A stretch of 50,742 bases of DNA, taken from assembly GCA_012728895.1 (NCBI GenBank), contig JAAYEG010000006.1, positions 1 to 50,742 on the forward strand. The letters run 5' to 3'. Numbering within the stretch: the stretch's first letter is position 1; each line of letters opens with the position of its first letter. Under the pieces are notes generated by a model. That model was not told where the DNA came from and did not search any database. It saw only the letters and a program-made list of their open reading frames with translations. Source of the stretch: Methanospirillum sp. (lineage in GTDB: Archaea > Halobacteriota > Methanomicrobia > Methanomicrobiales > Methanospirillaceae). The position numbers and the translations under genes are program-made. Positions 1-50,742 of the stretch are shown here, piece after piece.

Positions 1-143
1 GGACGGATGAGGAGAAGGCAGTCGTGCGCACGGCGACCTCGCGCGCCGATGCACAGCGCCTCTATCGCGATGCGTTCCCGGACTCGAAGCGCGGGCCCGG
101 TGCCGCCGCGAGAATGTGGTACACGCTACGGGGGACGACATGA
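1..143 (+). CDS. HTH/Myb-like family protein, 3' fragment
   Basis: This is the C-terminal end of a gene cut by the window edge, read in the frame starting at base 3 and ending with TGA at 141-143. The visible part reads TDEEKAVVRTATSRADAQ, followed by LYRDAFPDSKR. It matches the Myb/SANT-like half of the proteins at 140-505, 46291-46629 and 46626-47153 (pattern W-[ST]-x-x-E, then EA-x-x-LYR-x-x-FPDS-x-R). The N-terminal HTH half lies outside the window. It overlaps the next start by four bases. DNA binding is inferred from the fold resemblance only. Confidence 0.6.
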   Translation, partial: TDEEKAVVRTATSRADAQRLYRDAFPDSKRGPGAAARMWYTLRGTT

Positions 144-505
144 TAGATACGAGCTGGTCCGAGGTGCGCGGCGCGATGGTCGCCGACTGGCACGCCGGGT
201 TCAAGCTCGGCGAGATCGCGGCGCGGGTGGGGTGGAGTCCCACCGTCGTCTCTCGTGTGCTGCGGGAGCACGGCATCAACCCGCGCGGACGGCCGAGAGC
301 GCATGGAAAAGCGCCCAGGTGGTCCGACGCCGAGCTCGTGGCGGTGGTGTTCGCACGGGACCAGGGCGACGCCCGGCAACGGTACCGGGCGCGGTTCCCC
401 GAGTCGGGGCGAACCGACGACGCGATAAACCGACGGTACCACGTGGCGAAGCGGCAGGGCGAGGCGTCACCGGCGCTGCGGCAGTTGCGGGAGGGCGCGG
501 CGTGA
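140..505 (+). CDS. Two-domain HTH/Myb-like DNA-binding protein
   Basis: A 121-residue protein starting at the ATG that overlaps the upstream TGA. Residues 1-45 form a helix-turn-helix-like segment (GEIAARVGWSPTVVSRVLREHG). Residues about 60-105 form a Myb/SANT-like segment beginning RWSDAELVAVVF and ending with a FPESGRTDDAI motif. Paralogs occur at 1-143, 46291-46629 and 46626-47153. The family looks like small sequence-specific DNA-binding proteins; the target and role are unknown. A GTG at 116 would extend it by eight residues, but the four-base overlap at 140 fits the local pattern better. Confidence 0.75.
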   Translation: MIDTSWSEVRGAMVADWHAGFKLGEIAARVGWSPTVVSRVLREHGINPRGRPRAHGKAPRWSDAELVAVVFARDQGDARQRYRARFPESGRTDDAINRRYHVAKRQGEASPALRQLREGAA

Positions 506-771
506 CCTGCCCCTTTTACGTCGCCAGTCGGCACCCGTGTGCCCTCGGCGAACCGGACGGCCGGCACTGCGGGCCGAAGCAGTACCCGGTCTCGCCCTGC
601 AACCTGGACGAGATCGGGCGCGGGGATGCGTGGCGGTCGATCTCTGGGTGGATAACGGCGCCCTTCGTAACGGTTGACCCTGAGGGCGATCTGCCGTGGG
701 TTCGGTACGGCGTCCTTTCCGAGATGCCGGCTCCGCCCGAATTGTTCGCCGCCGTCGGGTGGTCGCCGTGA
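502..771 (+). CDS. Small cysteine-containing protein
   Basis: An 89-residue protein from a GTG start that overlaps the previous stop as GTGA. The first 35 residues hold four cysteines (TCPFYVASRHPCALG, then HCGP and SPCNL), a spacing that could bind one metal ion or form disulphides. The rest is W- and P-rich without a recognisable domain. It sits between an HTH/Myb-like gene and a DUF1064-type gene and is presumably co-transcribed with them. Function unknown. Confidence 0.6.
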   Translation: MTCPFYVASRHPCALGEPDGRHCGPKQYPVSPCNLDEIGRGDAWRSISGWITAPFVTVDPEGDLPWVRYGVLSEMPAPPELFAAVGWSP

Positions 772-1202
772 CCGTCCGCATAACGGCGGAGCAAGCCGCC
801 GGGCTCGGGCTCGACGTGACCGTGCCGAAGAAGGCGAAGTACCACAACCGGCCCAAATGGGTGGACGGGATCCGGTTCGCGAGCACGGAGGAAGCGGACT
901 TCTATAGCTACCTCAAGATCCTCAAGAAGGCCGGGGAGGTCACCGACTTCGTCGTCCAACCGCCATTTCCACTTCGGCCGGCCTTCGAGAAGCACGGGAT
1001 CAAGTTCCGCGCGGAGGTCTATTTCGCCGACTTCACCGTCAACTATGCCGACGGCCGGCGGCGCGTCTACGACGTGAAGGGCGAGAAGGGGTCACAGACG
1101 CCCCTTTTCCGGTCGAAACGGGCGAATTACACCTATCTGTACGAGGAGCCCCTGTACATCGTCACCCGGGACGGGAGAGGTTGGAAGGAGTCGCTCGAAT
1201 GA
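768..1202 (+). CDS. DUF1064-type PD-(D/E)XK nuclease-like protein
   Basis: A 144-residue protein from a GTG start overlapping the previous TGA. The order of motifs is that of the phage DUF1064 family: KYHNRPKWVDGIRFAS near residues 24-40, a helix rich in E and L, then YFADFTVNYADG and RVYDVKGEKG. The D of ADF and the DVK of YDVKG match the acidic and lysine positions of a PD-(D/E)XK nuclease core. These are small nuclease-like phage proteins of uncertain role, possibly in recombination or genome processing. A divergent relative lies at 48031-48504 in the same kind of gene neighbourhood. Confidence 0.75.
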   Translation: MTVRITAEQAAGLGLDVTVPKKAKYHNRPKWVDGIRFASTEEADFYSYLKILKKAGEVTDFVVQPPFPLRPAFEKHGIKFRAEVYFADFTVNYADGRRRVYDVKGEKGSQTPLFRSKRANYTYLYEEPLYIVTRDGRGWKESLE

Positions 1203-1282
1203 CGACCTCCAGAATTATCACCGGGGACGCCTGCATTGGCTCCAGTGGAAGCGAAGGGGTCGATGAGACACGAAAGCGGTGA
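1199..1282 (+). pseudogene. Truncated N-terminus of a DNA methyltransferase
   Basis: A 27-codon frame beginning with ATG that overlaps the stop of the DUF1064 gene. Its start, MTTSRIITGDA, closely resembles the start of the full methyltransferase at 15653 (VTARIICGDA) and of the relic at 48501 (VTARIITGDA). Similarity ends after about 11 codons and the frame runs into unrelated sequence and a stop. No TSPPY or FxGxG motif follows. I read it as a relic left by a large deletion or by a recombination breakpoint just inside a methyltransferase gene. Confidence 0.6.
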
Positions 1283-1288
1283 CAGAAA

Positions 1289-1498
1289 ATGCAATTAGAA
1301 AGTTTTATCCATTCTCTGGTGAAAGGGATTGTTATGGGAAACTATCGGCGGACGGCGTCGGGCGAAGTGGTCGTACAGGTGACCACGCTGATCCCCGTCG
1401 CGGTCGCGGAGAAGCTCGATGAGCACCTCGTGAAGAAGTCGGCCCTGGCCCGAAACCTCTTGATCGAGCACGTCAGGAAGACCTACGGGGTGGCCTGA
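1289..1498 (+). CDS. Ribbon-helix-helix DNA-binding protein
   Basis: A 69-residue protein, or 54 residues if the ATG at 1334 is used. The core VVVQVTTLIPVAVAEKLDEH, then SALARNLLIEHVRKTYG, has the beta-strand, helix, helix layout of CopG/Arc/MetJ-type repressors, which bind palindromic operators as dimers. I prefer the ATG at 1289 because GGTGA stands six bases upstream; a second GGTGA stands eleven bases before 1334. Two perfect 23-base palindromes lie just downstream at 1630 and 1828, so this protein is a good candidate for their binder and for control of the next gene. That pairing is inference. Confidence 0.7.
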   Translation: MQLESFIHSLVKGIVMGNYRRTASGEVVVQVTTLIPVAVAEKLDEHLVKKSALARNLLIEHVRKTYGVA

Positions 1499-1629
1499 AA
1501 ATGGGGGCGATCGTGGTGCGATCTCCGGACTCGCACGTCCACCATGCCCGGTGGAAATGCGTACTGTCTGAACTTCTCTCCCAGAAATGGGGAGCGTCTC
1601 ACGAGAAAACGGTTCGCACCGGACAGAAC

Positions 1630-1652
1630 AACAGTACGCAATGCGTACTGTT
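1630..1652. promoter_or_regulatory. Perfect 23-base palindrome, operator candidate 1
   Basis: Arms AACAGTACGCA and TGCGTACTGTT flank a single central A (11-1-11). A second copy lies 198 bases downstream, and a half-site plus similar flank (TGCGTACTGT at 1558) lies 72 bases upstream. It is likely a binding site for a dimeric repressor such as the adjacent ribbon-helix-helix protein. As RNA it could also form a strong hairpin. Confidence 0.65.
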
Positions 1653-1741
1653 TGATCTTTTTTCCCACGGGACGAGACCCCGGGCCGTCGAGGGGGCCGT
1701 TCGGCCTCCTCTGACCTCCATTTCCGGGGGCTTGTTGTATA

Positions 1742-1765
1742 GATTGCTTTTCAATCTATATATAC
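1742..1765 (+). promoter_or_regulatory. Hairpin and TATA box
   Basis: AGATTG and CAATCT form a 6-base stem around CTTTT at 1742-1757, followed directly by TATATATA. This is the best archaeal TATA-box match in the control region. A transcript would start near 1785-1790, giving a leader of about 80 bases that contains the second palindrome. Confidence 0.45.
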
Positions 1766-1827
1766 TCTCTCTAAGAAAAATAACGGCGCTCCGGCCTCTG
1801 GTGTCTCCGGAAAAAAAGAGAAGTTCA

Positions 1828-1850
1828 AACAGTACGCATTGCGTACTGTT
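1828..1850. promoter_or_regulatory. Perfect 23-base palindrome, operator candidate 2
   Basis: The arms are identical to those at 1630-1652 with the central base T instead of A. It lies between the TATA box and the ATG at 1869, where a bound protein could block transcription or where the transcript could fold. Confidence 0.65.
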
Positions 1851-1868
1851 GTTCGGGGGCGTCCGAAC

Positions 1869-2408
1869 ATGAAACCCCGCCACACAACCGTAAATCTCGA
1901 CGACGAGAAGGTCGCACGGGCCCGCGAGATCGGGGGGTACGGGATCCTCACAACGATATGCACCATTGCCCTCGACGACTTCCTGGCGACGTGCCCGATC
2001 TCGGGGCTCTCGGACGAGGCCCGGATCGAGATCGAAGAGATCCGGCTCAAGATCAACCGGGAGCGAACCAGGAAGCGGATCATGGCCGCGTGTATGAAGG
2101 AGGTCGCCGGCGGGCACATGGGAGTCGTGGCGAAGTTCGGCCTCCGCCGGAAGCTCCTCCAGGAGATCACCCAGGCCGCGCGGGAGTGGTGGTACGAGAA
2201 GTTCCAGGTGCTCCCCTCGGACCCGGAGATCCACGCGGCGATCAAGGAGTATTACGTTGACAATCAGCCCGACCTCGACGTCCTCCGGGGCGAACAAGTA
2301 CAGAGGACCATGGAGGACTACGTGGCAACACACCTGGAGATGAAGACCGCGCCGGTGACAGTCATGGGCCGCGACATCGGCGGGGCCCGGGAGGACTGCG
2401 AGGTATGA
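1869..2408 (+). CDS. Putative ribbon-helix-helix-like regulator with long C-terminus
   Basis: A 179-residue protein starting at the ATG of ATGAAACCCC. Residues 4-35 (HTTVNLDDEKVARAREIG, then TTICTIALDDFL) look like a ribbon-helix-helix unit. The following 140 residues are charged and helical, with a W-rich stretch (AREWWYEKFQ) near the middle, and match nothing I know. It is the first gene after the palindrome-rich control region, so it is probably tightly regulated, perhaps by itself or by the protein at 1289. A role as an early transcriptional regulator is a guess. Confidence 0.55.
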   Translation: MKPRHTTVNLDDEKVARAREIGGYGILTTICTIALDDFLATCPISGLSDEARIEIEEIRLKINRERTRKRIMAACMKEVAGGHMGVVAKFGLRRKLLQEITQAAREWWYEKFQVLPSDPEIHAAIKEYYVDNQPDLDVLRGEQVQRTMEDYVATHLEMKTAPVTVMGRDIGGAREDCEV

Positions 2409-2758
2409 CGGCCGACACCGACGCCCGCGACGAGGGATCCCAGGCCCTCGACGCCCTCTTCCTGGCCGTCTCGACGGAGCGCGACGTCCCGTCCCTCTGC
2501 GAATATCCGGCCGCCACGGTGGCCGCCGCGAAGGCCGCGATCGCGACATTGACCGCCGAGGTCCGGGCGACCCGTGACCCGGCCGCCCGGGACACCATCG
2601 ACGCGATCACCGAGCACCTCGCCGACCTGGCCCGGTTCCGGGAGGAGAAGATCCTTCACCTCCGGGACGCCCCGGCGCCTCTCACGGCCTCGCCGGCAGA
2701 ACGGATCGCCCACGCCGAGATCGCGGCCACGATCGCCAGGCTCCGGGGGACCGCGTGA
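2405..2758 (+). CDS. Alanine-rich helical protein
   Basis: A 117-residue protein whose ATG overlaps the stop of the previous gene. It is almost entirely predicted helix, with alanine-rich and charged heptad-like stretches (ATVAAAKAAIATLTAEVRA; AERIAHAEIAATIARLRG). There is no signal peptide or membrane segment and no motif I recognise. It is probably expressed with the regulator at 1869. Confidence 0.55.
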   Translation: MTADTDARDEGSQALDALFLAVSTERDVPSLCEYPAATVAAAKAAIATLTAEVRATRDPAARDTIDAITEHLADLARFREEKILHLRDAPAPLTASPAERIAHAEIAATIARLRGTA

Positions 2759-2828
2759 ACCAGACTCAGTGACGGGCCGAAGCCTTCGCGGCGACCATCC
2801 GCGCGACTCTCGAAGAGGACTATCCAGC

Positions 2829-3167
2829 ATGACCGACACCGAACCGATCGCGCTGACGGAGCGCGAGATGGACTATTTGACCGAAGACCGGCTCGACACC
2901 GAGCACGTCACGGGCGAGTTCGACCTGGAGATAGAGGAGACGATCGTCGGCAAGGCCCGGTATCCGCGGACCATCAAGGCCGCATGTAACCCGGCCCTCC
3001 GCGTCACCTGTTGCGAGTTCACTCCAAACAACGACTACCGGGTCAACGACGGGGCCGGCGAGTTCGTCCCGACCCATGCGTTCATCATCCAGGATCTCGG
3101 GGCGGGTACGGTCAATATCCAGTTCGGGACGGTTAACGCCGTGAACACACCGGAGGCCGAACCGTGA
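2829..3167 (+). CDS. Unknown protein
   Basis: A 112-residue protein. The first 45 residues are acidic and helical, the rest looks like beta strands (RVTCCEFTPNNDYRVND, then THAFIIQDLGAGTVNIQFG). An in-frame GTG at 2775 would add 18 residues, but they are poor in structure; AGAGGA ten bases before the ATG supports 2829. The next gene overlaps by four bases. No family recognised. Confidence 0.5.
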   Translation: MTDTEPIALTEREMDYLTEDRLDTEHVTGEFDLEIEETIVGKARYPRTIKAACNPALRVTCCEFTPNNDYRVNDGAGEFVPTHAFIIQDLGAGTVNIQFGTVNAVNTPEAEP

Positions 3168-3292
3168 GCCCGTTCTGGCGGTATGCCCTCCTGGCCCTTC
3201 TCGCGGTCGTCCTCCTCCGTGCCATGGGGGCCGCGCCGTCGCTCGCCCACGGGCGCGTCCCCGTCTCAGCCCCCGCGGGGGTGTCACCGTGA
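3164..3292 (+). CDS. Small membrane or exported protein
   Basis: A 42-residue protein from a GTG start in a GTGA overlap. Residues 5-22 are a hydrophobic helix (WRYALLALLAVVLLRAMG) followed by AAPSLAHG, which could be a signal-peptide cleavage region or a short outer tail. It overlaps the deaminase gene by four bases. Function unknown. Confidence 0.5.
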   Translation: MSPFWRYALLALLAVVLLRAMGAAPSLAHGRVPVSAPAGVSP

Positions 3293-3750
3293 GCCGCCCG
3301 TCGGAAGGCCAATGGGCGTGCGCTCTCGCCCGGGAGACCGCGAAGCGCTCGACCTGCCTCCGCCGGCACGTCGGGGCCGTCCTCCTCGACCGGCTCGGCC
3401 ATGTGATCGCGACCGGGTATAACGGGGCGCCCGTGAACGAAGACCACTGTACCACATGCCTCCGCGAAGAGCTCGGCGTGCCCCAGGGGACGATGTATGA
3501 GATCTGCCGGAGCGTGCACGCCGAAGCCAACGCCGTGATCCAGGCGCGCCCGTGGGCGAGCGACGGCACCCTCTACCTCGCGACCATCGACCCGAAGACC
3601 GGGGAGGTCGTCGAAAACTGGCCGTGCTCCATGTGCGCCCGGCTCCTGGTGAACGCCGGTGTCCGGGAGGTCTCCATGCTCCGGCCCGACGGGTCGATCG
3701 CAACCGACACCCCGCATACCTTCCTCGGAGTCGTCCGGAGGGGAGAATGA
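3289..3750 (+). CDS. Deoxycytidylate (dCMP) deaminase
   Basis: A 153-residue zinc deaminase that should convert dCMP to dUMP, feeding dTTP synthesis. HAE at residues 77-79 and PCSMC at 112-116 are the zinc ligands and proton shuttle of the cytidine/dCMP deaminase fold; C-x-x-C at NEDHCTTC is typical of the viral dCMP deaminase branch. Length is normal for the family. The start is a GTG overlapping the previous TGA. No thymidylate synthase or kinase is present nearby, so the virus probably supplements host nucleotide metabolism with this single step. Confidence 0.9.
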   Translation: MSRPSEGQWACALARETAKRSTCLRRHVGAVLLDRLGHVIATGYNGAPVNEDHCTTCLREELGVPQGTMYEICRSVHAEANAVIQARPWASDGTLYLATIDPKTGEVVENWPCSMCARLLVNAGVREVSMLRPDGSIATDTPHTFLGVVRRGE

Positions 3751-3824
3751 GCGACCTCCTCAAGGTCCAGGGGCTCGGGCGCGGGGACTATCTCGTCCAC
3801 GTCCCGGCAGGAGTCCGGCCATGA
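3747..3824 (+). CDS. 25-residue peptide
   Basis: A short frame with ATGA overlaps at both ends (GGGGAGA precedes the ATG). The sequence begins MSDLLKVQGLGRGDYLVH. Its only support is the translational coupling on both sides, which matches the rest of the operon. Function unknown. Confidence 0.4.
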   Translation: MSDLLKVQGLGRGDYLVHVPAGVRP

Positions 3825-4084
3825 CCGAACCCATAACCTACCCGGGAGAGGCCGGGTTTATCCCGCCGCCGGCACCCGAGGGCGCCGAGCGCTTCACGAA
3901 GGCAATCGCCGATGTTATCGCCTATGAAAAACTCCCCCCGACGACCCGGTCCTGGGTCAAGAGCGTCGACGGCGACGTGGCGATGGTCTGGATCCTCTGG
4001 CCCGTGAGCGAGACCCCGGCCCCCCTCCGCTTCCGGATCGAAATGCTCGGGGACGAGAACCTCCGGTGGCAATGGATACCATGA
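3821..4084 (+). CDS. Unknown small protein
   Basis: An 87-residue protein coupled by ATGA overlaps to both neighbours. An N-terminal proline-rich segment (GFIPPPAPEGAERF) is followed by a likely alpha/beta region with several tryptophans (RSWVKSVDGDVAMVWILWPV). No known motif, signal peptide or membrane helix. Confidence 0.5.
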   Translation: MTEPITYPGEAGFIPPPAPEGAERFTKAIADVIAYEKLPPTTRSWVKSVDGDVAMVWILWPVSETPAPLRFRIEMLGDENLRWQWIP

Positions 4085-4245
4085 CCGACACCACGCCCTG
4101 CGGAATCGTCACGGACGGGCACGACGTTTGCCTCGCGTGTGCCTCCACGACCTGCCCCAGGGCCCACCACGACGGCCGGACGTGCTCGGGAGGGTGTACG
4201 CCGTGCCGATGCGGGAGGGGGGCGAAAGCATCACAATGCATATAA
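4081..4245 (+). CDS. Cys-rich zinc-binding mini-protein, copy 1
   Basis: A 54-residue protein with nine cysteines arranged as TPCGIV, VCLACASTTC, RTCSGGCTPCRC and a final C. A paralog with the same layout (TPCGIV, VCRSCAMDC, RTCRGGCSECTC) is encoded at 45907-46059, over 40 kb away. The spacing suggests two zinc knuckles. The last codons run into the promoter-like sequence of the terminase region. Function unknown; such mini-proteins in viruses are often host-takeover factors, which is only a guess here. Confidence 0.6.
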   Translation: MTDTTPCGIVTDGHDVCLACASTTCPRAHHDGRTCSGGCTPCRCGRGAKASQCI

Positions 4246-4284
4246 TGCTGCGTACAATAATGCACCATATAGGAATGCACCACT
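4236..4284 (+). promoter_or_regulatory. Promoter with AATGCA repeats before the terminase genes
   Basis: An A/T-rich patch containing CATATAATGC at about 4238-4247, a TATA-like box roughly 40 bases before the ATG at 4285. AATGCA recurs at 4235, 4259 and 4273, the last two extended to AATGCACCA. The repeats could be a regulator-binding array that times late gene expression. Confidence 0.4.
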
Positions 4285-4848
4285 ATGGCGGGACGCGGAA
4301 AAGGCAACGAAGCACAGAAACGTGCGGAGATAGCCGGCCGGAGAGCAATCGTGGCCGAAGAGTACCGCAAGAAGAAAACCACCCGGCAGATCGCCGAAAT
4401 GCTCGGGTGCGACCACACCACGGTCGTCCGGGACGTCAAAGCCATTATCGCGGAACGCCGGAAGCACGCCCAGATCGATATAGAGGACGCGCTCGCCAAC
4501 GAGATCGCCGGCCAGAACGCCTCGGAGGCGAACCTTCTGGCGATCGCCGAAGACGAGGAGCAAACCCCCGCGACCCGGATCGCCGCGGAGGCCGCTCTCG
4601 TCCGGGTCCGGGGCGAACGCGCGAAGCTCCAGGGCCTCTATGCCGCGCAACGGGTCGAATTGACCGGGAAGGACGGCGGGACCATTGACGTCCGAAACTA
4701 TCACGCCGAGCTCGCTTCGGTCCTCGATAAGGTCTTTACCGCCGGAGCTCCGCCGGCCGTTCATGGAGAGCCTGAGCCCTCAGGCGGCGAAGAGGCTGGC
4801 GACGGATTGGGAGATCCTCTTAGCGAGGGACAACCAGCTCCCACCTGA
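4285..4848 (+). CDS. Terminase small subunit-like protein
   Basis: A 187-residue protein directly before the large terminase. Residues 20-60 are a helix-turn-helix (TTRQIAEMLGCDHTTVVRDV) as expected for DNA recognition by small terminases. Residues 60-130 are helical and could form the oligomer core. The last 50 residues are proline-, glycine- and acid-rich and are encoded in the stretch that overlaps the large terminase in another frame, which may explain their low complexity. The assignment rests on position and HTH; a transcription regulator is the alternative. Confidence 0.6.
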   Translation: MAGRGKGNEAQKRAEIAGRRAIVAEEYRKKKTTRQIAEMLGCDHTTVVRDVKAIIAERRKHAQIDIEDALANEIAGQNASEANLLAIAEDEEQTPATRIAAEAALVRVRGERAKLQGLYAAQRVELTGKDGGTIDVRNYHAELASVLDKVFTAGAPPAVHGEPEPSGGEEAGDGLGDPLSEGQPAPT

Positions 4849-6466
4849 AGGCGACTGGACCAAGTGGCTTTTACTTTCTGGGAGAGGAAGCGGGAAGGCC
4901 CTCGCGCTCGACACGCCCCTCCCGACTCCCGGCGGATGGACGACCATGGGGGAGGTCCGGCCCGGGGCCCGCCTCTTCGACGAGACCGGCGCCCCGTGCA
5001 CCGTTACGGCCGTGCACGAGGTCCAATTCGGCCGGCCGTGCTACCGGGTGGTCTTCGATGACGGATCGGCCATAGTCGCCGACGCGGGGCACCTCTGGCG
5101 CACAACGGCGCGCGCCACGGGCCCGGCCACGGTCACGACCGATGAGATCCGCGCCACCCTCACCCACGGGCCCCGCGGCGACTTCAACCACTCCATAGAC
5201 GGCCCGGGAGACCTCTGCCGCGCGATCGTCGCCGTCGAGCCCGTCGCGTCCGTCCCCGTGCGCTGTATCGTGGTGGACTCGCCCTCGCACCTCTTCCTCG
5301 CCGGCCGCTTCATGGTCCCGACCCATAACAGCCGCGCGGGGGCCGAGTGGGTGATCAAGACGGCCCGCAATAACCCCGGGTGCCGGATCGCCATGGTCGC
5401 CAGGACCGCGGCCGACGTGCGCGACGTCATGATCGAAGGCGACTCGGGGATCATGAACATCAGCCCCGCCGACTTCACGCCCCGCTACCGGCCGAGCATC
5501 CGCCGGCTGGAGTGGCCGAACGGGAGCCAGGCCACCCTCTTCAGCGCCGAGGAGCCCGACGCGCTCCGGGGCCCCCAGCATCATTTCGGGTGGTTGGACG
5601 AGATCGCGGCGTGGTCCCACCCCGAGGCTTTTGAAATGTTCCTCTTCGGCCTCCGGCTCGGCACTCACCCCCGGGTCGTGATCACAACGACCCCGCGGCC
5701 GACGAAGATCATCAAGGATCTCATCGCCGACCCCACCTGTGTCACCGTCCGGGGCTCGACCTACGAGAACCGGGCCAACCTCGCGCCCGCCTACTTCTCC
5801 CAGATCATCCGGAAATACGAGGGGACACGCCTGGGGCGCCAGGAGATCAACGGCGAGATATTGGACGACAACCCCGGGGCCCTCTGGACCCGGGCCATCA
5901 TCGACGCCAACCGGGTATCGGCCCTCCCCGAGCTCGTCCGGATCGTCGTCGGCGTCGACCCCGAAGCGTCCAGCGGAGAGGAGTCCGCCGAGACCGGGAT
6001 CCTCGTCGTGGGACTCGGTGCCGACGGCCACGGGTACGTCCTCGACGACGTGACGATCCGCGGGACGCCCGGGGAGTGGGGCGCGCAAGCCGTGAGCGCC
6101 TATTCCCGGTGGGAGGCGAACAAGGTCGTGGGCGAGGTCAACAACGGCGGCGAGATGGTTGGGTATGTGGTCGGGACGTGCGCGAACGCGGCCAACGTCT
6201 TTGTACCGTACCGGGCCGTCCGGGCGTCCCATAGCAAAGAAGCCCGCGCCGACCCCGTGAGCGCCCTGTATGCTCAAGGGCTCGTCCATCACGTCGGCGT
6301 CTTCGCCGAGCTCGAAGATCAAATGACAGAGTGGGTACCGGGCCAGGGTATGCGGTCGCCGGATCGTGTCGACGCCCTGGTGTGGGCCATAACGGACCTG
6401 ATGCTCGACATTGAATACGAGGCCACGGTCTATGACGAGGTGCCCGCTCCATTGACCTCCTGGTAA
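4685..6466 (+). CDS. terL: Terminase large subunit with intein
   Basis: A 593-codon frame. Removing the intein (codons 72-215) leaves a 449-residue packaging ATPase/nuclease. GRGSGK, split by the intein from SRAGAEW, is the Walker A loop. FGWLDEIAAW near residue 288 is Walker B. VVGVDPEASSGEE, followed by VVGEVNNGGEMV, forms the RNase H-like nuclease core. The start is uncertain: TTG at 4685 keeps a SLPPELRRPFMESLS stretch that Terminase_6-type proteins normally carry before Walker A, while ATG at 4763 would lose it. The TTG start gives an unusually long 164-base overlap with the upstream gene. Active enzyme requires protein splicing. Confidence 0.9.
   Translation: MTSETITPSSLRSSIRSLPPELRRPFMESLSPQAAKRLATDWEILLARDNQLPPEGDWTKWLLLSGRGSGKALALDTPLPTPGGWTTMGEVRPGARLFDETGAPCTVTAVHEVQFGRPCYRVVFDDGSAIVADAGHLWRTTARATGPATVTTDEIRATLTHGPRGDFNHSIDGPGDLCRAIVAVEPVASVPVRCIVVDSPSHLFLAGRFMVPTHNSRAGAEWVIKTARNNPGCRIAMVARTAADVRDVMIEGDSGIMNISPADFTPRYRPSIRRLEWPNGSQATLFSAEEPDALRGPQHHFGWLDEIAAWSHPEAFEMFLFGLRLGTHPRVVITTTPRPTKIIKDLIADPTCVTVRGSTYENRANLAPAYFSQIIRKYEGTRLGRQEINGEILDDNPGALWTRAIIDANRVSALPELVRIVVGVDPEASSGEESAETGILVVGLGADGHGYVLDDVTIRGTPGEWGAQAVSAYSRWEANKVVGEVNNGGEMVGYVVGTCANAANVFVPYRAVRASHSKEARADPVSALYAQGLVHHVGVFAELEDQMTEWVPGQGMRSPDRVDALVWAITDLMLDIEYEATVYDEVPAPLTSW
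4898..5329 (+). other. Class 3-like mini-intein in terminase Walker A
   Basis: 144 codons inserted between the Lys of GRGSGK and the Ser that follows in the ATPase loop. The intein starts with Ala, not Cys or Ser, and ends THN followed by Ser. It carries the WCT triad that defines class 3 inteins: Trp67 two residues after the block B His (GHLW), Cys123 at block F position 4 (RCIVVDSPSHLFL) and Thr142 before the terminal His-Asn. In that class the block F Cys, not residue 1, makes the branched intermediate. About 45 residues separate blocks B and F, too few for a homing endonuclease. Confidence 0.9.
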
Positions 6467-6523
6467 AGCAAAACTCTTATCTCCCGCGCGACTGAGCATT
6501 TACCAAATCAGCGGAGGGTGTAG

Positions 6524-6904
6524 ATGGGAGGTAACGGAGCATCGAGCAAGGGGGCCGGGGGCGGGGCAACCGTCCCCGTGACATCGAAGCGGTTTTACAC
6601 GATGCCGGCGCGCGACATGCCGGCCGAGACTGCGACCGTTGCCGGGCGCAAGCTCGCCGCACAAAACGGGTTCGTTGATTACAACTACCGCGGGATCATC
6701 CTGCGGCGAAAGACGGACGGGAGCTACATCGCTCCGCTCTATTACGACCAGCTCAAGTGGCTGAGTCGGTACGGCTACCCCAAGAAGGGCGGGGGGCCGG
6801 CGACCGTGAAGGCGATGGAATCAACGATCGATAAGGCCCTGGCGAACGCCGAGAAGGCCCTGAAGAAGGCGGCGGACGCCCGGAAGAGGAAGAAGGCGAC
6901 GTAG
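6524..6904 (+). CDS. MGGxGASS-tagged protein 1
   Basis: A 126-residue basic protein beginning MGGNGASSKGAGG, a tag shared with the proteins at 8999 and 9374. GGAGGGTG lies four bases before the ATG. The middle contains FVDYNYRGIILRRKTDG and the end is a lysine/alanine-rich helix (NAEKALKKAADARKRKK). It directly follows the terminase and could be a small virion or packaging-associated protein. The tag is almost identical at the DNA level to that at 8999. Function unknown. Confidence 0.65.
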   Translation: MGGNGASSKGAGGGATVPVTSKRFYTMPARDMPAETATVAGRKLAAQNGFVDYNYRGIILRRKTDGSYIAPLYYDQLKWLSRYGYPKKGGGPATVKAMESTIDKALANAEKALKKAADARKRKKAT

Positions 6905-7672
6905 ATGGGCGCCGGCTATGCCATGCGGAACTGCGTGAAGCCGTGCGGGTCGCTCGACACCCAGAACACCCGGCTTTTGGACTTCGTCGACGTCACGAAC
7001 GACTCGGAAATGCCGATCATCCACGACACCCTCCTGAGTCCGCCGGCCGAGATCATGATCTGGGAGGGCCGGCCCCGGCTCTATGCGGGGAAGTTCGTCC
7101 ACCTCTACACGGAGGATTATCGATTTGAACAACTCTGGCGCCGGCCGGAGTTTTATTTACCCAAGATCCAGGCGTTCGCCGGGATATTCTCGCCCGACTT
7201 CTCCCTCTTCCGCGACTGGAATATCCACGTCCAGCGGAATAACGTCTACCGTTCGCGCCTCCTCGGCGCCTACTGGCAAGCGAACGGGATCCCCGTGATC
7301 CCGATCGTCTCGTGGGCCGGGCCCAAGACGTATTCGTTCTGTTTCGACGGGATCCCCGAGGGGTCCATGGTCGCGGTCTCGACCGTCGGCGTCCACCGCG
7401 AGCGCGAGGCGCGGGCGATGTTCAAGGCGGGGCTCAAGGAGATGCTCGACCGGATCCACCCGCGGGCCGTCATATGCTACGGGAGAATCGAGAAGCTCCT
7501 CGGGGAGGTGCCGGAGCACTTCTACCCCTACAAGCCCGACCTCGTCGCGAAGGTCTCGCCCCTCTACGAATATGTCCGGAAGGACGCCCGGCTCATCCCC
7601 CAGGACGGGCCCCTCGTGCACCTGGAGACGCCGGACGGGCCCCGGCGGGAGCTCGTGGAGGCGCTCGCGTGA
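6905..7672 (+). CDS. DUF4417-type protein
   Basis: A 255-residue protein starting immediately after the previous stop. It follows the DUF4417 pattern, a family frequent in mobile elements and phages: FSPDFSLFRDWN, then GIPVIPIVSWAG, FCFDGIPEGSMVAVSTVGV, and AVICYGRIEKLLG. The conserved W, D and G positions suggest an enzyme-like alpha/beta fold, but no activity is established for the family as far as I know. It has no membrane segment and overlaps the next gene by four bases. Confidence 0.75.
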   Translation: MGAGYAMRNCVKPCGSLDTQNTRLLDFVDVTNDSEMPIIHDTLLSPPAEIMIWEGRPRLYAGKFVHLYTEDYRFEQLWRRPEFYLPKIQAFAGIFSPDFSLFRDWNIHVQRNNVYRSRLLGAYWQANGIPVIPIVSWAGPKTYSFCFDGIPEGSMVAVSTVGVHREREARAMFKAGLKEMLDRIHPRAVICYGRIEKLLGEVPEHFYPYKPDLVAKVSPLYEYVRKDARLIPQDGPLVHLETPDGPRRELVEALA

Positions 7673-7851
7673 GCCGGCCCCGTGAGGCCGTGGTGGAGCC
7701 CCTGGGGCGCCTCGTGCTCCGGCCCGATAAGAAGGCCAACGGGGCCGCGTGCGATATGTGCGACCGATGCTTCGAGAAGGTCAACGTGGTCCGGGTCGAC
7801 GGCGACGCGGTCCTCATGTGCGACCTCTGCCTCTCGTTCGCGCTCTATTGA
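7669..7851 (+). CDS. Small zinc-ribbon protein
   Basis: A 60-residue protein from a GTG start in a GTGA overlap. Residues 28-55 read ACDMCDRCFEKVNVVRVDGD then MCDLCL, a two-CxxC zinc ribbon. The same ribbon pattern (TCDLC, KAELNVCRIDGE, VCSVCL) ends the protein at 10247-10513, so the two are paralogous. The following 25 bases are A-rich then T-rich (CCTTTTT), which could end transcription. Confidence 0.6.
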   Translation: MSRPREAVVEPLGRLVLRPDKKANGAACDMCDRCFEKVNVVRVDGDAVLMCDLCLSFALY

Positions 7852-7878
7852 AAACAAAATCAAAACCTTTTTCTCTCT

Positions 7879-7896
7879 GACTACCATATGGTAGTC
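7879..7896. promoter_or_regulatory. Perfect 18-base palindrome, operator
   Basis: GACTACCAT and ATGGTAGTC form a perfect palindrome just before the gene at 7909. The GACTACC/GGTAGTC arms recur at 9856-9878 before another gene. GGTGA, the ribosome binding site of 7909, begins at 7897, one base after the palindrome, so a bound repressor would cover the transcript start. Confidence 0.65.
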
Positions 7897-7908
7897 GGTG
7901 ACAACTGA

Positions 7909-8250
7909 ATGACCATCACCGACAACCACGCCGCGCGGGTCGAGCTCGCGCGCGCCGCGGTCGAGGCCGCGGAGGCCCGGCTCGGCCGCCTGGAGGCCGT
8001 GCGCGAGCATGGGGCCCCCGACCCGACGATCGCGGCGGAGATCGAGCTCGCCGAGCGCGACCTGGCGGAGAAGCGCCGGGCCCTGGATGCAACCGAGGAC
8101 GCGCTCTCGCGCGAGTGGTGCGGGACGTGCGCCGACTTCGCGCCCGAGCGCCTCCCGGGAAAGGAGACGAACCTCTATGTCGGGACGTGCCGGCACACGG
8201 GCGATCCGACCTCCTGGAGCCAGCGGTGCGGGTGCTGGAGGCGCGCCTGA
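7909..8250 (+). CDS. Coiled-coil protein with C-terminal Cys cluster
   Basis: A 113-residue protein. Residues 8-70 are a charged, alanine-rich coiled coil (AEIELAERDLAEKRRALDA). Residues 72-113 hold five cysteines (WCGTC, VGTCRHTG, RCGCW), likely one zinc site. GGTGA stands seven bases before the ATG. Expression is probably controlled by the palindrome at 7879. Function unknown. Confidence 0.6.
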   Translation: MTITDNHAARVELARAAVEAAEARLGRLEAVREHGAPDPTIAAEIELAERDLAEKRRALDATEDALSREWCGTCADFAPERLPGKETNLYVGTCRHTGDPTSWSQRCGCWRRA

Positions 8251-8690
8251 TGGCCCGCAAATTCCCGTCCGGCCACTACGACACCCCGCTCGGCGAGTAC
8301 GTGAACACCACGACCGGGAAGGCCGTGTACGCGCTCGCCGACCGTTCGGGCCGGTGGTGCGTCCGCGGGCCCGTGCTCGCGCACCGCACCGGCAAATGCG
8401 ACACGGTCCCCGAGGCGATCGCGAAGGCGAAGGCCGCCCTGGAGGTCTCGCACACGGCCGACCGGAAGGCCGGCAACGGGCCCGGCCCGATCGCCTGGCG
8501 GGAGGGGGCTCCATCGGTCCCCGGGCACCGGCACGGCCGGGAGGTCCGTATGACCGACGACTACTGCTCCCACCGGGGCCCCATGCCCGGGTGCGGGTGC
8601 GGCCGGTGGTGCAACGCGCGCCGCGTCCCCCTCTCGGCGGGCCCGTGCGATCCGAACTGCGAATACCGCACGGCCGCCCGGGGTGGTTAA
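8250..8690 (+). CDS. Unknown protein with Cys-rich C-terminus
   Basis: A 146-residue protein coupled to its neighbour by a TGATG overlap. The N-terminal 75 residues look globular (FPSGHYDTPLGEYVNTTTG, GRWCVRGPV). From residue 100 a second segment, MTDDYCSHRGPMPGCGCG then WCNARR and CDPNCEY, has six cysteines. An internal ATG at that point could allow a separate 46-residue zinc protein. No family recognised. Confidence 0.5.
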   Translation: MARKFPSGHYDTPLGEYVNTTTGKAVYALADRSGRWCVRGPVLAHRTGKCDTVPEAIAKAKAALEVSHTADRKAGNGPGPIAWREGAPSVPGHRHGREVRMTDDYCSHRGPMPGCGCGRWCNARRVPLSAGPCDPNCEYRTAARGG

Positions 8691-9009
8691 GACGGCCGTA
8701 TGCCCGATATGTGGACACCGATGGGTCGCCCGGTCGACGGCCCCCTGGCTGACGTGCTCACGGTGCCAGCGGAAGCATAAGCGGGGGGACGTGGCGCCCC
8801 GGGCCCTCGGGCTGGCGGTCGTCTATCCCGGCCGCGCCCGGTGCCAGGTCTGCGACGAGCTCGCGGAGGCCCTCGCGCCGGCCGCGGTCGGGGACGAGCC
8901 CGTGCTCGCGTGCGCCCGGTGCGTCGGAGCCCCGGACAAATGTGGAAATGTTGATATGCGGACCAGAGAAAAGAGAACACAACCAGGCGGTGACAAACAT
9001 GGGAGGTAA
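8683..9009 (+). CDS. Double zinc-ribbon protein
   Basis: A 108-residue protein, GTG start, overlapping the previous gene by eight bases. Two ribbons are visible: VCPICGHRW with LTCSRCQRKH, and RCQVCDELAEA with ACARCVGA. It resembles the proteins at 7669 and 10247 in layout. The C-terminal tail (MRTREKRTQPGGDKHGR) is basic and overlaps the start of the next gene. Nucleic-acid or protein binding is the likely role. Confidence 0.55.
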   Translation: MVKTAVCPICGHRWVARSTAPWLTCSRCQRKHKRGDVAPRALGLAVVYPGRARCQVCDELAEALAPAAVGDEPVLACARCVGAPDKCGNVDMRTREKRTQPGGDKHGR

Positions 9010-9370
9010 CGGAGCATCAAGCAAGGGGGCCGGGTCGGCACCCGCGAAGAACGCGGCGATCGCGCCCGCGGACGATCTGGAGCGCCTCAAAGCGATCGGA
9101 AAAGAGTGGACCGGCGGGGGAAACCATCGGATCTACTTCAACGATCTCCGGTCGCTCTACGGCCTCGATGCAACCTATTACGGGACGGGCAACATCTCGT
9201 CGGCGTCTATCGACGGCGTGGCTATCAGCAATAGCAAAGCCAGGGCGCTCGCCACGGATCTCCAATTCGGAAAGGTCTGGTACGACGTGAAGACAAAAAC
9301 CTTCAATCAGAAGGGGTTGTCGGATAGTGTATTCGAGCGCATCGTGAAGGCAATCCGCCGGAGGGCGTGA
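8999..9370 (+). CDS. MGGxGASS-tagged protein 2
   Basis: A 123-residue protein. The first 12 residues, MGGNGASSKGAG, repeat the tag of the protein at 6524, with nearly identical DNA, while the rest is unrelated. GGTGA lies five bases before the ATG. The body contains IYFNDLRSLYGLDATYYG, NISSASIDGVAIS and a basic end (RIVKAIRRRA). It was probably made by joining a shared 5' segment to a different body, or the tag is under selection. Function unknown. Confidence 0.6.
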   Translation: MGGNGASSKGAGSAPAKNAAIAPADDLERLKAIGKEWTGGGNHRIYFNDLRSLYGLDATYYGTGNISSASIDGVAISNSKARALATDLQFGKVWYDVKTKTFNQKGLSDSVFERIVKAIRRRA

Positions 9371-9373
9371 TCC

Positions 9374-9844
9374 ATGGGTGGAAGTGGGGCGTCCTCGCGG
9401 CCGGCACCCAACCGGACCACATACCCCGACCCGGTCGCGGGCCAGGCGATCGTCGGCGAGACGTACGACGGCGTAACGTACCGCATGACCCGGAACGACC
9501 TCAAGAAGTCCGTCCCGGAAGACGAGCGCCTCAAGGCCGCCGCGGAAGCCCTCGCCGCACTCGACGCCGAGAAGGCCCGCCTGGGGAGGAAATACCCCTT
9601 GCGAAAGCGCGAACTCGCCCGGCAACAGCTCATGAGCTCGGTCGACTACCGCCTTGGCCTCGGCCAGGGCAAGCTCGACCGCATCCGGGGCGTGTCGTAC
9701 ACCGAAGCCAGAACGACCTCGGCGTATAACATGGGCTATCACGAGGGGTGGAACGACAACCCGAGCCACTGGAAGCAGCAGAGGGCCACAAACCCGAACT
9801 TTTGGGCCCACGACAACAAAAAGCCGGTGCGGAAGCGGCGGTAA
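9374..9844 (+). CDS. MGGxGASS-tagged protein 3
   Basis: A 156-residue basic protein with the tag MGGSGASSRPAPN. The middle is a helix (ERLKAAAEALAALDAEKARL); the C-terminal third has YNMGYHEGWNDNPSHWKQQR and ends in a K/R-rich tail. It follows the previous tagged gene by three bases. The DNA of the tag is more divergent than in the other two copies, so similarity here seems kept at the protein level. Function unknown. Confidence 0.6.
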   Translation: MGGSGASSRPAPNRTTYPDPVAGQAIVGETYDGVTYRMTRNDLKKSVPEDERLKAAAEALAALDAEKARLGRKYPLRKRELARQQLMSSVDYRLGLGQGKLDRIRGVSYTEARTTSAYNMGYHEGWNDNPSHWKQQRATNPNFWAHDNKKPVRKRR

Positions 9845-9878
9845 CATTTTTAAATCAAGACTACCAACGGTAGTCTTG
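9845..9878 (+). promoter_or_regulatory. TATA box and CAAGACTACC operator
   Basis: TTTTTAAAT at 9847-9854 is a good archaeal TATA box. CAAGACTACC and GGTAGTCTTG, with three bases between them, form a perfect 10-3-10 inverted repeat at 9856-9878, ending one base before the ATG at 9880. The transcript would be leaderless or nearly so, and a bound protein would sit on the start point. It is related to the palindrome at 7879. Confidence 0.65.
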
Positions 9879-9879
9879 T

Positions 9880-10242
9880 ATGCGACTCGAATATCAACTC
9901 CCAAGCGGGGCATGGTACGCCTGTGGCGACCGCACCGACGAGTTCCTGGATATGTGTGTCCGGTTCGGAAACCTCCCCGACCGCGCCACCGTTCTCGCGA
10001 CACTGGCCAACGGATACAAGGTCCGGAACGATCCGAACGACTGGTATTCGTTCTGCCGCGACGGCGAGGCCGCCGACGCGCTCGAAGCGCGGGCCCGGGC
10101 GCAACGGGAGGCACACGAGCGCGATCAAGAGGCCCGGCACGGGCCGGTCCTCAACTGCCGGTCCTGTGGCCAGAGCGGGCGCTCGGGAAACTACCCCTTC
10201 TCGACCAACCCGGGATCGGGCTACTGCGACGATTGCCGGTGA
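9880..10242 (+). CDS. Protein with C-terminal zinc ribbon
   Basis: A 120-residue protein. The N-terminal half is mixed alpha/beta (LEYQLPSGAWYACGDRTDEF). A charged helix (EARARAQREAHERDQEARH) leads into a ribbon, NCRSCGQSGRSG, then GYCDDCR at the end. Only two bases separate the start from the operator above, so it should be strongly repressed when that site is bound. Function unknown. Confidence 0.6.
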   Translation: MRLEYQLPSGAWYACGDRTDEFLDMCVRFGNLPDRATVLATLANGYKVRNDPNDWYSFCRDGEAADALEARARAQREAHERDQEARHGPVLNCRSCGQSGRSGNYPFSTNPGSGYCDDCR

Positions 10243-10246
10243 TCCC

Positions 10247-10513
10247 GTGATCGCAACGTGCCCCCATTGCTCGTATGTCTGGCGATCGGATGCCGGGAGG
10301 GATCGGATCACCTGCCCCAACTGCGGCCGGAAGTTTCCCCGCCCCGCGGTCGACATCGTCGTCCTCGGGCGGGGCGTCCCCCTCAAGACGACCTGCGACC
10401 TCTGCGGGTATCCGAAGGCGGAGCTCAATGTCTGCCGGATCGATGGCGAGTCGGCCTTCGTGTGCTCCGTCTGCCTGAAGGGGGCGACCGCCCCGCCCCA
10501 CCCCCAGGAATAA
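10247..10513 (+). CDS. Double zinc-ribbon protein
   Basis: An 88-residue protein starting at GTG, four bases after the previous stop. The first ribbon is ATCPHCSYVW with ITCPNCGRKF, the second TTCDLCGYPKAELNVCRIDG with VCSVCL. The second half is paralogous to the protein at 7669. It may be a transcription-factor-like or adaptor protein. Confidence 0.6.
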   Translation: MIATCPHCSYVWRSDAGRDRITCPNCGRKFPRPAVDIVVLGRGVPLKTTCDLCGYPKAELNVCRIDGESAFVCSVCLKGATAPPHPQE

Positions 10514-10518
10514 ACCAA

Positions 10519-10563
10519 CAGTCTTTTTATAGCCCGCCGCGATCTCTAAGTAAAGGGGCACTA
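10519..10563 (+). promoter_or_regulatory. Promoter for the portal gene cluster
   Basis: CTTTTTATAG at 10523-10532 is a TATA-like box in otherwise GC-rich DNA, about 32 bases before the ATG at 10564. It probably starts a transcript covering the head genes. The T-run may also help end the upstream transcript. Confidence 0.45.
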
Positions 10564-10626
10564 ATGGTGGGTCGGGGTCGTTATCGGAGGCCGGGGAACA
10601 CTCAGCGCGACCGCGGGGGGCACTAA
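10564..10626 (+). CDS. Arginine-rich 20-residue leader peptide
   Basis: A short frame MVGRGRYRRPGNTQRDRGG plus H, with stop TAA overlapping the portal ATG. The sequence GGGGCACTAATGG surrounds both its own start and the portal start, a 13-base direct repeat 62 bases apart. It may be a leader peptide that couples translation to the portal, or a duplicated start. No homology recognised. Confidence 0.4.
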   Translation: MVGRGRYRRPGNTQRDRGGH

Positions 10627-13139
10627 TGGCCGCCCGCGTCTCCAACCGGGTGATCGCCGAACGGATCGATGAATTAGAAACGTTTATCGAGGATTCACTC
10701 ACCGAGGCCGTCTCGGCGAACGCCTCGTGGAAAGACCCCCTCACCCTCACCCTCGCGCTCGGCGACGGCGAGGACGAGTATTCAGTGGATCAGATCCGCG
10801 AGGCCGCGCGGAATTGTTACGAGGCGTACCACGCGAACGCCCTCATCCGCCGGGCCGTCAACGTCAAGAGCCACTTCGTCTGGGGCCGGGGCGTCACCAT
10901 CACCTCGGACCAGGTAGAGGTCAACGCGGTCCTCACCGACTGGCTCGAACGAAACCAGGGAGAGCTCGGCCACCTGGGGCGGGTCGAGAAGGAGATCCAG
11001 GTCCAGATCGGCGGCAATTTATTCTTACTCTGCCAGGTCGACGAGCTCGGCGCCGTGGAGGTCGTGACCGTCCCGATCAGCGAGATCGCCGGCTACCTCC
11101 GCGACCCGAAAAACCCGCGGAAGGTCTGGTACTGGAAACGGACGTTTACGGAGTACACGGTCCAGAAGGACGGCACGAGTACGGGAAAGAGCCAAACCTA
11201 CTGGTATCCGGCGCTCGGGCATAATCCCGAAAAGCAACCGAAGACGATCGGGGGGACGCCCGTCGTCTGGACCGACCGGCTCTACCACGCGCCCCTCCCG
11301 CGCGCGGGAAAGGGCGTGTACGGCCTCCCGGCGATCGTGGCGGGGATCCCGTGGGGCAAAGCCTACACGCAACACCTGAGCAACGTGGCGAGCATCAACG
11401 CGGCCCTCGCGACCTTCGCGTGGAAAGCGACCGGGGCGAACCCGGCCGCGGCCCGCGCCGTCGCGGACATCGTCGACCGCCAGAAGAGGACGCCGATCCC
11501 GGCCGGGTCCACGCTCGCCTCGACCCCCGGGGTCACCATGGAGCCGATCCGGACGGCCGGGGTCGCCACGAGCGCGGACGAGGCCCGCCGCTTCGCGCTC
11601 ATGGTGTGCTCCGACACGGACGTCCCCGAGCATATCCTCCTCGGGGATCCCAGTACGGGGAACCTCGCGACCACGAAGACGATGGAGCGCCCCCTGGAGC
11701 TCGCCGTGCTCGACCGTCAGGCGTGGTGGGTCGATACCCTCACCCTCCTGGGGTCGTTCGCGGTCGAGGCCCGGGTGCTCGCGCAAGGCTTCGCCCCGCT
11801 CACCGGCAAGGTCGAGTTCGACGACTGGGGCCGGCGCCAGGTGCTCGTCTCCGTCCGCCGGGTCGTGAAGGACCACGAGACGGATCGCGAGGTCACGGAA
11901 GCCCGGGCCGCGAAGGCCGCGCCCGGCACGAAGGCGACGAAGAAGGAGGCCGCCGACGCGAACCTCGGGCCCGTCCGGGAAGAGGTCGCCGAGGTCACGG
12001 TCGAGTTCCCCGCGATCCTCGAACACGACCCGGTCTCGGAGGTCGCCGCCATCATCAGCGCCGCGACCGCCGGCACGGGGTCGCTCGCCGGGATCATGGA
12101 CCGGGCCACCTTCCAGCGGTTGCTTTTGCGGGCCCTCAACATCCCGAACGTGGACGACGCGATCGCCGAGATGGACGACGAGGACATCGCCCGCCAGGTC
12201 GAGAGGCATGAGAACCCGCCCGAGCTGGAGCTCGCCCGCCAGGCCCAGGCCGCGAAGCTCGGCGGGGAGGAGCCCGACGAGGACGACGAGGACGCGCCGC
12301 CGGCGAAGAAGGGCGTGAAGAAGCCGACGAAGCGCTCCCGGGACAACGACGTCGAAGAAGGGATCGAAGAGTCGCTCTCGGCCGTCGCGACCGCGCTCCA
12401 GGAGGTCGCCCGGACGGCCCTGGTGGAGGCGGAGCTCGCCGAAGCCTTCGATCCCACGGCCCCGGGGAAGTGGGTCACCCTGAAGGACGGCCGGCGGGTC
12501 TACATTAAGGACAAGGGGGCCGGCACGGGCCCGATGGGCCCCGGGACCGCCCAGTCGACGCTCGGGGCGGAACCGGCACCGGCACCGGAGCAACTGGCAC
12601 CCGGGCCCGTCGACGAGCGCGGCCGGCCGGCCGCCGTGCGGAAACGGCTCGACGAGTTCACCGAATGGCACGCCGAGGACCGGGTCGAGAGCCTCCTCGT
12701 CGTGGCCCCCGACGGCTCGACCGTCTTCTACGGGACCGGGGACGTGCGAGGCGTCCCGTTCGACCCCGAGGACGCGGCGAAGTTCCCGGGATGCACGGCG
12801 ATCCACAACCACCCGAGCGACAATTCCTTTTCGGATAAGGATCTCGCGATGACCGTAACGCACGGGATCGCCGAGCACGTCGTCGTCTCGCCGAAGTACG
12901 TCTTCTCCCTCGACACAACGGCGTACTCCGATCACGACGCGCACCTGGCCCTTGCCCGGCACGCGGTCGCCGAGGGCTCCCTGTATGCGAAATATCGCCC
13001 GAAGGTCCGGTCTGGAGAGATGGGCGAGAAAGAGGCGAGCAATGAGCACACACACGAGACCATGCAGATCGTGGCGTCCGAGTATCCCGGGATTCACTAC
13101 ACCCGGTGGATCCGCGGAAAGGGGATGGGGATACGATGA
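10626..13139 (+). CDS. Portal protein with C-terminal JAB/MPN-like domain
   Basis: An 837-residue protein, much longer than usual portals. Residues 1-480 have portal features: IRRAVNVKSHFVWG, WYWKRTFTEYTVQ, YHAPLPRAGKGVYGLP and a helical stem. Residues 530-600 are acidic then basic and disordered. Around residue 617, GKWVTLKDGRRVYIKD precedes a linker. Residues 650-800 resemble a JAB/MPN metallopeptidase: HNHPSDNSFSDKD at 727-739 supplies two His and an Asp, one residue shorter than the classical JAMM spacing. It may be a portal-anchored protease or an effector carried into the cell. The portal call is strong, the JAB call moderate. Confidence 0.85.
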   Translation: MAARVSNRVIAERIDELETFIEDSLTEAVSANASWKDPLTLTLALGDGEDEYSVDQIREAARNCYEAYHANALIRRAVNVKSHFVWGRGVTITSDQVEVNAVLTDWLERNQGELGHLGRVEKEIQVQIGGNLFLLCQVDELGAVEVVTVPISEIAGYLRDPKNPRKVWYWKRTFTEYTVQKDGTSTGKSQTYWYPALGHNPEKQPKTIGGTPVVWTDRLYHAPLPRAGKGVYGLPAIVAGIPWGKAYTQHLSNVASINAALATFAWKATGANPAAARAVADIVDRQKRTPIPAGSTLASTPGVTMEPIRTAGVATSADEARRFALMVCSDTDVPEHILLGDPSTGNLATTKTMERPLELAVLDRQAWWVDTLTLLGSFAVEARVLAQGFAPLTGKVEFDDWGRRQVLVSVRRVVKDHETDREVTEARAAKAAPGTKATKKEAADANLGPVREEVAEVTVEFPAILEHDPVSEVAAIISAATAGTGSLAGIMDRATFQRLLLRALNIPNVDDAIAEMDDEDIARQVERHENPPELELARQAQAAKLGGEEPDEDDEDAPPAKKGVKKPTKRSRDNDVEEGIEESLSAVATALQEVARTALVEAELAEAFDPTAPGKWVTLKDGRRVYIKDKGAGTGPMGPGTAQSTLGAEPAPAPEQLAPGPVDERGRPAAVRKRLDEFTEWHAEDRVESLLVVAPDGSTVFYGTGDVRGVPFDPEDAAKFPGCTAIHNHPSDNSFSDKDLAMTVTHGIAEHVVVSPKYVFSLDTTAYSDHDAHLALARHAVAEGSLYAKYRPKVRSGEMGEKEASNEHTHETMQIVASEYPGIHYTRWIRGKGMGIR

Positions 13140-14365
13140 TCGGGATTGACGACTCGGCACACGAGCACCTGTATTACTCCCCGGTGTGCGCCCATTGCCG
13201 GCACCTGGACGAGACCACGCGGTTCAAGTGCGCCGCGTTCCCCGACGGGATCCCGTTCGCCATCTGGGACGGCGAGAACAAGCACACCTCGCCCGTCGAC
13301 GGCGACCACGGGATCCGGTTCGAGCCCCTCGCGGCCATCGCGGAGGAGGTCGACAACCTCGACACCTTCCGCCTTCCGCGCAAAAAGGCGAAGGCGAAGA
13401 CCAAGACCCGGGACACCTACGGGGCCCCGGGCCACTGGGTCACCATCCACGGCCGGCACGTCTTCATAACCGATGAGCCGAACAACCCCGACCGCCCGTA
13501 CGGGATCCCGTCGGAGCACCCCGGGCTCAAGGATATGCCCGATTGGCCCGAGGGCGAATCGGTCTTCGACCACAAAGTCCCGGTCCCGAAGGGCCTGGCC
13601 GAAGCGAAGACGACCGCCGACCTCGAAGCCTGGTACAAGGAGAATTACGAGGACTTCAAGATGGAGTTCGACGGGGCCGACTTCGAGACCGCCAAACAGA
13701 CGGCGATCACGTATAACGAGCTCGCCACGCGGTATTACGACCTCGGTGTCAATGTGAGCCGGGTGACCGTCGACGACTGGATGGACGAGAACGTGTACGC
13801 CGCGTATGAGAACGGGAAGATCTACCTGAACGGAAAGGCGTGGAAGGATCCCGTTGGGCTCGCCGAGTCCGTACGCAAGAACGAGGCAACCGGCTTCCAC
13901 CCCAAGGGCGTGACCGATCCCCAGTCGATCCTCGTCCACGAATACGGGCACGCCGTTATGGACGCGGTGAGCAAGGACCGCGCGACCACGACCTTCACGG
14001 GCTACACCCGCGCAAGCTCTCTTGCGGATCAATATGCGCGCCCGCCCCGTGAGGGGACCGTCGACGCCGCCATGCTTGAGTATTACCGGAGCTCCGACTC
14101 ACGGGCCGCCATTTCGGAGTACGCCGTCAAGGGGCGCTCCATCGACGAGGAGACATGGGCCGAGGGCTTCGTCGCGATCCATTACGGCGCCCCGGCGAGC
14201 GCGCTCCCGCGCGTGAAGATGCAACGGAATATCATCGAGATCCTGACCGAGTCGCGCCAGAAGGATCTACCGTGGCCGGTCGCCGTCGAAACGCTCCCCG
14301 AGAAGAAGCGCAAAAAGGCCGAGGCGGAGCTCGACGCCGTGCTGAGGAGGCTGAGGGACGTATGA
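13136..14365 (+). CDS. HEYGH metalloprotease-like head-associated protein
   Basis: A 409-residue protein starting at the ATG that overlaps the portal stop. Residues 15-62 are a Cys module (CAHCRHLD, KCAAFPDGIPFAIWDGE, then GDHGIRFEPLA), shared with the next protein. GHWVTIHGRHVFITDE near residue 103 matches a linker also seen in the portal and the next protein. HEYGHAV at 268-274 is a zincin active site, and a possible third ligand lies in ETWAEGF about 70 residues on. It could mature virion proteins or act in the host after injection. Confidence 0.75.
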   Translation: MIGIDDSAHEHLYYSPVCAHCRHLDETTRFKCAAFPDGIPFAIWDGENKHTSPVDGDHGIRFEPLAAIAEEVDNLDTFRLPRKKAKAKTKTRDTYGAPGHWVTIHGRHVFITDEPNNPDRPYGIPSEHPGLKDMPDWPEGESVFDHKVPVPKGLAEAKTTADLEAWYKENYEDFKMEFDGADFETAKQTAITYNELATRYYDLGVNVSRVTVDDWMDENVYAAYENGKIYLNGKAWKDPVGLAESVRKNEATGFHPKGVTDPQSILVHEYGHAVMDAVSKDRATTTFTGYTRASSLADQYARPPREGTVDAAMLEYYRSSDSRAAISEYAVKGRSIDEETWAEGFVAIHYGAPASALPRVKMQRNIIEILTESRQKDLPWPVAVETLPEKKRKKAEAELDAVLRRLRDV

Positions 14366-15429
14366 CCTACACCAGGGCGCCGGCCTGTATGGAGTGCCGG
14401 CATTACGAGCGCGGGACGGACGACCCGGTCCCGCGGTGCGCCGCGTATCCCGACGGGATCCCGGACGCCATCTTCTTCGACGGCAACCCGCACACGGCCG
14501 CCAGGAACGGCGACCACGGGATCCGGTTCGAGCCCCTCGCGGCCATCGCCGAGGCCGAAGCCTATCCCGGGACGGAGTGGAGAACGATAAACGGCCGGCG
14601 CGTCTGCATATCCGGAGATTGCCCCAAGGGGACGCGGATCGAAGACCTGCCGGGAGAGAAGGCCGGGGCCGGTTCGTTGGACGATCGGCGGTACCTCGAT
14701 GACAACGAGAAGGACATGTACCTGGGGGTCGACAAGCGATACGATCGCGACAAGAAAAAATACTATGTCCTCAAGTCGGACGAGGAGGAGAAGCGGCAGC
14801 GGGATCAAAAGGACCGCGAACACCGCGAGGAGCGGGCCCGGCTCGAACGGGAGGCGAAAGAGAAGGATCCGGGCGCGTTTTCAGTGGTGGTCGGGAAGAC
14901 GACGGTCCCGGGCGCCGTGTACAGGGTGGACTACCCGCTCGGCAAAAACTTGCACTGCGCATATTTCGACAAAGACGGAAACCATATCGATACCGACATT
15001 GGAAAGGCAACGCCCGACGAGATCGCCCAGTGGAGCGCCCGCGCGAAAGAGGTCGTCGCGACCACCGCGAAGATCGGGATCGACCCCGCCGAGGATCTCT
15101 ATGTCCGGTACGGCCGGATCCCCAAGGGCGGGCGCTCGCTCAATCACGCCACGCGGGAACTGGAGAAAGGCACGTCGGTCTATTCGGGCAAGTTCGACCC
15201 CGAGACGGGGTTATTCGACATCGCCGACACGCTCGGCACCGGGCAATTCCAGGTACTCGAAGCGGCGGGAAAGACCCCGTACCTCGTCCGCGGTGAGAAG
15301 ATCGGCACCGGGTCCGACGGCGAGCCCGTGCTCAAGGACGCCTATGCCACCCACCAACTGAAGGTCACCGCGGACGGCCTCGCCATCGTCAAGCGTCTCA
15401 GGCGGCCACGGAAGACAGGCGGGGGCTGA
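14362..15429 (+). CDS. Cys-module protein with unknown C-terminal domain
   Basis: A 355-residue protein, ATGA-coupled to the protease gene. Residues 8-62 repeat the Cys module (CMECRHYE, RCAAYPDGIPDAIFFDG, GDHGIRFEPLA) and then EWRTINGRRVCISGD. A charged coiled coil spans about 130-170. The C-terminal 180 residues contain GRIPKGGRSLNHATRELEKG, VYSGKFDPETGLFDI and TPYLVRGEKIG. I do not recognise this domain; by position it corresponds to the JAB and zincin domains of the two preceding proteins and may be another enzymatic or effector domain. Confidence 0.65.
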   Translation: MTYTRAPACMECRHYERGTDDPVPRCAAYPDGIPDAIFFDGNPHTAARNGDHGIRFEPLAAIAEAEAYPGTEWRTINGRRVCISGDCPKGTRIEDLPGEKAGAGSLDDRRYLDDNEKDMYLGVDKRYDRDKKKYYVLKSDEEEKRQRDQKDREHREERARLEREAKEKDPGAFSVVVGKTTVPGAVYRVDYPLGKNLHCAYFDKDGNHIDTDIGKATPDEIAQWSARAKEVVATTAKIGIDPAEDLYVRYGRIPKGGRSLNHATRELEKGTSVYSGKFDPETGLFDIADTLGTGQFQVLEAAGKTPYLVRGEKIGTGSDGEPVLKDAYATHQLKVTADGLAIVKRLRRPRKTGGG

Positions 15430-15431
15430 CC

Positions 15432-15656
15432 GTGCCGCCCCGGTGCGAGGACTGCCGCTTCGCCGCCATTGAGGACGCGAAGCTCGGGACCGGCGACTGC
15501 CGCCGGCACCCGCCCTGGCCCGGGAGGGGCTACCCCTGTGTCTCGCGCGATCAATGGTGCGGGGAGTTCCGGCCGCGCGACTCTCCGGCCGTCGTGCCGA
15601 TCACGCCCCGGCCGATCAGGTTGAACCTCGTGGACCTCCGGGGGCGGAAGGTGTGA
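15432..15656 (+). CDS. Small Cys-rich protein
   Basis: A 74-residue protein from a GTG start. Five cysteines in the first 45 residues (RCEDCRFA, GDCRRHPP, YPCVSRDQWCGEF) suggest one zinc site. The C-terminal part is basic and proline-rich. The CRF/CR-x-H and WCGEF pattern resembles a truncated version of the Cys modules of the preceding genes. It overlaps the methyltransferase start. Confidence 0.55.
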   Translation: MPPRCEDCRFAAIEDAKLGTGDCRRHPPWPGRGYPCVSRDQWCGEFRPRDSPAVVPITPRPIRLNLVDLRGRKV

Positions 15657-16615
15657 CAGCGCGGATCATCTGCGGCGACGCGCTCACGGCCCTCTGCGAC
15701 CTTCCCGACCAGTCGGTTAATACCTGTGTCACCTCGCCCCCGTACTGGGGGCTGAGGGACTATGGCGTCGACGGACAGATCGGTCTCGAAGAGACGCCGG
15801 AGGCGTACGTCTCCCGGCTCGTCGAGGTCTTCCGCGAGGTGCGGCGGGTGCTCGCCGACGACGGGACGCTCTGGCTGAACCTCGGCGATTCGTACAACGC
15901 GGCGGGGCGGGCCGGACACGGGACACGGATCGGCTACAAGCAAGGGACCAACCGGGCGAGCGCGAACGGCTCCGACGCGAACCGACCAACGGCACCGGAG
16001 TTAAAAGAAAAAGACCTCGTCGGCATCCCGTGGCGCGTCGCGTTCGCGCTCCAGGCGGACGGGTGGTATCTCCGGCAGGACATTATTTGGCACAAGCCGA
16101 ACCCGATGCCGGAGAGCGTTCGCGACCGCTGCACGAAGGCACACGAATACCTCTTCCTCCTGAGCAAGTCACCGCGGTACTGGTTCGACCATGACGAGAT
16201 GACAGAGGAGTCGGTCTATCCCCCCGGCACCCGGAAGGACGTTCCGAAAGGGGGCTTCAACTCGAAGTATGCCGGTGACGTTGCGCGGAAGGGCGACGAG
16301 TCTTTCCGGGCAATCCGCGAGAGGCGCAACCGCCGCGACGTGTGGACGGTCGCCACGAAGCCATACGCCGAAGCCCATTTCGCGACGTTCCCCCCAGACC
16401 TGATCCGGCCGTGCGTCCGCGCGGGATGCCCGGTCGGCGGCGTGGTCCTCGACCCGTTCGCCGGTGCCGGCACTACCGGACTGGTCGCGCTCGAAGAGGC
16501 GCGGAACTTCCTCGGGATCGAGCTCAATCCCGAGTACGTCGCGCTCATCGAAAAGAGACTCGCGCCCCTTCAGAGCATCGCCACCCTCGACCAATTCACG
16601 GAGGCCGAAGCGTGA
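15653..16615 (+). CDS. DNA amino-methyltransferase, beta class
   Basis: A 320-residue S-adenosylmethionine-dependent methyltransferase that should modify an exocyclic amino group of A (N6) or C (N4). TSPPYWGLRDYG at residues 27-38 is the catalytic loop and DPFAGAGTTG at about 267-276 the cofactor site; this order, catalytic motif first, defines the beta class. The start is a GTG inside the previous stop. No restriction enzyme is nearby, so it looks like an orphan methylase guarding viral DNA. It sits oddly among head genes, and two remnants of similar genes lie at 1199 and 48501. Confidence 0.9.
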   Translation: MTARIICGDALTALCDLPDQSVNTCVTSPPYWGLRDYGVDGQIGLEETPEAYVSRLVEVFREVRRVLADDGTLWLNLGDSYNAAGRAGHGTRIGYKQGTNRASANGSDANRPTAPELKEKDLVGIPWRVAFALQADGWYLRQDIIWHKPNPMPESVRDRCTKAHEYLFLLSKSPRYWFDHDEMTEESVYPPGTRKDVPKGGFNSKYAGDVARKGDESFRAIRERRNRRDVWTVATKPYAEAHFATFPPDLIRPCVRAGCPVGGVVLDPFAGAGTTGLVALEEARNFLGIELNPEYVALIEKRLAPLQSIATLDQFTEAEA

Positions 16616-17514
16616 CCCTCGCCCTCGCGGAGGCCGCGGCCGAAGCCCTCGTCCGGGTCGAGGTGGCCCGGCGCGAGCTCTTCCTCGCCCCGCTCCGGTC
16701 GCGCATGGCCCGGGTGGCCGGCGTGCACTTCGATAATCAGAAGACCGTCCTGGAGCGAAAACTCCGCGAACGGGGCGCACACCTCAACGAGTCCGTCTGT
16801 CGCGAGGGGCTCGGGGACGCCGTCGCGGGGCTCATGATCACGATCTTCGACGAGTTCGCGGTCGATACGGCCGACGCCATGCGCGAGATCCTGATGATGG
16901 CCATGGAGGGCGCCATCAAGCACCGGCTCCTCGATTTTGGGTACGCCATGAGCTTCTCCCTTCGCAACCCGGCGGCCCAGAGATACCTCAAGACCTACTG
17001 TCTCAACGAGATCAAGAAGATCGACGCCACGACCCTGAAGATCATGAAGGGGATCGTCTATCAAGGGCTCTATGAGGGCGCCTCTTACACGGAGATCGCG
17101 GCCCGCATGGTTTCGAGATATGCCGCGTTCGGCACCCCGGTCCCCCAGCATCACCTCCGCAACCGGGCCGAGCTCATCGCCACGTACGAGACCGCCACCG
17201 CCTACGAGGCCGCGGGCCGCGAGGTCGCGGACACCATCGCGAAGAAGGGGATCCCCATTGAGAAGTCGTCGATCACCGTGGGAGACGACCGGGTCGACGC
17301 TGAATGTCTGGCAAAGGAGGCGCAGAAGTGGATCCCCCTCGACCAACCCTTCACAACCCACCTTCAGAAGGACAACGTCGAGCACCAGCGCTCTCCTTTC
17401 CACATCGCGTGCCGGTGTACTACGATTTACCGGGTGGCAACGAAACGGGCCCGGGAGATGCTCGCCCGGTCCCCGAACCCGGCACCCGTCGAATTTTACG
17501 CTATCATTAAATAG
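16612..17514 (+). CDS. Minor head protein, MuF/SPP1 gp7-like
   Basis: A 300-residue protein, GTG start overlapping the methyltransferase stop. A long helical N-terminus (residues 1-170) is followed by the MuF signature: NRAELIATYETATAYEAAGRE, then VGDDRVDAEC and RSPFHIACRCT near the end. MuF proteins bind the portal and take part in head assembly or enter the cell with DNA. Length matches the family without a toxin extension; effector-like domains occur instead on the portal and the two following proteins. Confidence 0.8.
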   Translation: MTLALAEAAAEALVRVEVARRELFLAPLRSRMARVAGVHFDNQKTVLERKLRERGAHLNESVCREGLGDAVAGLMITIFDEFAVDTADAMREILMMAMEGAIKHRLLDFGYAMSFSLRNPAAQRYLKTYCLNEIKKIDATTLKIMKGIVYQGLYEGASYTEIAARMVSRYAAFGTPVPQHHLRNRAELIATYETATAYEAAGREVADTIAKKGIPIEKSSITVGDDRVDAECLAKEAQKWIPLDQPFTTHLQKDNVEHQRSPFHIACRCTTIYRVATKRAREMLARSPNPAPVEFYAIIK

Positions 17515-17552
17515 GGAGGGTTGAAATTTTAGCGTAAGGAGGGAAGAGAGAG

Positions 17553-17924
17553 ATGGCAAACGAGTCGGCGATCGCGGTCGTGGAGGCCGCGCTCAAGAAT
17601 GGGATGGGGCTCGCGGCGGAGTTCTGCAACGATCCCGAGGGAAACGAGTGGCACGCCATGACCTACGGCTTTACGGCCGGGTGGACGGCGGACGACCCCG
17701 CGCTCAAGTTCGACGTGAACTTAATCCCGGTATGGTATCCCCAGGCCGTGCGGGACGCGATCCTCGGCGAATACCATTATTATAACTGGGGGTGGACGAT
17801 CGGGTGGACCGCGGACTCGGCCCTGGAGCGCCTCGGCGGCTTCCTGAAGGAGCACGCCCTGAAGGTCGGCGCCGGCCTCGCACTCATCATCGCCGGGTAC
17901 GCGAAGACGAAGGGGTGGCTCTGA
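17553..17924 (+). CDS. Small protein with C-terminal membrane-like helix
   Basis: A 123-residue protein with a strong AAGGAGGG ribosome binding site. The middle carries two related W-rich stretches (GFTAGWTADDPAL; GWTIGWTADSAL), suggesting an internal repeat. The C-terminus (KVGAGLALIIAGYAKTKGWL) is hydrophobic and could insert in membrane. CATTAAATAG about 45 bases upstream may be a TATA box inside the end of the previous gene. Function unknown; a membrane-active entry or lysis role is possible. Confidence 0.55.
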   Translation: MANESAIAVVEAALKNGMGLAAEFCNDPEGNEWHAMTYGFTAGWTADDPALKFDVNLIPVWYPQAVRDAILGEYHYYNWGWTIGWTADSALERLGGFLKEHALKVGAGLALIIAGYAKTKGWL

Positions 17925-18058
17925 TGGCCGCCGACGACTGGCCCGGGTGGCCGTGGGAGAAGCACCTGGCCCGGGGCCAACCGACGATCACCCGGCGCGC
18001 GGACATGCCTCCCGACGAGCCCGACCCGGACCTCCCCTTCGTTGGGCTCTCGGACTGA
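17924..18058 (+). CDS. 44-residue acidic protein
   Basis: A short tryptophan- and proline-rich protein (DDWPGWPWEKHL, then PPDEPDPDLPF) coupled by a TGATG overlap. No domain recognised; probably real because of the coupling and the gene spacing on both sides. Confidence 0.45.
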   Translation: MAADDWPGWPWEKHLARGQPTITRRADMPPDEPDPDLPFVGLSD

Positions 18059-18061
18059 CCC

Positions 18062-18454
18062 ATGACGCACGAGCTTGACCCAGCCGGGTACCGATGGCTT
18101 CGGGCCCGGGTCGCCGAACGCTGGCGCTATCTCGCCGTCTACGACGTCGATATGAACGAGGTCGCCCGGCTCGACACCCAGGCGGACCCCCGGGTCACGG
18201 TCACGGTGAACGACGCGACCGCGGAGGTCGAGTACGAGGCCCGGCTCCGGGGGACCGACCCCGAGCTCGCCGGCCTCCTCCCCGTCCGGCTCGGGGCCAC
18301 GCGCCTCTTCCCAACGGCCGACGGGGACGACGGGCGATCGCGCGTCTCCTATGCCGGGGTCGTGATCGAGACCACGGCCGAGTCCAAGACCCTCCGCCAT
18401 ACGGTGCACGTCCCGGCGGCGCTCCTCCAAGAGGTTTATGTGAATGGTTCGTGA
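18062..18454 (+). CDS. Unknown beta-rich protein
   Basis: A 130-residue protein with alternating beta strands (YLAVYDVDMNEVARLDT, RVTVTVNDATAEVEYEARL, SRVSYAGVVIETTAES). It resembles a small structural or adaptor protein and lies directly before the adhesin gene, with which it overlaps by eleven bases. No family assigned. Confidence 0.5.
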   Translation: MTHELDPAGYRWLRARVAERWRYLAVYDVDMNEVARLDTQADPRVTVTVNDATAEVEYEARLRGTDPELAGLLPVRLGATRLFPTADGDDGRSRVSYAGVVIETTAESKTLRHTVHVPAALLQEVYVNGS

Positions 18455-20783
18455 AATGCTCCCGCCGGCCGAATTTTCGCCCGACGCCTATCTGACCCAG
18501 CCCCTCGCCATCGGCGAAGTGGCCGAGATGCACCTGACGACGACCGCCTGGCTTCCGCCCGCGCCGAACGTCTGCATCATCAACGACGCCGGCAAATACG
18601 AGATTGTTCGATATGAGTCGATGGACGCGACCTCGCTCTACACCCTGACGCGGGGCGTCTCGCTCAACGGGGCCCTCGGGGCCCCGGTCGCGCACGACGC
18701 GGGGATCGCCGTCTACCGGGGCGATTGCGCCCTCGACGACATCGCCTTCGCCGAGAACATCCGGTATCTGATGGAGAAACAGGTGATCGGCGTCCGGTGG
18801 GACCGGGGGGCCGGCGGCACGAACCACACCGACCTCGTCCTGATCGACGACAAGGGGAACGCGATCCCCTCGCTCCCGTTCGATAGTTTTGATAACCACA
18901 TGCTCTGGGGCAACATCCGGCGGGTCACGGTCTCGGCGAACGGGGCCGTCACGCGCGGGACGAACGCCCGCGGGGACGGGCTCACGCTCGACGGGAGCGC
19001 GGGGCGCGTCATGGTGGAGATCCCGAAGTTCTGGGTCCGCGCCGAACGCACGGCGACCGGGGTCTATAGCTGGTGGGTCTCGTCCGTCCCCCAGTCGGGC
19101 TTCGAGGTCCACCCGGCCTTCCGCCAGCGCGGCGGGGTCGAGCGGGACTTCATCTATGTGGGGGCCTACGAGGCAGCGCTCGCCTATCGCGACTACCCGG
19201 CCCACGCCTCGACCGTCCTGGCCCTCCATTCATTCTCCGGCGCCCAACCGGCCACGGGCAATGGGTCGATCCGGGCGCTCGCCTTCACGTCCGGAGGGCC
19301 GAGCGCGCCAACCGTCGGCGAGACCCTGACGGGCGCGACCTCGGCCGTGACCGCGGTCCTCGTCGACTACAACCTCACGTCGGGGACGTGGGCCGGCGGA
19401 GACGCGGCCGGCACGCTCATCCTCCGCCAGGTCTCGGGCACGTTCGGGAGCGAGAACCTGAACGGCTCGGCCTCGGGCGCGAACTGCATGACGGTCGGCG
19501 GGGCCGCGGTCGGGCTCTACCTCGACGAGGACGACGCCCGCGGGTACGCGGACGCCATCGGGCCCGGGTGGGGCCTGGAAAACATCTGGACCAACCGGGC
19601 CTGGCACCTCCTGATGGCGATCGAGTATCAGACCTGGGATCTCCAGACTGCGCTCGGTCGCGGGGTGGTCGACCTCGCGGCCGGGACCGGGTACGCCGGC
19701 CGGCTCACGGGCTACGGCGGGGCGGACGCGGCGATCGCGACCAACGGCACCGGGAAGGGGGCCGGGGTCGATGGCGAGGCGGCGATCGTCTGGCGGGGGA
19801 TCGAAAACCCCTGGGGGAACGTCTCGACATACGTCGACGGGCTCCAGGCGGACGCGTACGCGAACGCCTATATCGTCCCGCGCGAAGGAACGGTCGCGCT
19901 CACGACCGGCGACGCCAGGCCGTTCGAGCTCCCCGCGTCCAAGCTTCCCCATGATGACGGGCATGTCTCGGACCTCCTCTTCGAGGGGCTCACCCGGCTC
20001 CTCCTCCTCCCGGGGTCGGTGACCGGGGGGTCGGCCTCGACCTATTGCTGTGACAGGTTCCTCGCGCCGGCCGCGGTGAGTGGCGCGGCCGTCGGGGGCT
20101 CGTGGGCCTCCGGCGACGACGCCGGGCTCATGGCGATGGATTGCGACCTCCCGGCATCGGTCGGCGAGCGCACCCTCGGGGCCCGGCTGGAGTTCATCGG
20201 GCCCGAGCCCATGTCGGCGGGGTCGGTCCTGGTGTCCACGGCCAACGACGACGCGACCCTCTTTCCCCCGCCCGTGACGGGCACGGCGACCCCGACGGCG
20301 CCGTATGCGGCATGGTCGGACGCGAGCTCGGGGACGATCGCGTGGGACGCGCCCCAGAAGGTGCTCCACCAGGACGGCGGGTATTGCCGGGCCGCGGCCG
20401 GCGCCGGGGAGACCAACCTCCTGAAGGTCCAGGGCTTCCGGTTCAACATCCCGGGCACGGCCAAGATCACAGGGATTCAGGTGATCGTCTATTGCAAGGC
20501 CACGGCGAAGGACGTCGGGACGAACGTCGTGGACGATGCCGTCCTCAAGCTCATCAAGGCCGACGGGTCGCTCTCGGCGTCGAACTTCGCCGACGCCGGG
20601 AACTGGTGGGAGGTCACGGCCGAACCCATGAGCCACGGGGGCACGAACTCCAAGTGGGGCGAGACGTGGACGCCGGCCGACATCAACTCGGGGGAGTTCG
20701 GGGTGGCCCTCGCGGTGACCCAGGCCGGGACGGCGATCGCCATGGTGGACTTCATCGGCGTGCGGGTCTATTACTCAGTCTGA
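18444..20783 (+). CDS. C-type-lectin-like virion adhesin
   Basis: A 779-residue protein. The first 110 residues look like a virion attachment domain. Residues about 130-590 resemble the formylglycine-generating-enzyme/C-type-lectin fold used by phage receptor-binding proteins: EIPKFWVRAE, NIWTNRAWHLLMAIEYQTW, WRGIENPWGN, and at the end YCCDRFLA with GGSWASGDDAGLMAM and GARLEF. A separate beta-rich domain of about 190 residues follows. The fold is common in diversity-generating-retroelement targets, but no reverse transcriptase or adenine-rich variable region is seen. Its place before the capsid genes suggests a head-attached fibre. Confidence 0.65.
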   Translation: MVREMLPPAEFSPDAYLTQPLAIGEVAEMHLTTTAWLPPAPNVCIINDAGKYEIVRYESMDATSLYTLTRGVSLNGALGAPVAHDAGIAVYRGDCALDDIAFAENIRYLMEKQVIGVRWDRGAGGTNHTDLVLIDDKGNAIPSLPFDSFDNHMLWGNIRRVTVSANGAVTRGTNARGDGLTLDGSAGRVMVEIPKFWVRAERTATGVYSWWVSSVPQSGFEVHPAFRQRGGVERDFIYVGAYEAALAYRDYPAHASTVLALHSFSGAQPATGNGSIRALAFTSGGPSAPTVGETLTGATSAVTAVLVDYNLTSGTWAGGDAAGTLILRQVSGTFGSENLNGSASGANCMTVGGAAVGLYLDEDDARGYADAIGPGWGLENIWTNRAWHLLMAIEYQTWDLQTALGRGVVDLAAGTGYAGRLTGYGGADAAIATNGTGKGAGVDGEAAIVWRGIENPWGNVSTYVDGLQADAYANAYIVPREGTVALTTGDARPFELPASKLPHDDGHVSDLLFEGLTRLLLLPGSVTGGSASTYCCDRFLAPAAVSGAAVGGSWASGDDAGLMAMDCDLPASVGERTLGARLEFIGPEPMSAGSVLVSTANDDATLFPPPVTGTATPTAPYAAWSDASSGTIAWDAPQKVLHQDGGYCRAAAGAGETNLLKVQGFRFNIPGTAKITGIQVIVYCKATAKDVGTNVVDDAVLKLIKADGSLSASNFADAGNWWEVTAEPMSHGGTNSKWGETWTPADINSGEFGVALAVTQAGTAIAMVDFIGVRVYYSV

Positions 20784-20784
20784 G

Positions 20785-20800
20785 GGGCCCTTCCGGGCCC
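20785..20800 (+). terminator. GC hairpin after the adhesin gene
   Basis: GGGCCC, TTCC, GGGCCC forms a 6-base stem with a 4-base loop two bases after the stop. No long T-run follows directly, but A/T-rich DNA begins about 15 bases later. It could weaken transcription before the next promoter. Confidence 0.35.
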
Positions 20801-20811
20801 GCCACCCCCCT

Positions 20812-20836
20812 TAGATTTTACAATAGTTTTAAGTCG
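20812..20836 (+). promoter_or_regulatory. Promoter before the capsid genes
   Basis: ATTTTACAATAGTTTTAAG is an A/T-rich patch whose TAGTTTTAAG lies about 28-36 bases before the ATG at 20860, right for a TATA box with a very short leader. It would give the capsid and tail genes their own transcript. Confidence 0.5.
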
Positions 20837-20859
20837 GGTAACCAGAGAGACTTCCTCGG

Positions 20860-21876
20860 ATGAAATCGCCAGGTGGTGACGGCCCGGGAGTCCTGATTCA
20901 GGAGGACTTTCAGCCCCTCGTCGAAGCCGAGATCGCGGCGGACGGAACCATCCCTGTCTGCGTGATTAAAGCCGGCTGGTCGAAGAACAAGCGCTATTAT
21001 TCAGAGAGCGTTCTGACGCGCGCGGCCTCCATCTACCGGAAGGGGACGCACATGCTCTGGAACCACCCCGGGCCGAACGCATTACGCGAACAACCCGGCG
21101 GCGACTTGAACGCGATCGCGTCTGTTCTGAGTGAAGAAGCGCACTTCGACCCCGTCGGCCCGATCAATCCGAAGACGGGAAAACCCAACGGAGCGGGCCT
21201 CTATGCCCGGGCCCGGTTGATCTCCACGTATCGCGACCGTATCCTGGAGCTCGCCGAGACCATCGGCCTCTCGCACCGCGTCCGCGGCCGGGAGGTCGCC
21301 GGGACGGCCGAGGGGAGGACGGGGAAGATCGTCGAGGAGATCTACGACCCGGCGAAGTACGGGCTCCCGCCCGTGACCGTCGACTGGGTCGCGAGGCCCG
21401 CCGCGGGCGGGTCGGTCCTCGTCGAAGAGGAGGAGATGCACATGGTAGACGAAGAGATCACGAACTTTGAGGAGGCGATCGCCGAGCGCGACGCCCGGAT
21501 CACGACCCTGGAGGAGGCTCACGCCGCCGCCGAGGCCACGATCGCCGAGCACATGACCACGATCGCCGGCTTCCGCGCGCGGGAGATCCTCGCCGAGAGC
21601 ATCGCCGCCGCGAAGCTCGACGAGGCCGTGGAGGCCCGCGTCCGCGCCCTCGTTGCGGGGACGGCCCTGCCGATGACCGACGACCACGCCCTCGACGAGG
21701 CCGCCTATACGGCCGCCGTCTCGGAGACCATCGAGGCCGAGAAGAGCTACGCCGCGACCATCGCGGAGGCCGCACGCGCCGCGCCCGTCGGCGTCCCCGG
21801 CGGGTCCGGGTCGACCGGCGCCGTCAGCGACTTCCTGGACCGCACCGGCGGGATCCGGGCCCCGCGGAGGGGATAG
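20860..21876 (+). CDS. Capsid maturation protease fused to scaffold
   Basis: A 338-residue protein just before the decoration and capsid genes. Residues 25-200 look like a prohead protease of the T4 gp21 type: AGWSKNKRYYSESVL, MLWNHPGP (candidate active-site His), GAGLYARARL and LSHRVRG. Residues 200-300 are a coiled coil (FEEAIAERDARITTLEEAHAA), the usual form of a scaffold that fills the procapsid and is later cleaved away. The last 30 residues are glycine-rich. The catalytic serine cannot be named with confidence. Confidence 0.75.
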   Translation: MKSPGGDGPGVLIQEDFQPLVEAEIAADGTIPVCVIKAGWSKNKRYYSESVLTRAASIYRKGTHMLWNHPGPNALREQPGGDLNAIASVLSEEAHFDPVGPINPKTGKPNGAGLYARARLISTYRDRILELAETIGLSHRVRGREVAGTAEGRTGKIVEEIYDPAKYGLPPVTVDWVARPAAGGSVLVEEEEMHMVDEEITNFEEAIAERDARITTLEEAHAAAEATIAEHMTTIAGFRAREILAESIAAAKLDEAVEARVRALVAGTALPMTDDHALDEAAYTAAVSETIEAEKSYAATIAEAARAAPVGVPGGSGSTGAVSDFLDRTGGIRAPRRG

Positions 21877-21882
21877 AGCACC

Positions 21883-22509
21883 ATGACCGACAACCGATCC
21901 AACATCGCCGGGTCGTATCCCTCGACCGGCGTAAAACAGACGTGCGCCCTGATGGAAGGGGCGCCGACCGTCGGAACCGCCTACGGCACCGACGGCCTGA
22001 AGAGCCCGACGATCACCTGGGCCGAGGAGCTCCACGAGGGCGACATCGTCACGATCGCGAACGATAACGACTTCACCTTCGCCGCGCTCGACGGCATCCC
22101 GGCTGTCGAGGCGCCCCAGAACACGGAGAGCCTTCCGTGGGGCCGGATCACCTCGACCCCGACCATCCCGGTCAACTCCCCGCCGACCACGGCCGCGGCC
22201 GACTCGCTCGCCAAGCGCCTTGCGGGGAAGTACTACCGGCGGGCGATCGTCGAGTTCCCGTATCTCAACCAGATCGTGAAGGCCGAGGTCTACCAGAACG
22301 GCTCGAACGCCACGATCATCGGCGTGGGCGCGACCCTCAACGGGAATATCACCGCCACGCTTCGCGAGCACAAGCTCTGCCTCACCCAGGCCGCGGCCAA
22401 CGGGACGGGCGTGATCCCGCTCCACTACGTCGCCGCGGGCCAGGCCGGCGACCTCTCAAACATCCTCGTCGCCGTCACGGGTGCGATCTACTGGGTCACG
22501 GGGGCATGA
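21883..22509 (+). CDS. Capsid decoration protein
   Basis: A 208-residue protein between the protease and the major capsid gene, the usual site of a decoration or stabilisation protein. It is rich in short strands and turns (GDIVTIANDNDFTFAALDG, KAEVYQNGSNATIIGVGATL) without membrane segments. The assignment rests on position and composition. Confidence 0.6.
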   Translation: MTDNRSNIAGSYPSTGVKQTCALMEGAPTVGTAYGTDGLKSPTITWAEELHEGDIVTIANDNDFTFAALDGIPAVEAPQNTESLPWGRITSTPTIPVNSPPTTAAADSLAKRLAGKYYRRAIVEFPYLNQIVKAEVYQNGSNATIIGVGATLNGNITATLREHKLCLTQAAANGTGVIPLHYVAAGQAGDLSNILVAVTGAIYWVTGA

Positions 22510-22512
22510 ATC

Positions 22513-23478
22513 ATGGTAAGCGGAACTACTGACAGATACCTGAAGTCCGACGTCGCCCTCCCGGTCCTCTACCGGATCATGGAGCCGCGCCTCGCAATGT
22601 TAGACCTCATCCCGTTCGTCAAGGAGAAGACGGACCACTTCGTCTTCATGCGCGACGCCACAATGAGCGCGGACGCGAAGAAGGAGACCCCGGCCCCGTT
22701 CGAGGACGGCGCCTTCCTGCCGGAGATCGACCGGAGCCGGAAGACCACGGTCGCCGACATCACGAGCGCCAAGGGCTTCTCGATCCGCCTCTCGCGGGCC
22801 CTCATCCGGGACGAGTCCCGGGCCGAGCCCGAGCTCCGCGCCGCGTACGAGCGCGCCGGCTTCTGGATGGCGGAGGCCCTCAATGCCTCCATGCTCGCGG
22901 CCATGACGGCCGGCGCGACCACGTCGTTCACGTACTTCAACCCGACCGTCGCGTGGTCGGACGGGGAATGTGTCCCGCTCGAAGACCTCCTGGCCCTCGG
23001 CCAGGACATGGACCGGGACGGGTACGAGTACAAGCTCACGGACGCCTACGTGCTCAAGCCGTGCTGGAACGAGCTGAATAGCTATCTCTTCAGCCTCGAC
23101 GTCCAGGGCGTCACCCGGGAGATGTACGGCCGGCCCGAACGCCCGAACCGCGACACGATCCGGATCCCCGCGCTCGACCTCGACGTGCACAAGCTCCAGG
23201 CCAGTTCCGGCTTCGCCGACGGCTACGTGCTCGGCGTCGACAGCGAGCACCCGGGCGCCGAATACCACTACTACGTAGATCCGAAATACGGGTCGGCGTC
23301 GGTCTCCTACCCGACGATCGAGAACGGGACGCGGGTCGAGAAGACGGTCCCGAACTTCGGGATCCACTTCAAGCAGTTCGAGGAGGACGGGAGCCACGAC
23401 ACGATCCTTCAGTTCTGGTACGAAGGGAAGACCGCGGTGCGCGAACCGTACGCGCTCCTCTACGGTAGCGGGATCTGA
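22513..23478 (+). CDS. Major capsid protein, HK97-like
   Basis: A 321-residue protein with HK97-fold features: an N-terminal arm, LPVLYRIMEPRLAMLDLIPF, an E-loop-like region (APFEDGAFLPEIDRSRKT), a spine helix (ELRAAYERAGFWMAEALN) and a C-terminal strand-rich P/A domain. No long extra N-terminal scaffold domain is seen, which fits a separate scaffold encoded at 20860. Four bases separate it from the decoration gene. Confidence 0.85.
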   Translation: MVSGTTDRYLKSDVALPVLYRIMEPRLAMLDLIPFVKEKTDHFVFMRDATMSADAKKETPAPFEDGAFLPEIDRSRKTTVADITSAKGFSIRLSRALIRDESRAEPELRAAYERAGFWMAEALNASMLAAMTAGATTSFTYFNPTVAWSDGECVPLEDLLALGQDMDRDGYEYKLTDAYVLKPCWNELNSYLFSLDVQGVTREMYGRPERPNRDTIRIPALDLDVHKLQASSGFADGYVLGVDSEHPGAEYHYYVDPKYGSASVSYPTIENGTRVEKTVPNFGIHFKQFEEDGSHDTILQFWYEGKTAVREPYALLYGSGI

Positions 23479-23488
23479 GGTGTAGGCG

Positions 23489-24313
23489 ATGGCATACACC
23501 GCCCCAACCAGAAAAGAGTTCCGGAGCCGGAAGGGCAAGATCCCCGACAAGACCGCGGACGAGTTCAAGAAGATCGACGACGAGCTCGCCGCGGTCCAGG
23601 CCGGCGCCCTCCTCGTCGACGAGGCGAAGATCATCGTCGGCGACGCGACCGGGACCGGCGTGGGTGTCGCCATGTCCGGCGACGCCACGATCGCCGCCAC
23701 GGGTGCGGTCACGATCGCGGCCGAAGCGGTCACGCTCGCGAAGATGGCCGACCTTGCCCAGGGCTCGCTCATCGTCGGCGCCACGGCCGGCAACCGGCCC
23801 ACCGCGCTCGACGCGAAGACCGCCGGCCAGATCCTCGTCGGCGACGGGACGGACCTGGCGAGCGTCCCGGTCTCCGGTGACGCCACGCTCGCCGCGACGG
23901 GCGCCCTGACGGTCGCGGACAACGCGATCACGAACGCGAAGATCGCCCCGGCCTTCCTCCAGCGCGCGAAGGTCGCGCTCACCCCCGGGGTCGCCGATGA
24001 ATGGGCCTTCAGCTTCCAGAACCCGGAGGCGACGAAGATCATCGTCTTCAAGGGCATGATCCGGATCACGGCCGGCGGTGGGACGCCTCTCGCCGTTATG
24101 AACGTCGGGACCGGGGACGAGGCGACGAGCGCGAATAACAACCTCTGGAACGAGCTCGACATCACGACCCCGGGCATCTTCCAGACGACGTGCGACAAGG
24201 TCTTCGTGCTCGACGAGAAGGGCGGCACGACGGACTTCATCAACGGCCAGATCAAGACCCAGAACGCCGAGGCCCTCGCGGGCGACGCCTACTTCTGGTA
24301 CACGGCGATCTGA
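23489..24313 (+). CDS. Fibre-like virion protein, possible head fibre
   Basis: A 274-residue protein directly after the capsid gene. Residues 60-160 contain fibre-type repeats (SGDATIAATGAVTIA, SGDATLAATGALTVA; TAGQILVGDGTDLASV) as in trimeric phage fibres. The C-terminal 120 residues form a beta-rich head domain that could bind a receptor or surface glycan. Gene order suggests attachment to the capsid and not the tail, as with head fibres of some phages. Confidence 0.6.
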   Translation: MAYTAPTRKEFRSRKGKIPDKTADEFKKIDDELAAVQAGALLVDEAKIIVGDATGTGVGVAMSGDATIAATGAVTIAAEAVTLAKMADLAQGSLIVGATAGNRPTALDAKTAGQILVGDGTDLASVPVSGDATLAATGALTVADNAITNAKIAPAFLQRAKVALTPGVADEWAFSFQNPEATKIIVFKGMIRITAGGGTPLAVMNVGTGDEATSANNNLWNELDITTPGIFQTTCDKVFVLDEKGGTTDFINGQIKTQNAEALAGDAYFWYTAI

Positions 24314-24325
24314 GGGGGTCTGGCC

Positions 24326-24697
24326 GTGGTCTACACGTACACCCTGACGAACGACATCGGAAAGGTGCGGTTGCTCGTCCCCGACCGCGTCCAAACGGGC
24401 GCCGCGTTTACGGACGAGGAGATCACGGCCCTCCTGGCCCTCGAAGGCGGGGACGTCTACGGGGGCGCCGCGGCCGCGTGCGACGTGCTCGCGAACGACG
24501 AGGCGCTCGCTGGGAAAGTGATCTCGGCGAACGGCGTCTCGACGAACGGGGTCGCCGTCGGCCAATACTTCAGCGCGAAGGCCGAGAAATACCGGGCCCG
24601 GATCGGGTCGGCCGGCACGGCGGGCGGTGAATGGGTCGGGGTCGCTTCGGCGGCCGTGGACCAATTCACCGACACGCAGATCGGAGGCACCGACTGA
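24326..24697 (+). CDS. Head-tail connector (adaptor) protein
   Basis: A 123-residue helical protein from a GTG start. The pattern TLTNDIGKVRLLVPD, FTDEEITALLALEGGD and a following helix bundle is that of the HK97 gp6/SPP1 gp15-like adaptors that bind beneath the portal. Position after the capsid genes and before the stopper agrees. Confidence 0.75.
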   Translation: MVYTYTLTNDIGKVRLLVPDRVQTGAAFTDEEITALLALEGGDVYGGAAAACDVLANDEALAGKVISANGVSTNGVAVGQYFSAKAEKYRARIGSAGTAGGEWVGVASAAVDQFTDTQIGGTD

Positions 24698-25068
24698 TGG
24701 CCTCCTCGCGTCCCCTCATCCCGTCCAACTGGCTCACCGTCGGGCTCGCCGGCCGGTGGCATACGACCGTCGCGCTCCAGGAGCCGACCGAGACCGTGAA
24801 CGAGCACGGGGACGTCTCGACATCGTTCAAGACCGTCACGGGATGCTCCGCGGTCGACGCGATCGTCCGGCACGAGGGCACGGTCGAGGTCGAGAAGGAC
24901 GGCGTTATGGTCCAGGTCTCGACCTACAACGTGATCCTCAAGGGGTATTACCCGGCCGTCACGGACAAGCACCGGGTCGTCTACCAGAGCCGGAACCACG
25001 GGGTCGTCGCGTACGACTCGCCCCCGGGCTCGCCGTTCACGCACCTGGTTATGCGCGAGGTCGTCTGA
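24697..25068 (+). CDS. Head closure (stopper) protein
   Basis: A 123-residue protein starting at the ATG of a TGATG overlap. Beta-rich, with TVALQEPTETVNEHGDVSTSF and YNVILKGYYPAV, resembling SPP1 gp16/HK97 gp7-like head-closure proteins that plug the connector until the tail joins. The call is mainly by position and strand pattern. Confidence 0.65.
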   Translation: MASSRPLIPSNWLTVGLAGRWHTTVALQEPTETVNEHGDVSTSFKTVTGCSAVDAIVRHEGTVEVEKDGVMVQVSTYNVILKGYYPAVTDKHRVVYQSRNHGVVAYDSPPGSPFTHLVMREVV

Positions 25069-25355
25069 TGCCCGACGACGCCGCCGAGGAGCTCACCGAC
25101 ACCACGCCGGTCACGCACGCCGAGTGCTACCACCACCGGACCCTCATCAACAATCGATTCTCGACCATCGAGGGGGTGATCGAGACCCTGACCAAGCAGA
25201 TCGACGCCGTCTACAAGAAGGTCGATAGCACCGACAAGAAGGTTAACGCCCTGACTGACAAGCTCGACCGCGGGGTATGGATCCTCGTCTTGATCCTCAT
25301 CGGGATACTCCTGGGGCGGGGTCTCGACGTCGCGGCCGTGATCGGGGGGCTCTGA
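25068..25355 (+). CDS. Coiled-coil protein with C-terminal membrane helix
   Basis: A 95-residue protein coupled by a TGATG overlap. Residues 30-68 are a heptad coiled coil (STIEGVIETLTKQIDAVYKK). Residues 70-95 are a transmembrane helix (WILVLILIGILLGRG and more). The layout is that of XhlA-type haemolysin or holin-associated proteins. It interrupts the otherwise standard connector cluster. A role in lysis or membrane perturbation is likely but not shown. Confidence 0.6.
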   Translation: MPDDAAEELTDTTPVTHAECYHHRTLINNRFSTIEGVIETLTKQIDAVYKKVDSTDKKVNALTDKLDRGVWILVLILIGILLGRGLDVAAVIGGL

Positions 25356-25362
25356 GCGTCCC

Positions 25363-25887
25363 ATGTCCGGCTTCACGATCTCGCTGGTGGCGAAGGGCGA
25401 CGGGGCGACCCTCGATCGCATCTACGACGCTCTCGTACGTGAGGCCGAGACGATCGCGTGCGCCGGCGCGCTTCCGATCGCGAACTATGCCAAGATCATC
25501 GTGCGGAAGAAGACCGGGACGCTCGCGAGGTCGATCCACATCGGCGGGCACGCGGACCTCACGCCGGACACCCGGCTTAACGCGGACCTCTTCGAGTACG
25601 GCGAGATCGCCATGCCGGAGCGCTCCGCGACCGGGGCCGCGGTCTTCGTCGGGACGAACCTCAATTACGCCCCCATTATCGAGTTCGGCGGGGCCGGGCG
25701 GATCTCGGCCGCCGCGAAGGTCGCGCTCCACAAGTACGGCGGGGGCCAGATAACGGGCAACTTCCGCCCGGCGTATCCCTTCCTCCGGCCGGCCTTCGAG
25801 TCCGGCGCCGTCCGGGAGGAGTCCCGGGAGGCCGTCGTGCTCTCGGCCCAGATCATCACCCAGCACGCGCTCGCCGGAGGGGCCTGA
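25363..25887 (+). CDS. Tail completion protein, HK97 gp10-like
   Basis: A 174-residue protein with the family pattern: an N-terminal helix, KTGTLARSIHIGG, NLNYAPIIEFGG and a final RPAYPFLRPAFESG. These proteins finish the head-proximal end of the tail and help joining. It overlaps the terminator gene by one base (TGATG). Confidence 0.8.
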   Translation: MSGFTISLVAKGDGATLDRIYDALVREAETIACAGALPIANYAKIIVRKKTGTLARSIHIGGHADLTPDTRLNADLFEYGEIAMPERSATGAAVFVGTNLNYAPIIEFGGAGRISAAAKVALHKYGGGQITGNFRPAYPFLRPAFESGAVREESREAVVLSAQIITQHALAGGA

Positions 25888-26261
25888 TGGTCTCGACCGA
25901 CTGGAGAGCGCTCCTCGTCACCTGGCTCAAGGACAACGTCACGACGAACGTCTACCACCTGGTGCCGCCGGGCTCGCCCGCGAAGCCGTTCCTGGTGTAC
26001 CAGGTGATCGCCGACCCCGAGATCTGGGGCCACCACGGGCCCGCGCTCGTCCAACTCTCCGCCTATGCGACCACGTCCGACGGCGCGTTAGCCGTCCGCA
26101 ACGCGATCCGTTCCGCGGTGGAGGACCGCGGGACGGGGATCGTGTCCGCGACCGACCGGATCGAGGCGATCACGCTCGCCGACGACCGGGAGGACCACGA
26201 CACGGTCTTCGGCTATCGCCAGGACCAGGACGTCCACGTCCTCCACGTTAAGAAGAGGTAA
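25887..26261 (+). CDS. Tail terminator protein
   Basis: A 124-residue alpha/beta protein of the lambda gpU/HK97 gp10-11 neighbourhood type: WRALLVTWLKDNVTTNVYHLVPP, PFLVYQVIADPEIWG, VQLSAYATT and RIEAITLADDRED, ending HVLHVKKR. It would cap the tail tube and fix the joining surface. Order completion, terminator, tube protein is as expected. Confidence 0.75.
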   Translation: MVSTDWRALLVTWLKDNVTTNVYHLVPPGSPAKPFLVYQVIADPEIWGHHGPALVQLSAYATTSDGALAVRNAIRSAVEDRGTGIVSATDRIEAITLADDREDHDTVFGYRQDQDVHVLHVKKR

Positions 26262-26266
26262 CCACC

Positions 26267-27094
26267 ATGGCACAGACCACTGTTCAGAATGACAACGCGA
26301 TCCTTTTCGGGTCGGCAAAAATCGAGATCGCCCCCTACACGACGGGCGTGTATTCCAACATCGGCGCCGCCGACGGCATCAAATTCAACTTCAAGCCCAA
26401 ATTTGAAGTAATTGAATTTGATAACACGGAGGTCTGGAAGAAGTACGCGAACGCCGACGAGGCCACCATCTCCGGCACCTGGTACGAGCTCTCCGCCGAG
26501 AACATCAAAAAAGTCTTGGGCGGCATGGCGAACCTCGGCACGGTCACGACCGACCCGGTCGCCGTCACGAACGAGGCGATCACCCTGACGGGCGTGGTCT
26601 CCCAGCGCCTCGCGCACAAGAACGGCGACGGGACCGAGGTCGCGACCATCACGGTCAGGTCGGAGTCCGGCGGGGGCACGACCTACACCCGGGCCGCGGT
26701 CGGCTCGTCGTCGTCTGACTACGCGATCGCCGTCGACGGTGACGGGTACACCACGATCGTCCGGATGGCCGACTCGGACATCGCCACGGGCGCGACCGTC
26801 TTCGTGAACTACACCTACACCCCGGCGGCATCGAAGACGATCGACGTCGGCGGGATCACGGCGCTCGACTTCCTGAAGATCCGCCTCACCAACACCCGGC
26901 CGAGCGACACCAAACAGTTCATCGTCGTGTGCCACAAGGCAACGATCGAAGGGGATCTCTCGTGGACGTACGGGAAGGACGGCAACCTGAAACCCCTGGG
27001 GAGCCCGTTCGCGTTCAAGGCCATCAAGGACACGACCCTCGCGTCCGGGTACCAGCTCTTCCAGATCAAGGACGAACAGTCGGTGGTGTGGTGA
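26267..27094 (+). CDS. Major tail tube protein
   Basis: A 275-residue beta-rich protein before the chaperone genes. The N-terminal part (NAILFGSAKIEIAPYTTGV, then FKPKFEVIEFDNTEVW) matches the tail-tube beta-sandwich. Residues 115-190 (ITVRSESGGGTTYTRAAVG, YAIAVDGDGYTTIVRM) form an inserted domain that could decorate the outside of the tail. It has a clear start after ACCACC and five bases of spacing from the previous stop. Confidence 0.8.
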   Translation: MAQTTVQNDNAILFGSAKIEIAPYTTGVYSNIGAADGIKFNFKPKFEVIEFDNTEVWKKYANADEATISGTWYELSAENIKKVLGGMANLGTVTTDPVAVTNEAITLTGVVSQRLAHKNGDGTEVATITVRSESGGGTTYTRAAVGSSSSDYAIAVDGDGYTTIVRMADSDIATGATVFVNYTYTPAASKTIDVGGITALDFLKIRLTNTRPSDTKQFIVVCHKATIEGDLSWTYGKDGNLKPLGSPFAFKAIKDTTLASGYQLFQIKDEQSVVW

Positions 27095-27095
27095 T

Positions 27096-27461
27096 ATGGC
27101 GGATACCGCCACCCCCACCGTCTTCGAGCCGAAGGAGCGCGAGAAGGTCGCGCTCATCATCGGCGGCGAGGAGGTCGACATCACGCGGATCCCCATGAGG
27201 ACGCTCATCAAGGTGCTCGACCTCGTCGGGACGGACGCCGAGAACCTCGGGATGGGGAACTACGAGAAGACGTTAACCGCCGTCGCGCTCGTGTGCGAGC
27301 CCAAGAACGAGGCCGTGACCAAGGACTTCCTCCTGGACCTCGACGCCTTCGACGAGGTGATCCCCGCGCTCGCCTTCGTCATGGCGTACGTGAACCGGCG
27401 GGCCGCGGAGTTCAAGGCCGTCACGGACGCGGAAAAAAACCCGACGGTCTTATCGAGTTAG
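27096..27461 (+). CDS. Tail assembly chaperone G
   Basis: A 121-residue helical protein between tail tube and tape measure (EVDITRIPMRTLIKVLDLVG; ALAFVMAYVNRRAAEFK). It is the short product of a G/GT pair. The normal frame stops at 27459-27461, 19 bases after a slippery heptamer at 27434-27440. G proteins coat the tape measure and recruit tube subunits during assembly. Confidence 0.8.
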   Translation: MADTATPTVFEPKEREKVALIIGGEEVDITRIPMRTLIKVLDLVGTDAENLGMGNYEKTLTAVALVCEPKNEAVTKDFLLDLDAFDEVIPALAFVMAYVNRRAAEFKAVTDAEKNPTVLSS

Positions 27462-27730
27462 TCGCCGCGCTCGGTATGATCTACGGCTGGACGCCTGACT
27501 ACATCCTGGACAGGCTGACGGTCGAGGACGCGGTGCGATTCGTCGCCGCCGGCTCGCGGCTCATGGGAGGCGGTCGCCGCCCCGGGCTCCAGCCGGCGCT
27601 CTCGGCCGCGGGCCCGGGGAACTATCCGGAATCTCCGGATAGTTCGGCGCGGAGTGCTCCCGATCACGAGCTCGGCACCTACCAGGAGCCCGACCGGGCG
27701 GGCTTCTGGAAGGTCGCCACGGGGAACTAG
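27096..27730 (+). CDS. Tail assembly chaperone GT, -1 frameshift product
   Basis: Slipping back one base on A-AAA-AAC continues reading from base 27440 as PDGLIELVAALGMIYGWTPDY to the stop at 27728-27730, giving about 211 residues. The added 96 residues include a helix (ELVAALGMIYGW) and a disordered proline/serine-rich end. The downstream frame has no good start of its own and ends one base before the tape-measure ATG, exactly as in lambda G/GT. The frame relation and heptamer phase are read directly; efficiency is unknown. Confidence 0.85.
27434..27440 (+). other. Slippery site A-AAA-AAC for -1 frameshift
   Basis: The heptamer AAAAAAC is in phase with the G frame as A, AAA, AAC, the canonical X-XXY-YYZ form. 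Runs of seven or more A/T bases are very rare in this GC-rich region. No obvious pseudoknot follows in the next 40 bases by eye. Confidence 0.85.
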
Positions 27731-30700
27731 ATGGCGAACACAATCGAAGAGCTCTCATACAAGTTCGGCGTCGACCTCGACGACCTCAAGGCGGGCTTCG
27801 CGGAGGCCGGCGCGGACGTCGCGACCTTCTCCGCCGAGACGACCGCGAACCTCCAACAGGCGCGGATCCAGTTCGAGGCGTGGGCCGACTCCCAGCGGGA
27901 ATGGGCCGCGGAGGTCCAGAAATACGCCAACGGGGAGTATTCGGTCTATTCCGTCCGGGGCGTGAGCGACGACGCCCTCTCTCGCGCCAGCGGGATCGAG
28001 GACGTGATCGCGGCCCGCGAAAAGGAGCTCTTCGCGACCGAAGCGGTCACCGGGGCCCTACGCGACCAGGCCACGGCCGCGGACGAGGCCCGGGCCGCGG
28101 AGGCCGCGCTCAAGACCGAGCTCGACGCCCTCAATGCGTCGGCGGAGACCCTCGGCCGGGGTCTCGAAATCCTCGGCGGGATCCTCGTCGGGCTCGGCTC
28201 GGCGACCATTCTTCTCAGGGACGACGCCCGCCAGATGGAGGCTTCGTTCGCGACCACGGCGCTCGCCATGAACGCCGACGCGGAGGCCGTGGAGGATCTC
28301 GGGTACTCGCTCCAGTCGGTCACGGACCCGATCGCCGACGTCGCGGGCGCCATGGACTACTTGAGCCGGGCCGGGGTCGACGACATCGAGACCATGGGCC
28401 GGCTCACGGACGCCCTCGGGCTCCTCTCGACCGCGGTCGACGCGCCGGCCTCCAGCCTCGCGCGGACCCTCGTCCCGGCCCTCCAGGCGATGAACGAGCC
28501 CCTCGCGAACCTTCCCCAGTACGTCGACGGCTTTACGGCGATGTTCCGGGAGAGCACGGTCGAGATCGGCGAGTTTTCCAGCTTCATCCGGCGCGTCGGG
28601 CCCGACCTCCAGGATCTCGGGCTCTCCCTGACGGACGTCATGGCGATCGTCATGGCCCTGACGGAGCGGGGGATCGAGGGCTACACGGCATTTCGGAAGA
28701 TCAACGAGGCCATCCGGGAGGTCAAGGGGGCCGCGGAAGAGCTCGAAACCCTCGTCGACCAACAGGAGCGGCTCGGCGACCGGATCGAGGACACGGCCGC
28801 GGCGATCGCGAAGTACGAGGCGAGCCTCTCGCTCTCGACCGAACAAATCGAACGCATGGCGGACGCGACCGACGGCGCCGATAAGGCCCTCGCCCGGCTC
28901 GCGAGCCGGGCCCGGGACGTCGAAGAGGCCATGGCCGACTACGCCCGGACGGCCGCGGACGACGCCGCCGAGGCCGCCGAACGCCTGGCGGAGGTCCACG
29001 AACGGGCCGCGGCACGGGTCGCCGAGTTCGAGGAGCGGATCGCCGACACGGCGCGGGCCGTCGAGCGATACCGGCGGAACTCCGCCGAACGCGCCGCGGA
29101 GGCCGTGGAGGCCCTCGCGGACGCGCACGAGAGCGCCGCCGACCGGATCGCCGACTACCAGGAGCGGATCGAGGCGACCGAAAAGGCCGTCGCCCGGTAC
29201 ACGGAGGACGCCGCGGAGAAGGCAGCGAAGGCCGCGGACGACATCGCGGACGCCCACGAACGGGCCGCGGAGCGGATCACCGACTACGAAGAGCGGATCG
29301 TCTCCACGCGCGAGGCGGTGATCCGGTATCGCCAGGACGCGATCGAGAAGGCCGCGGATGCGGAGGAGCGGCTCGCCGCGGCCCACGAGACGGCCGCCGA
29401 GAAGCTCGCCGACTACGACGAGAAGATCGCGAAGCTCACGGCCCGGCGGGACGAGGGGCTCCCGGGGCTCGTGCTCGCGGACCCCGACACGTCCGCCGCG
29501 GACGCCGAGATCGCGAAGCTCGAAGCGGCCCGGCAGAAAGTGGTCGATAATCTCGCGAAGACGGACGCGAAATACGAACGCGACCGCCGGAAGGCCATCG
29601 TCGCGGAGGCCGAGTATTACGACGCCTCCCAGAAGAAGGTCGCGGATTACCAGAAGGCGATCGAAAAGACGAAGGCCGACCTCGTCGAGGCGGACGAGGA
29701 GTACGCGAAGGCCCGGGCCCGGGCGCTCCGGGACGAGGCCGACTACTTCGAGCGCTCCCAGAAGGCGCTCGACGACTACGCGAAGGGGATCGCGGACACC
29801 AGGGAGGGGCTCGCCGACACGGAGGCCCGGTACGCGAAGGACCGGGCGAAACAGGCCGAGGCGGACGCCGAGTACTACCGGACGCAACAGAAGCGGGTCG
29901 CGGACTACCGGGCGAGCATCGCGCAAACGCGCGAGGACGAGGCGAAGGCCGAAGCGGACGCCGCGAAGGAGGCCGAACGCCGGAAGGAGCGCGAGGCCGA
30001 GTATTACGAGGACCAACGCGAACGCCTGGCAGAGATCGCGGCCCAGAAGGTCGAGATAGAGGAGGAGCTCGCGAAGGCCCTCCAGAAGATCCGGGACGAG
30101 ACCGTCCCGACGGAGGAGGAGACCCGGGCGTACGAACGGAACCGGGATCTCCTCGCCGACCTGAAGACCGATTACGACGAGCTCACGACCACGATCGACG
30201 AGAAGACCGCGGCCCTCAACCGCCAGCTCACGCCCCAGGAGAGGCTCGCCGAGCTCCTCGGGATCTCGCTCGACGACCTCAAGACGTACAACGACCTGAC
30301 GGCCGACGGGACGGGGAAGGCGAAGGACTACGCCGCGGCGCAAGAGATCGCCGTCGGCACCATGGATCGCTGGGGCTACTGGCTCACGACCCTGAAGCAA
30401 CAGGCCGCGGACCTCCTGGCGCCCCTCGAACCCCTCGCCCCGGTCTTCATCGGGTTAGGGGGAGCGCTCGCCTTCCTCGGCGGGCTTTTGCCCACCGTCG
30501 TCGCCCTCCTGGGGCCCGAGGCGGTCGCGGGCGGTGCCGGGCTCTCCGGGGCCCTCGTATCGCTCGCGGCGGCGGCGGCCACGAGCTTGAACCCGGTCCT
30601 CCTCCTCCTCGGCGCGCTCTCCGGGGGCGCGGCGATCCTCTGGGGCATGTGGACCGCGTCGGAAGATCTGCGGACGTCCGTCGGGAACCTCCTGGGGGCG

Positions 30701-32440
30701 TTTTCCAGGGTCGGCGACGGCTTCATGGCGTGGGCCGGCGGGGTCTACGAGTTTCTGAGCACGAAGATCGGCGGGGCCCTTAAGTTCCTGGGGGACTTCT
30801 ACGCCGAACAATTAACAAAAATCACCGACTGGATGGCCGGGGACGGCGCCGGGGTGATCGAATTTCTCCAGTCGGCCGCCGCGTGGATCGGCGATCGCCT
30901 GGTCGGCGCGCTCGGCCTCTTCGTCGACATCTGGCAGATGTACGTCGCTCCGCCCCTCATGTGGCTCGTCGACAAGGGGCTCGACGTGCTCCTCTGGGGG
31001 CTCGGGGTGCTCGGCGACTGGTTCACGTCCCCGGCCATCCAGCACGGCTTCAGGACGGCGAGCGAGCTCCTCGGCGAGGTCTGGACATGGATGGGGAAGG
31101 TCGGCGCGATCTTCGAGGCCGCGGCCGGGCTCATCGGTGAGGCCGTCGGCGCGATCGTCGACATCCTCAGCGGCAAGGAGACCAAGCACGACATGGCCGG
31201 CGCCGCCGGGAAGGTCTGGACGGCGATCGGGGACGCGATCCCGGGGGCGTGGAAGCTCATCACGGGCGCGGTCTCGTTCGCCTGGGACCGCCTCGTCGAC
31301 TGGGTCGAAGACCCCGGGCCCATGGGCGCGTGCGGGATGCTCACGACCGCGGTCGGCACGGTCTGGACGGCGCTCAAGGTCGCGGTCCCAGTCGCCTGGG
31401 ATCTCATCCAGGACGCGCTCGGGTATGCGTGGGATCTCATCGTCGGCTGGGTCAAAGACCCCGGGCCGAACGGCGCGCTCGGCACGGCCACGGCCGCCAT
31501 GGGCGCGATCTGGAGCGAGATCGAGCTCGCGATCCCGGCCGCGTGGGAGCTCGTGCTCGGGGCCGTGAAGGCCGCGATCGGGCTCATCGCCGGGTGGATC
31601 ACCGACCCGGGCCCGGGCGGGGCCCTCGGGATGCTCGTCGGCGCGGTCGGCGCCATCTGGAAGGGGATCGAGGGCGGGATCGAGGGCGCGTGGGACGGCA
31701 TCAAGACGGCCCTCTACAAAGCGACCGTCGGGGTCTACAACTTCATGATCACCGACTCGCCCCTCAACAAGCTCGTGTCGTGGGCCGCGAACATCTGGCA
31801 GGGCATCGTCGACACCTTCAGCCAGTCGATCACGGTCACCGCGCCTACGGTCGTTAAGGCGCCGGCCGTCGTGCCCCCGGGCCAGGTCGGCGGGTACAAC
31901 CCCCAGACGGGCCAACCCGCGGGCCCCGCGGCACCGGCGCCGAGCGCGTCGGCGCCCGTGGCCCACATGGACTACTCGCCCCAGTTCGGCGGGGCGCCCC
32001 TCACGGTCTCGTTCGACGCCTCCGGGTCGTCCGGGAGCATCACGAGCTACGACTGGGACTTCGGCGACGGCACCGGAGGGTCGGGAAAGCGGGTCACGCA
32101 CACGTACAATTACACGGGGACGTATTACCCCCGGCTCACCGTCCGCGGGCCCGGGGGCTCGTCCTCGTGGTCCGGGTGGATCACGGTCTCGGGCGGCGGC
32201 GCGCACGGCGCCCCGGTCCATCACCAGGGCGGGATCTTCCGGGCCCCGCCGGGCCAGGACGAGGGGATCGCCGTGCTCCAGGACGGCGAGAAAGTCATCC
32301 CCGTGGGACAGGTTAAAGCCGATGGAGGAGACATAAACATTAACATATATAACCCGGACCCCGAGACCCCCTCGCGCTCCCTCGTGAAGGCCAGGAGCGC
32401 GGCCCGGCAGATCCTCGGGAGCCGGGGGGTGTCCCCATGA
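27731..32440 (+). CDS. Tape measure protein with PKD domain
   Basis: A 1569-residue protein that sets tail length. Residues 140-160 and about 895-980 are hydrophobic and probably membrane-active on entry. Residues 385-780 are two coiled-coil arrays of exact 43-residue repeats. Residues 1142-1337 are four 49-residue repeats with DPGP-x-GA-x-G and AWDLI-type motifs. Residues 1410-1500 are a PKD domain (SYDWDFGDG, RVTHTYNYTGTYYPRLTV), followed by a tail-tip-binding end (HHQGGIFRAPPGQDEGIAVLQDGE). By the usual 0.15 nm per residue the tail would be roughly 235 nm. A PKD domain here is unusual. Confidence 0.9.
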   Translation: MANTIEELSYKFGVDLDDLKAGFAEAGADVATFSAETTANLQQARIQFEAWADSQREWAAEVQKYANGEYSVYSVRGVSDDALSRASGIEDVIAAREKELFATEAVTGALRDQATAADEARAAEAALKTELDALNASAETLGRGLEILGGILVGLGSATILLRDDARQMEASFATTALAMNADAEAVEDLGYSLQSVTDPIADVAGAMDYLSRAGVDDIETMGRLTDALGLLSTAVDAPASSLARTLVPALQAMNEPLANLPQYVDGFTAMFRESTVEIGEFSSFIRRVGPDLQDLGLSLTDVMAIVMALTERGIEGYTAFRKINEAIREVKGAAEELETLVDQQERLGDRIEDTAAAIAKYEASLSLSTEQIERMADATDGADKALARLASRARDVEEAMADYARTAADDAAEAAERLAEVHERAAARVAEFEERIADTARAVERYRRNSAERAAEAVEALADAHESAADRIADYQERIEATEKAVARYTEDAAEKAAKAADDIADAHERAAERITDYEERIVSTREAVIRYRQDAIEKAADAEERLAAAHETAAEKLADYDEKIAKLTARRDEGLPGLVLADPDTSAADAEIAKLEAARQKVVDNLAKTDAKYERDRRKAIVAEAEYYDASQKKVADYQKAIEKTKADLVEADEEYAKARARALRDEADYFERSQKALDDYAKGIADTREGLADTEARYAKDRAKQAEADAEYYRTQQKRVADYRASIAQTREDEAKAEADAAKEAERRKEREAEYYEDQRERLAEIAAQKVEIEEELAKALQKIRDETVPTEEETRAYERNRDLLADLKTDYDELTTTIDEKTAALNRQLTPQERLAELLGISLDDLKTYNDLTADGTGKAKDYAAAQEIAVGTMDRWGYWLTTLKQQAADLLAPLEPLAPVFIGLGGALAFLGGLLPTVVALLGPEAVAGGAGLSGALVSLAAAAATSLNPVLLLLGALSGGAAILWGMWTASEDLRTSVGNLLGAFSRVGDGFMAWAGGVYEFLSTKIGGALKFLGDFYAEQLTKITDWMAGDGAGVIEFLQSAAAWIGDRLVGALGLFVDIWQMYVAPPLMWLVDKGLDVLLWGLGVLGDWFTSPAIQHGFRTASELLGEVWTWMGKVGAIFEAAAGLIGEAVGAIVDILSGKETKHDMAGAAGKVWTAIGDAIPGAWKLITGAVSFAWDRLVDWVEDPGPMGACGMLTTAVGTVWTALKVAVPVAWDLIQDALGYAWDLIVGWVKDPGPNGALGTATAAMGAIWSEIELAIPAAWELVLGAVKAAIGLIAGWITDPGPGGALGMLVGAVGAIWKGIEGGIEGAWDGIKTALYKATVGVYNFMITDSPLNKLVSWAANIWQGIVDTFSQSITVTAPTVVKAPAVVPPGQVGGYNPQTGQPAGPAAPAPSASAPVAHMDYSPQFGGAPLTVSFDASGSSGSITSYDWDFGDGTGGSGKRVTHTYNYTGTYYPRLTVRGPGGSSSWSGWITVSGGGAHGAPVHHQGGIFRAPPGQDEGIAVLQDGEKVIPVGQVKADGGDININIYNPDPETPSRSLVKARSAARQILGSRGVSP
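28886..29401 (+). repeat. 43-codon coiled-coil repeats, array 1
   Basis: Four tandem units of exactly 129 bases in the tape measure; well-conserved units begin at 29015, 29144 and 29273, each with R-[IV]-x-[DE]-[FY]-x-ERI near the start and AHE-x-AA at the end. The first unit (28886) is more divergent. The exact period implies growth by in-frame duplication, a way of changing tail length. Confidence 0.75.
29600..30050 (+). repeat. 43-codon coiled-coil repeats, array 2
   Basis: A second series with the same 129-base period: the codon pairs for YY, YF, YY and YY (in EAEYY or EADYF) start at 29615, 29744, 29873 and 30002. Each unit then has a [KR]-x-x-[DE]-Y core about nine residues later. Unit sequence differs from array 1. 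Confidence 0.7.
31154..31741 (+). repeat. Four 49-codon repeats in the tape measure
   Basis: Units of exactly 147 bases start near 31154, 31301, 31448 and 31595. The last three open with W-[VI]-x-DPGP-x-GA and all contain G-x-[VI]-W and AW[DEK]-x-I/V. They alternate amphipathic helices and are distinct from the coiled-coil arrays. Confidence 0.7.
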
Positions 32441-33336
32441 CGGAACGCTTTTACTGGACCCCGCCGGGGTCGGCGATCGAGGTGCCCCTCATCGAGCCGA
32501 CCTACGTCCCCCAGGCCGGCCGGACGGGTCTGGACAACATCGGGGCCACCCTCTACTCGGCGAGGGCGCCGTATGAGGACGGGGCGCGGGCGATAGGCGG
32601 GAGCTTCGACCCCCGCGAGGTCGTCTTCCCGTTCGTCATGATCGCCGAAGACCCGGCGACCATGCCGGCCCTCCGGCGCGCGACCATGCGGTTGTTCGCG
32701 CCGAACGCCGGCGTCGGCGTGCTCCGGTGGGTCCACGAGGACGGCGTGTCCTGGGTGCTCCGGTGCCGGGTCGTCGAGGGCGTCCGGTGGGATCCCCCGG
32801 GGGCGCTCGGCCAACACCGGCTCAAGGGGACGCTCGTCCTCCAGGCGGACGACCCCTTCTTCTACGACGCGGCGCTCAACACAGCGAGCGCGCCGATGTT
32901 CACCGGGGGATGGTCCCTCGGGGCCGGCGATCCCCCGGGGACGGGCGAGTGGGGCTTCCCCCTCTCGTTCGGTGAGAGGACGGGCGTGATCGCCGTGAAC
33001 AACGCCGGCGACGTCGCCGTCCCGTGCACGCTCACCCTGACGGGCCCGGCACGGTATCCCCAGTTCGAGAACCTGACGACCGGGGACGTCTGGAAATGCA
33101 CCCAGCCCCTCCTCGCCGGCGAGCAACTGATCGTCTCCAGCGTCTTCGGCGCCAAAACGGTCTACCACTTCAACCCGGCCACGGGGGTCCGGACGAACGC
33201 GCTCGCGACCCTCCGCATGGGCTCGCAATGGATCGACCTCGTCCCCGGGCCGAACGAGATCTCGTTCGCGGGCTCGGAGAGCGCCGAGAGCGCCACGCTG
33301 ACCGTTGAATGGTATGCCAGGTATTTAGGAGCTTAG
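32437..33336 (+). CDS. Distal tail protein (Dit-like)
   Basis: A 299-residue protein overlapping the tape measure stop by four bases. The N-terminal beta region (RFYWTPPGSAIEVPL) and the C-terminal galectin-like half (CTLTLTGPARYPQFENLTTG, QWIDLVPGPNEISFAG) fit the siphophage distal tail family that forms the hexameric ring joining tube and tip. Position directly after the tape measure is standard. Confidence 0.8.
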   Translation: MTERFYWTPPGSAIEVPLIEPTYVPQAGRTGLDNIGATLYSARAPYEDGARAIGGSFDPREVVFPFVMIAEDPATMPALRRATMRLFAPNAGVGVLRWVHEDGVSWVLRCRVVEGVRWDPPGALGQHRLKGTLVLQADDPFFYDAALNTASAPMFTGGWSLGAGDPPGTGEWGFPLSFGERTGVIAVNNAGDVAVPCTLTLTGPARYPQFENLTTGDVWKCTQPLLAGEQLIVSSVFGAKTVYHFNPATGVRTNALATLRMGSQWIDLVPGPNEISFAGSESAESATLTVEWYARYLGA

Positions 33337-33340
33337 TAGT

Positions 33341-33754
33341 ATGTCAATCAGAGCTAGACTCACAACCAAGGACGGGACTCTGGCCGACGCGGCCAACCCG
33401 ATCCACACGACGGGGGGAGCCCCCACCGTCACGAAGGCGACCGGGAGCGCGGCGATCGCGCTCTCGTACACGCACGCGACCGAGGCGTTCGTGCTCGACG
33501 CGGTGACCGTCCACTTCAACGCGGCGCCGGCCGCGGCCGGCGACCTCACCGTCACGCTCGACAGCGCCCAAGGGGCCGCGTACGATACGGTCCTGGCACG
33601 GGTCGACCCGTCCGCGACCGTCGCGACCGACATCGTGGTCGGGTTCGACGGCGGGGCGCTCCCGTGCGAGCCGGGCGACGCGGTCGTGGTCGCGTACGCG
33701 AACCCGAGCGCCCGGACGTTCGGCGCGACCATCCGCACGCGGCGGGTGGGGTGA
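33341..33754 (+). CDS. Small beta-rich tail protein
   Basis: A 137-residue protein rich in A, T and V strands (VLDAVTVHFNAAPAAAGDLTVTLDS; GDAVVVAYANPSART). It looks like a beta-sandwich accessory domain of the tail tip or baseplate. No family named. It has an ATG four bases after the previous stop. Confidence 0.5.
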   Translation: MSIRARLTTKDGTLADAANPIHTTGGAPTVTKATGSAAIALSYTHATEAFVLDAVTVHFNAAPAAAGDLTVTLDSAQGAAYDTVLARVDPSATVATDIVVGFDGGALPCEPGDAVVVAYANPSARTFGATIRTRRVG

Positions 33755-33755
33755 G

Positions 33756-35294
33756 ATGGCTCCGAAGATCACCGTCAACGGCCGCCGCGTCGGGGAGTAC
33801 GGCGGCTATGACGCCCTGGTCTACCAGGACGGCGGCACCGTCACCGCCGAGAACCGGCACGGCGCGACTATCTCAAGCAGCGACGACGCCGCGACCGTCC
33901 TCCAGGCGGCGATCACCCCCGGCGGGACCGTCCTCGTCGACGCCGGCGAATACGTGCTGGAGGCGACGCAGACCCCGGACTTCTCCTTCGCGTACAGCGT
34001 CTGCCTCATCGTCCCGCCGAGCAAAACCACCCGCCTCATCGGCGCGGGCTCGGGGGCGACGACGCTGAAGCTCGCCGACGGCCAGAACGCCGTGGACCGC
34101 GGGGCCCTGATGATCATGGCCACGGGCCAGAAGGCCGGCGGCGTCTACGGGCCGACGTACGACGGGCTCGAGATCGCCGGGATGACCCTGGACGGCAACA
34201 AGGCCAACCAGACCCTCGGCCCGATCTGGATCGACGGCTCCGGGCTCATCCTCACCGGGGGCAAGCGGGCCGGCACGGTCTACGATCGCTACGGGCTCCA
34301 CCTGCACGACCTCGAGCTGAAGAACAGCCAGGCGGCGGCGGTCTACTGCGGCAACAACTCGGGGGGCGTGGAGAACTTCGCCCTCCTCGATCACCTCTAC
34401 GTGCACGACTGCGGCGCCCGGGCCATCGAGATCGACTTTACGGACCACGTCACCGCTCGAAACATCCTGACCCACAACAACGGCGAGGACTACGCATCGG
34501 CCGCGTTCACGGGGATCATCGCGCACAACAACCCCGCCACGCTCGGGGCGCGCACGATGGCCGACCGGCTCGTCCTCGAGAACGTCACCACGTACGACCG
34601 GCTCTACCTCAAAAACCTGCAACGGCCCGTCGTCCGCGGGCTCTACTCCGACACGACCGCGATCACCGATGCGGCGAACGTCTGCGGGGTGAACCTGTAC
34701 CGCTGTTACGAGGCGGTGGTCGAGGTCGACTACGTCGCCGCGCCGACGGTCGGGATCTGGGCCCACTCGTACGTCCCCGAGGGCGGGAGCGCGCTGACCG
34801 TCCCGGTCGCCTACATCCACAACCGGGGGCTCATCGTCGCCGCGACGCCGGTGAAGGCCGACTATGGCGCGTTCGTCCACCTCGACGGCGGGGAGATCCG
34901 GGGCATCCCGGACGCGACCTGCTACGGGTTCTACGTCGACGCCGCCGGGAACCACTGTTCCAACGTCTACTTCGGCACCGACCTCGACTACCTGATCGCG
35001 GGCGGCACCGGGTCCACGACCCTCACCGGGTGCCGGTCGGCGGCGGCCCTCCCGAGCTCCGGCACGATCGTCAACTGCGGCGGCAACGTCAACTTCAAAC
35101 TCCAGGCGACCGGCACGAGCACCGGCACGGGCTCGGAGCAGACCATCGCCCACGGGCTCCGCGCCGCGCCGACGCGCGTCTCCGTCACCCCGACCGAGAC
35201 AGGCGCGACCGTCTCCGCCGTCTGGGCCGACGCCACGAACCTCCACGCCACCGTCACGAGCGGGAAGGCGTACGTCTGGAGCGCGGAGGTATGA
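33756..35294 (+). CDS. Right-handed beta-helix tail spike
   Basis: A 512-residue protein. After a short attachment segment (ITVNGRRVGEYGGYDALVYQ), residues 45-430 form a parallel beta-helix: DAATVLQAAITPGGTVLVDAG, LEIAGMTLDGNKANQ, LHLHDLELKNSQAAAVYCG, LDHLYVHDCGARAIEI. The last 60 residues (TGTGSEQTIAHGLRAAPTRV and YVWSAEV) are a fibre tip domain. Such spikes bind or cleave surface polysaccharide. Active-site acids cannot be assigned by eye. Confidence 0.75.
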   Translation: MAPKITVNGRRVGEYGGYDALVYQDGGTVTAENRHGATISSSDDAATVLQAAITPGGTVLVDAGEYVLEATQTPDFSFAYSVCLIVPPSKTTRLIGAGSGATTLKLADGQNAVDRGALMIMATGQKAGGVYGPTYDGLEIAGMTLDGNKANQTLGPIWIDGSGLILTGGKRAGTVYDRYGLHLHDLELKNSQAAAVYCGNNSGGVENFALLDHLYVHDCGARAIEIDFTDHVTARNILTHNNGEDYASAAFTGIIAHNNPATLGARTMADRLVLENVTTYDRLYLKNLQRPVVRGLYSDTTAITDAANVCGVNLYRCYEAVVEVDYVAAPTVGIWAHSYVPEGGSALTVPVAYIHNRGLIVAATPVKADYGAFVHLDGGEIRGIPDATCYGFYVDAAGNHCSNVYFGTDLDYLIAGGTGSTTLTGCRSAAALPSSGTIVNCGGNVNFKLQATGTSTGTGSEQTIAHGLRAAPTRVSVTPTETGATVSAVWADATNLHATVTSGKAYVWSAEV

Positions 35295-35674
35295 CCGGCT
35301 TCGGCGAGGGGCCGTTCGGGCTCGGGCCGTTCGGCGGCATCGACGACCCGACCGCCACCTACGGCGAGATCGTGCTCTCCGAGGCCGACATCGCGCCGAT
35401 CGACCACGAGCCGACGTGCAACGCGACCGACCTCCAGAACGGCCGCGTCCGGCTCCAGGGCTCGAGCGTCTCGCGCCGCGCGTGGACGATCGACGCCCTG
35501 GCCGACGACCACGCCGAGATCGAAGCGCTCGCGGCCCTCACCGGCCAGCACCTGACTCTGAACATCAACGGCGTGGAGTACCCGGGCGTGATGATCCGGG
35601 GAGAGATTGCCGAGGCGCCCCTCGCTCCGTCCTGGTGGGGCTACCGGGTCGACCTCGTCGAGGATCCAGTATAG
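35291..35674 (+). CDS. Unknown tail-tip protein
   Basis: A 127-residue protein coupled by ATGA to the spike gene. It opens with a repeat of G-x-GPFG (GEGPFGLGPFGG) and continues with beta strands (GRVRLQGSSVSRRAWTIDAL, LTLNINGVEYPGVMIRG). It may be a small hub or adaptor component, with strands resembling distal-tail proteins. No family assigned. Confidence 0.5.
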   Translation: MTGFGEGPFGLGPFGGIDDPTATYGEIVLSEADIAPIDHEPTCNATDLQNGRVRLQGSSVSRRAWTIDALADDHAEIEALAALTGQHLTLNINGVEYPGVMIRGEIAEAPLAPSWWGYRVDLVEDPV

Positions 35675-35687
35675 GAGCATCTGACAC

Positions 35688-35981
35688 ATGGCACACGACC
35701 CGGTCGACTCAAATTCGACCTATACGGCGACCTTCGCGTTCGAGAAGGCCATGCTCGGCGCCTACGCCGGGCGCTGGCAACAGTTAGTCAACGACAATCT
35801 CGACGCCATCGACACAGCGATAGCCGGCCGGGCCGCGGCGAACCACGCGCACACGGGCACGTACGAGCCGGCGATCGCGACCCTCGCCGTCGCGAAGGGC
35901 GGCACGGGGACCGGGACGGCGCCGAGCGCGGGCCAGGTGCTCACCATCGACGAGAACGGCGATCCGATCTGGAGCTCGTGA
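35688..35981 (+). CDS. Small fibre protein
   Basis: A 97-residue protein with a helical start and the typical fibre C-terminus AVAKGGTGTGTAPSAGQVL then TIDENGDPIWSS, which usually ends phage fibre shafts. It may trimerise and carry another subunit. AGGAG stands before the ATG. Confidence 0.6.
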   Translation: MAHDPVDSNSTYTATFAFEKAMLGAYAGRWQQLVNDNLDAIDTAIAGRAAANHAHTGTYEPAIATLAVAKGGTGTGTAPSAGQVLTIDENGDPIWSS

Positions 35982-35985
35982 TCCC

Positions 35986-38454
35986 ATGACGGACGGCGAG
36001 CTCGTGGACCTCGTGGGCGTCCCGGTCGCCGAGACGGCCCCCTCCGGGCTCACGGCAACGGGCGATCCGTATGCGGCCCTCCCCGATTGCCCCCTCGCGG
36101 TGGTCTGGTTCGGCGGGGCCGTGTACGCCGTGCTCCCGTTCGGCGGCCCCCTCCGGTTCGACGGGGCGGCGTGGACCCCGCTCCCGGGCATCCCCTCGCC
36201 GGACATCACGCTCGCGTGCGTCCACGGGGGCGCGCTCGTCTTCGCGACCCCCTCGGGCGCGTGCTGGCGGTACACTGGCGCGACGTGGACCGGGCTCCCC
36301 TCGACCGGGCTCGATTACACGGCCGCCCTCCTCTCGATCCGCGGGATCATGTGCGCCTTCGGCGGCATGTACGGCGAGGGCGACGCGGCGGCGTGCGCGA
36401 TCGCGGCCTTCAACGGGGCCACATGGTCCGCGACCCTGACGGACGAGGCCGGGGGGGAGGTCGTCGCGGTCGTGCCGGACGGGGCGGAGGGCTTCATCGT
36501 CGCCGCCTCGAATTGTGGGGACACCCAGACGGGGTTGTACGGGCTCTCGTCATACTTCGCATGGGCCGGGCCCGGGGCGGCGACCATGACCCGCACGGGC
36601 GGGGGCGGGGCCTCCCGGTGGGTCGAGAGCGCGGCGCTCGTCGACGGGGTGCCGCACGTCCTCCTCGCCGAGACGTTCGACGAGGGGATCGTCCACACCG
36701 TCGACCGATGGACCGGCACCGCCTGGGAGACCGTGGCCGGGCTCGGCACCCTCCCCCTCCACGCGGGCCTCCTCCCGGACGGCGCCGGGGCGGTCCTCTG
36801 GGCGTCGACCGGGGCGTGGGGCGAGACCTTCGCGTCCTCCCTCTCACAGTACGACGGGGTCGCCGTCGCCGAGCTCGTGGACCTGGCGCCCGCGGCCGGG
36901 ACCGACGACCATATCGTCTTCGGGTGGGTCGACGGTGCGACCCTGACGGCCGTGGTCGAGAACACCGCCGACGGCTACCGGCTCCAGGACTTCGCGATCG
37001 CCCGGGTGATCGTCGTGCCGGCCGCGGCCTCGTGGACGGACGGCCCCGACCGCTTCGCCCTCTCGCGCTTCGGCCGGCGCGCGGTCCCGGCCCCAACGGC
37101 CCCGACGTGCGAGCCCGACCGCTTCGGCCTCTCGCCCTTCTCCCGGCGATACGTCGAGCCCATCGAGGTCGTCGGCGCGGTCCTGGAGGCCACGGCAACG
37201 ATCGCCCTCGGCCGGTGCGGGGCGTCGGGTGCGGTCGTGCACGGCCTGACGGGGGAGATCTCGCCGGCCGCCTCGACCGTCTTCGCGCGCCTCCGGGCCC
37301 CCGTGGTCTTCGTGCTCGACGCGGCCCGGCACCCCGTCGCGGTCCTCGACGGGTACGAGCTCTTCGAGTGGGTCGACCACTGGCGCGAGCCCGACGAGTG
37401 GACCCTCATCATCGACGCGAAGGTGCCGGGCGCGAAGACCCTGGCGACCGGGGCGTTCATCGCGGCCGTCGTGCCGGGCGGTGAGACGAAGGTCGGGCTC
37501 ATCGACGACCCCGGGGTCTCGCTCACGGGGACAGACGGCGTCGAGGCGATCGTCGTGACCGGCCGGTGCTACGGGTCGATGCTCGGCGCGAGAAACGCCC
37601 TGGCGGGGACCGCGTCGGGCTCGGGGACGGACGCCTGGGGCCTGACATCGACGTGGGACGGCGGCCAACCGGGCTCCCCTGCCGGCGCGATGGCCTATTA
37701 CGTTCATCGGAACGCGATCGCCCCGGCCGAAGCCTACCGGGCCGTCCCCGACCTCGCGATCGGGACGCTCACGGCCACGGAGCTCCAGGTCCGGTATAAC
37801 GCCCGGTTCCAGCCGATCACGGAGATCCTCCTGGAGATCTGCCAGTACTCGGGGCTCGGGTGGAGTATGCGGTACGACGAGGACGCCGGCCTCTTCCGGT
37901 TCGACGTGCTCGGCGGCCGGGACATGACCGGCCGGGTGGCGTTTTCCCCCGACTACGGCACGGTCGCCGGGATCGCGTTCGCGCGCCGGACGCGGGACGC
38001 CCGGAACCTCGCGTGGGTCGCGGGCCAGGGCGAGGGCGCCCTCCGCGACGTGCGGGGGTATTACGACACGGCCCGGTATCCCCGGGGCCCGCCGTCGGGG
38101 CTCGCCCTCCGCGAGATGTTCGTTGATGCACGAGACATCGGGCCGACGTCCGAGACGACCCTCAAGGAGCGCGGCGACCAAAAGCTCGCGGAGGTCGCCG
38201 AGGAGGCGAGCGTGGAGTTCACGCTCCTTACGGGCGGCGCGTACGATTACCCCCGGGACTTCCGCACGGGCGACGTGGTCCGGGCCGACTACCCGGGATG
38301 GGCGTCGACCGAGGCCCGGATCGTCGCCGTCGGGCAACGCTGGGACGCCGACGGGCGCACCGTGACCGTCGCGGTCGGGTCGGAGCCCGCGGACGTGAGG
38401 AAGACCATACTCGACCTGGCACGGCGCCAGGACCAACAGGAGAGGAAAGGATAA
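35986..38454 (+). CDS. Tail-tip hub, Gp37-like, with beta-propeller-like N-terminus
   Basis: An 822-residue protein. Residues 1-345 contain repeated blades such as FDGAAWTPLPGIPSPD, YTGATWTGLPSTGLD, FNGATWSATLTD and DRWTGTAWETVAGLG, typical of beta-propellers and likely to bind a ligand. Residues 350-385 hold two copies of DRF-[AG]-LS-x-F-x-RR. The rest matches the siphovirus Gp37/hub family: VFVLDAARHPVAVLDGYE, ILLEICQYSGLGWSMRYDED, ARNLAWVAGQGEGALRD and YPRDFRTGDVVRADYPG. It should form the tail-tip hub, with the propeller exposed for receptor contact. Confidence 0.75.
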   Translation: MTDGELVDLVGVPVAETAPSGLTATGDPYAALPDCPLAVVWFGGAVYAVLPFGGPLRFDGAAWTPLPGIPSPDITLACVHGGALVFATPSGACWRYTGATWTGLPSTGLDYTAALLSIRGIMCAFGGMYGEGDAAACAIAAFNGATWSATLTDEAGGEVVAVVPDGAEGFIVAASNCGDTQTGLYGLSSYFAWAGPGAATMTRTGGGGASRWVESAALVDGVPHVLLAETFDEGIVHTVDRWTGTAWETVAGLGTLPLHAGLLPDGAGAVLWASTGAWGETFASSLSQYDGVAVAELVDLAPAAGTDDHIVFGWVDGATLTAVVENTADGYRLQDFAIARVIVVPAAASWTDGPDRFALSRFGRRAVPAPTAPTCEPDRFGLSPFSRRYVEPIEVVGAVLEATATIALGRCGASGAVVHGLTGEISPAASTVFARLRAPVVFVLDAARHPVAVLDGYELFEWVDHWREPDEWTLIIDAKVPGAKTLATGAFIAAVVPGGETKVGLIDDPGVSLTGTDGVEAIVVTGRCYGSMLGARNALAGTASGSGTDAWGLTSTWDGGQPGSPAGAMAYYVHRNAIAPAEAYRAVPDLAIGTLTATELQVRYNARFQPITEILLEICQYSGLGWSMRYDEDAGLFRFDVLGGRDMTGRVAFSPDYGTVAGIAFARRTRDARNLAWVAGQGEGALRDVRGYYDTARYPRGPPSGLALREMFVDARDIGPTSETTLKERGDQKLAEVAEEASVEFTLLTGGAYDYPRDFRTGDVVRADYPGWASTEARIVAVGQRWDADGRTVTVAVGSEPADVRKTILDLARRQDQQERKG

Positions 38455-38456
38455 CC

Positions 38457-39524
38457 ATGACAGAGCAAAGCGGATTTTTCGCCGACGGTGTCGGCGACAT
38501 CAGGCGATACAGCCAGGCCCACCTCGCGGCGGCCCTGATGCTTTTCGCCCGGAACGGCGTCTCGCATATCTTCGGGAACGGGTGCCAGGTGGCCGTCACG
38601 ACCCCGGCGACCCGTGCGGTCACCGTGGCCGACGGGTGCGCCCTCATCCAGGGGTATTATTACCAGAACGACGCGACGATCACCCTCCCGATCGCGGCGG
38701 CGGACGCGACGAACCCCCGCATCGACCGGGTCGTCCTCCGGCTCGACGCGCTCGGCGACCGTGCCATAACGGCGCTCGTCGTCACGGGGACGCCGGCCGC
38801 GACCCCCGCGGCCCCGGCCCTTGTGCGCTCTGGCGGGCTCTACGACATCGGCCTCGCGACCCTCCTCCTCCCGGCGAACGCCGAGACGGTCTCGGCCGTC
38901 ACGGACACGCGCATGATCGCCGAGACGTGTGGGTATATCGAGCCCTGGCGGGTGAGCCAGACGTCGTTTTACCCGACCGCGGCCGTCAACATGCAGGGCC
39001 AGAAGATCACGAACCTGGCGACGCCGACGGCGAACGGGGACGCCTGTACGTTGGGGGTGGCCCACACCCTCTGGGAAAGCGCGATCCAGAGTGCGAATTT
39101 TGCGGGCGACCTCGTCCCAATGGCCGGGGCCCCGGGCATGCTCGAAGACCTCGGGGCGGACCACTCGAACCCGGCATCTGGAAAGCACATCTTCGGCCGG
39201 CGGGTCAACAGCGGAGACGTCGAGTGGCTCCTCTGCAACGGGGCCGAGGTCCGTAAGACGACCTTCGGCGTCGAGTCCCGGGACATCGGGTATGGCGACC
39301 TCTACACGGCGATCGGGGACGCCTATGGCACCCCGAGCGGCGGGTCGCTCTTCTTCCGGCTCCCGAACTTCGAGGGGGCCGTGATGGGCTTCTACAAGGC
39401 CGGGGCGACGGGGTTCGGAATCATCGGCCAACGGGTGCTCCAGCTCCCGGTCACCATGACCGCCGGCGGCGGAGCCGAGATCCCCGCGCGTTTGACCGTC
39501 GGCGGGATGCTCATCAAGGTGTGA
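38457..39524 (+). CDS. Tail fibre with collar domain
   Basis: A 355-residue protein. The N-terminal region (GFFADGVGDIRRYSQAHLAA, then GYYYQNDATITLPI and RIDRVVLRLD) is a baseplate-attachment module common in siphophage fibre and upper-baseplate proteins. The C-terminal region YGDLYTAIGDAYGTPSGG and FFRLPNFEG is the phage tail collar domain. The start ATG follows GGATAACC, two bases after the hub stop. Confidence 0.75.
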   Translation: MTEQSGFFADGVGDIRRYSQAHLAAALMLFARNGVSHIFGNGCQVAVTTPATRAVTVADGCALIQGYYYQNDATITLPIAAADATNPRIDRVVLRLDALGDRAITALVVTGTPAATPAAPALVRSGGLYDIGLATLLLPANAETVSAVTDTRMIAETCGYIEPWRVSQTSFYPTAAVNMQGQKITNLATPTANGDACTLGVAHTLWESAIQSANFAGDLVPMAGAPGMLEDLGADHSNPASGKHIFGRRVNSGDVEWLLCNGAEVRKTTFGVESRDIGYGDLYTAIGDAYGTPSGGSLFFRLPNFEGAVMGFYKAGATGFGIIGQRVLQLPVTMTAGGGAEIPARLTVGGMLIKV

Positions 39525-39525
39525 T

Positions 39526-41637
39526 ATGGTGACAAAATACGTTTTCGCGGCGCCCGACTCGTCCGACGCAGACCGGGCCGCGGCATCCGCCGGGTGCCTC
39601 TTCTCGGGGTCGTGGACCACGGCCCAGAAGGCGATCATTTCGTCGAACACGGCCTCGGAGATCGAGTTCCGCGCCGGCACCTATGCCTTCTCCGGGGCCC
39701 TGACGGTCGGCAACAACACGAATTTCCACGGGCCCGCGGGGTCGATCCCCGTCCCGGCCCGGAAGCGGACCCTCGTCGACCACGACCCGCGGACCATGGC
39801 CGTCTTCCGGTCTCTGCCGAGCCACCAGTACTCGACCGAGACCATGATCGGCGGGGCCCCGGGCGGGGTCGAGAGCCCGACCAAGCCGTCGAGTGTGAAG
39901 GCCACGATCACGACGGCGAGCGCGGGCTCGAACGTCCAGATCGCGGACGTCTACATGCTCGGGTACATAACCCTCAACCTCCCAAGCGCACGGAGCTGTA
40001 CGGTGTTCCGGGTCGTGATCTCGAACTACCTGGGGAAGGCGAGCGACTACCCGAACGGCTCCTGGTGCAACATGGGATTTGAAGCGACCGGCGCGTTCTG
40101 GTTGAAGAGCTCGTGCTCGAATATCAAATTCGATACGTGCATCAGTCAGTTCAGCTCTCACCACGGCTTTAACATCCAATTCGGGAGCGGCACAAGCACG
40201 GGTATAACGCTCAAAGACTGCCGGGCGCTCCATTCGGGGTGCGGCATGATCCGGTCGGGCGCGGATAAGAGGACCGCCCTGGCGCTCCTGAACGAGTCCC
40301 TCGCAGTCCCGGCCCTCAAGTTCCGCCAGGGGCGCGGGTATCTCTGTTGGGCCGTGGGGTTCGACTTGAACGAGCACGGCACGGTCGACGACCTTCTCGC
40401 GGAGGACTGTTACGCCTACGATTCGTGGAAGGTCGGGTTTTACCAGGAACCGGGGCGGATCAACAAAAACGTCCGGCTCGTCCGGTGCGTGTCTGAGGAG
40501 GCGGGGAAGCGGGCCACGATCACGATCGGGACGGGGACGGGCGCGGTCGTCCGCATGATCCCGCGGGAGAGCGAGGCGTCCAACTTCTACCTCCAGAACG
40601 CGGTCCTCTATGACTGCATAAGCCGCGGGGCCCTGAAGGCCGGGTACGACCTCTTCCCCCAGTCCGATTATACCCAGGTCGTCGACGGGGTCGCGTACCG
40701 GATGGCGCTCGTCGGGTGTAAGGACTGTGGATCTGGGTATGGTGTCGCGTGCGGCCCGTGCAACACGGGGAGAGTCCTGATCAAAAATTGCACGTTCGCG
40801 AATTACGGGCATTATGCCGTGAACCTCGCCGGTAACGGGCCGTACACGGTCAAGGGCATCCGGATCAAGGTGCCGGCCGAACGCGCCGGGCGCCCGCCGC
40901 TTCGCATCGGGCGGTATTGCCGGGTGAATAGCGCCATGAGCCTCTCCGACGGGCGCATGGGGAACTTCACGAGCGGATTTAAGGAGTGCAGAGACGTCGC
41001 CGTCACCGTGGACGGGGTCGTGGAGGGGCTCAATGCGGGCGTGGCGGCCTACCTCGGCGGGCCGTACCAACCCAAGAGCCCGGGCGCCGTCACCCTCTCG
41101 CGGGCCACGACCCCGGTCTTCTCCCAGGCGGAGCTCGACGCGCTCTGTGTCGCGGCCACGCCGACCGATCCCGGGGATCCCGTCGAGCCGACGGACCCCG
41201 GGGATCCCGTCGAGCCGACGGACCCCGAGGTGCCGGGAGAGCCCGGGACGGCCCCGGTCGCGGCCTTCACGGGCGCCCCGACCTCGGGGCTCGCGCCCCT
41301 CACGGTCCAGTTCACGGACCAGACCGACGGGGCCGAGTCGTGGACGTGGTCGTTCGGTGACGGGAAGACCTCGACCATCCAGAACCCGACGCACACCTAC
41401 ACGGTCCCCGGGACGTACCCGGTATCGTTGAACGTCGGAAAGGGCGGGATGTACGACGGGGAGCATAAGAGCGGATATATCCGCGTCTTCTCGGCCGGCG
41501 GGACCGACGTGGTCCCGGTCAACCCAGGAAACCGCGTCTGGCTCCTCTCCGACCCGAAGGTCGTCCAGGCATACGACGGTGAGGGGGCGATCGCGGCGAC
41601 CATCACGCTCCGGATCGACGAGGGCCAGGCCCCATGA
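39526..41637 (+). CDS. Beta-helix spike with PKD domain
   Basis: A 703-residue protein one base after the previous stop. Residues 15-520 look like a beta-helix spike (IEFRAGTYAFSGALTVGNNT, NIKFDTCISQFSSHHGFNI, GRVLIKNCTFANYG). A Pro/Thr/Asp linker encoded by a 27-base tandem repeat follows. Residues 575-655 are a PKD domain (APVAAFTGAPTSGLAPLTVQ, WTWSFGDGKTST, TYPVSLNV). The last 40 residues are a short tail. PKD domains often bind glycans or S-layer proteins. It may share a role with the spike at 33756. Confidence 0.75.
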   Translation: MVTKYVFAAPDSSDADRAAASAGCLFSGSWTTAQKAIISSNTASEIEFRAGTYAFSGALTVGNNTNFHGPAGSIPVPARKRTLVDHDPRTMAVFRSLPSHQYSTETMIGGAPGGVESPTKPSSVKATITTASAGSNVQIADVYMLGYITLNLPSARSCTVFRVVISNYLGKASDYPNGSWCNMGFEATGAFWLKSSCSNIKFDTCISQFSSHHGFNIQFGSGTSTGITLKDCRALHSGCGMIRSGADKRTALALLNESLAVPALKFRQGRGYLCWAVGFDLNEHGTVDDLLAEDCYAYDSWKVGFYQEPGRINKNVRLVRCVSEEAGKRATITIGTGTGAVVRMIPRESEASNFYLQNAVLYDCISRGALKAGYDLFPQSDYTQVVDGVAYRMALVGCKDCGSGYGVACGPCNTGRVLIKNCTFANYGHYAVNLAGNGPYTVKGIRIKVPAERAGRPPLRIGRYCRVNSAMSLSDGRMGNFTSGFKECRDVAVTVDGVVEGLNAGVAAYLGGPYQPKSPGAVTLSRATTPVFSQAELDALCVAATPTDPGDPVEPTDPGDPVEPTDPEVPGEPGTAPVAAFTGAPTSGLAPLTVQFTDQTDGAESWTWSFGDGKTSTIQNPTHTYTVPGTYPVSLNVGKGGMYDGEHKSGYIRVFSAGGTDVVPVNPGNRVWLLSDPKVVQAYDGEGAIAATITLRIDEGQAP
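41167..41220 (+). repeat. 27-base tandem repeat in the spike linker
   Basis: Two copies, at 41167-41193 and 41194-41220, differing at one base, encode DPGDPVEPT twice. A third, shortened unit (DPEVPGEP) follows. Such linkers easily change length and space the PKD domain from the spike. Confidence 0.85.
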
Positions 41638-44048
41638 GCACGCGGATCCTCTGTGTCGGGGACGCCATCACGCGCGGCACCAACCGGGACGGGTCGGGCG
41701 CGCTCCCCTCGACCATCACCTCCTACTCCTGGCGCCGGTGGCTCTGGACGGCCCTCCGGGAGAAGGGGCGGGACGTGGACTTCGTCGGGCCGCACACATG
41801 GCCCGATTTTGAAAATGTCGAGTTCGACCAGGGTAATTGCGCCTTCGGCGGGAACACGACGATCGCCTGGATGCTCGACAAGGTCCGGGCCCTCCGCGTG
41901 GCCGACGCCGCCGCGAAGGCGAAGGGCGAGGCCACGATCGCCCCCCAGGTCGCGCTCGTCCTCATCGGCACAGAGGACGCCTATAAACAGACGACGATCG
42001 CAGACCGGAAGGCCGGGATCCTCTCGCTCGTCACGGAGCTCCGCGGGTGGTACGCGGACCACTACGCGACGGGCGCGCTCCAGGTCGTTCTTTCAACCCT
42101 CCCGCCGACGACCGACGGCGAGAACGGGGCATACCGGGACCGGACCCAGATCCAGCCGTTCAACCTCGCGCTCGCCGAGCTCGTCACGACCCTCACGAAG
42201 CCCGAGTCCCAGGTGCTCCTCGTCGACCCCCACGACGGATGGACGGCGGCCATGAGCGACAGCACCGGGAGGAAGCCGAACGAGGCCGGGGACAAGCACA
42301 TTTCCTCACAATTCTTCGCGGCCGTCGAGCCCCTTCTCGGCGGGGTGGGCCCCGTGATCCCCACACCCGACCCGGAGACCGGGGAGGAGCCGAATTATTC
42401 GGTCGGGTCGATCCGGGCCGAGTTCGTGACCGCCCCGGCCTCGGTTGTCGCGGGCGCCGCGGTCACGTTCACGGATAGGAGTGTCGCCGACCGGAAGAAG
42501 ATGCACCGGCGGGTCGTGATCATCGACGGGATCGACCCCGGATACGTCCGGGACATGATCAAGTACGTCCCTGACGATATATTCAAGCTCACTATCGACC
42601 CGACGACCCCGGTCGAGGGCGTGGACTGGGCCATGCAGGAGCACGCCACGGAACGGGGCCCGATCCTCATCCCCTACCCCCTGACGAACGACACGGTCCT
42701 CGTCTCCGACCGGGCGCACGCCGGCGCCGACTGGACCGGGGTCGGGGCGATCTCGTGCTATCCCCCCGTGCTCGGAAAGGTCTCGCTTCCCCTCATCGCG
42801 GACGAGGTCGCGAAGGGCCTGTACCCCGAGCACGGCCAGACCCTCCTCCACGAATTGCTCCACACGATCGAGGGGCTGGAGAGCTCGGACGATCTGTATT
42901 TCTCCGAGGGCTTCCTCGCCTGGCTGGAGGCGCACCCGTCCGACCTCGCCACGGCCTTCCTCCGAAACCCGGCGGCGATGGAGACGACGTACGAGCTCCT
43001 CAGCTTCTTTTATTATTACCTTATCGAGACGTACCGCACGACCCCGGAGCTCTGGAGCCGGCAGGTAACGTATTTCTGGAGCTTCGGCGACGGCGCGACC
43101 TCGACCGAACGCTCGCCCGTCCACACGTACGCGGCGGCCGGCGCCTACCCCGTCCACCTGACGGTCACGACCCGGGAGGGGTTCGACACGTCCGACCTCG
43201 TGACGCTCACGGTCGCGGCCCCCACGGCGCCCCCGGTCGCGGCCTTCCGGGCGAGCGCGTCGGCGGGGGAGGCCCCGTTCGGCGTCCAATTCTATGACGA
43301 GAGCACGGGGGGCACCCCCGACACCTGGCGGTACGAGTTCGGGGACGGCGCCGAGAGCTCCGCGGCCACCCGGAACCCGACCCACGTCTACACGTCCCCG
43401 GGGGTCTACTCGCCCCGGCTCACGGTCACGAACGGCGCGGGGACGTCCACGGTCGAGCACGAGCACGCGATCACGGTCCTCCGGCCCCCCGCAGCCCCGC
43501 CGGCGATCCACGAGCTCGAATACGCCGGCTTCGTCGACCTCCTGGAGATGGTCGCCGAGATGTTCGGGTATATCGAGCTCCGGGACGAGGGCGGGAAGGC
43601 CCTCGCGCCCCGCATCCCGACGGCCGGCCGGATCACGGCGACCCTGGAGGAGGACACCCTTAACCTCGTGCTCCAGGTGCGGATCCTCGGCGCGGACCTC
43701 GCGGCGCTCCCTCAGAAGATAAGCGGCGGGGAGTTCTACGAGAACGCGGTCGGTGGGGAGAGGCTCGCCCGGGCCATCTTCGAGGATATGCCGATCTGGC
43801 CCGTCCTCAATGCGTCCGTCGACGCTCTCGACATCACGATCCCGATCTCGGTCGTGGCGGAGTCCGTTCTGCCGCGGATCACGAACTTGAGCCTCCAGAA
43901 CGTGACCGGGGTCACGGGCGCGGCCCTGGTGGCCTCGTTTCGCGTCCAGAACCCTCCACCGGGCGCCGTGGTGGTGCTCTCTGAGTATTCGCCGGTGGTG
44001 CCGGTCGGGGGCCAGGCCCGGCTCTCCCTGAAGGTCGTTCGCTCCTGA
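41634..44048 (+). CDS. Pseudo-SGNH protein with metalloprotease-like insert in PKD
   Basis: An 804-residue virion protein overlapping the previous stop. Residues 1-245 have an SGNH/GDSL hydrolase layout (ILCVGDAITRG, FGGNTTIAWM, VLIGTEDAY, AGDKHIS), but the catalytic Ser of GDS is Ala11 and the usual Asn of GTND is Glu. A PKD domain starts near 258 (AEFVTAPASVVAGAAVTF), is interrupted at about 285-477 by a domain with HELLHTIEG (406-414) and EGFLAWLEA, and resumes with VTYFWSFGDGATSTE. A second PKD follows (540-620), then about 180 residues of unknown beta structure. It is probably a distal tail adhesin that may cut cell-surface protein. Confidence 0.75.
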   Translation: MSTRILCVGDAITRGTNRDGSGALPSTITSYSWRRWLWTALREKGRDVDFVGPHTWPDFENVEFDQGNCAFGGNTTIAWMLDKVRALRVADAAAKAKGEATIAPQVALVLIGTEDAYKQTTIADRKAGILSLVTELRGWYADHYATGALQVVLSTLPPTTDGENGAYRDRTQIQPFNLALAELVTTLTKPESQVLLVDPHDGWTAAMSDSTGRKPNEAGDKHISSQFFAAVEPLLGGVGPVIPTPDPETGEEPNYSVGSIRAEFVTAPASVVAGAAVTFTDRSVADRKKMHRRVVIIDGIDPGYVRDMIKYVPDDIFKLTIDPTTPVEGVDWAMQEHATERGPILIPYPLTNDTVLVSDRAHAGADWTGVGAISCYPPVLGKVSLPLIADEVAKGLYPEHGQTLLHELLHTIEGLESSDDLYFSEGFLAWLEAHPSDLATAFLRNPAAMETTYELLSFFYYYLIETYRTTPELWSRQVTYFWSFGDGATSTERSPVHTYAAAGAYPVHLTVTTREGFDTSDLVTLTVAAPTAPPVAAFRASASAGEAPFGVQFYDESTGGTPDTWRYEFGDGAESSAATRNPTHVYTSPGVYSPRLTVTNGAGTSTVEHEHAITVLRPPAAPPAIHELEYAGFVDLLEMVAEMFGYIELRDEGGKALAPRIPTAGRITATLEEDTLNLVLQVRILGADLAALPQKISGGEFYENAVGGERLARAIFEDMPIWPVLNASVDALDITIPISVVAESVLPRITNLSLQNVTGVTGAALVASFRVQNPPPGAVVVLSEYSPVVPVGGQARLSLKVVRS

Positions 44049-44085
44049 AGAAAATCAAAACAAAACTTTTTTTAAGTAGCCGACT
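44049..44085 (+). promoter_or_regulatory. A-rich tract, T-run and TATA-like box
   Basis: AAAATCAAAACAAAAC is followed by seven or eight T and AAGTAG. The T-run just after the last tail gene could end the late transcript, and TTTTTAAGTAG, about 32-40 bases before the ATG at 44112, could be a TATA box for the next operon. The A-rich tract resembles that at 7850-7866, before the palindromic operator. Confidence 0.45.
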
Positions 44086-44094
44086 AATCACTAT

Positions 44095-44115
44095 CCATGG
44101 TGACCAACACCATGG
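44095..44115. promoter_or_regulatory. Inverted repeat covering the start of 44112
   Basis: CCATGGTG and CACCATGG, five bases apart, form a perfect 8-5-8 inverted repeat. It contains both candidate ATG codons (44097 and 44112) and the GGTGA ribosome binding site, so folding in the mRNA or protein binding to DNA would block translation or transcription. Confidence 0.5.
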
Positions 44116-44246
44116 AAGCGAAACCGGCGGCGATCATCGTCTGCGATCGCCTCACGGACTACCAGGCGCGGCGCCTCGCGGAAGACCTCGGGCTCTACGG
44201 GTCCGACGGTCGCACGCTCGCCGACCGCATCGACTCAGAGGCTTGA
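44112..44246 (+). CDS. Small regulator-like protein
   Basis: A 44-residue protein (IIVCDRLTDYQARRLAEDLG, then GRTLADRIDSEA), possibly a ribbon-helix-helix or related mini-regulator. ATG at 44112 is chosen because GGTGA lies eight bases upstream; ATG at 44097 would add five residues without such a site. It is the first gene of the right accessory operon and may regulate it. Confidence 0.5.
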   Translation: MEAKPAAIIVCDRLTDYQARRLAEDLGLYGSDGRTLADRIDSEA

Positions 44247-44250
44247 GAAC

Positions 44251-44421
44251 ATGACGCAAAAAGAAGGGGTGGAAGCGGTGACAACGGCGTCCCTTACCAA
44301 CGCCAGATCTATACTGGTACCTGGGGGACATGAGTGTTTCGGTCGGGCGCTCCTGGAAGCGGCGATCATGGCAGAGCGGGAGAACAACGAGATCGGGATG
44401 ACGGGGAGGGCGAGCTCGTGA
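44251..44421 (+). CDS. 56-residue unknown protein
   Basis: A short protein (MTQKEGVEAVTTASLTNARS, then CFGRALLEAAIMAERENNE) with a likely amphipathic C-terminal helix. Its stop overlaps the next GTG. No family recognised. Confidence 0.45.
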   Translation: MTQKEGVEAVTTASLTNARSILVPGGHECFGRALLEAAIMAERENNEIGMTGRASS

Positions 44422-44597
44422 ACATCGTTCCGGCCCTGATGATATGCCCCGCGTGCGGTGCGGAGGGGCGGCGCGTGATCTTCCGGCGGGCCGCGAACGC
44501 GACGCCGACGTGCTCCCGGTGTGGGTCCACCCTCCGGCGCGCGACTCAACGAGACTTCGAGGCCCACGCCGCGAAGACCTGGGGGACGGCCGCATGA
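44418..44597 (+). CDS. Small zinc-ribbon protein
   Basis: A 59-residue protein from GTG in a GTGA overlap. MICPACGAEGRRVIF and PTCSRCGSTLRRA give a four-Cys zinc ribbon, followed by a short helix. It is likely to bind nucleic acid or another protein. Confidence 0.6.
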   Translation: MNIVPALMICPACGAEGRRVIFRRAANATPTCSRCGSTLRRATQRDFEAHAAKTWGTAA

Positions 44598-45067
44598 GCG
44601 GCGAGCCGAAGACGATCACCACGGGCGGGGATCCGGACGGGGACTGCTATACGTCCATCTATGCGTCGGAAACCGGCATTGTTGCCGGCGGACGGTTCGA
44701 CGGGTACGCCATCGAGCCGGCCGTGGCGCCATGGTCCGCCGTCCTGGAGCACGCGCCCCCCGGGGCCCTCGTGAAGGCCCTTTCCGGCCACGAGGGCGAC
44801 CGCGAGGCGATGGAGGCCCTGGAGCGCGTGCGCGTCGAGCTCTCGCGCGAGTGCCGGCGGAGCCTCCGGGCCGCGATCGCCGCCCGCGATCAGCTCCTCG
44901 GGGAGAAATCGGACGAGATCCGATGGCTCCGGGGCGAGGTAAGCAAGATGATCGGCAAGCTCACGCCGATCGCCATCGCCGAGACGAGCGGCGCCGGCCT
45001 GAAGGGCCCCGTCGGGCCCGTGCCGGCTCCCGAGGACGACGAGTACGGGGGTGTCGGCCCGAAATGA
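44594..45067 (+). CDS. Unknown helical protein
   Basis: A 157-residue protein, ATGA-coupled. The N-terminal 45 residues look globular (TSIYASETGIVAGGRFDGYA). Residues 65-130 are a long charged helix (EALERVRVELSRECRRSLRA, SDEIRWLRGEVSKMIGKL). The end is proline- and acid-rich. No match to a known family. Confidence 0.5.
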   Translation: MSGEPKTITTGGDPDGDCYTSIYASETGIVAGGRFDGYAIEPAVAPWSAVLEHAPPGALVKALSGHEGDREAMEALERVRVELSRECRRSLRAAIAARDQLLGEKSDEIRWLRGEVSKMIGKLTPIAIAETSGAGLKGPVGPVPAPEDDEYGGVGPK

Positions 45068-45489
45068 TGGCCCCGGTCCTGGACGAGGACGGCCAGAGGA
45101 TCCCCGGGAAGCCGGGGACGTGGCTGGAGGTCGCATACGACCGGCACCTGGAGGCCGAGCGCCTCCGGGAGCGCCTGAAGACGGTGGAGGACGATAAGGC
45201 GTACGCGCTCGACATGGCGAAGGACGACCCGATCCACGTGGTGAATCTTGGATACGGTACCGTCCGGCTCGTCGTCACCCCCGGCCGCCGAAGCATCGAC
45301 AACGACCTCTTCGTCGCGGCCTTTCCGGCGCTCTGCAAGACCGTGAAGAAGGCCCCGGGGCTCGCGGCGGCCCAGGCGATCCTCTCGCCGGAGGAGCTCG
45401 CCCCGGTCCTGAAGCGGAGCGAGGACAAGCTCGCGCTCAAGTTCACGCCGACGGTCGAGATCCCGATCCGTGAGGATAGCGAACCATGA
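45064..45489 (+). CDS. Unknown alpha/beta protein
   Basis: A 141-residue protein with two adjacent ATG codons at the start; the first overlaps the preceding stop. A helix (DRHLEAERLRERLKTVEDD) leads into strands (IHVVNLGYGTVRLVVTPGRR) and more helix (PGLAAAQAILSPEELAPVLK). No family recognised. Confidence 0.5.
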   Translation: MMAPVLDEDGQRIPGKPGTWLEVAYDRHLEAERLRERLKTVEDDKAYALDMAKDDPIHVVNLGYGTVRLVVTPGRRSIDNDLFVAAFPALCKTVKKAPGLAAAQAILSPEELAPVLKRSEDKLALKFTPTVEIPIREDSEP

Positions 45490-45782
45490 TTCACGACACC
45501 GAAGACACCACGGCCGAGGCGCACCTCTTCCACGCGCTCGGCAACCCGATCCGGCTCCGCGTCCTCCTGACGCTCGACGAGCCGATGCCGGTCCACGACC
45601 TCAACGAGATTATCAGCTCCTATCCCGACTCGAAGCTCTCGTATCACCTCTCCCTCCTGGCGAAGCGCGGGCTCGTCACGCGCACGCCGCGCGGCAACCT
45701 CCGGATCTACCGGCGAACGGCGCTCGGCGACGCGATCGCGTTCGTGGTCCTCCTCTACCGTGCGGTTCGGGGGCGCCGATGA
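45486..45782 (+). CDS. ArsR-like winged-helix regulator
   Basis: A 98-residue winged-helix protein. AHLFHALGNPIRLRVLLTLD opens the fold; KLSYHLSLLAKRGLVTRTPR is the recognition helix and GNLRIYRRT the wing. The ArsR/SmtB signature (ALGNPIRLRVL) is clear. No cysteine metal site is present, so it is probably a non-metal-sensing repressor of viral or host genes. It is ATGA-coupled to both neighbours. Confidence 0.8.
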   Translation: MIHDTEDTTAEAHLFHALGNPIRLRVLLTLDEPMPVHDLNEIISSYPDSKLSYHLSLLAKRGLVTRTPRGNLRIYRRTALGDAIAFVVLLYRAVRGRR

Positions 45783-45910
45783 CGCTCCTACTGACGCCGA
45801 TCTTCGAGTGGCTCGTGCCGGTCTCCGTCCTGGTGGTCGGGCTCGCCGCGGTGCACCTCCACTGCTGCCCGCCGAAGCGCGGACACCTCGCACGGATGGG
45901 GTGGGCATGA
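45779..45910 (+). CDS. Small membrane protein
   Basis: A 43-residue protein with one membrane helix (FEWLVPVSVLVVGLAAVHL) and a short basic tail containing CC and PPKRG. It lies between a regulator and a Cys-rich protein. It could act in lysis, entry or superinfection exclusion, none of which can be read from sequence. Confidence 0.5.
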   Translation: MTLLLTPIFEWLVPVSVLVVGLAAVHLHCCPPKRGHLARMGWA

Positions 45911-46059
45911 CCGTCCCAAAGACCCCGTGCGGGATCGTCTGCGTCGGGCTCCTCCCCGTGGACGTCTGCCGCTCGTGCGCGATGGACTGCCCCGCCCGCG
46001 GCCATGAACGCACCTGTCGCGGCGGGTGCTCGGAATGCACCTGCGGGGGACACGAATGA
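45907..46059 (+). CDS. Cys-rich zinc-binding mini-protein, copy 2
   Basis: A 50-residue protein with the same cysteine layout as the protein at 4081-4245: TPCGIVC, VCRSCAMDC, RTCRGGCSECTCGG. Two copies at opposite sides of the structural genes suggest an older duplication. ATGA overlaps on both sides. Confidence 0.6.
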   Translation: MTVPKTPCGIVCVGLLPVDVCRSCAMDCPARGHERTCRGGCSECTCGGHE

Positions 46060-46205
46060 AGGTCACGAAGGAGAAAGTCGACGAGATCCGAAAGTTCGCA
46101 GAGAACATCTCGGACGACGCCCGCACGCTCCGCAAACAGGCGATCAAGCTCCTCGACATCTGCGACAGTCTCGGGGAAGACTCGACGGACGAGGCGTATC
46201 AATGA
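46056..46205 (+). CDS. 49-residue helical protein
   Basis: A charged helical protein (KEKVDEIRKFAENISDD, TLRKQAIKLLDICDSLGE). It may form a helical hairpin. Coupled by overlaps to both neighbours. Function unknown. Confidence 0.45.
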   Translation: MKVTKEKVDEIRKFAENISDDARTLRKQAIKLLDICDSLGEDSTDEAYQ

Positions 46206-46294
46206 CCCCCCCGACCGTCTCGCGCGACGGCCCCGGGCTGCTCTTTACGGGGCTCGACGTGTTTCCGGTCAACCTGGTCGAGGTGACGGCGTGA
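46202..46294 (+). CDS. 30-residue peptide
   Basis: A short frame (MTPPTVSRDGPGLLFTGLDV, then FPVNLVEVTA) with four-base overlaps on both sides. The only evidence is coupling. It could serve to keep ribosomes moving into the HTH/Myb gene. Confidence 0.4.
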   Translation: MTPPTVSRDGPGLLFTGLDVFPVNLVEVTA

Positions 46295-46629
46295 CGGTCA
46301 TCTCAACGGGGTGGAGCGAGGTCGAGAGCCAGATCTGCGAGATGAAGCGGGCCGGGGTGACGACGGCCGAGATCGCCCTCCACGTCGGGTGGGGCCTGGA
46401 GGCGATCCGGCGCGTCCTGAAGAAGCACGGGATCAAGACCAACCCGTTTGGGCTCTCGCTCATCTGGACCGCCGAGGAGGAGGCGGCGATCGACGGGGCC
46501 ACAACGCCCCACGAGGCGATCGTCCGGTACCGGGCCGCCATGGGCGAGCGCGCCCGGCGAACCGACGACGCGATCCGGCACAAGCGGCTGACCATGATCC
46601 GGGACGCCGCCCGGAAGGGGTCGCGATGA
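46291..46629 (+). CDS. Two-domain HTH/Myb-like DNA-binding protein
   Basis: A 112-residue paralog of the protein at 140-505, from a GTG start. The N-terminal HTH reads TTAEIALHVGWGLEAIRRVL, the Myb-like half IWTAEEEAAIDGATTPHEAI with ERARRTDDAIRHKR. Length matches the left copy. It overlaps the next, longer paralog by four bases. Confidence 0.75.
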   Translation: MTVISTGWSEVESQICEMKRAGVTTAEIALHVGWGLEAIRRVLKKHGIKTNPFGLSLIWTAEEEAAIDGATTPHEAIVRYRAAMGERARRTDDAIRHKRLTMIRDAARKGSR

Positions 46630-47153
46630 CCTCCATCCTCCTGCCGACCGGGTGGGGCGAGGTGAAGACCGCCATGATCGCCGACGCCGCGGCCGGGTTC
46701 ACCCCGGCACAAATCGCGAAGCGCTCCGGGTGGGGCGTGAGGACGGTGTTCTCCGTCCTCCGCGCGGCCGGCGTGGAGCAACCGAACACGACGTGGTCCG
46801 ACGCGGAGAAGGCAGCGATCCGGCCGGCGACCTCGAAGAGGGAGGCCATCGCCCTCTACCGGGCGGCCATGGGCCCCGAGGCCCGGCGTACGGACATGGC
46901 GATCCGGAGCCGGTGGATGCGGGGCGGGCCCGGCCGTGATCCGACAGGACGTGGTCGCGTGACCCCGTGGTCCGACGCGGAGAAGGCCGCGATCCGGCCG
47001 GCGACATCGAAGGAGGAGGCCATCACCCTCTACCGGGCGCGGTTCCCCGACTCGAACCGGACGCCCTCTGCCATACGGAAGATGTACAACAAGGCGCGGC
47101 GCGATGGGTCGGCGTTCCACGGGCTCGCGAAGGTGCAGGAGGGGTTGGTGTGA
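46626..47153 (+). CDS. HTH/Myb-like protein with duplicated Myb half
   Basis: A 175-residue paralog. After the HTH (TPAQIAKRSGWGVRTVFSVL) it has two Myb-like units, each starting WSDAEKAAIRPATSK, separated by 58 codons. The DNA of the units is 67/72 identical, so the duplication is recent. The second unit is preceded by GTGACCCCG, which looks like a former start codon, suggesting fusion of two adjacent genes. A lengthened DNA-binding site is the expected effect. Confidence 0.75.
   Translation: MTSILLPTGWGEVKTAMIADAAAGFTPAQIAKRSGWGVRTVFSVLRAAGVEQPNTTWSDAEKAAIRPATSKREAIALYRAAMGPEARRTDMAIRSRWMRGGPGRDPTGRGRVTPWSDAEKAAIRPATSKEEAITLYRARFPDSNRTPSAIRKMYNKARRDGSAFHGLAKVQEGLV
46794..46865 (+). repeat. 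72-base direct repeat, copy 1
   Basis: Encodes WSDAEKAAIRPATSKREAIA then LYRA. It differs from the copy at 46968-47039 by five bases. Confidence 0.85.
46968..47039 (+). repeat. 72-base direct repeat, copy 2
   Basis: Encodes WSDAEKAAIRPATSKEEAIT then LYRA, 174 bases after copy 1. Confidence 0.85.
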
Positions 47154-48034
47154 ACGTCCGCCTCGTCGACATCGACAGCCGGATCCCAAACCTCGCCCTG
47201 ATGCAGGTCAGCGCCTACCACAAGGCGCAGGGCGACGAGGTCGGCTTCGATGTGAATGACCCAGATCGGGTTTACGTTAGCTGTATATTCTCGAAGAACG
47301 CGGCGACGGCGCGCGGGGTGGCGACGATGTTCCCCGGCGCCGACGTGACGCTCGGGGGCTCGGGGCTCGGCTATTCGTGGCTCCCCGAGGCCATGCAGAA
47401 GATCAGGCCCGATTACGACCTCTACCCGTCCGAATATTCGCTCGGGTTCACCTCGCGGGGCTGCATCCGGAACTGCGAGTTCTGCATCGTCCGGGCGAAG
47501 GAAGGACGGTTCCGGCGCTGGCAACACCCGCGCGAGTTCCACGACGAGCGCTTCGACACGATCGCCATGCTCGACAACAACATACTCGCCGATAAAAAGT
47601 GGTTCTTCGAGGTCTCCGACTGGTGCCTCGCGCACCGGCTGAAGGTCGATTTTATGCAGGGGCTTGATGTCCGGCTCCTCGACGAGGAGATCGCGGAACG
47701 GCTCAAGGCGCTCAGGTGGGCCGCCAATATCCGCTTTGCCTTCGACCACGTCGACGAGGAGCCCGCTGTGTTGCAGGGGATCCGGTTGCTCGACGCAGCC
47801 GGGATCAATCTGAGGAACGACGTTTCCTTCTTCGTCCTGGCCGGCTTCAAGGGCTCGACGTTCGAGGACGCGCTCTATCGGTGCCGGAGGCTGCGCGAGG
47901 CGGGCACGAACGCCTACGTGATGCGGTATACCCGGTCGTCGAAGCTGAACGCCCTGGCGCGGTGGGCGAACGCGCGCCAACTCTTCTGGACGATGGACTT
48001 TGCCGACTACACCCGCAAGGCGGTGGCGCCGTGA
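47150..48034 (+). CDS. Radical SAM protein
   Basis: A 294-residue enzyme from GTG. CIRNCEFC at residues 105-112 is the CxxxCxxC ligand set for the 4Fe-4S cluster that cleaves S-adenosylmethionine. The first 80 residues (VRLVDIDSRIPNLALMQVSA, VTLGGSGLG) resemble a B12-binding-like Rossmann domain but lack the DxHxxG motif. Downstream, DFMQGLDVRLLDEEIAERL and FFVLAGFKGSTFEDAL fit the TIM barrel. Substrate unknown; possibilities include modification of nucleic acid or a small molecule. The DNA-directed neighbours favour the former. Confidence 0.85.
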   Translation: MNVRLVDIDSRIPNLALMQVSAYHKAQGDEVGFDVNDPDRVYVSCIFSKNAATARGVATMFPGADVTLGGSGLGYSWLPEAMQKIRPDYDLYPSEYSLGFTSRGCIRNCEFCIVRAKEGRFRRWQHPREFHDERFDTIAMLDNNILADKKWFFEVSDWCLAHRLKVDFMQGLDVRLLDEEIAERLKALRWAANIRFAFDHVDEEPAVLQGIRLLDAAGINLRNDVSFFVLAGFKGSTFEDALYRCRRLREAGTNAYVMRYTRSSKLNALARWANARQLFWTMDFADYTRKAVAP

Positions 48035-48504
48035 GCACGGCCGCGCGCCGGCTCGGGTTCAGCTTCGCCCCGCCGAAGAAGGCGAAAGCGGGGAAGCAGC
48101 CGCACCGGCGCGTGGTCGAGGACGGCTATACGTTCGGTAGCGAAACCGAGCGCGCGTTCTACCGGGTGCTTAAACTCTGGCGCGCGGCCGGCCGGATCAC
48201 GGCGATCGAGCCGCACCCCGTCTTCACCTTCCAGGCGAAGTTCACGAACGCCCGCGGCATCAGGCGGGCCGCGCGGAAGTACACGGCGGACTTCCGGGTA
48301 ACGCTCGCGGACGGCTCGGAGCGCGTCTTCGAGGTGAAGGGCGCGAAGAAAACGAAGGGGGTCGTCGGCCCGTTCTGGACGCTGGATTACAAGATCCGGC
48401 GGGACGCCGTCGAGCTGCAGTACGGGATCGCCATCTGGACGGTCTACCCGGACGGCGGGCAATGGATCGACGCGGACACGAAGAAGCCGGTGGTGTGGAC
48501 GTGA
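48031..48504 (+). CDS. DUF1064-like nuclease, divergent copy
   Basis: A 157-residue protein, GTG in a GTGA overlap. It shares order and spacing with the protein at 768: PKKAKAGKQPHRRVVEDG, a helix, HPVFTFQAKF, YTADFRVTLADGSERVFEVKG. The D of ADF and the EVK of FEVKG match the PD-(D/E)XK core. Like the left copy it is followed by a methyltransferase remnant. It may process DNA or assist recombination. Confidence 0.7.
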   Translation: MSTAARRLGFSFAPPKKAKAGKQPHRRVVEDGYTFGSETERAFYRVLKLWRAAGRITAIEPHPVFTFQAKFTNARGIRRAARKYTADFRVTLADGSERVFEVKGAKKTKGVVGPFWTLDYKIRRDAVELQYGIAIWTVYPDGGQWIDADTKKPVVWT

Positions 48505-48590
48505 CGGCCCGGATCATCACCGGCGACGCGCTCGCGCCGCTCCTGGCCGTGAGGACGTTGGATGCGTTCTTCGAGGAGGCGGAGGCGTGA
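48501..48590 (+). pseudogene. Methyltransferase with large internal deletion
   Basis: A 29-residue frame, VTARIITGDALAPLL and then TLDAFFEEAEA. The first nine residues match the N-terminus of the methyltransferase at 15653 and the last eleven its C-terminus (TLDQFTEAEA). All catalytic motifs are missing. The ends, including the GTGAC junction to the next frame, are preserved. This points to an in-frame internal deletion of nearly 290 codons. Confidence 0.65.
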
Positions 48591-48652
48591 CCGGCGTCGC
48601 GCCCATGCCGTACCGAAAATTATGTATCAAAGTATCTATCTGGAAGTGGTAA
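48587..48652 (+). CDS. 21-residue peptide, doubtful
   Basis: A frame from GTG overlapping the relic's stop, containing MPYRKLCIKVSIWKW. In the intact region the gene after the methyltransferase also starts GTGACC, so this may be the remnant of another gene. A/T content rises here (AAAATTATGTATC), which may be a TATA box for 48692. Confidence 0.25.
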   Translation: MTGVAPMPYRKLCIKVSIWKW

Positions 48653-48653
48653 A

Positions 48654-48695
48654 ATGAGACGATCAACCGCCAATGGTGGTGAGGTGCAAGCATGA
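48654..48695 (+). CDS. 13-residue leader peptide, doubtful
   Basis: A frame MRRSTANGGEVQA ending in an ATGA overlap with the ParB/MT-A70 gene. It contains the ribosome binding site GGTGAGGTG for that gene. It may be a coupling leader or chance. Confidence 0.25.
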   Translation: MRRSTANGGEVQA

Positions 48696-49924
48696 TTGGA
48701 ACCCAGGCCGCACCGTCACCGGTCGGGGTTTTTGGAACCCTGCCTATATCATCCATTCGGATCAAGCCGGGCCGCCGGCCACTGAATGAAACAAAAGTCG
48801 GTGAGATTGCCGAGTCGATCCCGGTCGTCGGTCTGATCAACCCGATCACGGTCTCGGCCGACAACGTCCTGATCGCTGGGCTCCATCGGGTCGAGGCGTT
48901 CAACCGGCTCGGTCTCAGCGAGATCCCCGCGATCGTCTTCAGCTACGACGAGATACAGGCGAAGCTCGCCGAAGTCCTCGAGAACTCCGCCCGCTCCGAC
49001 CTCTCTGAACTCGCGAAAGGGCAGGCGCTCCTCGAGGCGAAGACGCTCTACGAGGCGATGCACCCCGAAACGAAACGGGGCGCCGCCGGGGCCGCCGCGA
49101 GATGGGATGCGACTGGCGAAACGCCAGTTGCATTTACAACAGTGGCGGCAAAAGAGGCGGGGAAATCGGACAGTGCTATATTTCGATCGATCCAGATCGC
49201 GAAGGCGATCGCACCCGACGTCCAGGAGGCGATCGCCGGCACCGACCTCGCCGACTCGAAAAAAGACCTGCTCAACCTCGCCCGGATCAAAGACCCAGAG
49301 AAACAGCGCGAGGTCGCCCGGAAGGTGCTCGCGGGAGAGGCGAAGGACGTCCACACGGCCTACCTCAATGTGAACCGCGCCGAGAAGCTCGAGGCGCTCG
49401 CCGAACCGGCGCCCATGAGCACCGCGGCGGGCTCCTATAATGTGATCCTCGCCGATCCCCCGTGGCGGTATGAGTTTTCAGAGACGTCCGGTCGCAAGGT
49501 CGAGAACCACTATCCGACGATGGATCTCGCCGACATCGCGGCACTGGAGATCCCGGCCGACGAGACCGCGATCCTCTTCCTATGGACAACCGCTCCGAAG
49601 CTCGAGGAGGGGCTAGACATCCTACGGGCGTGGGGCTTCACGTACAAGACCTGCGCGATCTGGGACAAACTGAAGAAAGGGCTCGGCTACTACTTCCGCG
49701 TTCGTCACGAGATCCTGCTCGTCGGGACGCGGGGCGACTTCCCGACGCCGGCCGCCGAGACCCGCCCCGACTCGGTCTTCTCAATACCGAAGGGCGAGCA
49801 CTCGGCGAAGCCCGAGATCGTCCACGAAATGATCGAGGCCATGTACCCGAAGGCCCGCCGGCTCGAGGTCTTCGCACGGGCGGCCCGGCCCGGGTGGGAG
49901 GTGTGGGGCAATGAGGTCTCATAA
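48692..49924 (+). CDS. ParB-like/MT-A70 adenine methyltransferase fusion
   Basis: A 410-residue protein. Residues 15-105 are a ParB/Srx-like domain (GRRPLNETKVGEIAESIP, NVLIAGLHRVEAFNRLG). Residues 105-235 are a helical middle with KSDSAIFRSIQIAKAI, like the ParB HTH. Residues 240-405 are an MT-A70 N6-adenine methyltransferase: DPPW at 255-258, HYPTMDLADIAAL, ETAILFLWTTAPKLEEG and LLVGTRGDFP. The DNA-recognition part probably targets the methylase. Viral use could be protection from restriction. The start is ATG overlapping a tiny upstream frame, with GGTGAGGTG before it. Confidence 0.85.
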   Translation: MIGTQAAPSPVGVFGTLPISSIRIKPGRRPLNETKVGEIAESIPVVGLINPITVSADNVLIAGLHRVEAFNRLGLSEIPAIVFSYDEIQAKLAEVLENSARSDLSELAKGQALLEAKTLYEAMHPETKRGAAGAAARWDATGETPVAFTTVAAKEAGKSDSAIFRSIQIAKAIAPDVQEAIAGTDLADSKKDLLNLARIKDPEKQREVARKVLAGEAKDVHTAYLNVNRAEKLEALAEPAPMSTAAGSYNVILADPPWRYEFSETSGRKVENHYPTMDLADIAALEIPADETAILFLWTTAPKLEEGLDILRAWGFTYKTCAIWDKLKKGLGYYFRVRHEILLVGTRGDFPTPAAETRPDSVFSIPKGEHSAKPEIVHEMIEAMYPKARRLEVFARAARPGWEVWGNEVS

Positions 49925-50531
49925 CTTCGACGCGTGCCTCGAGTATTCGCACCGGGCATCGGTCGAAGGCATATTCGATGCCGCGTACCGCGAGTGGTTC
50001 CCCGACCTGCAACGGATCGAACTCGCCGAAGACATGGCCCGGCAGCGGAGAGGGATCGATAAGGTGCTCCACTTCGCAGCGGGCAACTCGTGGACGGTCG
50101 ATGAGAAGATGCGGAAGGAAGATTATGGGGACATTCTGATCGAGACAATCTCTGTTTTCCAGAATAACCAGAAGGTGAAAAAAGGATGGATCTACACCTG
50201 CCAGTGTGACTTTATCGTCTACGGGATCGAGCCAACGCGGAAAGCGTACCTCCTCCCTGTGCCCCTCCTGAAGAAGGCGTGGTTGAAGAACCATCATGTG
50301 TGGGAGCAGACCCATCGATCGGTCACTGCCAGGAACGAGAGGAACGGATCCCGGTGGCAGACGATCTCGACGGCGGTCCCGATCCGCGATCTCCTCGACG
50401 CGATCCGCCTCGAAATGATCAGAAACTTCCACGAAAAACCAGAATCGGGCGGGCAGATGTCGCTTTTCGACTTCAAAAAGCCGGCACTTTACCAGGACCA
50501 CGAGTATTCTTTCGAGGAGATCGCCGCATGA
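49911..50531 (+). CDS. PD-(D/E)XK nuclease-like protein with PIP box
   Basis: A 206-residue protein overlapping the methylase by 14 bases. GIDKVLHF at 48-55 and TVDEKMR at 62-68 give the D and DxK/ExK of a PD-(D/E)XK core, followed by IYTCQCDFIVYG. The C-terminus has QMSLFDFKK at 182-190, close to archaeal PCNA-interacting (PIP) boxes of the Q-x-x-LFDF type. It is likely a nuclease recruited to the host sliding clamp during replication or repair. The nuclease call comes from motifs, the clamp contact is inference. Confidence 0.65.
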   Translation: MRSHNFDACLEYSHRASVEGIFDAAYREWFPDLQRIELAEDMARQRRGIDKVLHFAAGNSWTVDEKMRKEDYGDILIETISVFQNNQKVKKGWIYTCQCDFIVYGIEPTRKAYLLPVPLLKKAWLKNHHVWEQTHRSVTARNERNGSRWQTISTAVPIRDLLDAIRLEMIRNFHEKPESGGQMSLFDFKKPALYQDHEYSFEEIAA

Positions 50532-50537
50532 GCCCCG

Positions 50538-50597
50538 AAACACAGTACCATTTTGGTACTAAAACACCCCCAACACAGTACTATTTTAGTACTAAAA
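50538..50597. promoter_or_regulatory. Tandem operator of two inverted repeats
   Basis: AGTACCA-TTT-TGGTACT at 50544-50560 and AGTACTA-TTT-TAGTACT at 50577-50593 are perfect 7-3-7 inverted repeats 33 bases apart, about three helical turns. Each is preceded by ACAC and followed by AAAA, so the flanks are also repeated. They share CAGTAC with the palindromes at 1630 and 1828. They lie just before the ATG at 50601 and could bind cooperating repressor dimers. Confidence 0.65.
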
Positions 50598-50600
50598 GCG

Positions 50601-50726
50601 ATGGCGACGCTGGACCCGCAGAAAGGACCGCCGAAGCCGGCGCCGGGAGCACTCGTCGAACGCGAGGCTATGCCGGAGCGTCGGGACTGGTGGGGAGAGG
50701 AGTGTCCGGATCGTCGAGGAGAATGA
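50601..50726 (+). CDS. 41-residue protein under the tandem operator
   Basis: MATLDPQKGPPKPAPGALVE is the start, with RRDWWGEECPDRRGE at the end. It ends in an ATGA overlap with the next start, as elsewhere in the genome. A frame starting at 50528 and open to the window end is the competitor, but it would translate the operator. Function unknown. Confidence 0.45.
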   Translation: MATLDPQKGPPKPAPGALVEREAMPERRDWWGEECPDRRGE

Positions 50727-50742
50727 CCATGCATCGGCGGCC
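50723..50742 (+). CDS. Start of a gene cut by the window edge
   Basis: ATGACCATGCATCGGCGG begins an open frame (MTMHRR) coupled by ATGA to the previous frame. Only six codons are visible, so identity is unknown. Confidence 0.3.

Follow-up and report, generated by a model that had tools for sequence, protein, structure and literature searches.

Our results point to a short N-terminal header that unrelated proteins of tailed viruses have in common, and that is nearly always found together with a gene of the DUF4417 family. The window, that is, the whole stretch of DNA analysed (50,742 bases), encodes three proteins that start with MGGxGASS. In the explanation that we favour, whose chances as a whole we judge to be about even, MGGxGASS is the archaeal-virus form of a widespread header with the consensus M-G-G-R-G-[A/S]-S-S-G, with a flexible Gly/Ser-rich linker behind it. 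This header, recognised with a DUF4417 protein that is often fused to ParB, would mark interchangeable effectors of tailed viruses, probably for loading into the virion. Comparison of the sequences shows conservation of the tag at the protein level, unrelated cargos, a near-obligate pairing with DUF4417 and cargo of the effector type. Taken together, this suggests an undescribed viral way of marking effector proteins, perhaps for delivery. Full-text literature searches for MGGRG, GGRGASS and similar strings returned nothing recognisably on this tag at the level of titles and abstracts; no description of the tag or of its pairing with DUF4417 was found in the literature searched, which does not prove that no account exists.

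Three tagged genes in the window

The window is an entire contig of a tailed virus, with genes for the terminase large subunit, portal, tape measure and minor tail proteins recognised with Pfam and PHROG. Methyl-coenzyme M reductase is encoded in the genome that includes this contig, and the host of the virus is therefore a methanogen. Among named isolates, Methanoculleus virus Blf4 and L4768 have the closest portals, with 33% identity over 43% of the query.

MGGxGASS starts are present, as originally predicted, at positions 6524, 8999 and 9374, all on the forward strand. Tag 1 (MGGNGASSKGAG, MGGNGASS; 6524..6559) opens a protein of 126 residues with a Lys/Ala-rich C-terminus (protein 1, 6524..6904), whose gene lies directly downstream of that of the terminase large subunit (4685..6466, forward strand; Terminase_6N/6C match) and ends directly before the DUF4417 gene. 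Tag 2 (MGGNGASSKGAG, MGGNGASS; 8999..9034) begins protein 2 (8999..9370), and tag 3 (MGGSGASSRPAP, MGGSGASS; 9374..9397) begins protein 3 (9374..9844), the cargo of which has no family match. The usual Arg at position 4 is replaced in these tags by N, N and S. Only these three fit MGGxGASS among the 7143 possible ORF starts in the window, where a degenerate DNA pattern of the tag has 3 matches against 0.00 in 100 dinucleotide shuffles; elsewhere in the host genome, no further match to the pattern is such a start.

Tags 1 and 2 constitute one 36-nt repeat that runs exactly from the ATG to codon 12 with a single difference (97% identity), which suggests that the header was recently duplicated in front of another cargo, and tag 3 encodes the same motif with other codons. 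The prediction that the first two tags are near-identical in DNA and the third alike only in protein is thus borne out, as is the divergence of the proteins after the tag, given that no similarity was found among the three beyond it.

Searches of Pfam, PHROG and NCBIfam with proteins 1 and 3 gave no match, and no relatives of their cargos were found in the fetched loci. In the case of protein 2, the AF2 model (me4795b1bb129) has a confident alpha/beta fold over residues 23-122, and the first 22 residues, which contain the tag, are disordered (pLDDT below 50); protein 2 is thus predicted to consist of a flexible header ahead of a folded domain. PDB sequence and fold searches with this protein returned nothing significant. 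Its ORF has a possible alternative start, a GTG at 8942; with translation from there, 19 residues would precede the tag. The recurrence of the tag among relatives, on which the original prediction had staked itself, is seen for this cargo: a relative in a bacterial phage (L274) starts with MGGRGASS and lies immediately before a ParB-DUF4417 gene, and an untagged relative (L091) lies outside any head region.

The window also carries untagged versions of effector types that are tagged in other viruses. The portal (10626..13139, forward strand; phrog_10963, 205 bits) ends in a JAMM-like domain (phrog_5057, 3.4e-4) homologous to the tagged gp30 of Streptococcus phage SpGS-1 (phmmer 4e-6), and a PDB search with this domain returned nothing. 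The untagged protein encoded at 13106..14365 on the forward strand has a metalloprotease domain (phrog_7153) homologous to that of the tagged protease L512 (phmmer 2e-7). A MuF domain (PF04233) was sought with Pfam and PHROG in the tagged proteins of the window and in their neighbours, and no match was obtained. A putative head maturation protease is encoded at 20860-21876. A ParB-type domain fused to a DNA methyltransferase (48692-49924) is possibly the ParB partner of the DUF4417 protein of the window, which is itself unfused.

Other features of these genes were observed. ORFs 13106-14365 and 14365-15429 have in common a Cys-rich segment, CRHx..CAxxPDGIP..GDHGIRFEPL, and a W(V/R)TI(H/N)GR.V.I motif that resembles GKWVTLKDGRRVYIKD in the portal near 12470; the segment and the motif form a second set of modules shared among ORFs of the window and the portal. 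The Walker A motif of the terminase (4685-6466) is interrupted by an intein-like insert (GRGSGK-ALALDTPLPTPGGW ... FMVPTHN-SRAGAEW).

The header across viruses and its pairing with DUF4417

About 190 clusters of proteins from bacterial phages, unrelated in other respects, start with the form MGGRG[AS]. The fetched loci comprise 279 with DUF4417, from which and from the remainder 326 tagged ORFs were gathered; one recurrent family among the cargo clusters accounts for 36. The only conserved columns among 124 tagged representatives are G2, G3, R4 and G5, with G2, G3 and G5 invariant and R4 present in at least 90%. We define GGRG-header proteins by GGxG[AS] at or near the N-terminus of unrelated cargos together with linkage to DUF4417; the set in the window has both, with N or S at position 4. 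Counts of pattern matches in IMG/VR were rejected as evidence on their own, since the 85 matches to the first pattern are close to a rough chance estimate and lie mostly in unrelated ORFs, and ORF context and linkage were used instead. Scans of IMG/VR combined with inspection of ORFs gave dozens of phage proteins that start with MGGRGASSG after a ribosome-binding-like site, on differing cargos. Two or three tagged genes occur per locus in L113, L131, L174, L186 and others.

The codons of the header vary freely at the wobble positions (entropy about 1.6-1.8 bits) and Arg is coded by both AGR and CGN, which indicates selection on the protein sequence. The motif sometimes follows a short leader (NIQLFGGRGASSG) or lies at about residue 67, and so behaves as a linear motif rather than strictly as a start signal. 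Two further likenesses were seen: the header resembles the Walker A loop of the terminase in some phages (GGRGSTKSS; L354 and others), which may be a coincidence, and a C-terminal motif, roughly TYERAxKR, is also common to some tagged proteins (L116, L139, L151).

DUF4417 is present in 48 of 50 tag-bearing viral contigs, compared with 0 of 14 control genomes. When loci were picked by DUF4417, a GGRG ORF was found within about 1.5 kb in 139 of 160 (73/80 viral and 66/80 genomic, the latter drawn from several bacterial phyla). Near DUF4417 the permuted start motifs MGRGG and MGGGR occur in 0-1 of 80, and the background of MGGRG elsewhere in these loci is 0.002-0.005 per kb. Several of the loci lacking a GGRG ORF have variant Gly/Arg-rich headers in the same place (MGRGSSG, MGKRGG, MGSRGR, GGNGASS), and others have none. 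In 115 of the 160 loci, the start of the nearest tag falls between -250 and +60 bp relative to the DUF4417 stop; tags often overlap that stop, and a single DUF4417 accompanies one to four tagged proteins. A fusion to ParB was found in 54/160 loci, with a tag near in 52 of these 54, and a same-strand TerL lies within reach in 58/160, a count obtained with few TerL queries. DUF4417 itself is rare in the host lineage (2 of 232 genomes of the order, 2 of 393 of the phylum); no tag was seen near DUF4417 in the other archaeal loci (L229, L572). Linkage of the tag to MuF or to the SPP1-type portal was considered and rejected, these being present in only 7/50 and 24/50 tag contigs, respectively.

The tag had been associated at the outset with phage head regions. 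It does recur widely in tailed viruses, often in the packaging module, but it is not a general mark of the head region. In 80 head regions picked by the portal of phage A25, the tag, under a wider definition, occurs in all 23 that have DUF4417 and in none of the 57 that lack it, and 80 loci picked by the terminase of the window have neither DUF4417 nor tag. A naive Fisher test of this association in head regions gives 1.5e-20, a value that overstates independence because the sets include related phages. Close kinship does not explain the spread over bacterial phyla and one archaeal virus.

Several named phages have this arrangement. The tag-DUF4417 pair lies directly before the terminase in A25, phiNJ2, Jekyll, DO134P1 and SpGS-1; in two of these, the Streptococcus phages A25 and phiNJ2, there is an overlap between the DUF4417 stop and the tagged gene, which lies ahead of the terminase. 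Gene 1 of cluster A mycobacteriophages encodes DUF4417, and gene 2 of SheaKeira starts with MGGRGSGGG. For gene 2 of D29 (L230) and of Gordonia phage KatherineG (L234), an in-frame ATG upstream of the deposited start gives MGGRGSAGS (D29, with the ATG at position 1063 of its record) and MGGRGSGGG, respectively, each followed by a long Gly-rich linker, and the deposited start of A25 gp23 (L223) is likewise downstream of the likely one, which cuts off the MGGRG header. Among SheaKeira, D29 and KatherineG, gene 2 carries as cargo a metalloprotease (so annotated), a DUF3626 protein and an ADP-ribosyltransferase. A search of the literature for virion mass spectrometry of cluster A mycobacteriophages found nothing usable among the papers listed. 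In Streptococcus phage PP766242, a gene annotated as a DNA modification methylase encodes a DUF4417 protein. The DUF4417 gene of cluster L mycobacteriophages and the gene beside it (gp105/gp106, header MGRGRHSG) are located among tRNA genes, not head genes.

Possible roles of the header and of DUF4417

The tagged cargos match, in Pfam, glutamine deamidase (Gln_amidase, 9), ADPrib_exo_Tox, ART, PBECR2, MuF_C, CdiA_C, Ntox24, DUF6883 and DUF3626 and, in PHROG, peptidases, Alt-like ADP-ribosyltransferases, minor head protein domains and the JAMM-like phrog_5057. RNase-type domains are also found, and for one tagged ADP-ribosyltransferase there is a match to a minor head protein domain (phrog_16619). 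Judged by these matches, the cargo can be classed as polymorphic-toxin or polyvalent-protein type, such as phages package and inject.

The DUF4417 protein of the window (6905..7672, forward strand; 255 residues, no ParB fusion) matches PF14386 with 179.4 bits (cut-off 28.9) as well as phrog_940 and phrog_8680. Its AF2 model (m752307c63baa) has a mean pLDDT of 79.6, with a core above 90. In a Foldseek comparison with the viral library BFVD, the top three matches, which are unnamed entries 28-36% identical to the query, appear to be DUF4417 homologs, and five phage queuine tRNA-ribosyltransferases are found among ranks 4 to 9 (ranks 4-5 with probabilities of 0.98 and 0.96 and a TM of about 0.42). 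PDB sequence and fold searches gave nothing significant, the fold matches being weak TIM barrels only. No TGT match in Pfam was found for 40 DUF4417 members, and a profile comparison with phage DpdA (hhalign) was not significant (probability 0.2%, E 0.28); the identification of DUF4417 as a DpdA, a structural hint without sequence support, was rejected. Alignment of the family shows invariant H66, D71, D98, S100, N113, R116, S159 and G162, and these conserved polar residues indicate that DUF4417 may not be an adaptor but an enzyme.

In the explanation that we favour, the header would work jointly with the DUF4417 protein, whose gene is normally adjacent and which often carries a fused ParB-type domain. 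DUF4417, with ParB on the viral DNA, would bind or act on the header and bring the tagged proteins to the packaging machinery, and these proteins would enter the capsid along with the DNA to exert their effects in the next host. In the window, proteins 1, 2 and 3 would share a single DUF4417. We infer that the header loads its cargo from the terminase-side position in many phages, the type of cargo and the analogy with the capsid targeting sequence (CTS) of T4 and with MuF. The layout in cluster L, the presence of TerL in only 58/160 loci, the window tags without Arg and the polar residues of DUF4417 were counted against this explanation, as was the finding of neither proteomic nor genetic evidence for tagged proteins in virions. 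A bolder version, which we hold to be doubtful, is that of a new virus-wide delivery system, in which DUF4417, often clamped on viral DNA via ParB, would be a dedicated receptor or ligase for the five-residue GGRG header and would attach tagged effectors to the genome or terminase for packaging and injection, both in phages from many bacterial phyla and in an archaeal virus. Should the TGT-like fold be real, even a covalent link to DNA is conceivable, in which the header replaces the incoming base.

DUF4417 might instead act as an enzyme on the header, modifying it covalently (at its Arg or Gly, for example) and keeping effectors inactive, stable or marked, with no packaging role. The invariant residues suggest an active site and the model resembles the queuine tRNA-ribosyltransferases, but the comparison with DpdA is not significant, the PDB matches are only weak TIM barrels and position 4 of the header may be N or S, and we regard this alternative as unlikely. 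Less probable still is that DUF4417 acts as a chaperone or an immunity factor, using the header to mask toxic effectors while they are in the producing cell, with delivery by other means; the toxin-like cargo and the adjacency of the genes would agree with this, but a single conserved DUF4417 goes with many families of cargo, which is not the case in cargo-specific immunity, and many cargos have no toxin signature. That the tag is a nucleic acid feature, either a recombination joint for cargo swap or a translation or packaging signal, is very improbable: the repeat from the ATG in tags 1 and 2 and the frequent overlap with the DUF4417 stop would agree with it, but codons vary freely and tags also lie inside proteins. 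Recombination may nevertheless be a means of spreading the tag. A general head-region sorting tag, read by portal, scaffold or capsid independently of DUF4417 as first proposed, would fit the positions beside terminase or portal in the window and several phages, but is contradicted in that form by its absence from all 57 and 80 head regions without DUF4417, and we give it hardly any credence.

If our favoured explanation is true, a short sequence and one partner gene single out, among uncharacterised phage proteins, hundreds that are candidates for delivered effectors, some of them in well-studied phages (D29, A25) whose gene calls remove the tag. DUF4417 would gain a testable function, the way in which phages choose injected proteins would become directly testable, and the header could provide a simple handle for phage protein delivery.

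Comparison with known systems

Some fusions and gene orders recall systems already described. ParB-CTPase-DUF4417 fusions have been reported in phages; in the available part of that article no function is given for them and no mention of the tag or of tagged neighbours was found (PMC12704722). The fold predicted for DUF4417 may be TIM-barrel-like, as in the DpdA/tRNA-guanine transglycosylases of phages, and at the left end of cluster B-like actinophages (L565, L566, L568) DpdA is accompanied by a ParB gene ahead of the terminase, in parallel with ParB-DUF4417. However, the invariant DSGA and DSS motifs of DpdA are not seen in DUF4417, and there is no significant profile similarity.

Polyvalent proteins, described by Iyer in 2017, have a repertoire of ParB, ART, PBECR, metallopeptidase and JAB-type domains (PMC5512222), as in the tagged cargo. 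They are single multidomain chains, whereas the tagged proteins are separate chains with a common tag; DUF4417 is not mentioned in the main text of that article. The MuF polymorphic toxins of temperate phages have a constant header and a variable C-terminal effector, and are encoded near the terminase and portal (PMC5576092). They have effector domains in common with the GGRG-header proteins, such as ADP-ribosyltransferase, but MuF is a folded domain, present in only 7 of the 50 tag contigs, and the GGRG header a short linear motif that small, separate proteins carry.

In T4, the CTS of IPI, IPII and IPIII consists of about 10 N-terminal residues common to divergent proteins, followed by exchangeable cargo (PMC9026906). 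It acts via the scaffold core and is cut by gp21. The GGRG header is likewise an N-terminal tag on unrelated proteins; unlike the CTS, which it does not resemble in sequence, it is partnered by DUF4417 and is sometimes internal. The delivery proposed for the header would work like that of the T4 CTS or the MuF domain, while being unrelated to both.

Follow-up and report, generated by a model that had tools for sequence, protein, structure and literature searches.

The window, the whole stretch of DNA analysed here, is 50,742 bases long and makes up the entire contig C40 of a 2.28-Mb assembly in 80 contigs. The contig carries terminase, portal, tape-measure and tail genes and is, by this gene content, a tailed virus. 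Close to its end lie two overlapping genes on the forward strand. The upstream gene (48692–49924) encodes a methyltransferase of 410 aa with the DPPW motif, which combines a ParB_N domain (PF02195, E 8.5e-7) with an MT-A70 domain (PF05063, E 5e-26) and matches the PADLOC family MTase_II (E 1.5e-49). The downstream gene (49911–50531), confirmed as the open reading frame described in an earlier note on this DNA, encodes the putative nuclease of 206 aa and overlaps the methylase stop by 14 nt. Directly behind the nuclease stop, inside the start of the next open reading frame, is a pair of direct repeats of 31 nt each, 33 nt apart (50534–50597), and each contains the palindrome AGTACnATTTTnGTACT. 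Shuffled sequence is expected to give none, and neither the rest of the window nor the 218 other loci compared contain a copy; the repeats resemble either paired operator sites or a coding repeat. Between the structural genes and the gene pair lies a gene for a Radical SAM protein (47147–48031; phrog_9298, E 1.3e-62), and a second nuclease-like gene (48031–48501), with a DUF1064 match (E 6.1e-14) and a weak TnsA-like match, is located upstream of the pair. The window also encodes two large PKD-domain proteins downstream of the tail genes (39526–44045), possibly host-binding, and a DUF4417 protein (6905–7669, E 6.2e-53), a domain listed among those fused to ParB-CTPase folds in phages (PMC12704722).

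The assembly is archaeal on the evidence of its genes, because it encodes PCNA, a FEN1-type protein with GQRTLDQWF at its extreme C-terminus and a B-family polymerase with the C-terminus RTNLSQWGF. Relatives of the terminase, with 44–58% identity, are present in four genomes of the same archaeal family, including one that consists of a single contig. Binning and these terminase relatives, not any peptide motif, are the grounds on which the virus is provisionally assigned to an archaeon. The archaeal proviruses with related terminases have neither a nuclease nor a methylase match in the stretches examined.

At the thresholds used, the nuclease protein has no family match in Pfam, NCBIfam or PADLOC, and its sole match among the PHROGs is at E 0.2. 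Of the 28 members of alignment A4 none matches a PHROG at 0.01, and Pfam gives a single marginal match. The AlphaFold model built on the same alignment has a pLDDT of 85.6 and its order stops near residue 170, so that a predicted PD-(D/E)XK core (residues 1–170, 49911–50420) is followed by a disordered C-terminal tail (residues 171–206, 50421–50528, pLDDT ~50), which is absent or short in most relatives. The closest solved fold is that of the homing endonuclease I-Ssp6803I (PDB 2ost), with a Foldseek E of 1.1e-3 and a VIA Z of 8.3 over 120 residues; Foldseek alone gives no match between the model and the PDB at E ≤ 0.001. The next VIA matches are SPARDA nucleases, Hjc resolvases (Z 6.7) and restriction enzymes, at Z 5–7, a range in which many PD-(D/E)XK proteins match and in which, as for anything below Z 8, the matches would be weak alone. 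Among predicted viral structures the top fold matches are phage proteins, mostly unnamed. The catalytic-type residues D...(D/E)xK of the superfamily are present as well. In 68 non-redundant members (67 from viral contigs and the window protein), the residue at D50 (codon 50058–50060) is D in 68/68 and E78 is E in 68/68, while K66 and D74 are each kept in 67/68. Position 64, the first residue of D64-E65-K66 (codons 50100–50108), is acidic in 61/68 (D in 58, E in 3) and Q in 6. The residue pattern is that of a PD-(D/E)XK nuclease, from which we infer the activity, and model and sequence together make it very probable that the protein is a nuclease. The PD-(D/E)XK-like core proposed in the earlier note is thus borne out by the fold matches and by the conserved D50 and K66.

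Single-sequence searches with the nuclease in viral contigs, genome contigs, phages (at 1e-5) and 148 genomes near its own yielded no relatives, and the one lead from a single-sequence search was a Novosphingobium plasmid. In 392 genomes, the single sequence found its own genome and 20 weak fragmentary matches (E 0.004–0.09), which were treated as chance, and the A4 profile found its own genome only. Two queries of INPHARED returned no member of the nuclease family; the methylase was found in 62 INPHARED records at E 1e-20. Starting from the Novosphingobium plasmid copy, the viral and genome collections yielded further members. The copies in genomes amount to 25 loci, 24 of them alphaproteobacterial and one in an Omnitrophota MAG.

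In viral contigs the nuclease and the methylase are tightly coupled. MT-A70 lies directly upstream on the same strand in all 34 contigs found with the nuclease as bait, and the distance between its stop and the start of the nuclease domain is −10 to +21 nt. With methylase-found contigs added, the pairing is 82/82, a figure that includes contigs reached through the methylase, and one pair is at +87. Hand measurement of 17 pairs, taken from the window, 15 viral contigs and the Omnitrophota MAG, gave gaps between −1 and −29 nt for 16 of them and +3 nt for the remaining one; DPPW is present in all of their methylases except one cut by its contig end. The neighbouring methylase of the earlier note is confirmed by the ParB_N and MT-A70 matches, its tight link to the nuclease is supported by this coupling across viruses, and it is very likely that methylase and nuclease form a functional pair. 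No report of the pair was found in the literature searched, which covered few subscription papers.

The methylase appears to have more than one kind of partner. With the window methylase alone as bait, MT-A70 was found in 14 of 16 contigs and the nuclease in 10 of 16; with the bait A5 the nuclease was found in 60 of 80, a proportion biased upward by the construction of A5 only from nuclease-paired methylases. Of the remaining 20 of these 80 contigs, nine have another small protein, of a different kind, in the slot behind MT-A70. This family (L159, L165, L187, L189, L192, L193, L194, L197 and L212) has a conserved E..ExKxK, and Pfam gave no match for the four members scanned. The model of this protein, which is of low confidence (pLDDT 71), gives VIA matches mainly to PD-(D/E)XK proteins, with Z up to 5.3 and all below 8, and nothing significant by Foldseek alone. 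The 20 also include one contig with a sub-threshold MjaI-type match and one in which an HNH gene follows after 54 nt. A restriction-like module would be expected to look this way, with a methylase whose nuclease partner can be exchanged.

The nuclease also occurs alone. In 24 alphaproteobacterial genomes it has no adjacent MT-A70, and in 23 of the 24 there is no MT-A70 gene at all, implying that the nuclease is not lethal there without an MT-A70 methylase. These solo copies would be evidence against a simple restriction system, the search in those genomes covering MT-A70 only. On a tree of 73 sequences, from which ten divergent viral nucleases were left out and in which 14 of the 24 solo loci were included, the 14 solo rows require two changes and are nested inside paired rows, an arrangement consistent with capture at a later time and perhaps with a new role. 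Several of the Sphingomonadales solo copies (L034–L037, L040–L058) have a short conserved upstream protein with a motif around LIDRLDxxDGDPD, and L035 and L042 have possible N-terminal extensions with QPSFDF and QPQLPF.

The disordered tail of the window protein contains QMSLFDF (residues 182–188, 50454–50474), a clamp-binding-like motif by sequence match, which begins 25 residues from the C-terminus, near the end of the protein as first described. The canonical PIP has the form Q-x-x-[LMIV]-x-x-aromatic-aromatic (PMC6881253), with aromatics at positions 7 and 8, and position 8 of QMSLFDFK is K. The wider PCNA motif variant that lacks one aromatic is matched by Q182, L185 and F188, and 43% of the confirmed PCNA motifs collected in one study are without one aromatic (PMC6881253). 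QMSLF (residues 182–186) equally matches the general clamp motif of bacteria, QxxLF (PMC12309361), so that by its letters QMSLFDF fits the bacterial pentamer as well as the PCNA motif; according to a review, the archaeal polymerase PIP QLTLF resembles the E. coli motif (PMC3504372). The close fit to the archaeal PIP consensus claimed in the earlier note does not hold, since the second aromatic is missing, unlike in GQRTLDQWF of the host FEN1. For the same two reasons, and because QxxLF is matched, the motif is not the best evidence of an archaeal host, as had been suggested; the host PCNA and the related terminases are better evidence. Use of the motif as host evidence was rejected, the bacterial pentamer fitting equally well and cross-domain binding having been reported (PMC4549789). 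By chance, 1–3% of random tails of 36 residues contain the relaxed PIP Q..[LIMV]..[FYW], which also occurs at 6 places in a set of 31 window ORFs chosen by eye, and the pentamer Q[LM][SD]L[FL], a pattern set after the letters QMSLF had been seen, occurs in 0–0.02% of random tails and once in the 31 ORFs.

Similar motifs recur in the tails of some relatives. The recurrence test was fixed after QLDLL (L065) and QFYLF (L098) had been seen and before further scans, which added QLLLF in L199, QLSLDL in L209 and QLSIF in L152, whose tail ends QLSIFN. Tails of at least 20 aa are present in 15 of the 68 members, and five of the 15 (L025, on the same contig as L065; L098; L199; L209; and the window) carry Q[LMFI]xL[FLM] or its hexamer form. 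For this loose pattern the shuffles have a mean of 0.13 and 0/4000 reach five, and the cores have no match in 11,177 residues. The strict consensus is found in 2/15 long tails, with 3/4000 shuffles as high. The published QxxLF is found in 3/39 tails against 0.18 expected (1/3000 shuffles as high), with three matches in cores and 0/305 in other C-termini, and QLxLF alone in 1/39 tails (28/3000 shuffles as high). The wider pentamer has one match in the cores and 3/305 in control C-termini. Motif-like tails outside the preset rules (L060, L130, L066, L204, L213 and L153) were left uncounted. The six motif-bearing rows require six changes on the tree, that is, they lie on separate branches, and the motifs therefore look separately gained (or lost). 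Only the window motif among the motif-bearing tails has an aromatic at PIP position 7, which would suit PCNA in this one case. A tail of this kind is lacking in most relatives, among them the closest neighbours on the tree. By the widest pattern, 62 of the 68 members are without the motif, as are all 26 loci scanned in genomes and plasmids. Absence of the motif from homologs, which the earlier note regarded as refuting clamp binding, is thus true of most of the family, but it does not refute docking here because the few motif-bearing homologs seem to have gained their motifs on separate branches. The proposed tethering to the clamp is left with a plausible docking peptide that recurs independently in relatives, but without the close PIP-consensus fit. 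Docking of the nuclease on a clamp through its tail is judged likely from these sequences.

What sequence and prediction show is the fold, the conservation of residues of catalytic type and, in many viruses, a tight coupling of the two genes. The proposed explanation is that the window protein supplies the nuclease of a viral, restriction-like cassette of two genes and docks on host PCNA through its tail, a reading with about an even chance of being correct as a whole. The MT-A70 methyltransferase and the PD-(D/E)XK nuclease, encoded in that order in overlapping frames, would act as one viral cassette. From family and gene order, the methylase would mark the viral DNA and the nuclease would cut unmarked DNA, either the host chromosome or a competing element. 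The disordered QMSLFDF tail, apparently added in this member from an archaeal virus, would dock the nuclease on host PCNA, as the recurrence of the motif suggests, and so might concentrate cleavage on replicating DNA. The restriction-like logic of the pair is somewhat favoured because MT-A70 lies directly upstream in all 34 nuclease-baited viral contigs. A phage MT-A70 enzyme has been described as GATC-specific (PMC7556043); one reported to methylate 16S rRNA (PMC10810198) counts against a reading as DNA restriction.

Three other explanations bear on parts of this proposal. The protein could serve the virus in recombination or repair, for instance as a resolvase-like nuclease, which only shares an operon with the methylase and is brought to replication forks by its tail. 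The fold matches include Hjc resolvases (Z 6.7), the nuclease is found without MT-A70 in 23 of 24 genomes, and in archaea EndoQ is an example of a repair nuclease that uses a PIP box at its C-terminus (PMC4858679). However, a methylase directly upstream in 34/34 is more than a free-standing repair enzyme would predict, and this virus already has a second nuclease-like gene (DUF1064) upstream, so that the repair role appears rather unlikely. It is less probable still that the downstream protein is not a working nuclease and serves, like PNB-2, as a DNA- or RNA-binding specificity partner of MT-A70. Such a role would agree with the constant coupling, and a phage MT-A70 enzyme does need an adjacent-gene partner for its choice of substrate (PMC10810198). 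PNB-2, however, is a winged-helix protein encoded upstream (PMC10810198), whereas the protein considered here keeps its nuclease active-site residues, as do the solo copies in alignment A4.

The remaining alternative concerns the tail only: QMSLFDF may be a chance match in a fast-evolving segment that binds no clamp. The absence of the motif in 62/68 members and 26/26 genome and plasmid loci, the departure from the canonical PIP, the frequency of the relaxed PIP by chance and the post hoc choice of pattern all speak for this view. The motif tails of L199, L209 and L152, on the other hand, surfaced after the recurrence test was fixed, few or no shuffles equal the counts (0/4000 for the loose pattern, 1/3000 for QxxLF), and QxxLF is found in 0/305 other C-termini; a chance origin is less likely than not. 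A broader and more tentative reading, also less likely than not, is that of a widespread, unannotated viral restriction-like cassette in which MT-A70 is coupled translationally to an exchangeable nuclease, a clamp-docking peptide has been gained several times in different viruses, and cleavage is aimed at replicating DNA by tethering and methylation status, with the beta clamp as the target in bacteria and PCNA in archaea.

Several known systems share parts of this arrangement. I-Ssp6803I (2ost), the best solved match, has the same fold; the identity is 12–14%, and the window gene is coupled to a methylase with no intron setting seen. Type II restriction-modification systems share the adjacent genes for a methyltransferase and a PD-(D/E)XK-type nuclease, and the window methylase matches MTase_II. 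In contrast, the present putative pair is virus-borne, and its nuclease is conserved across distant contigs and has solo copies without MT-A70. The archaeal mismatch endonuclease NucS/EndoMS, which is stimulated by the clamp (PMC8228993), has in common a nuclease tied to the clamp. The family profile has no match to PDB sequences at E ≤ 1, and NucS is absent among the fold matches listed. To our knowledge, NucS/EndoMS is not linked to MT-A70. The MT-A70/PNB-2 system of Shiga phages shares a viral MT-A70 with an adjacent-gene partner and differs in that the partner is a winged-helix protein encoded upstream and the substrate is 16S rRNA (PMC10810198). Fusions of a ParB-CTPase fold with MT-A70, reported to be enriched in archaea, have the same domain composition as the partner gene, and the available part of that source mentions no downstream nuclease (PMC12704722). 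Transposases of IS1634 and other elements share short C-terminal clamp motifs on enzymes of mobile elements; these motifs are said to arise repeatedly, and beta and PCNA motifs to cross-bind (PMC4549789). Those are transposases with measured binding, whereas the window has a methylase-paired nuclease with a motif recognized from its letters. ParB and MT-A70 fusions and clamp motifs on mobile-element enzymes are thus already known, whereas their combination appears to be new. The proposal would give a role to a nuclease family unnamed in the family libraries used, whose members occur in viral contigs and, in one case, in a virus from an archaeal assembly. If the proposal is true, viral methylase-nuclease pairs would be steered by the sliding clamp of the host, linking restriction-like conflict to the replication fork.
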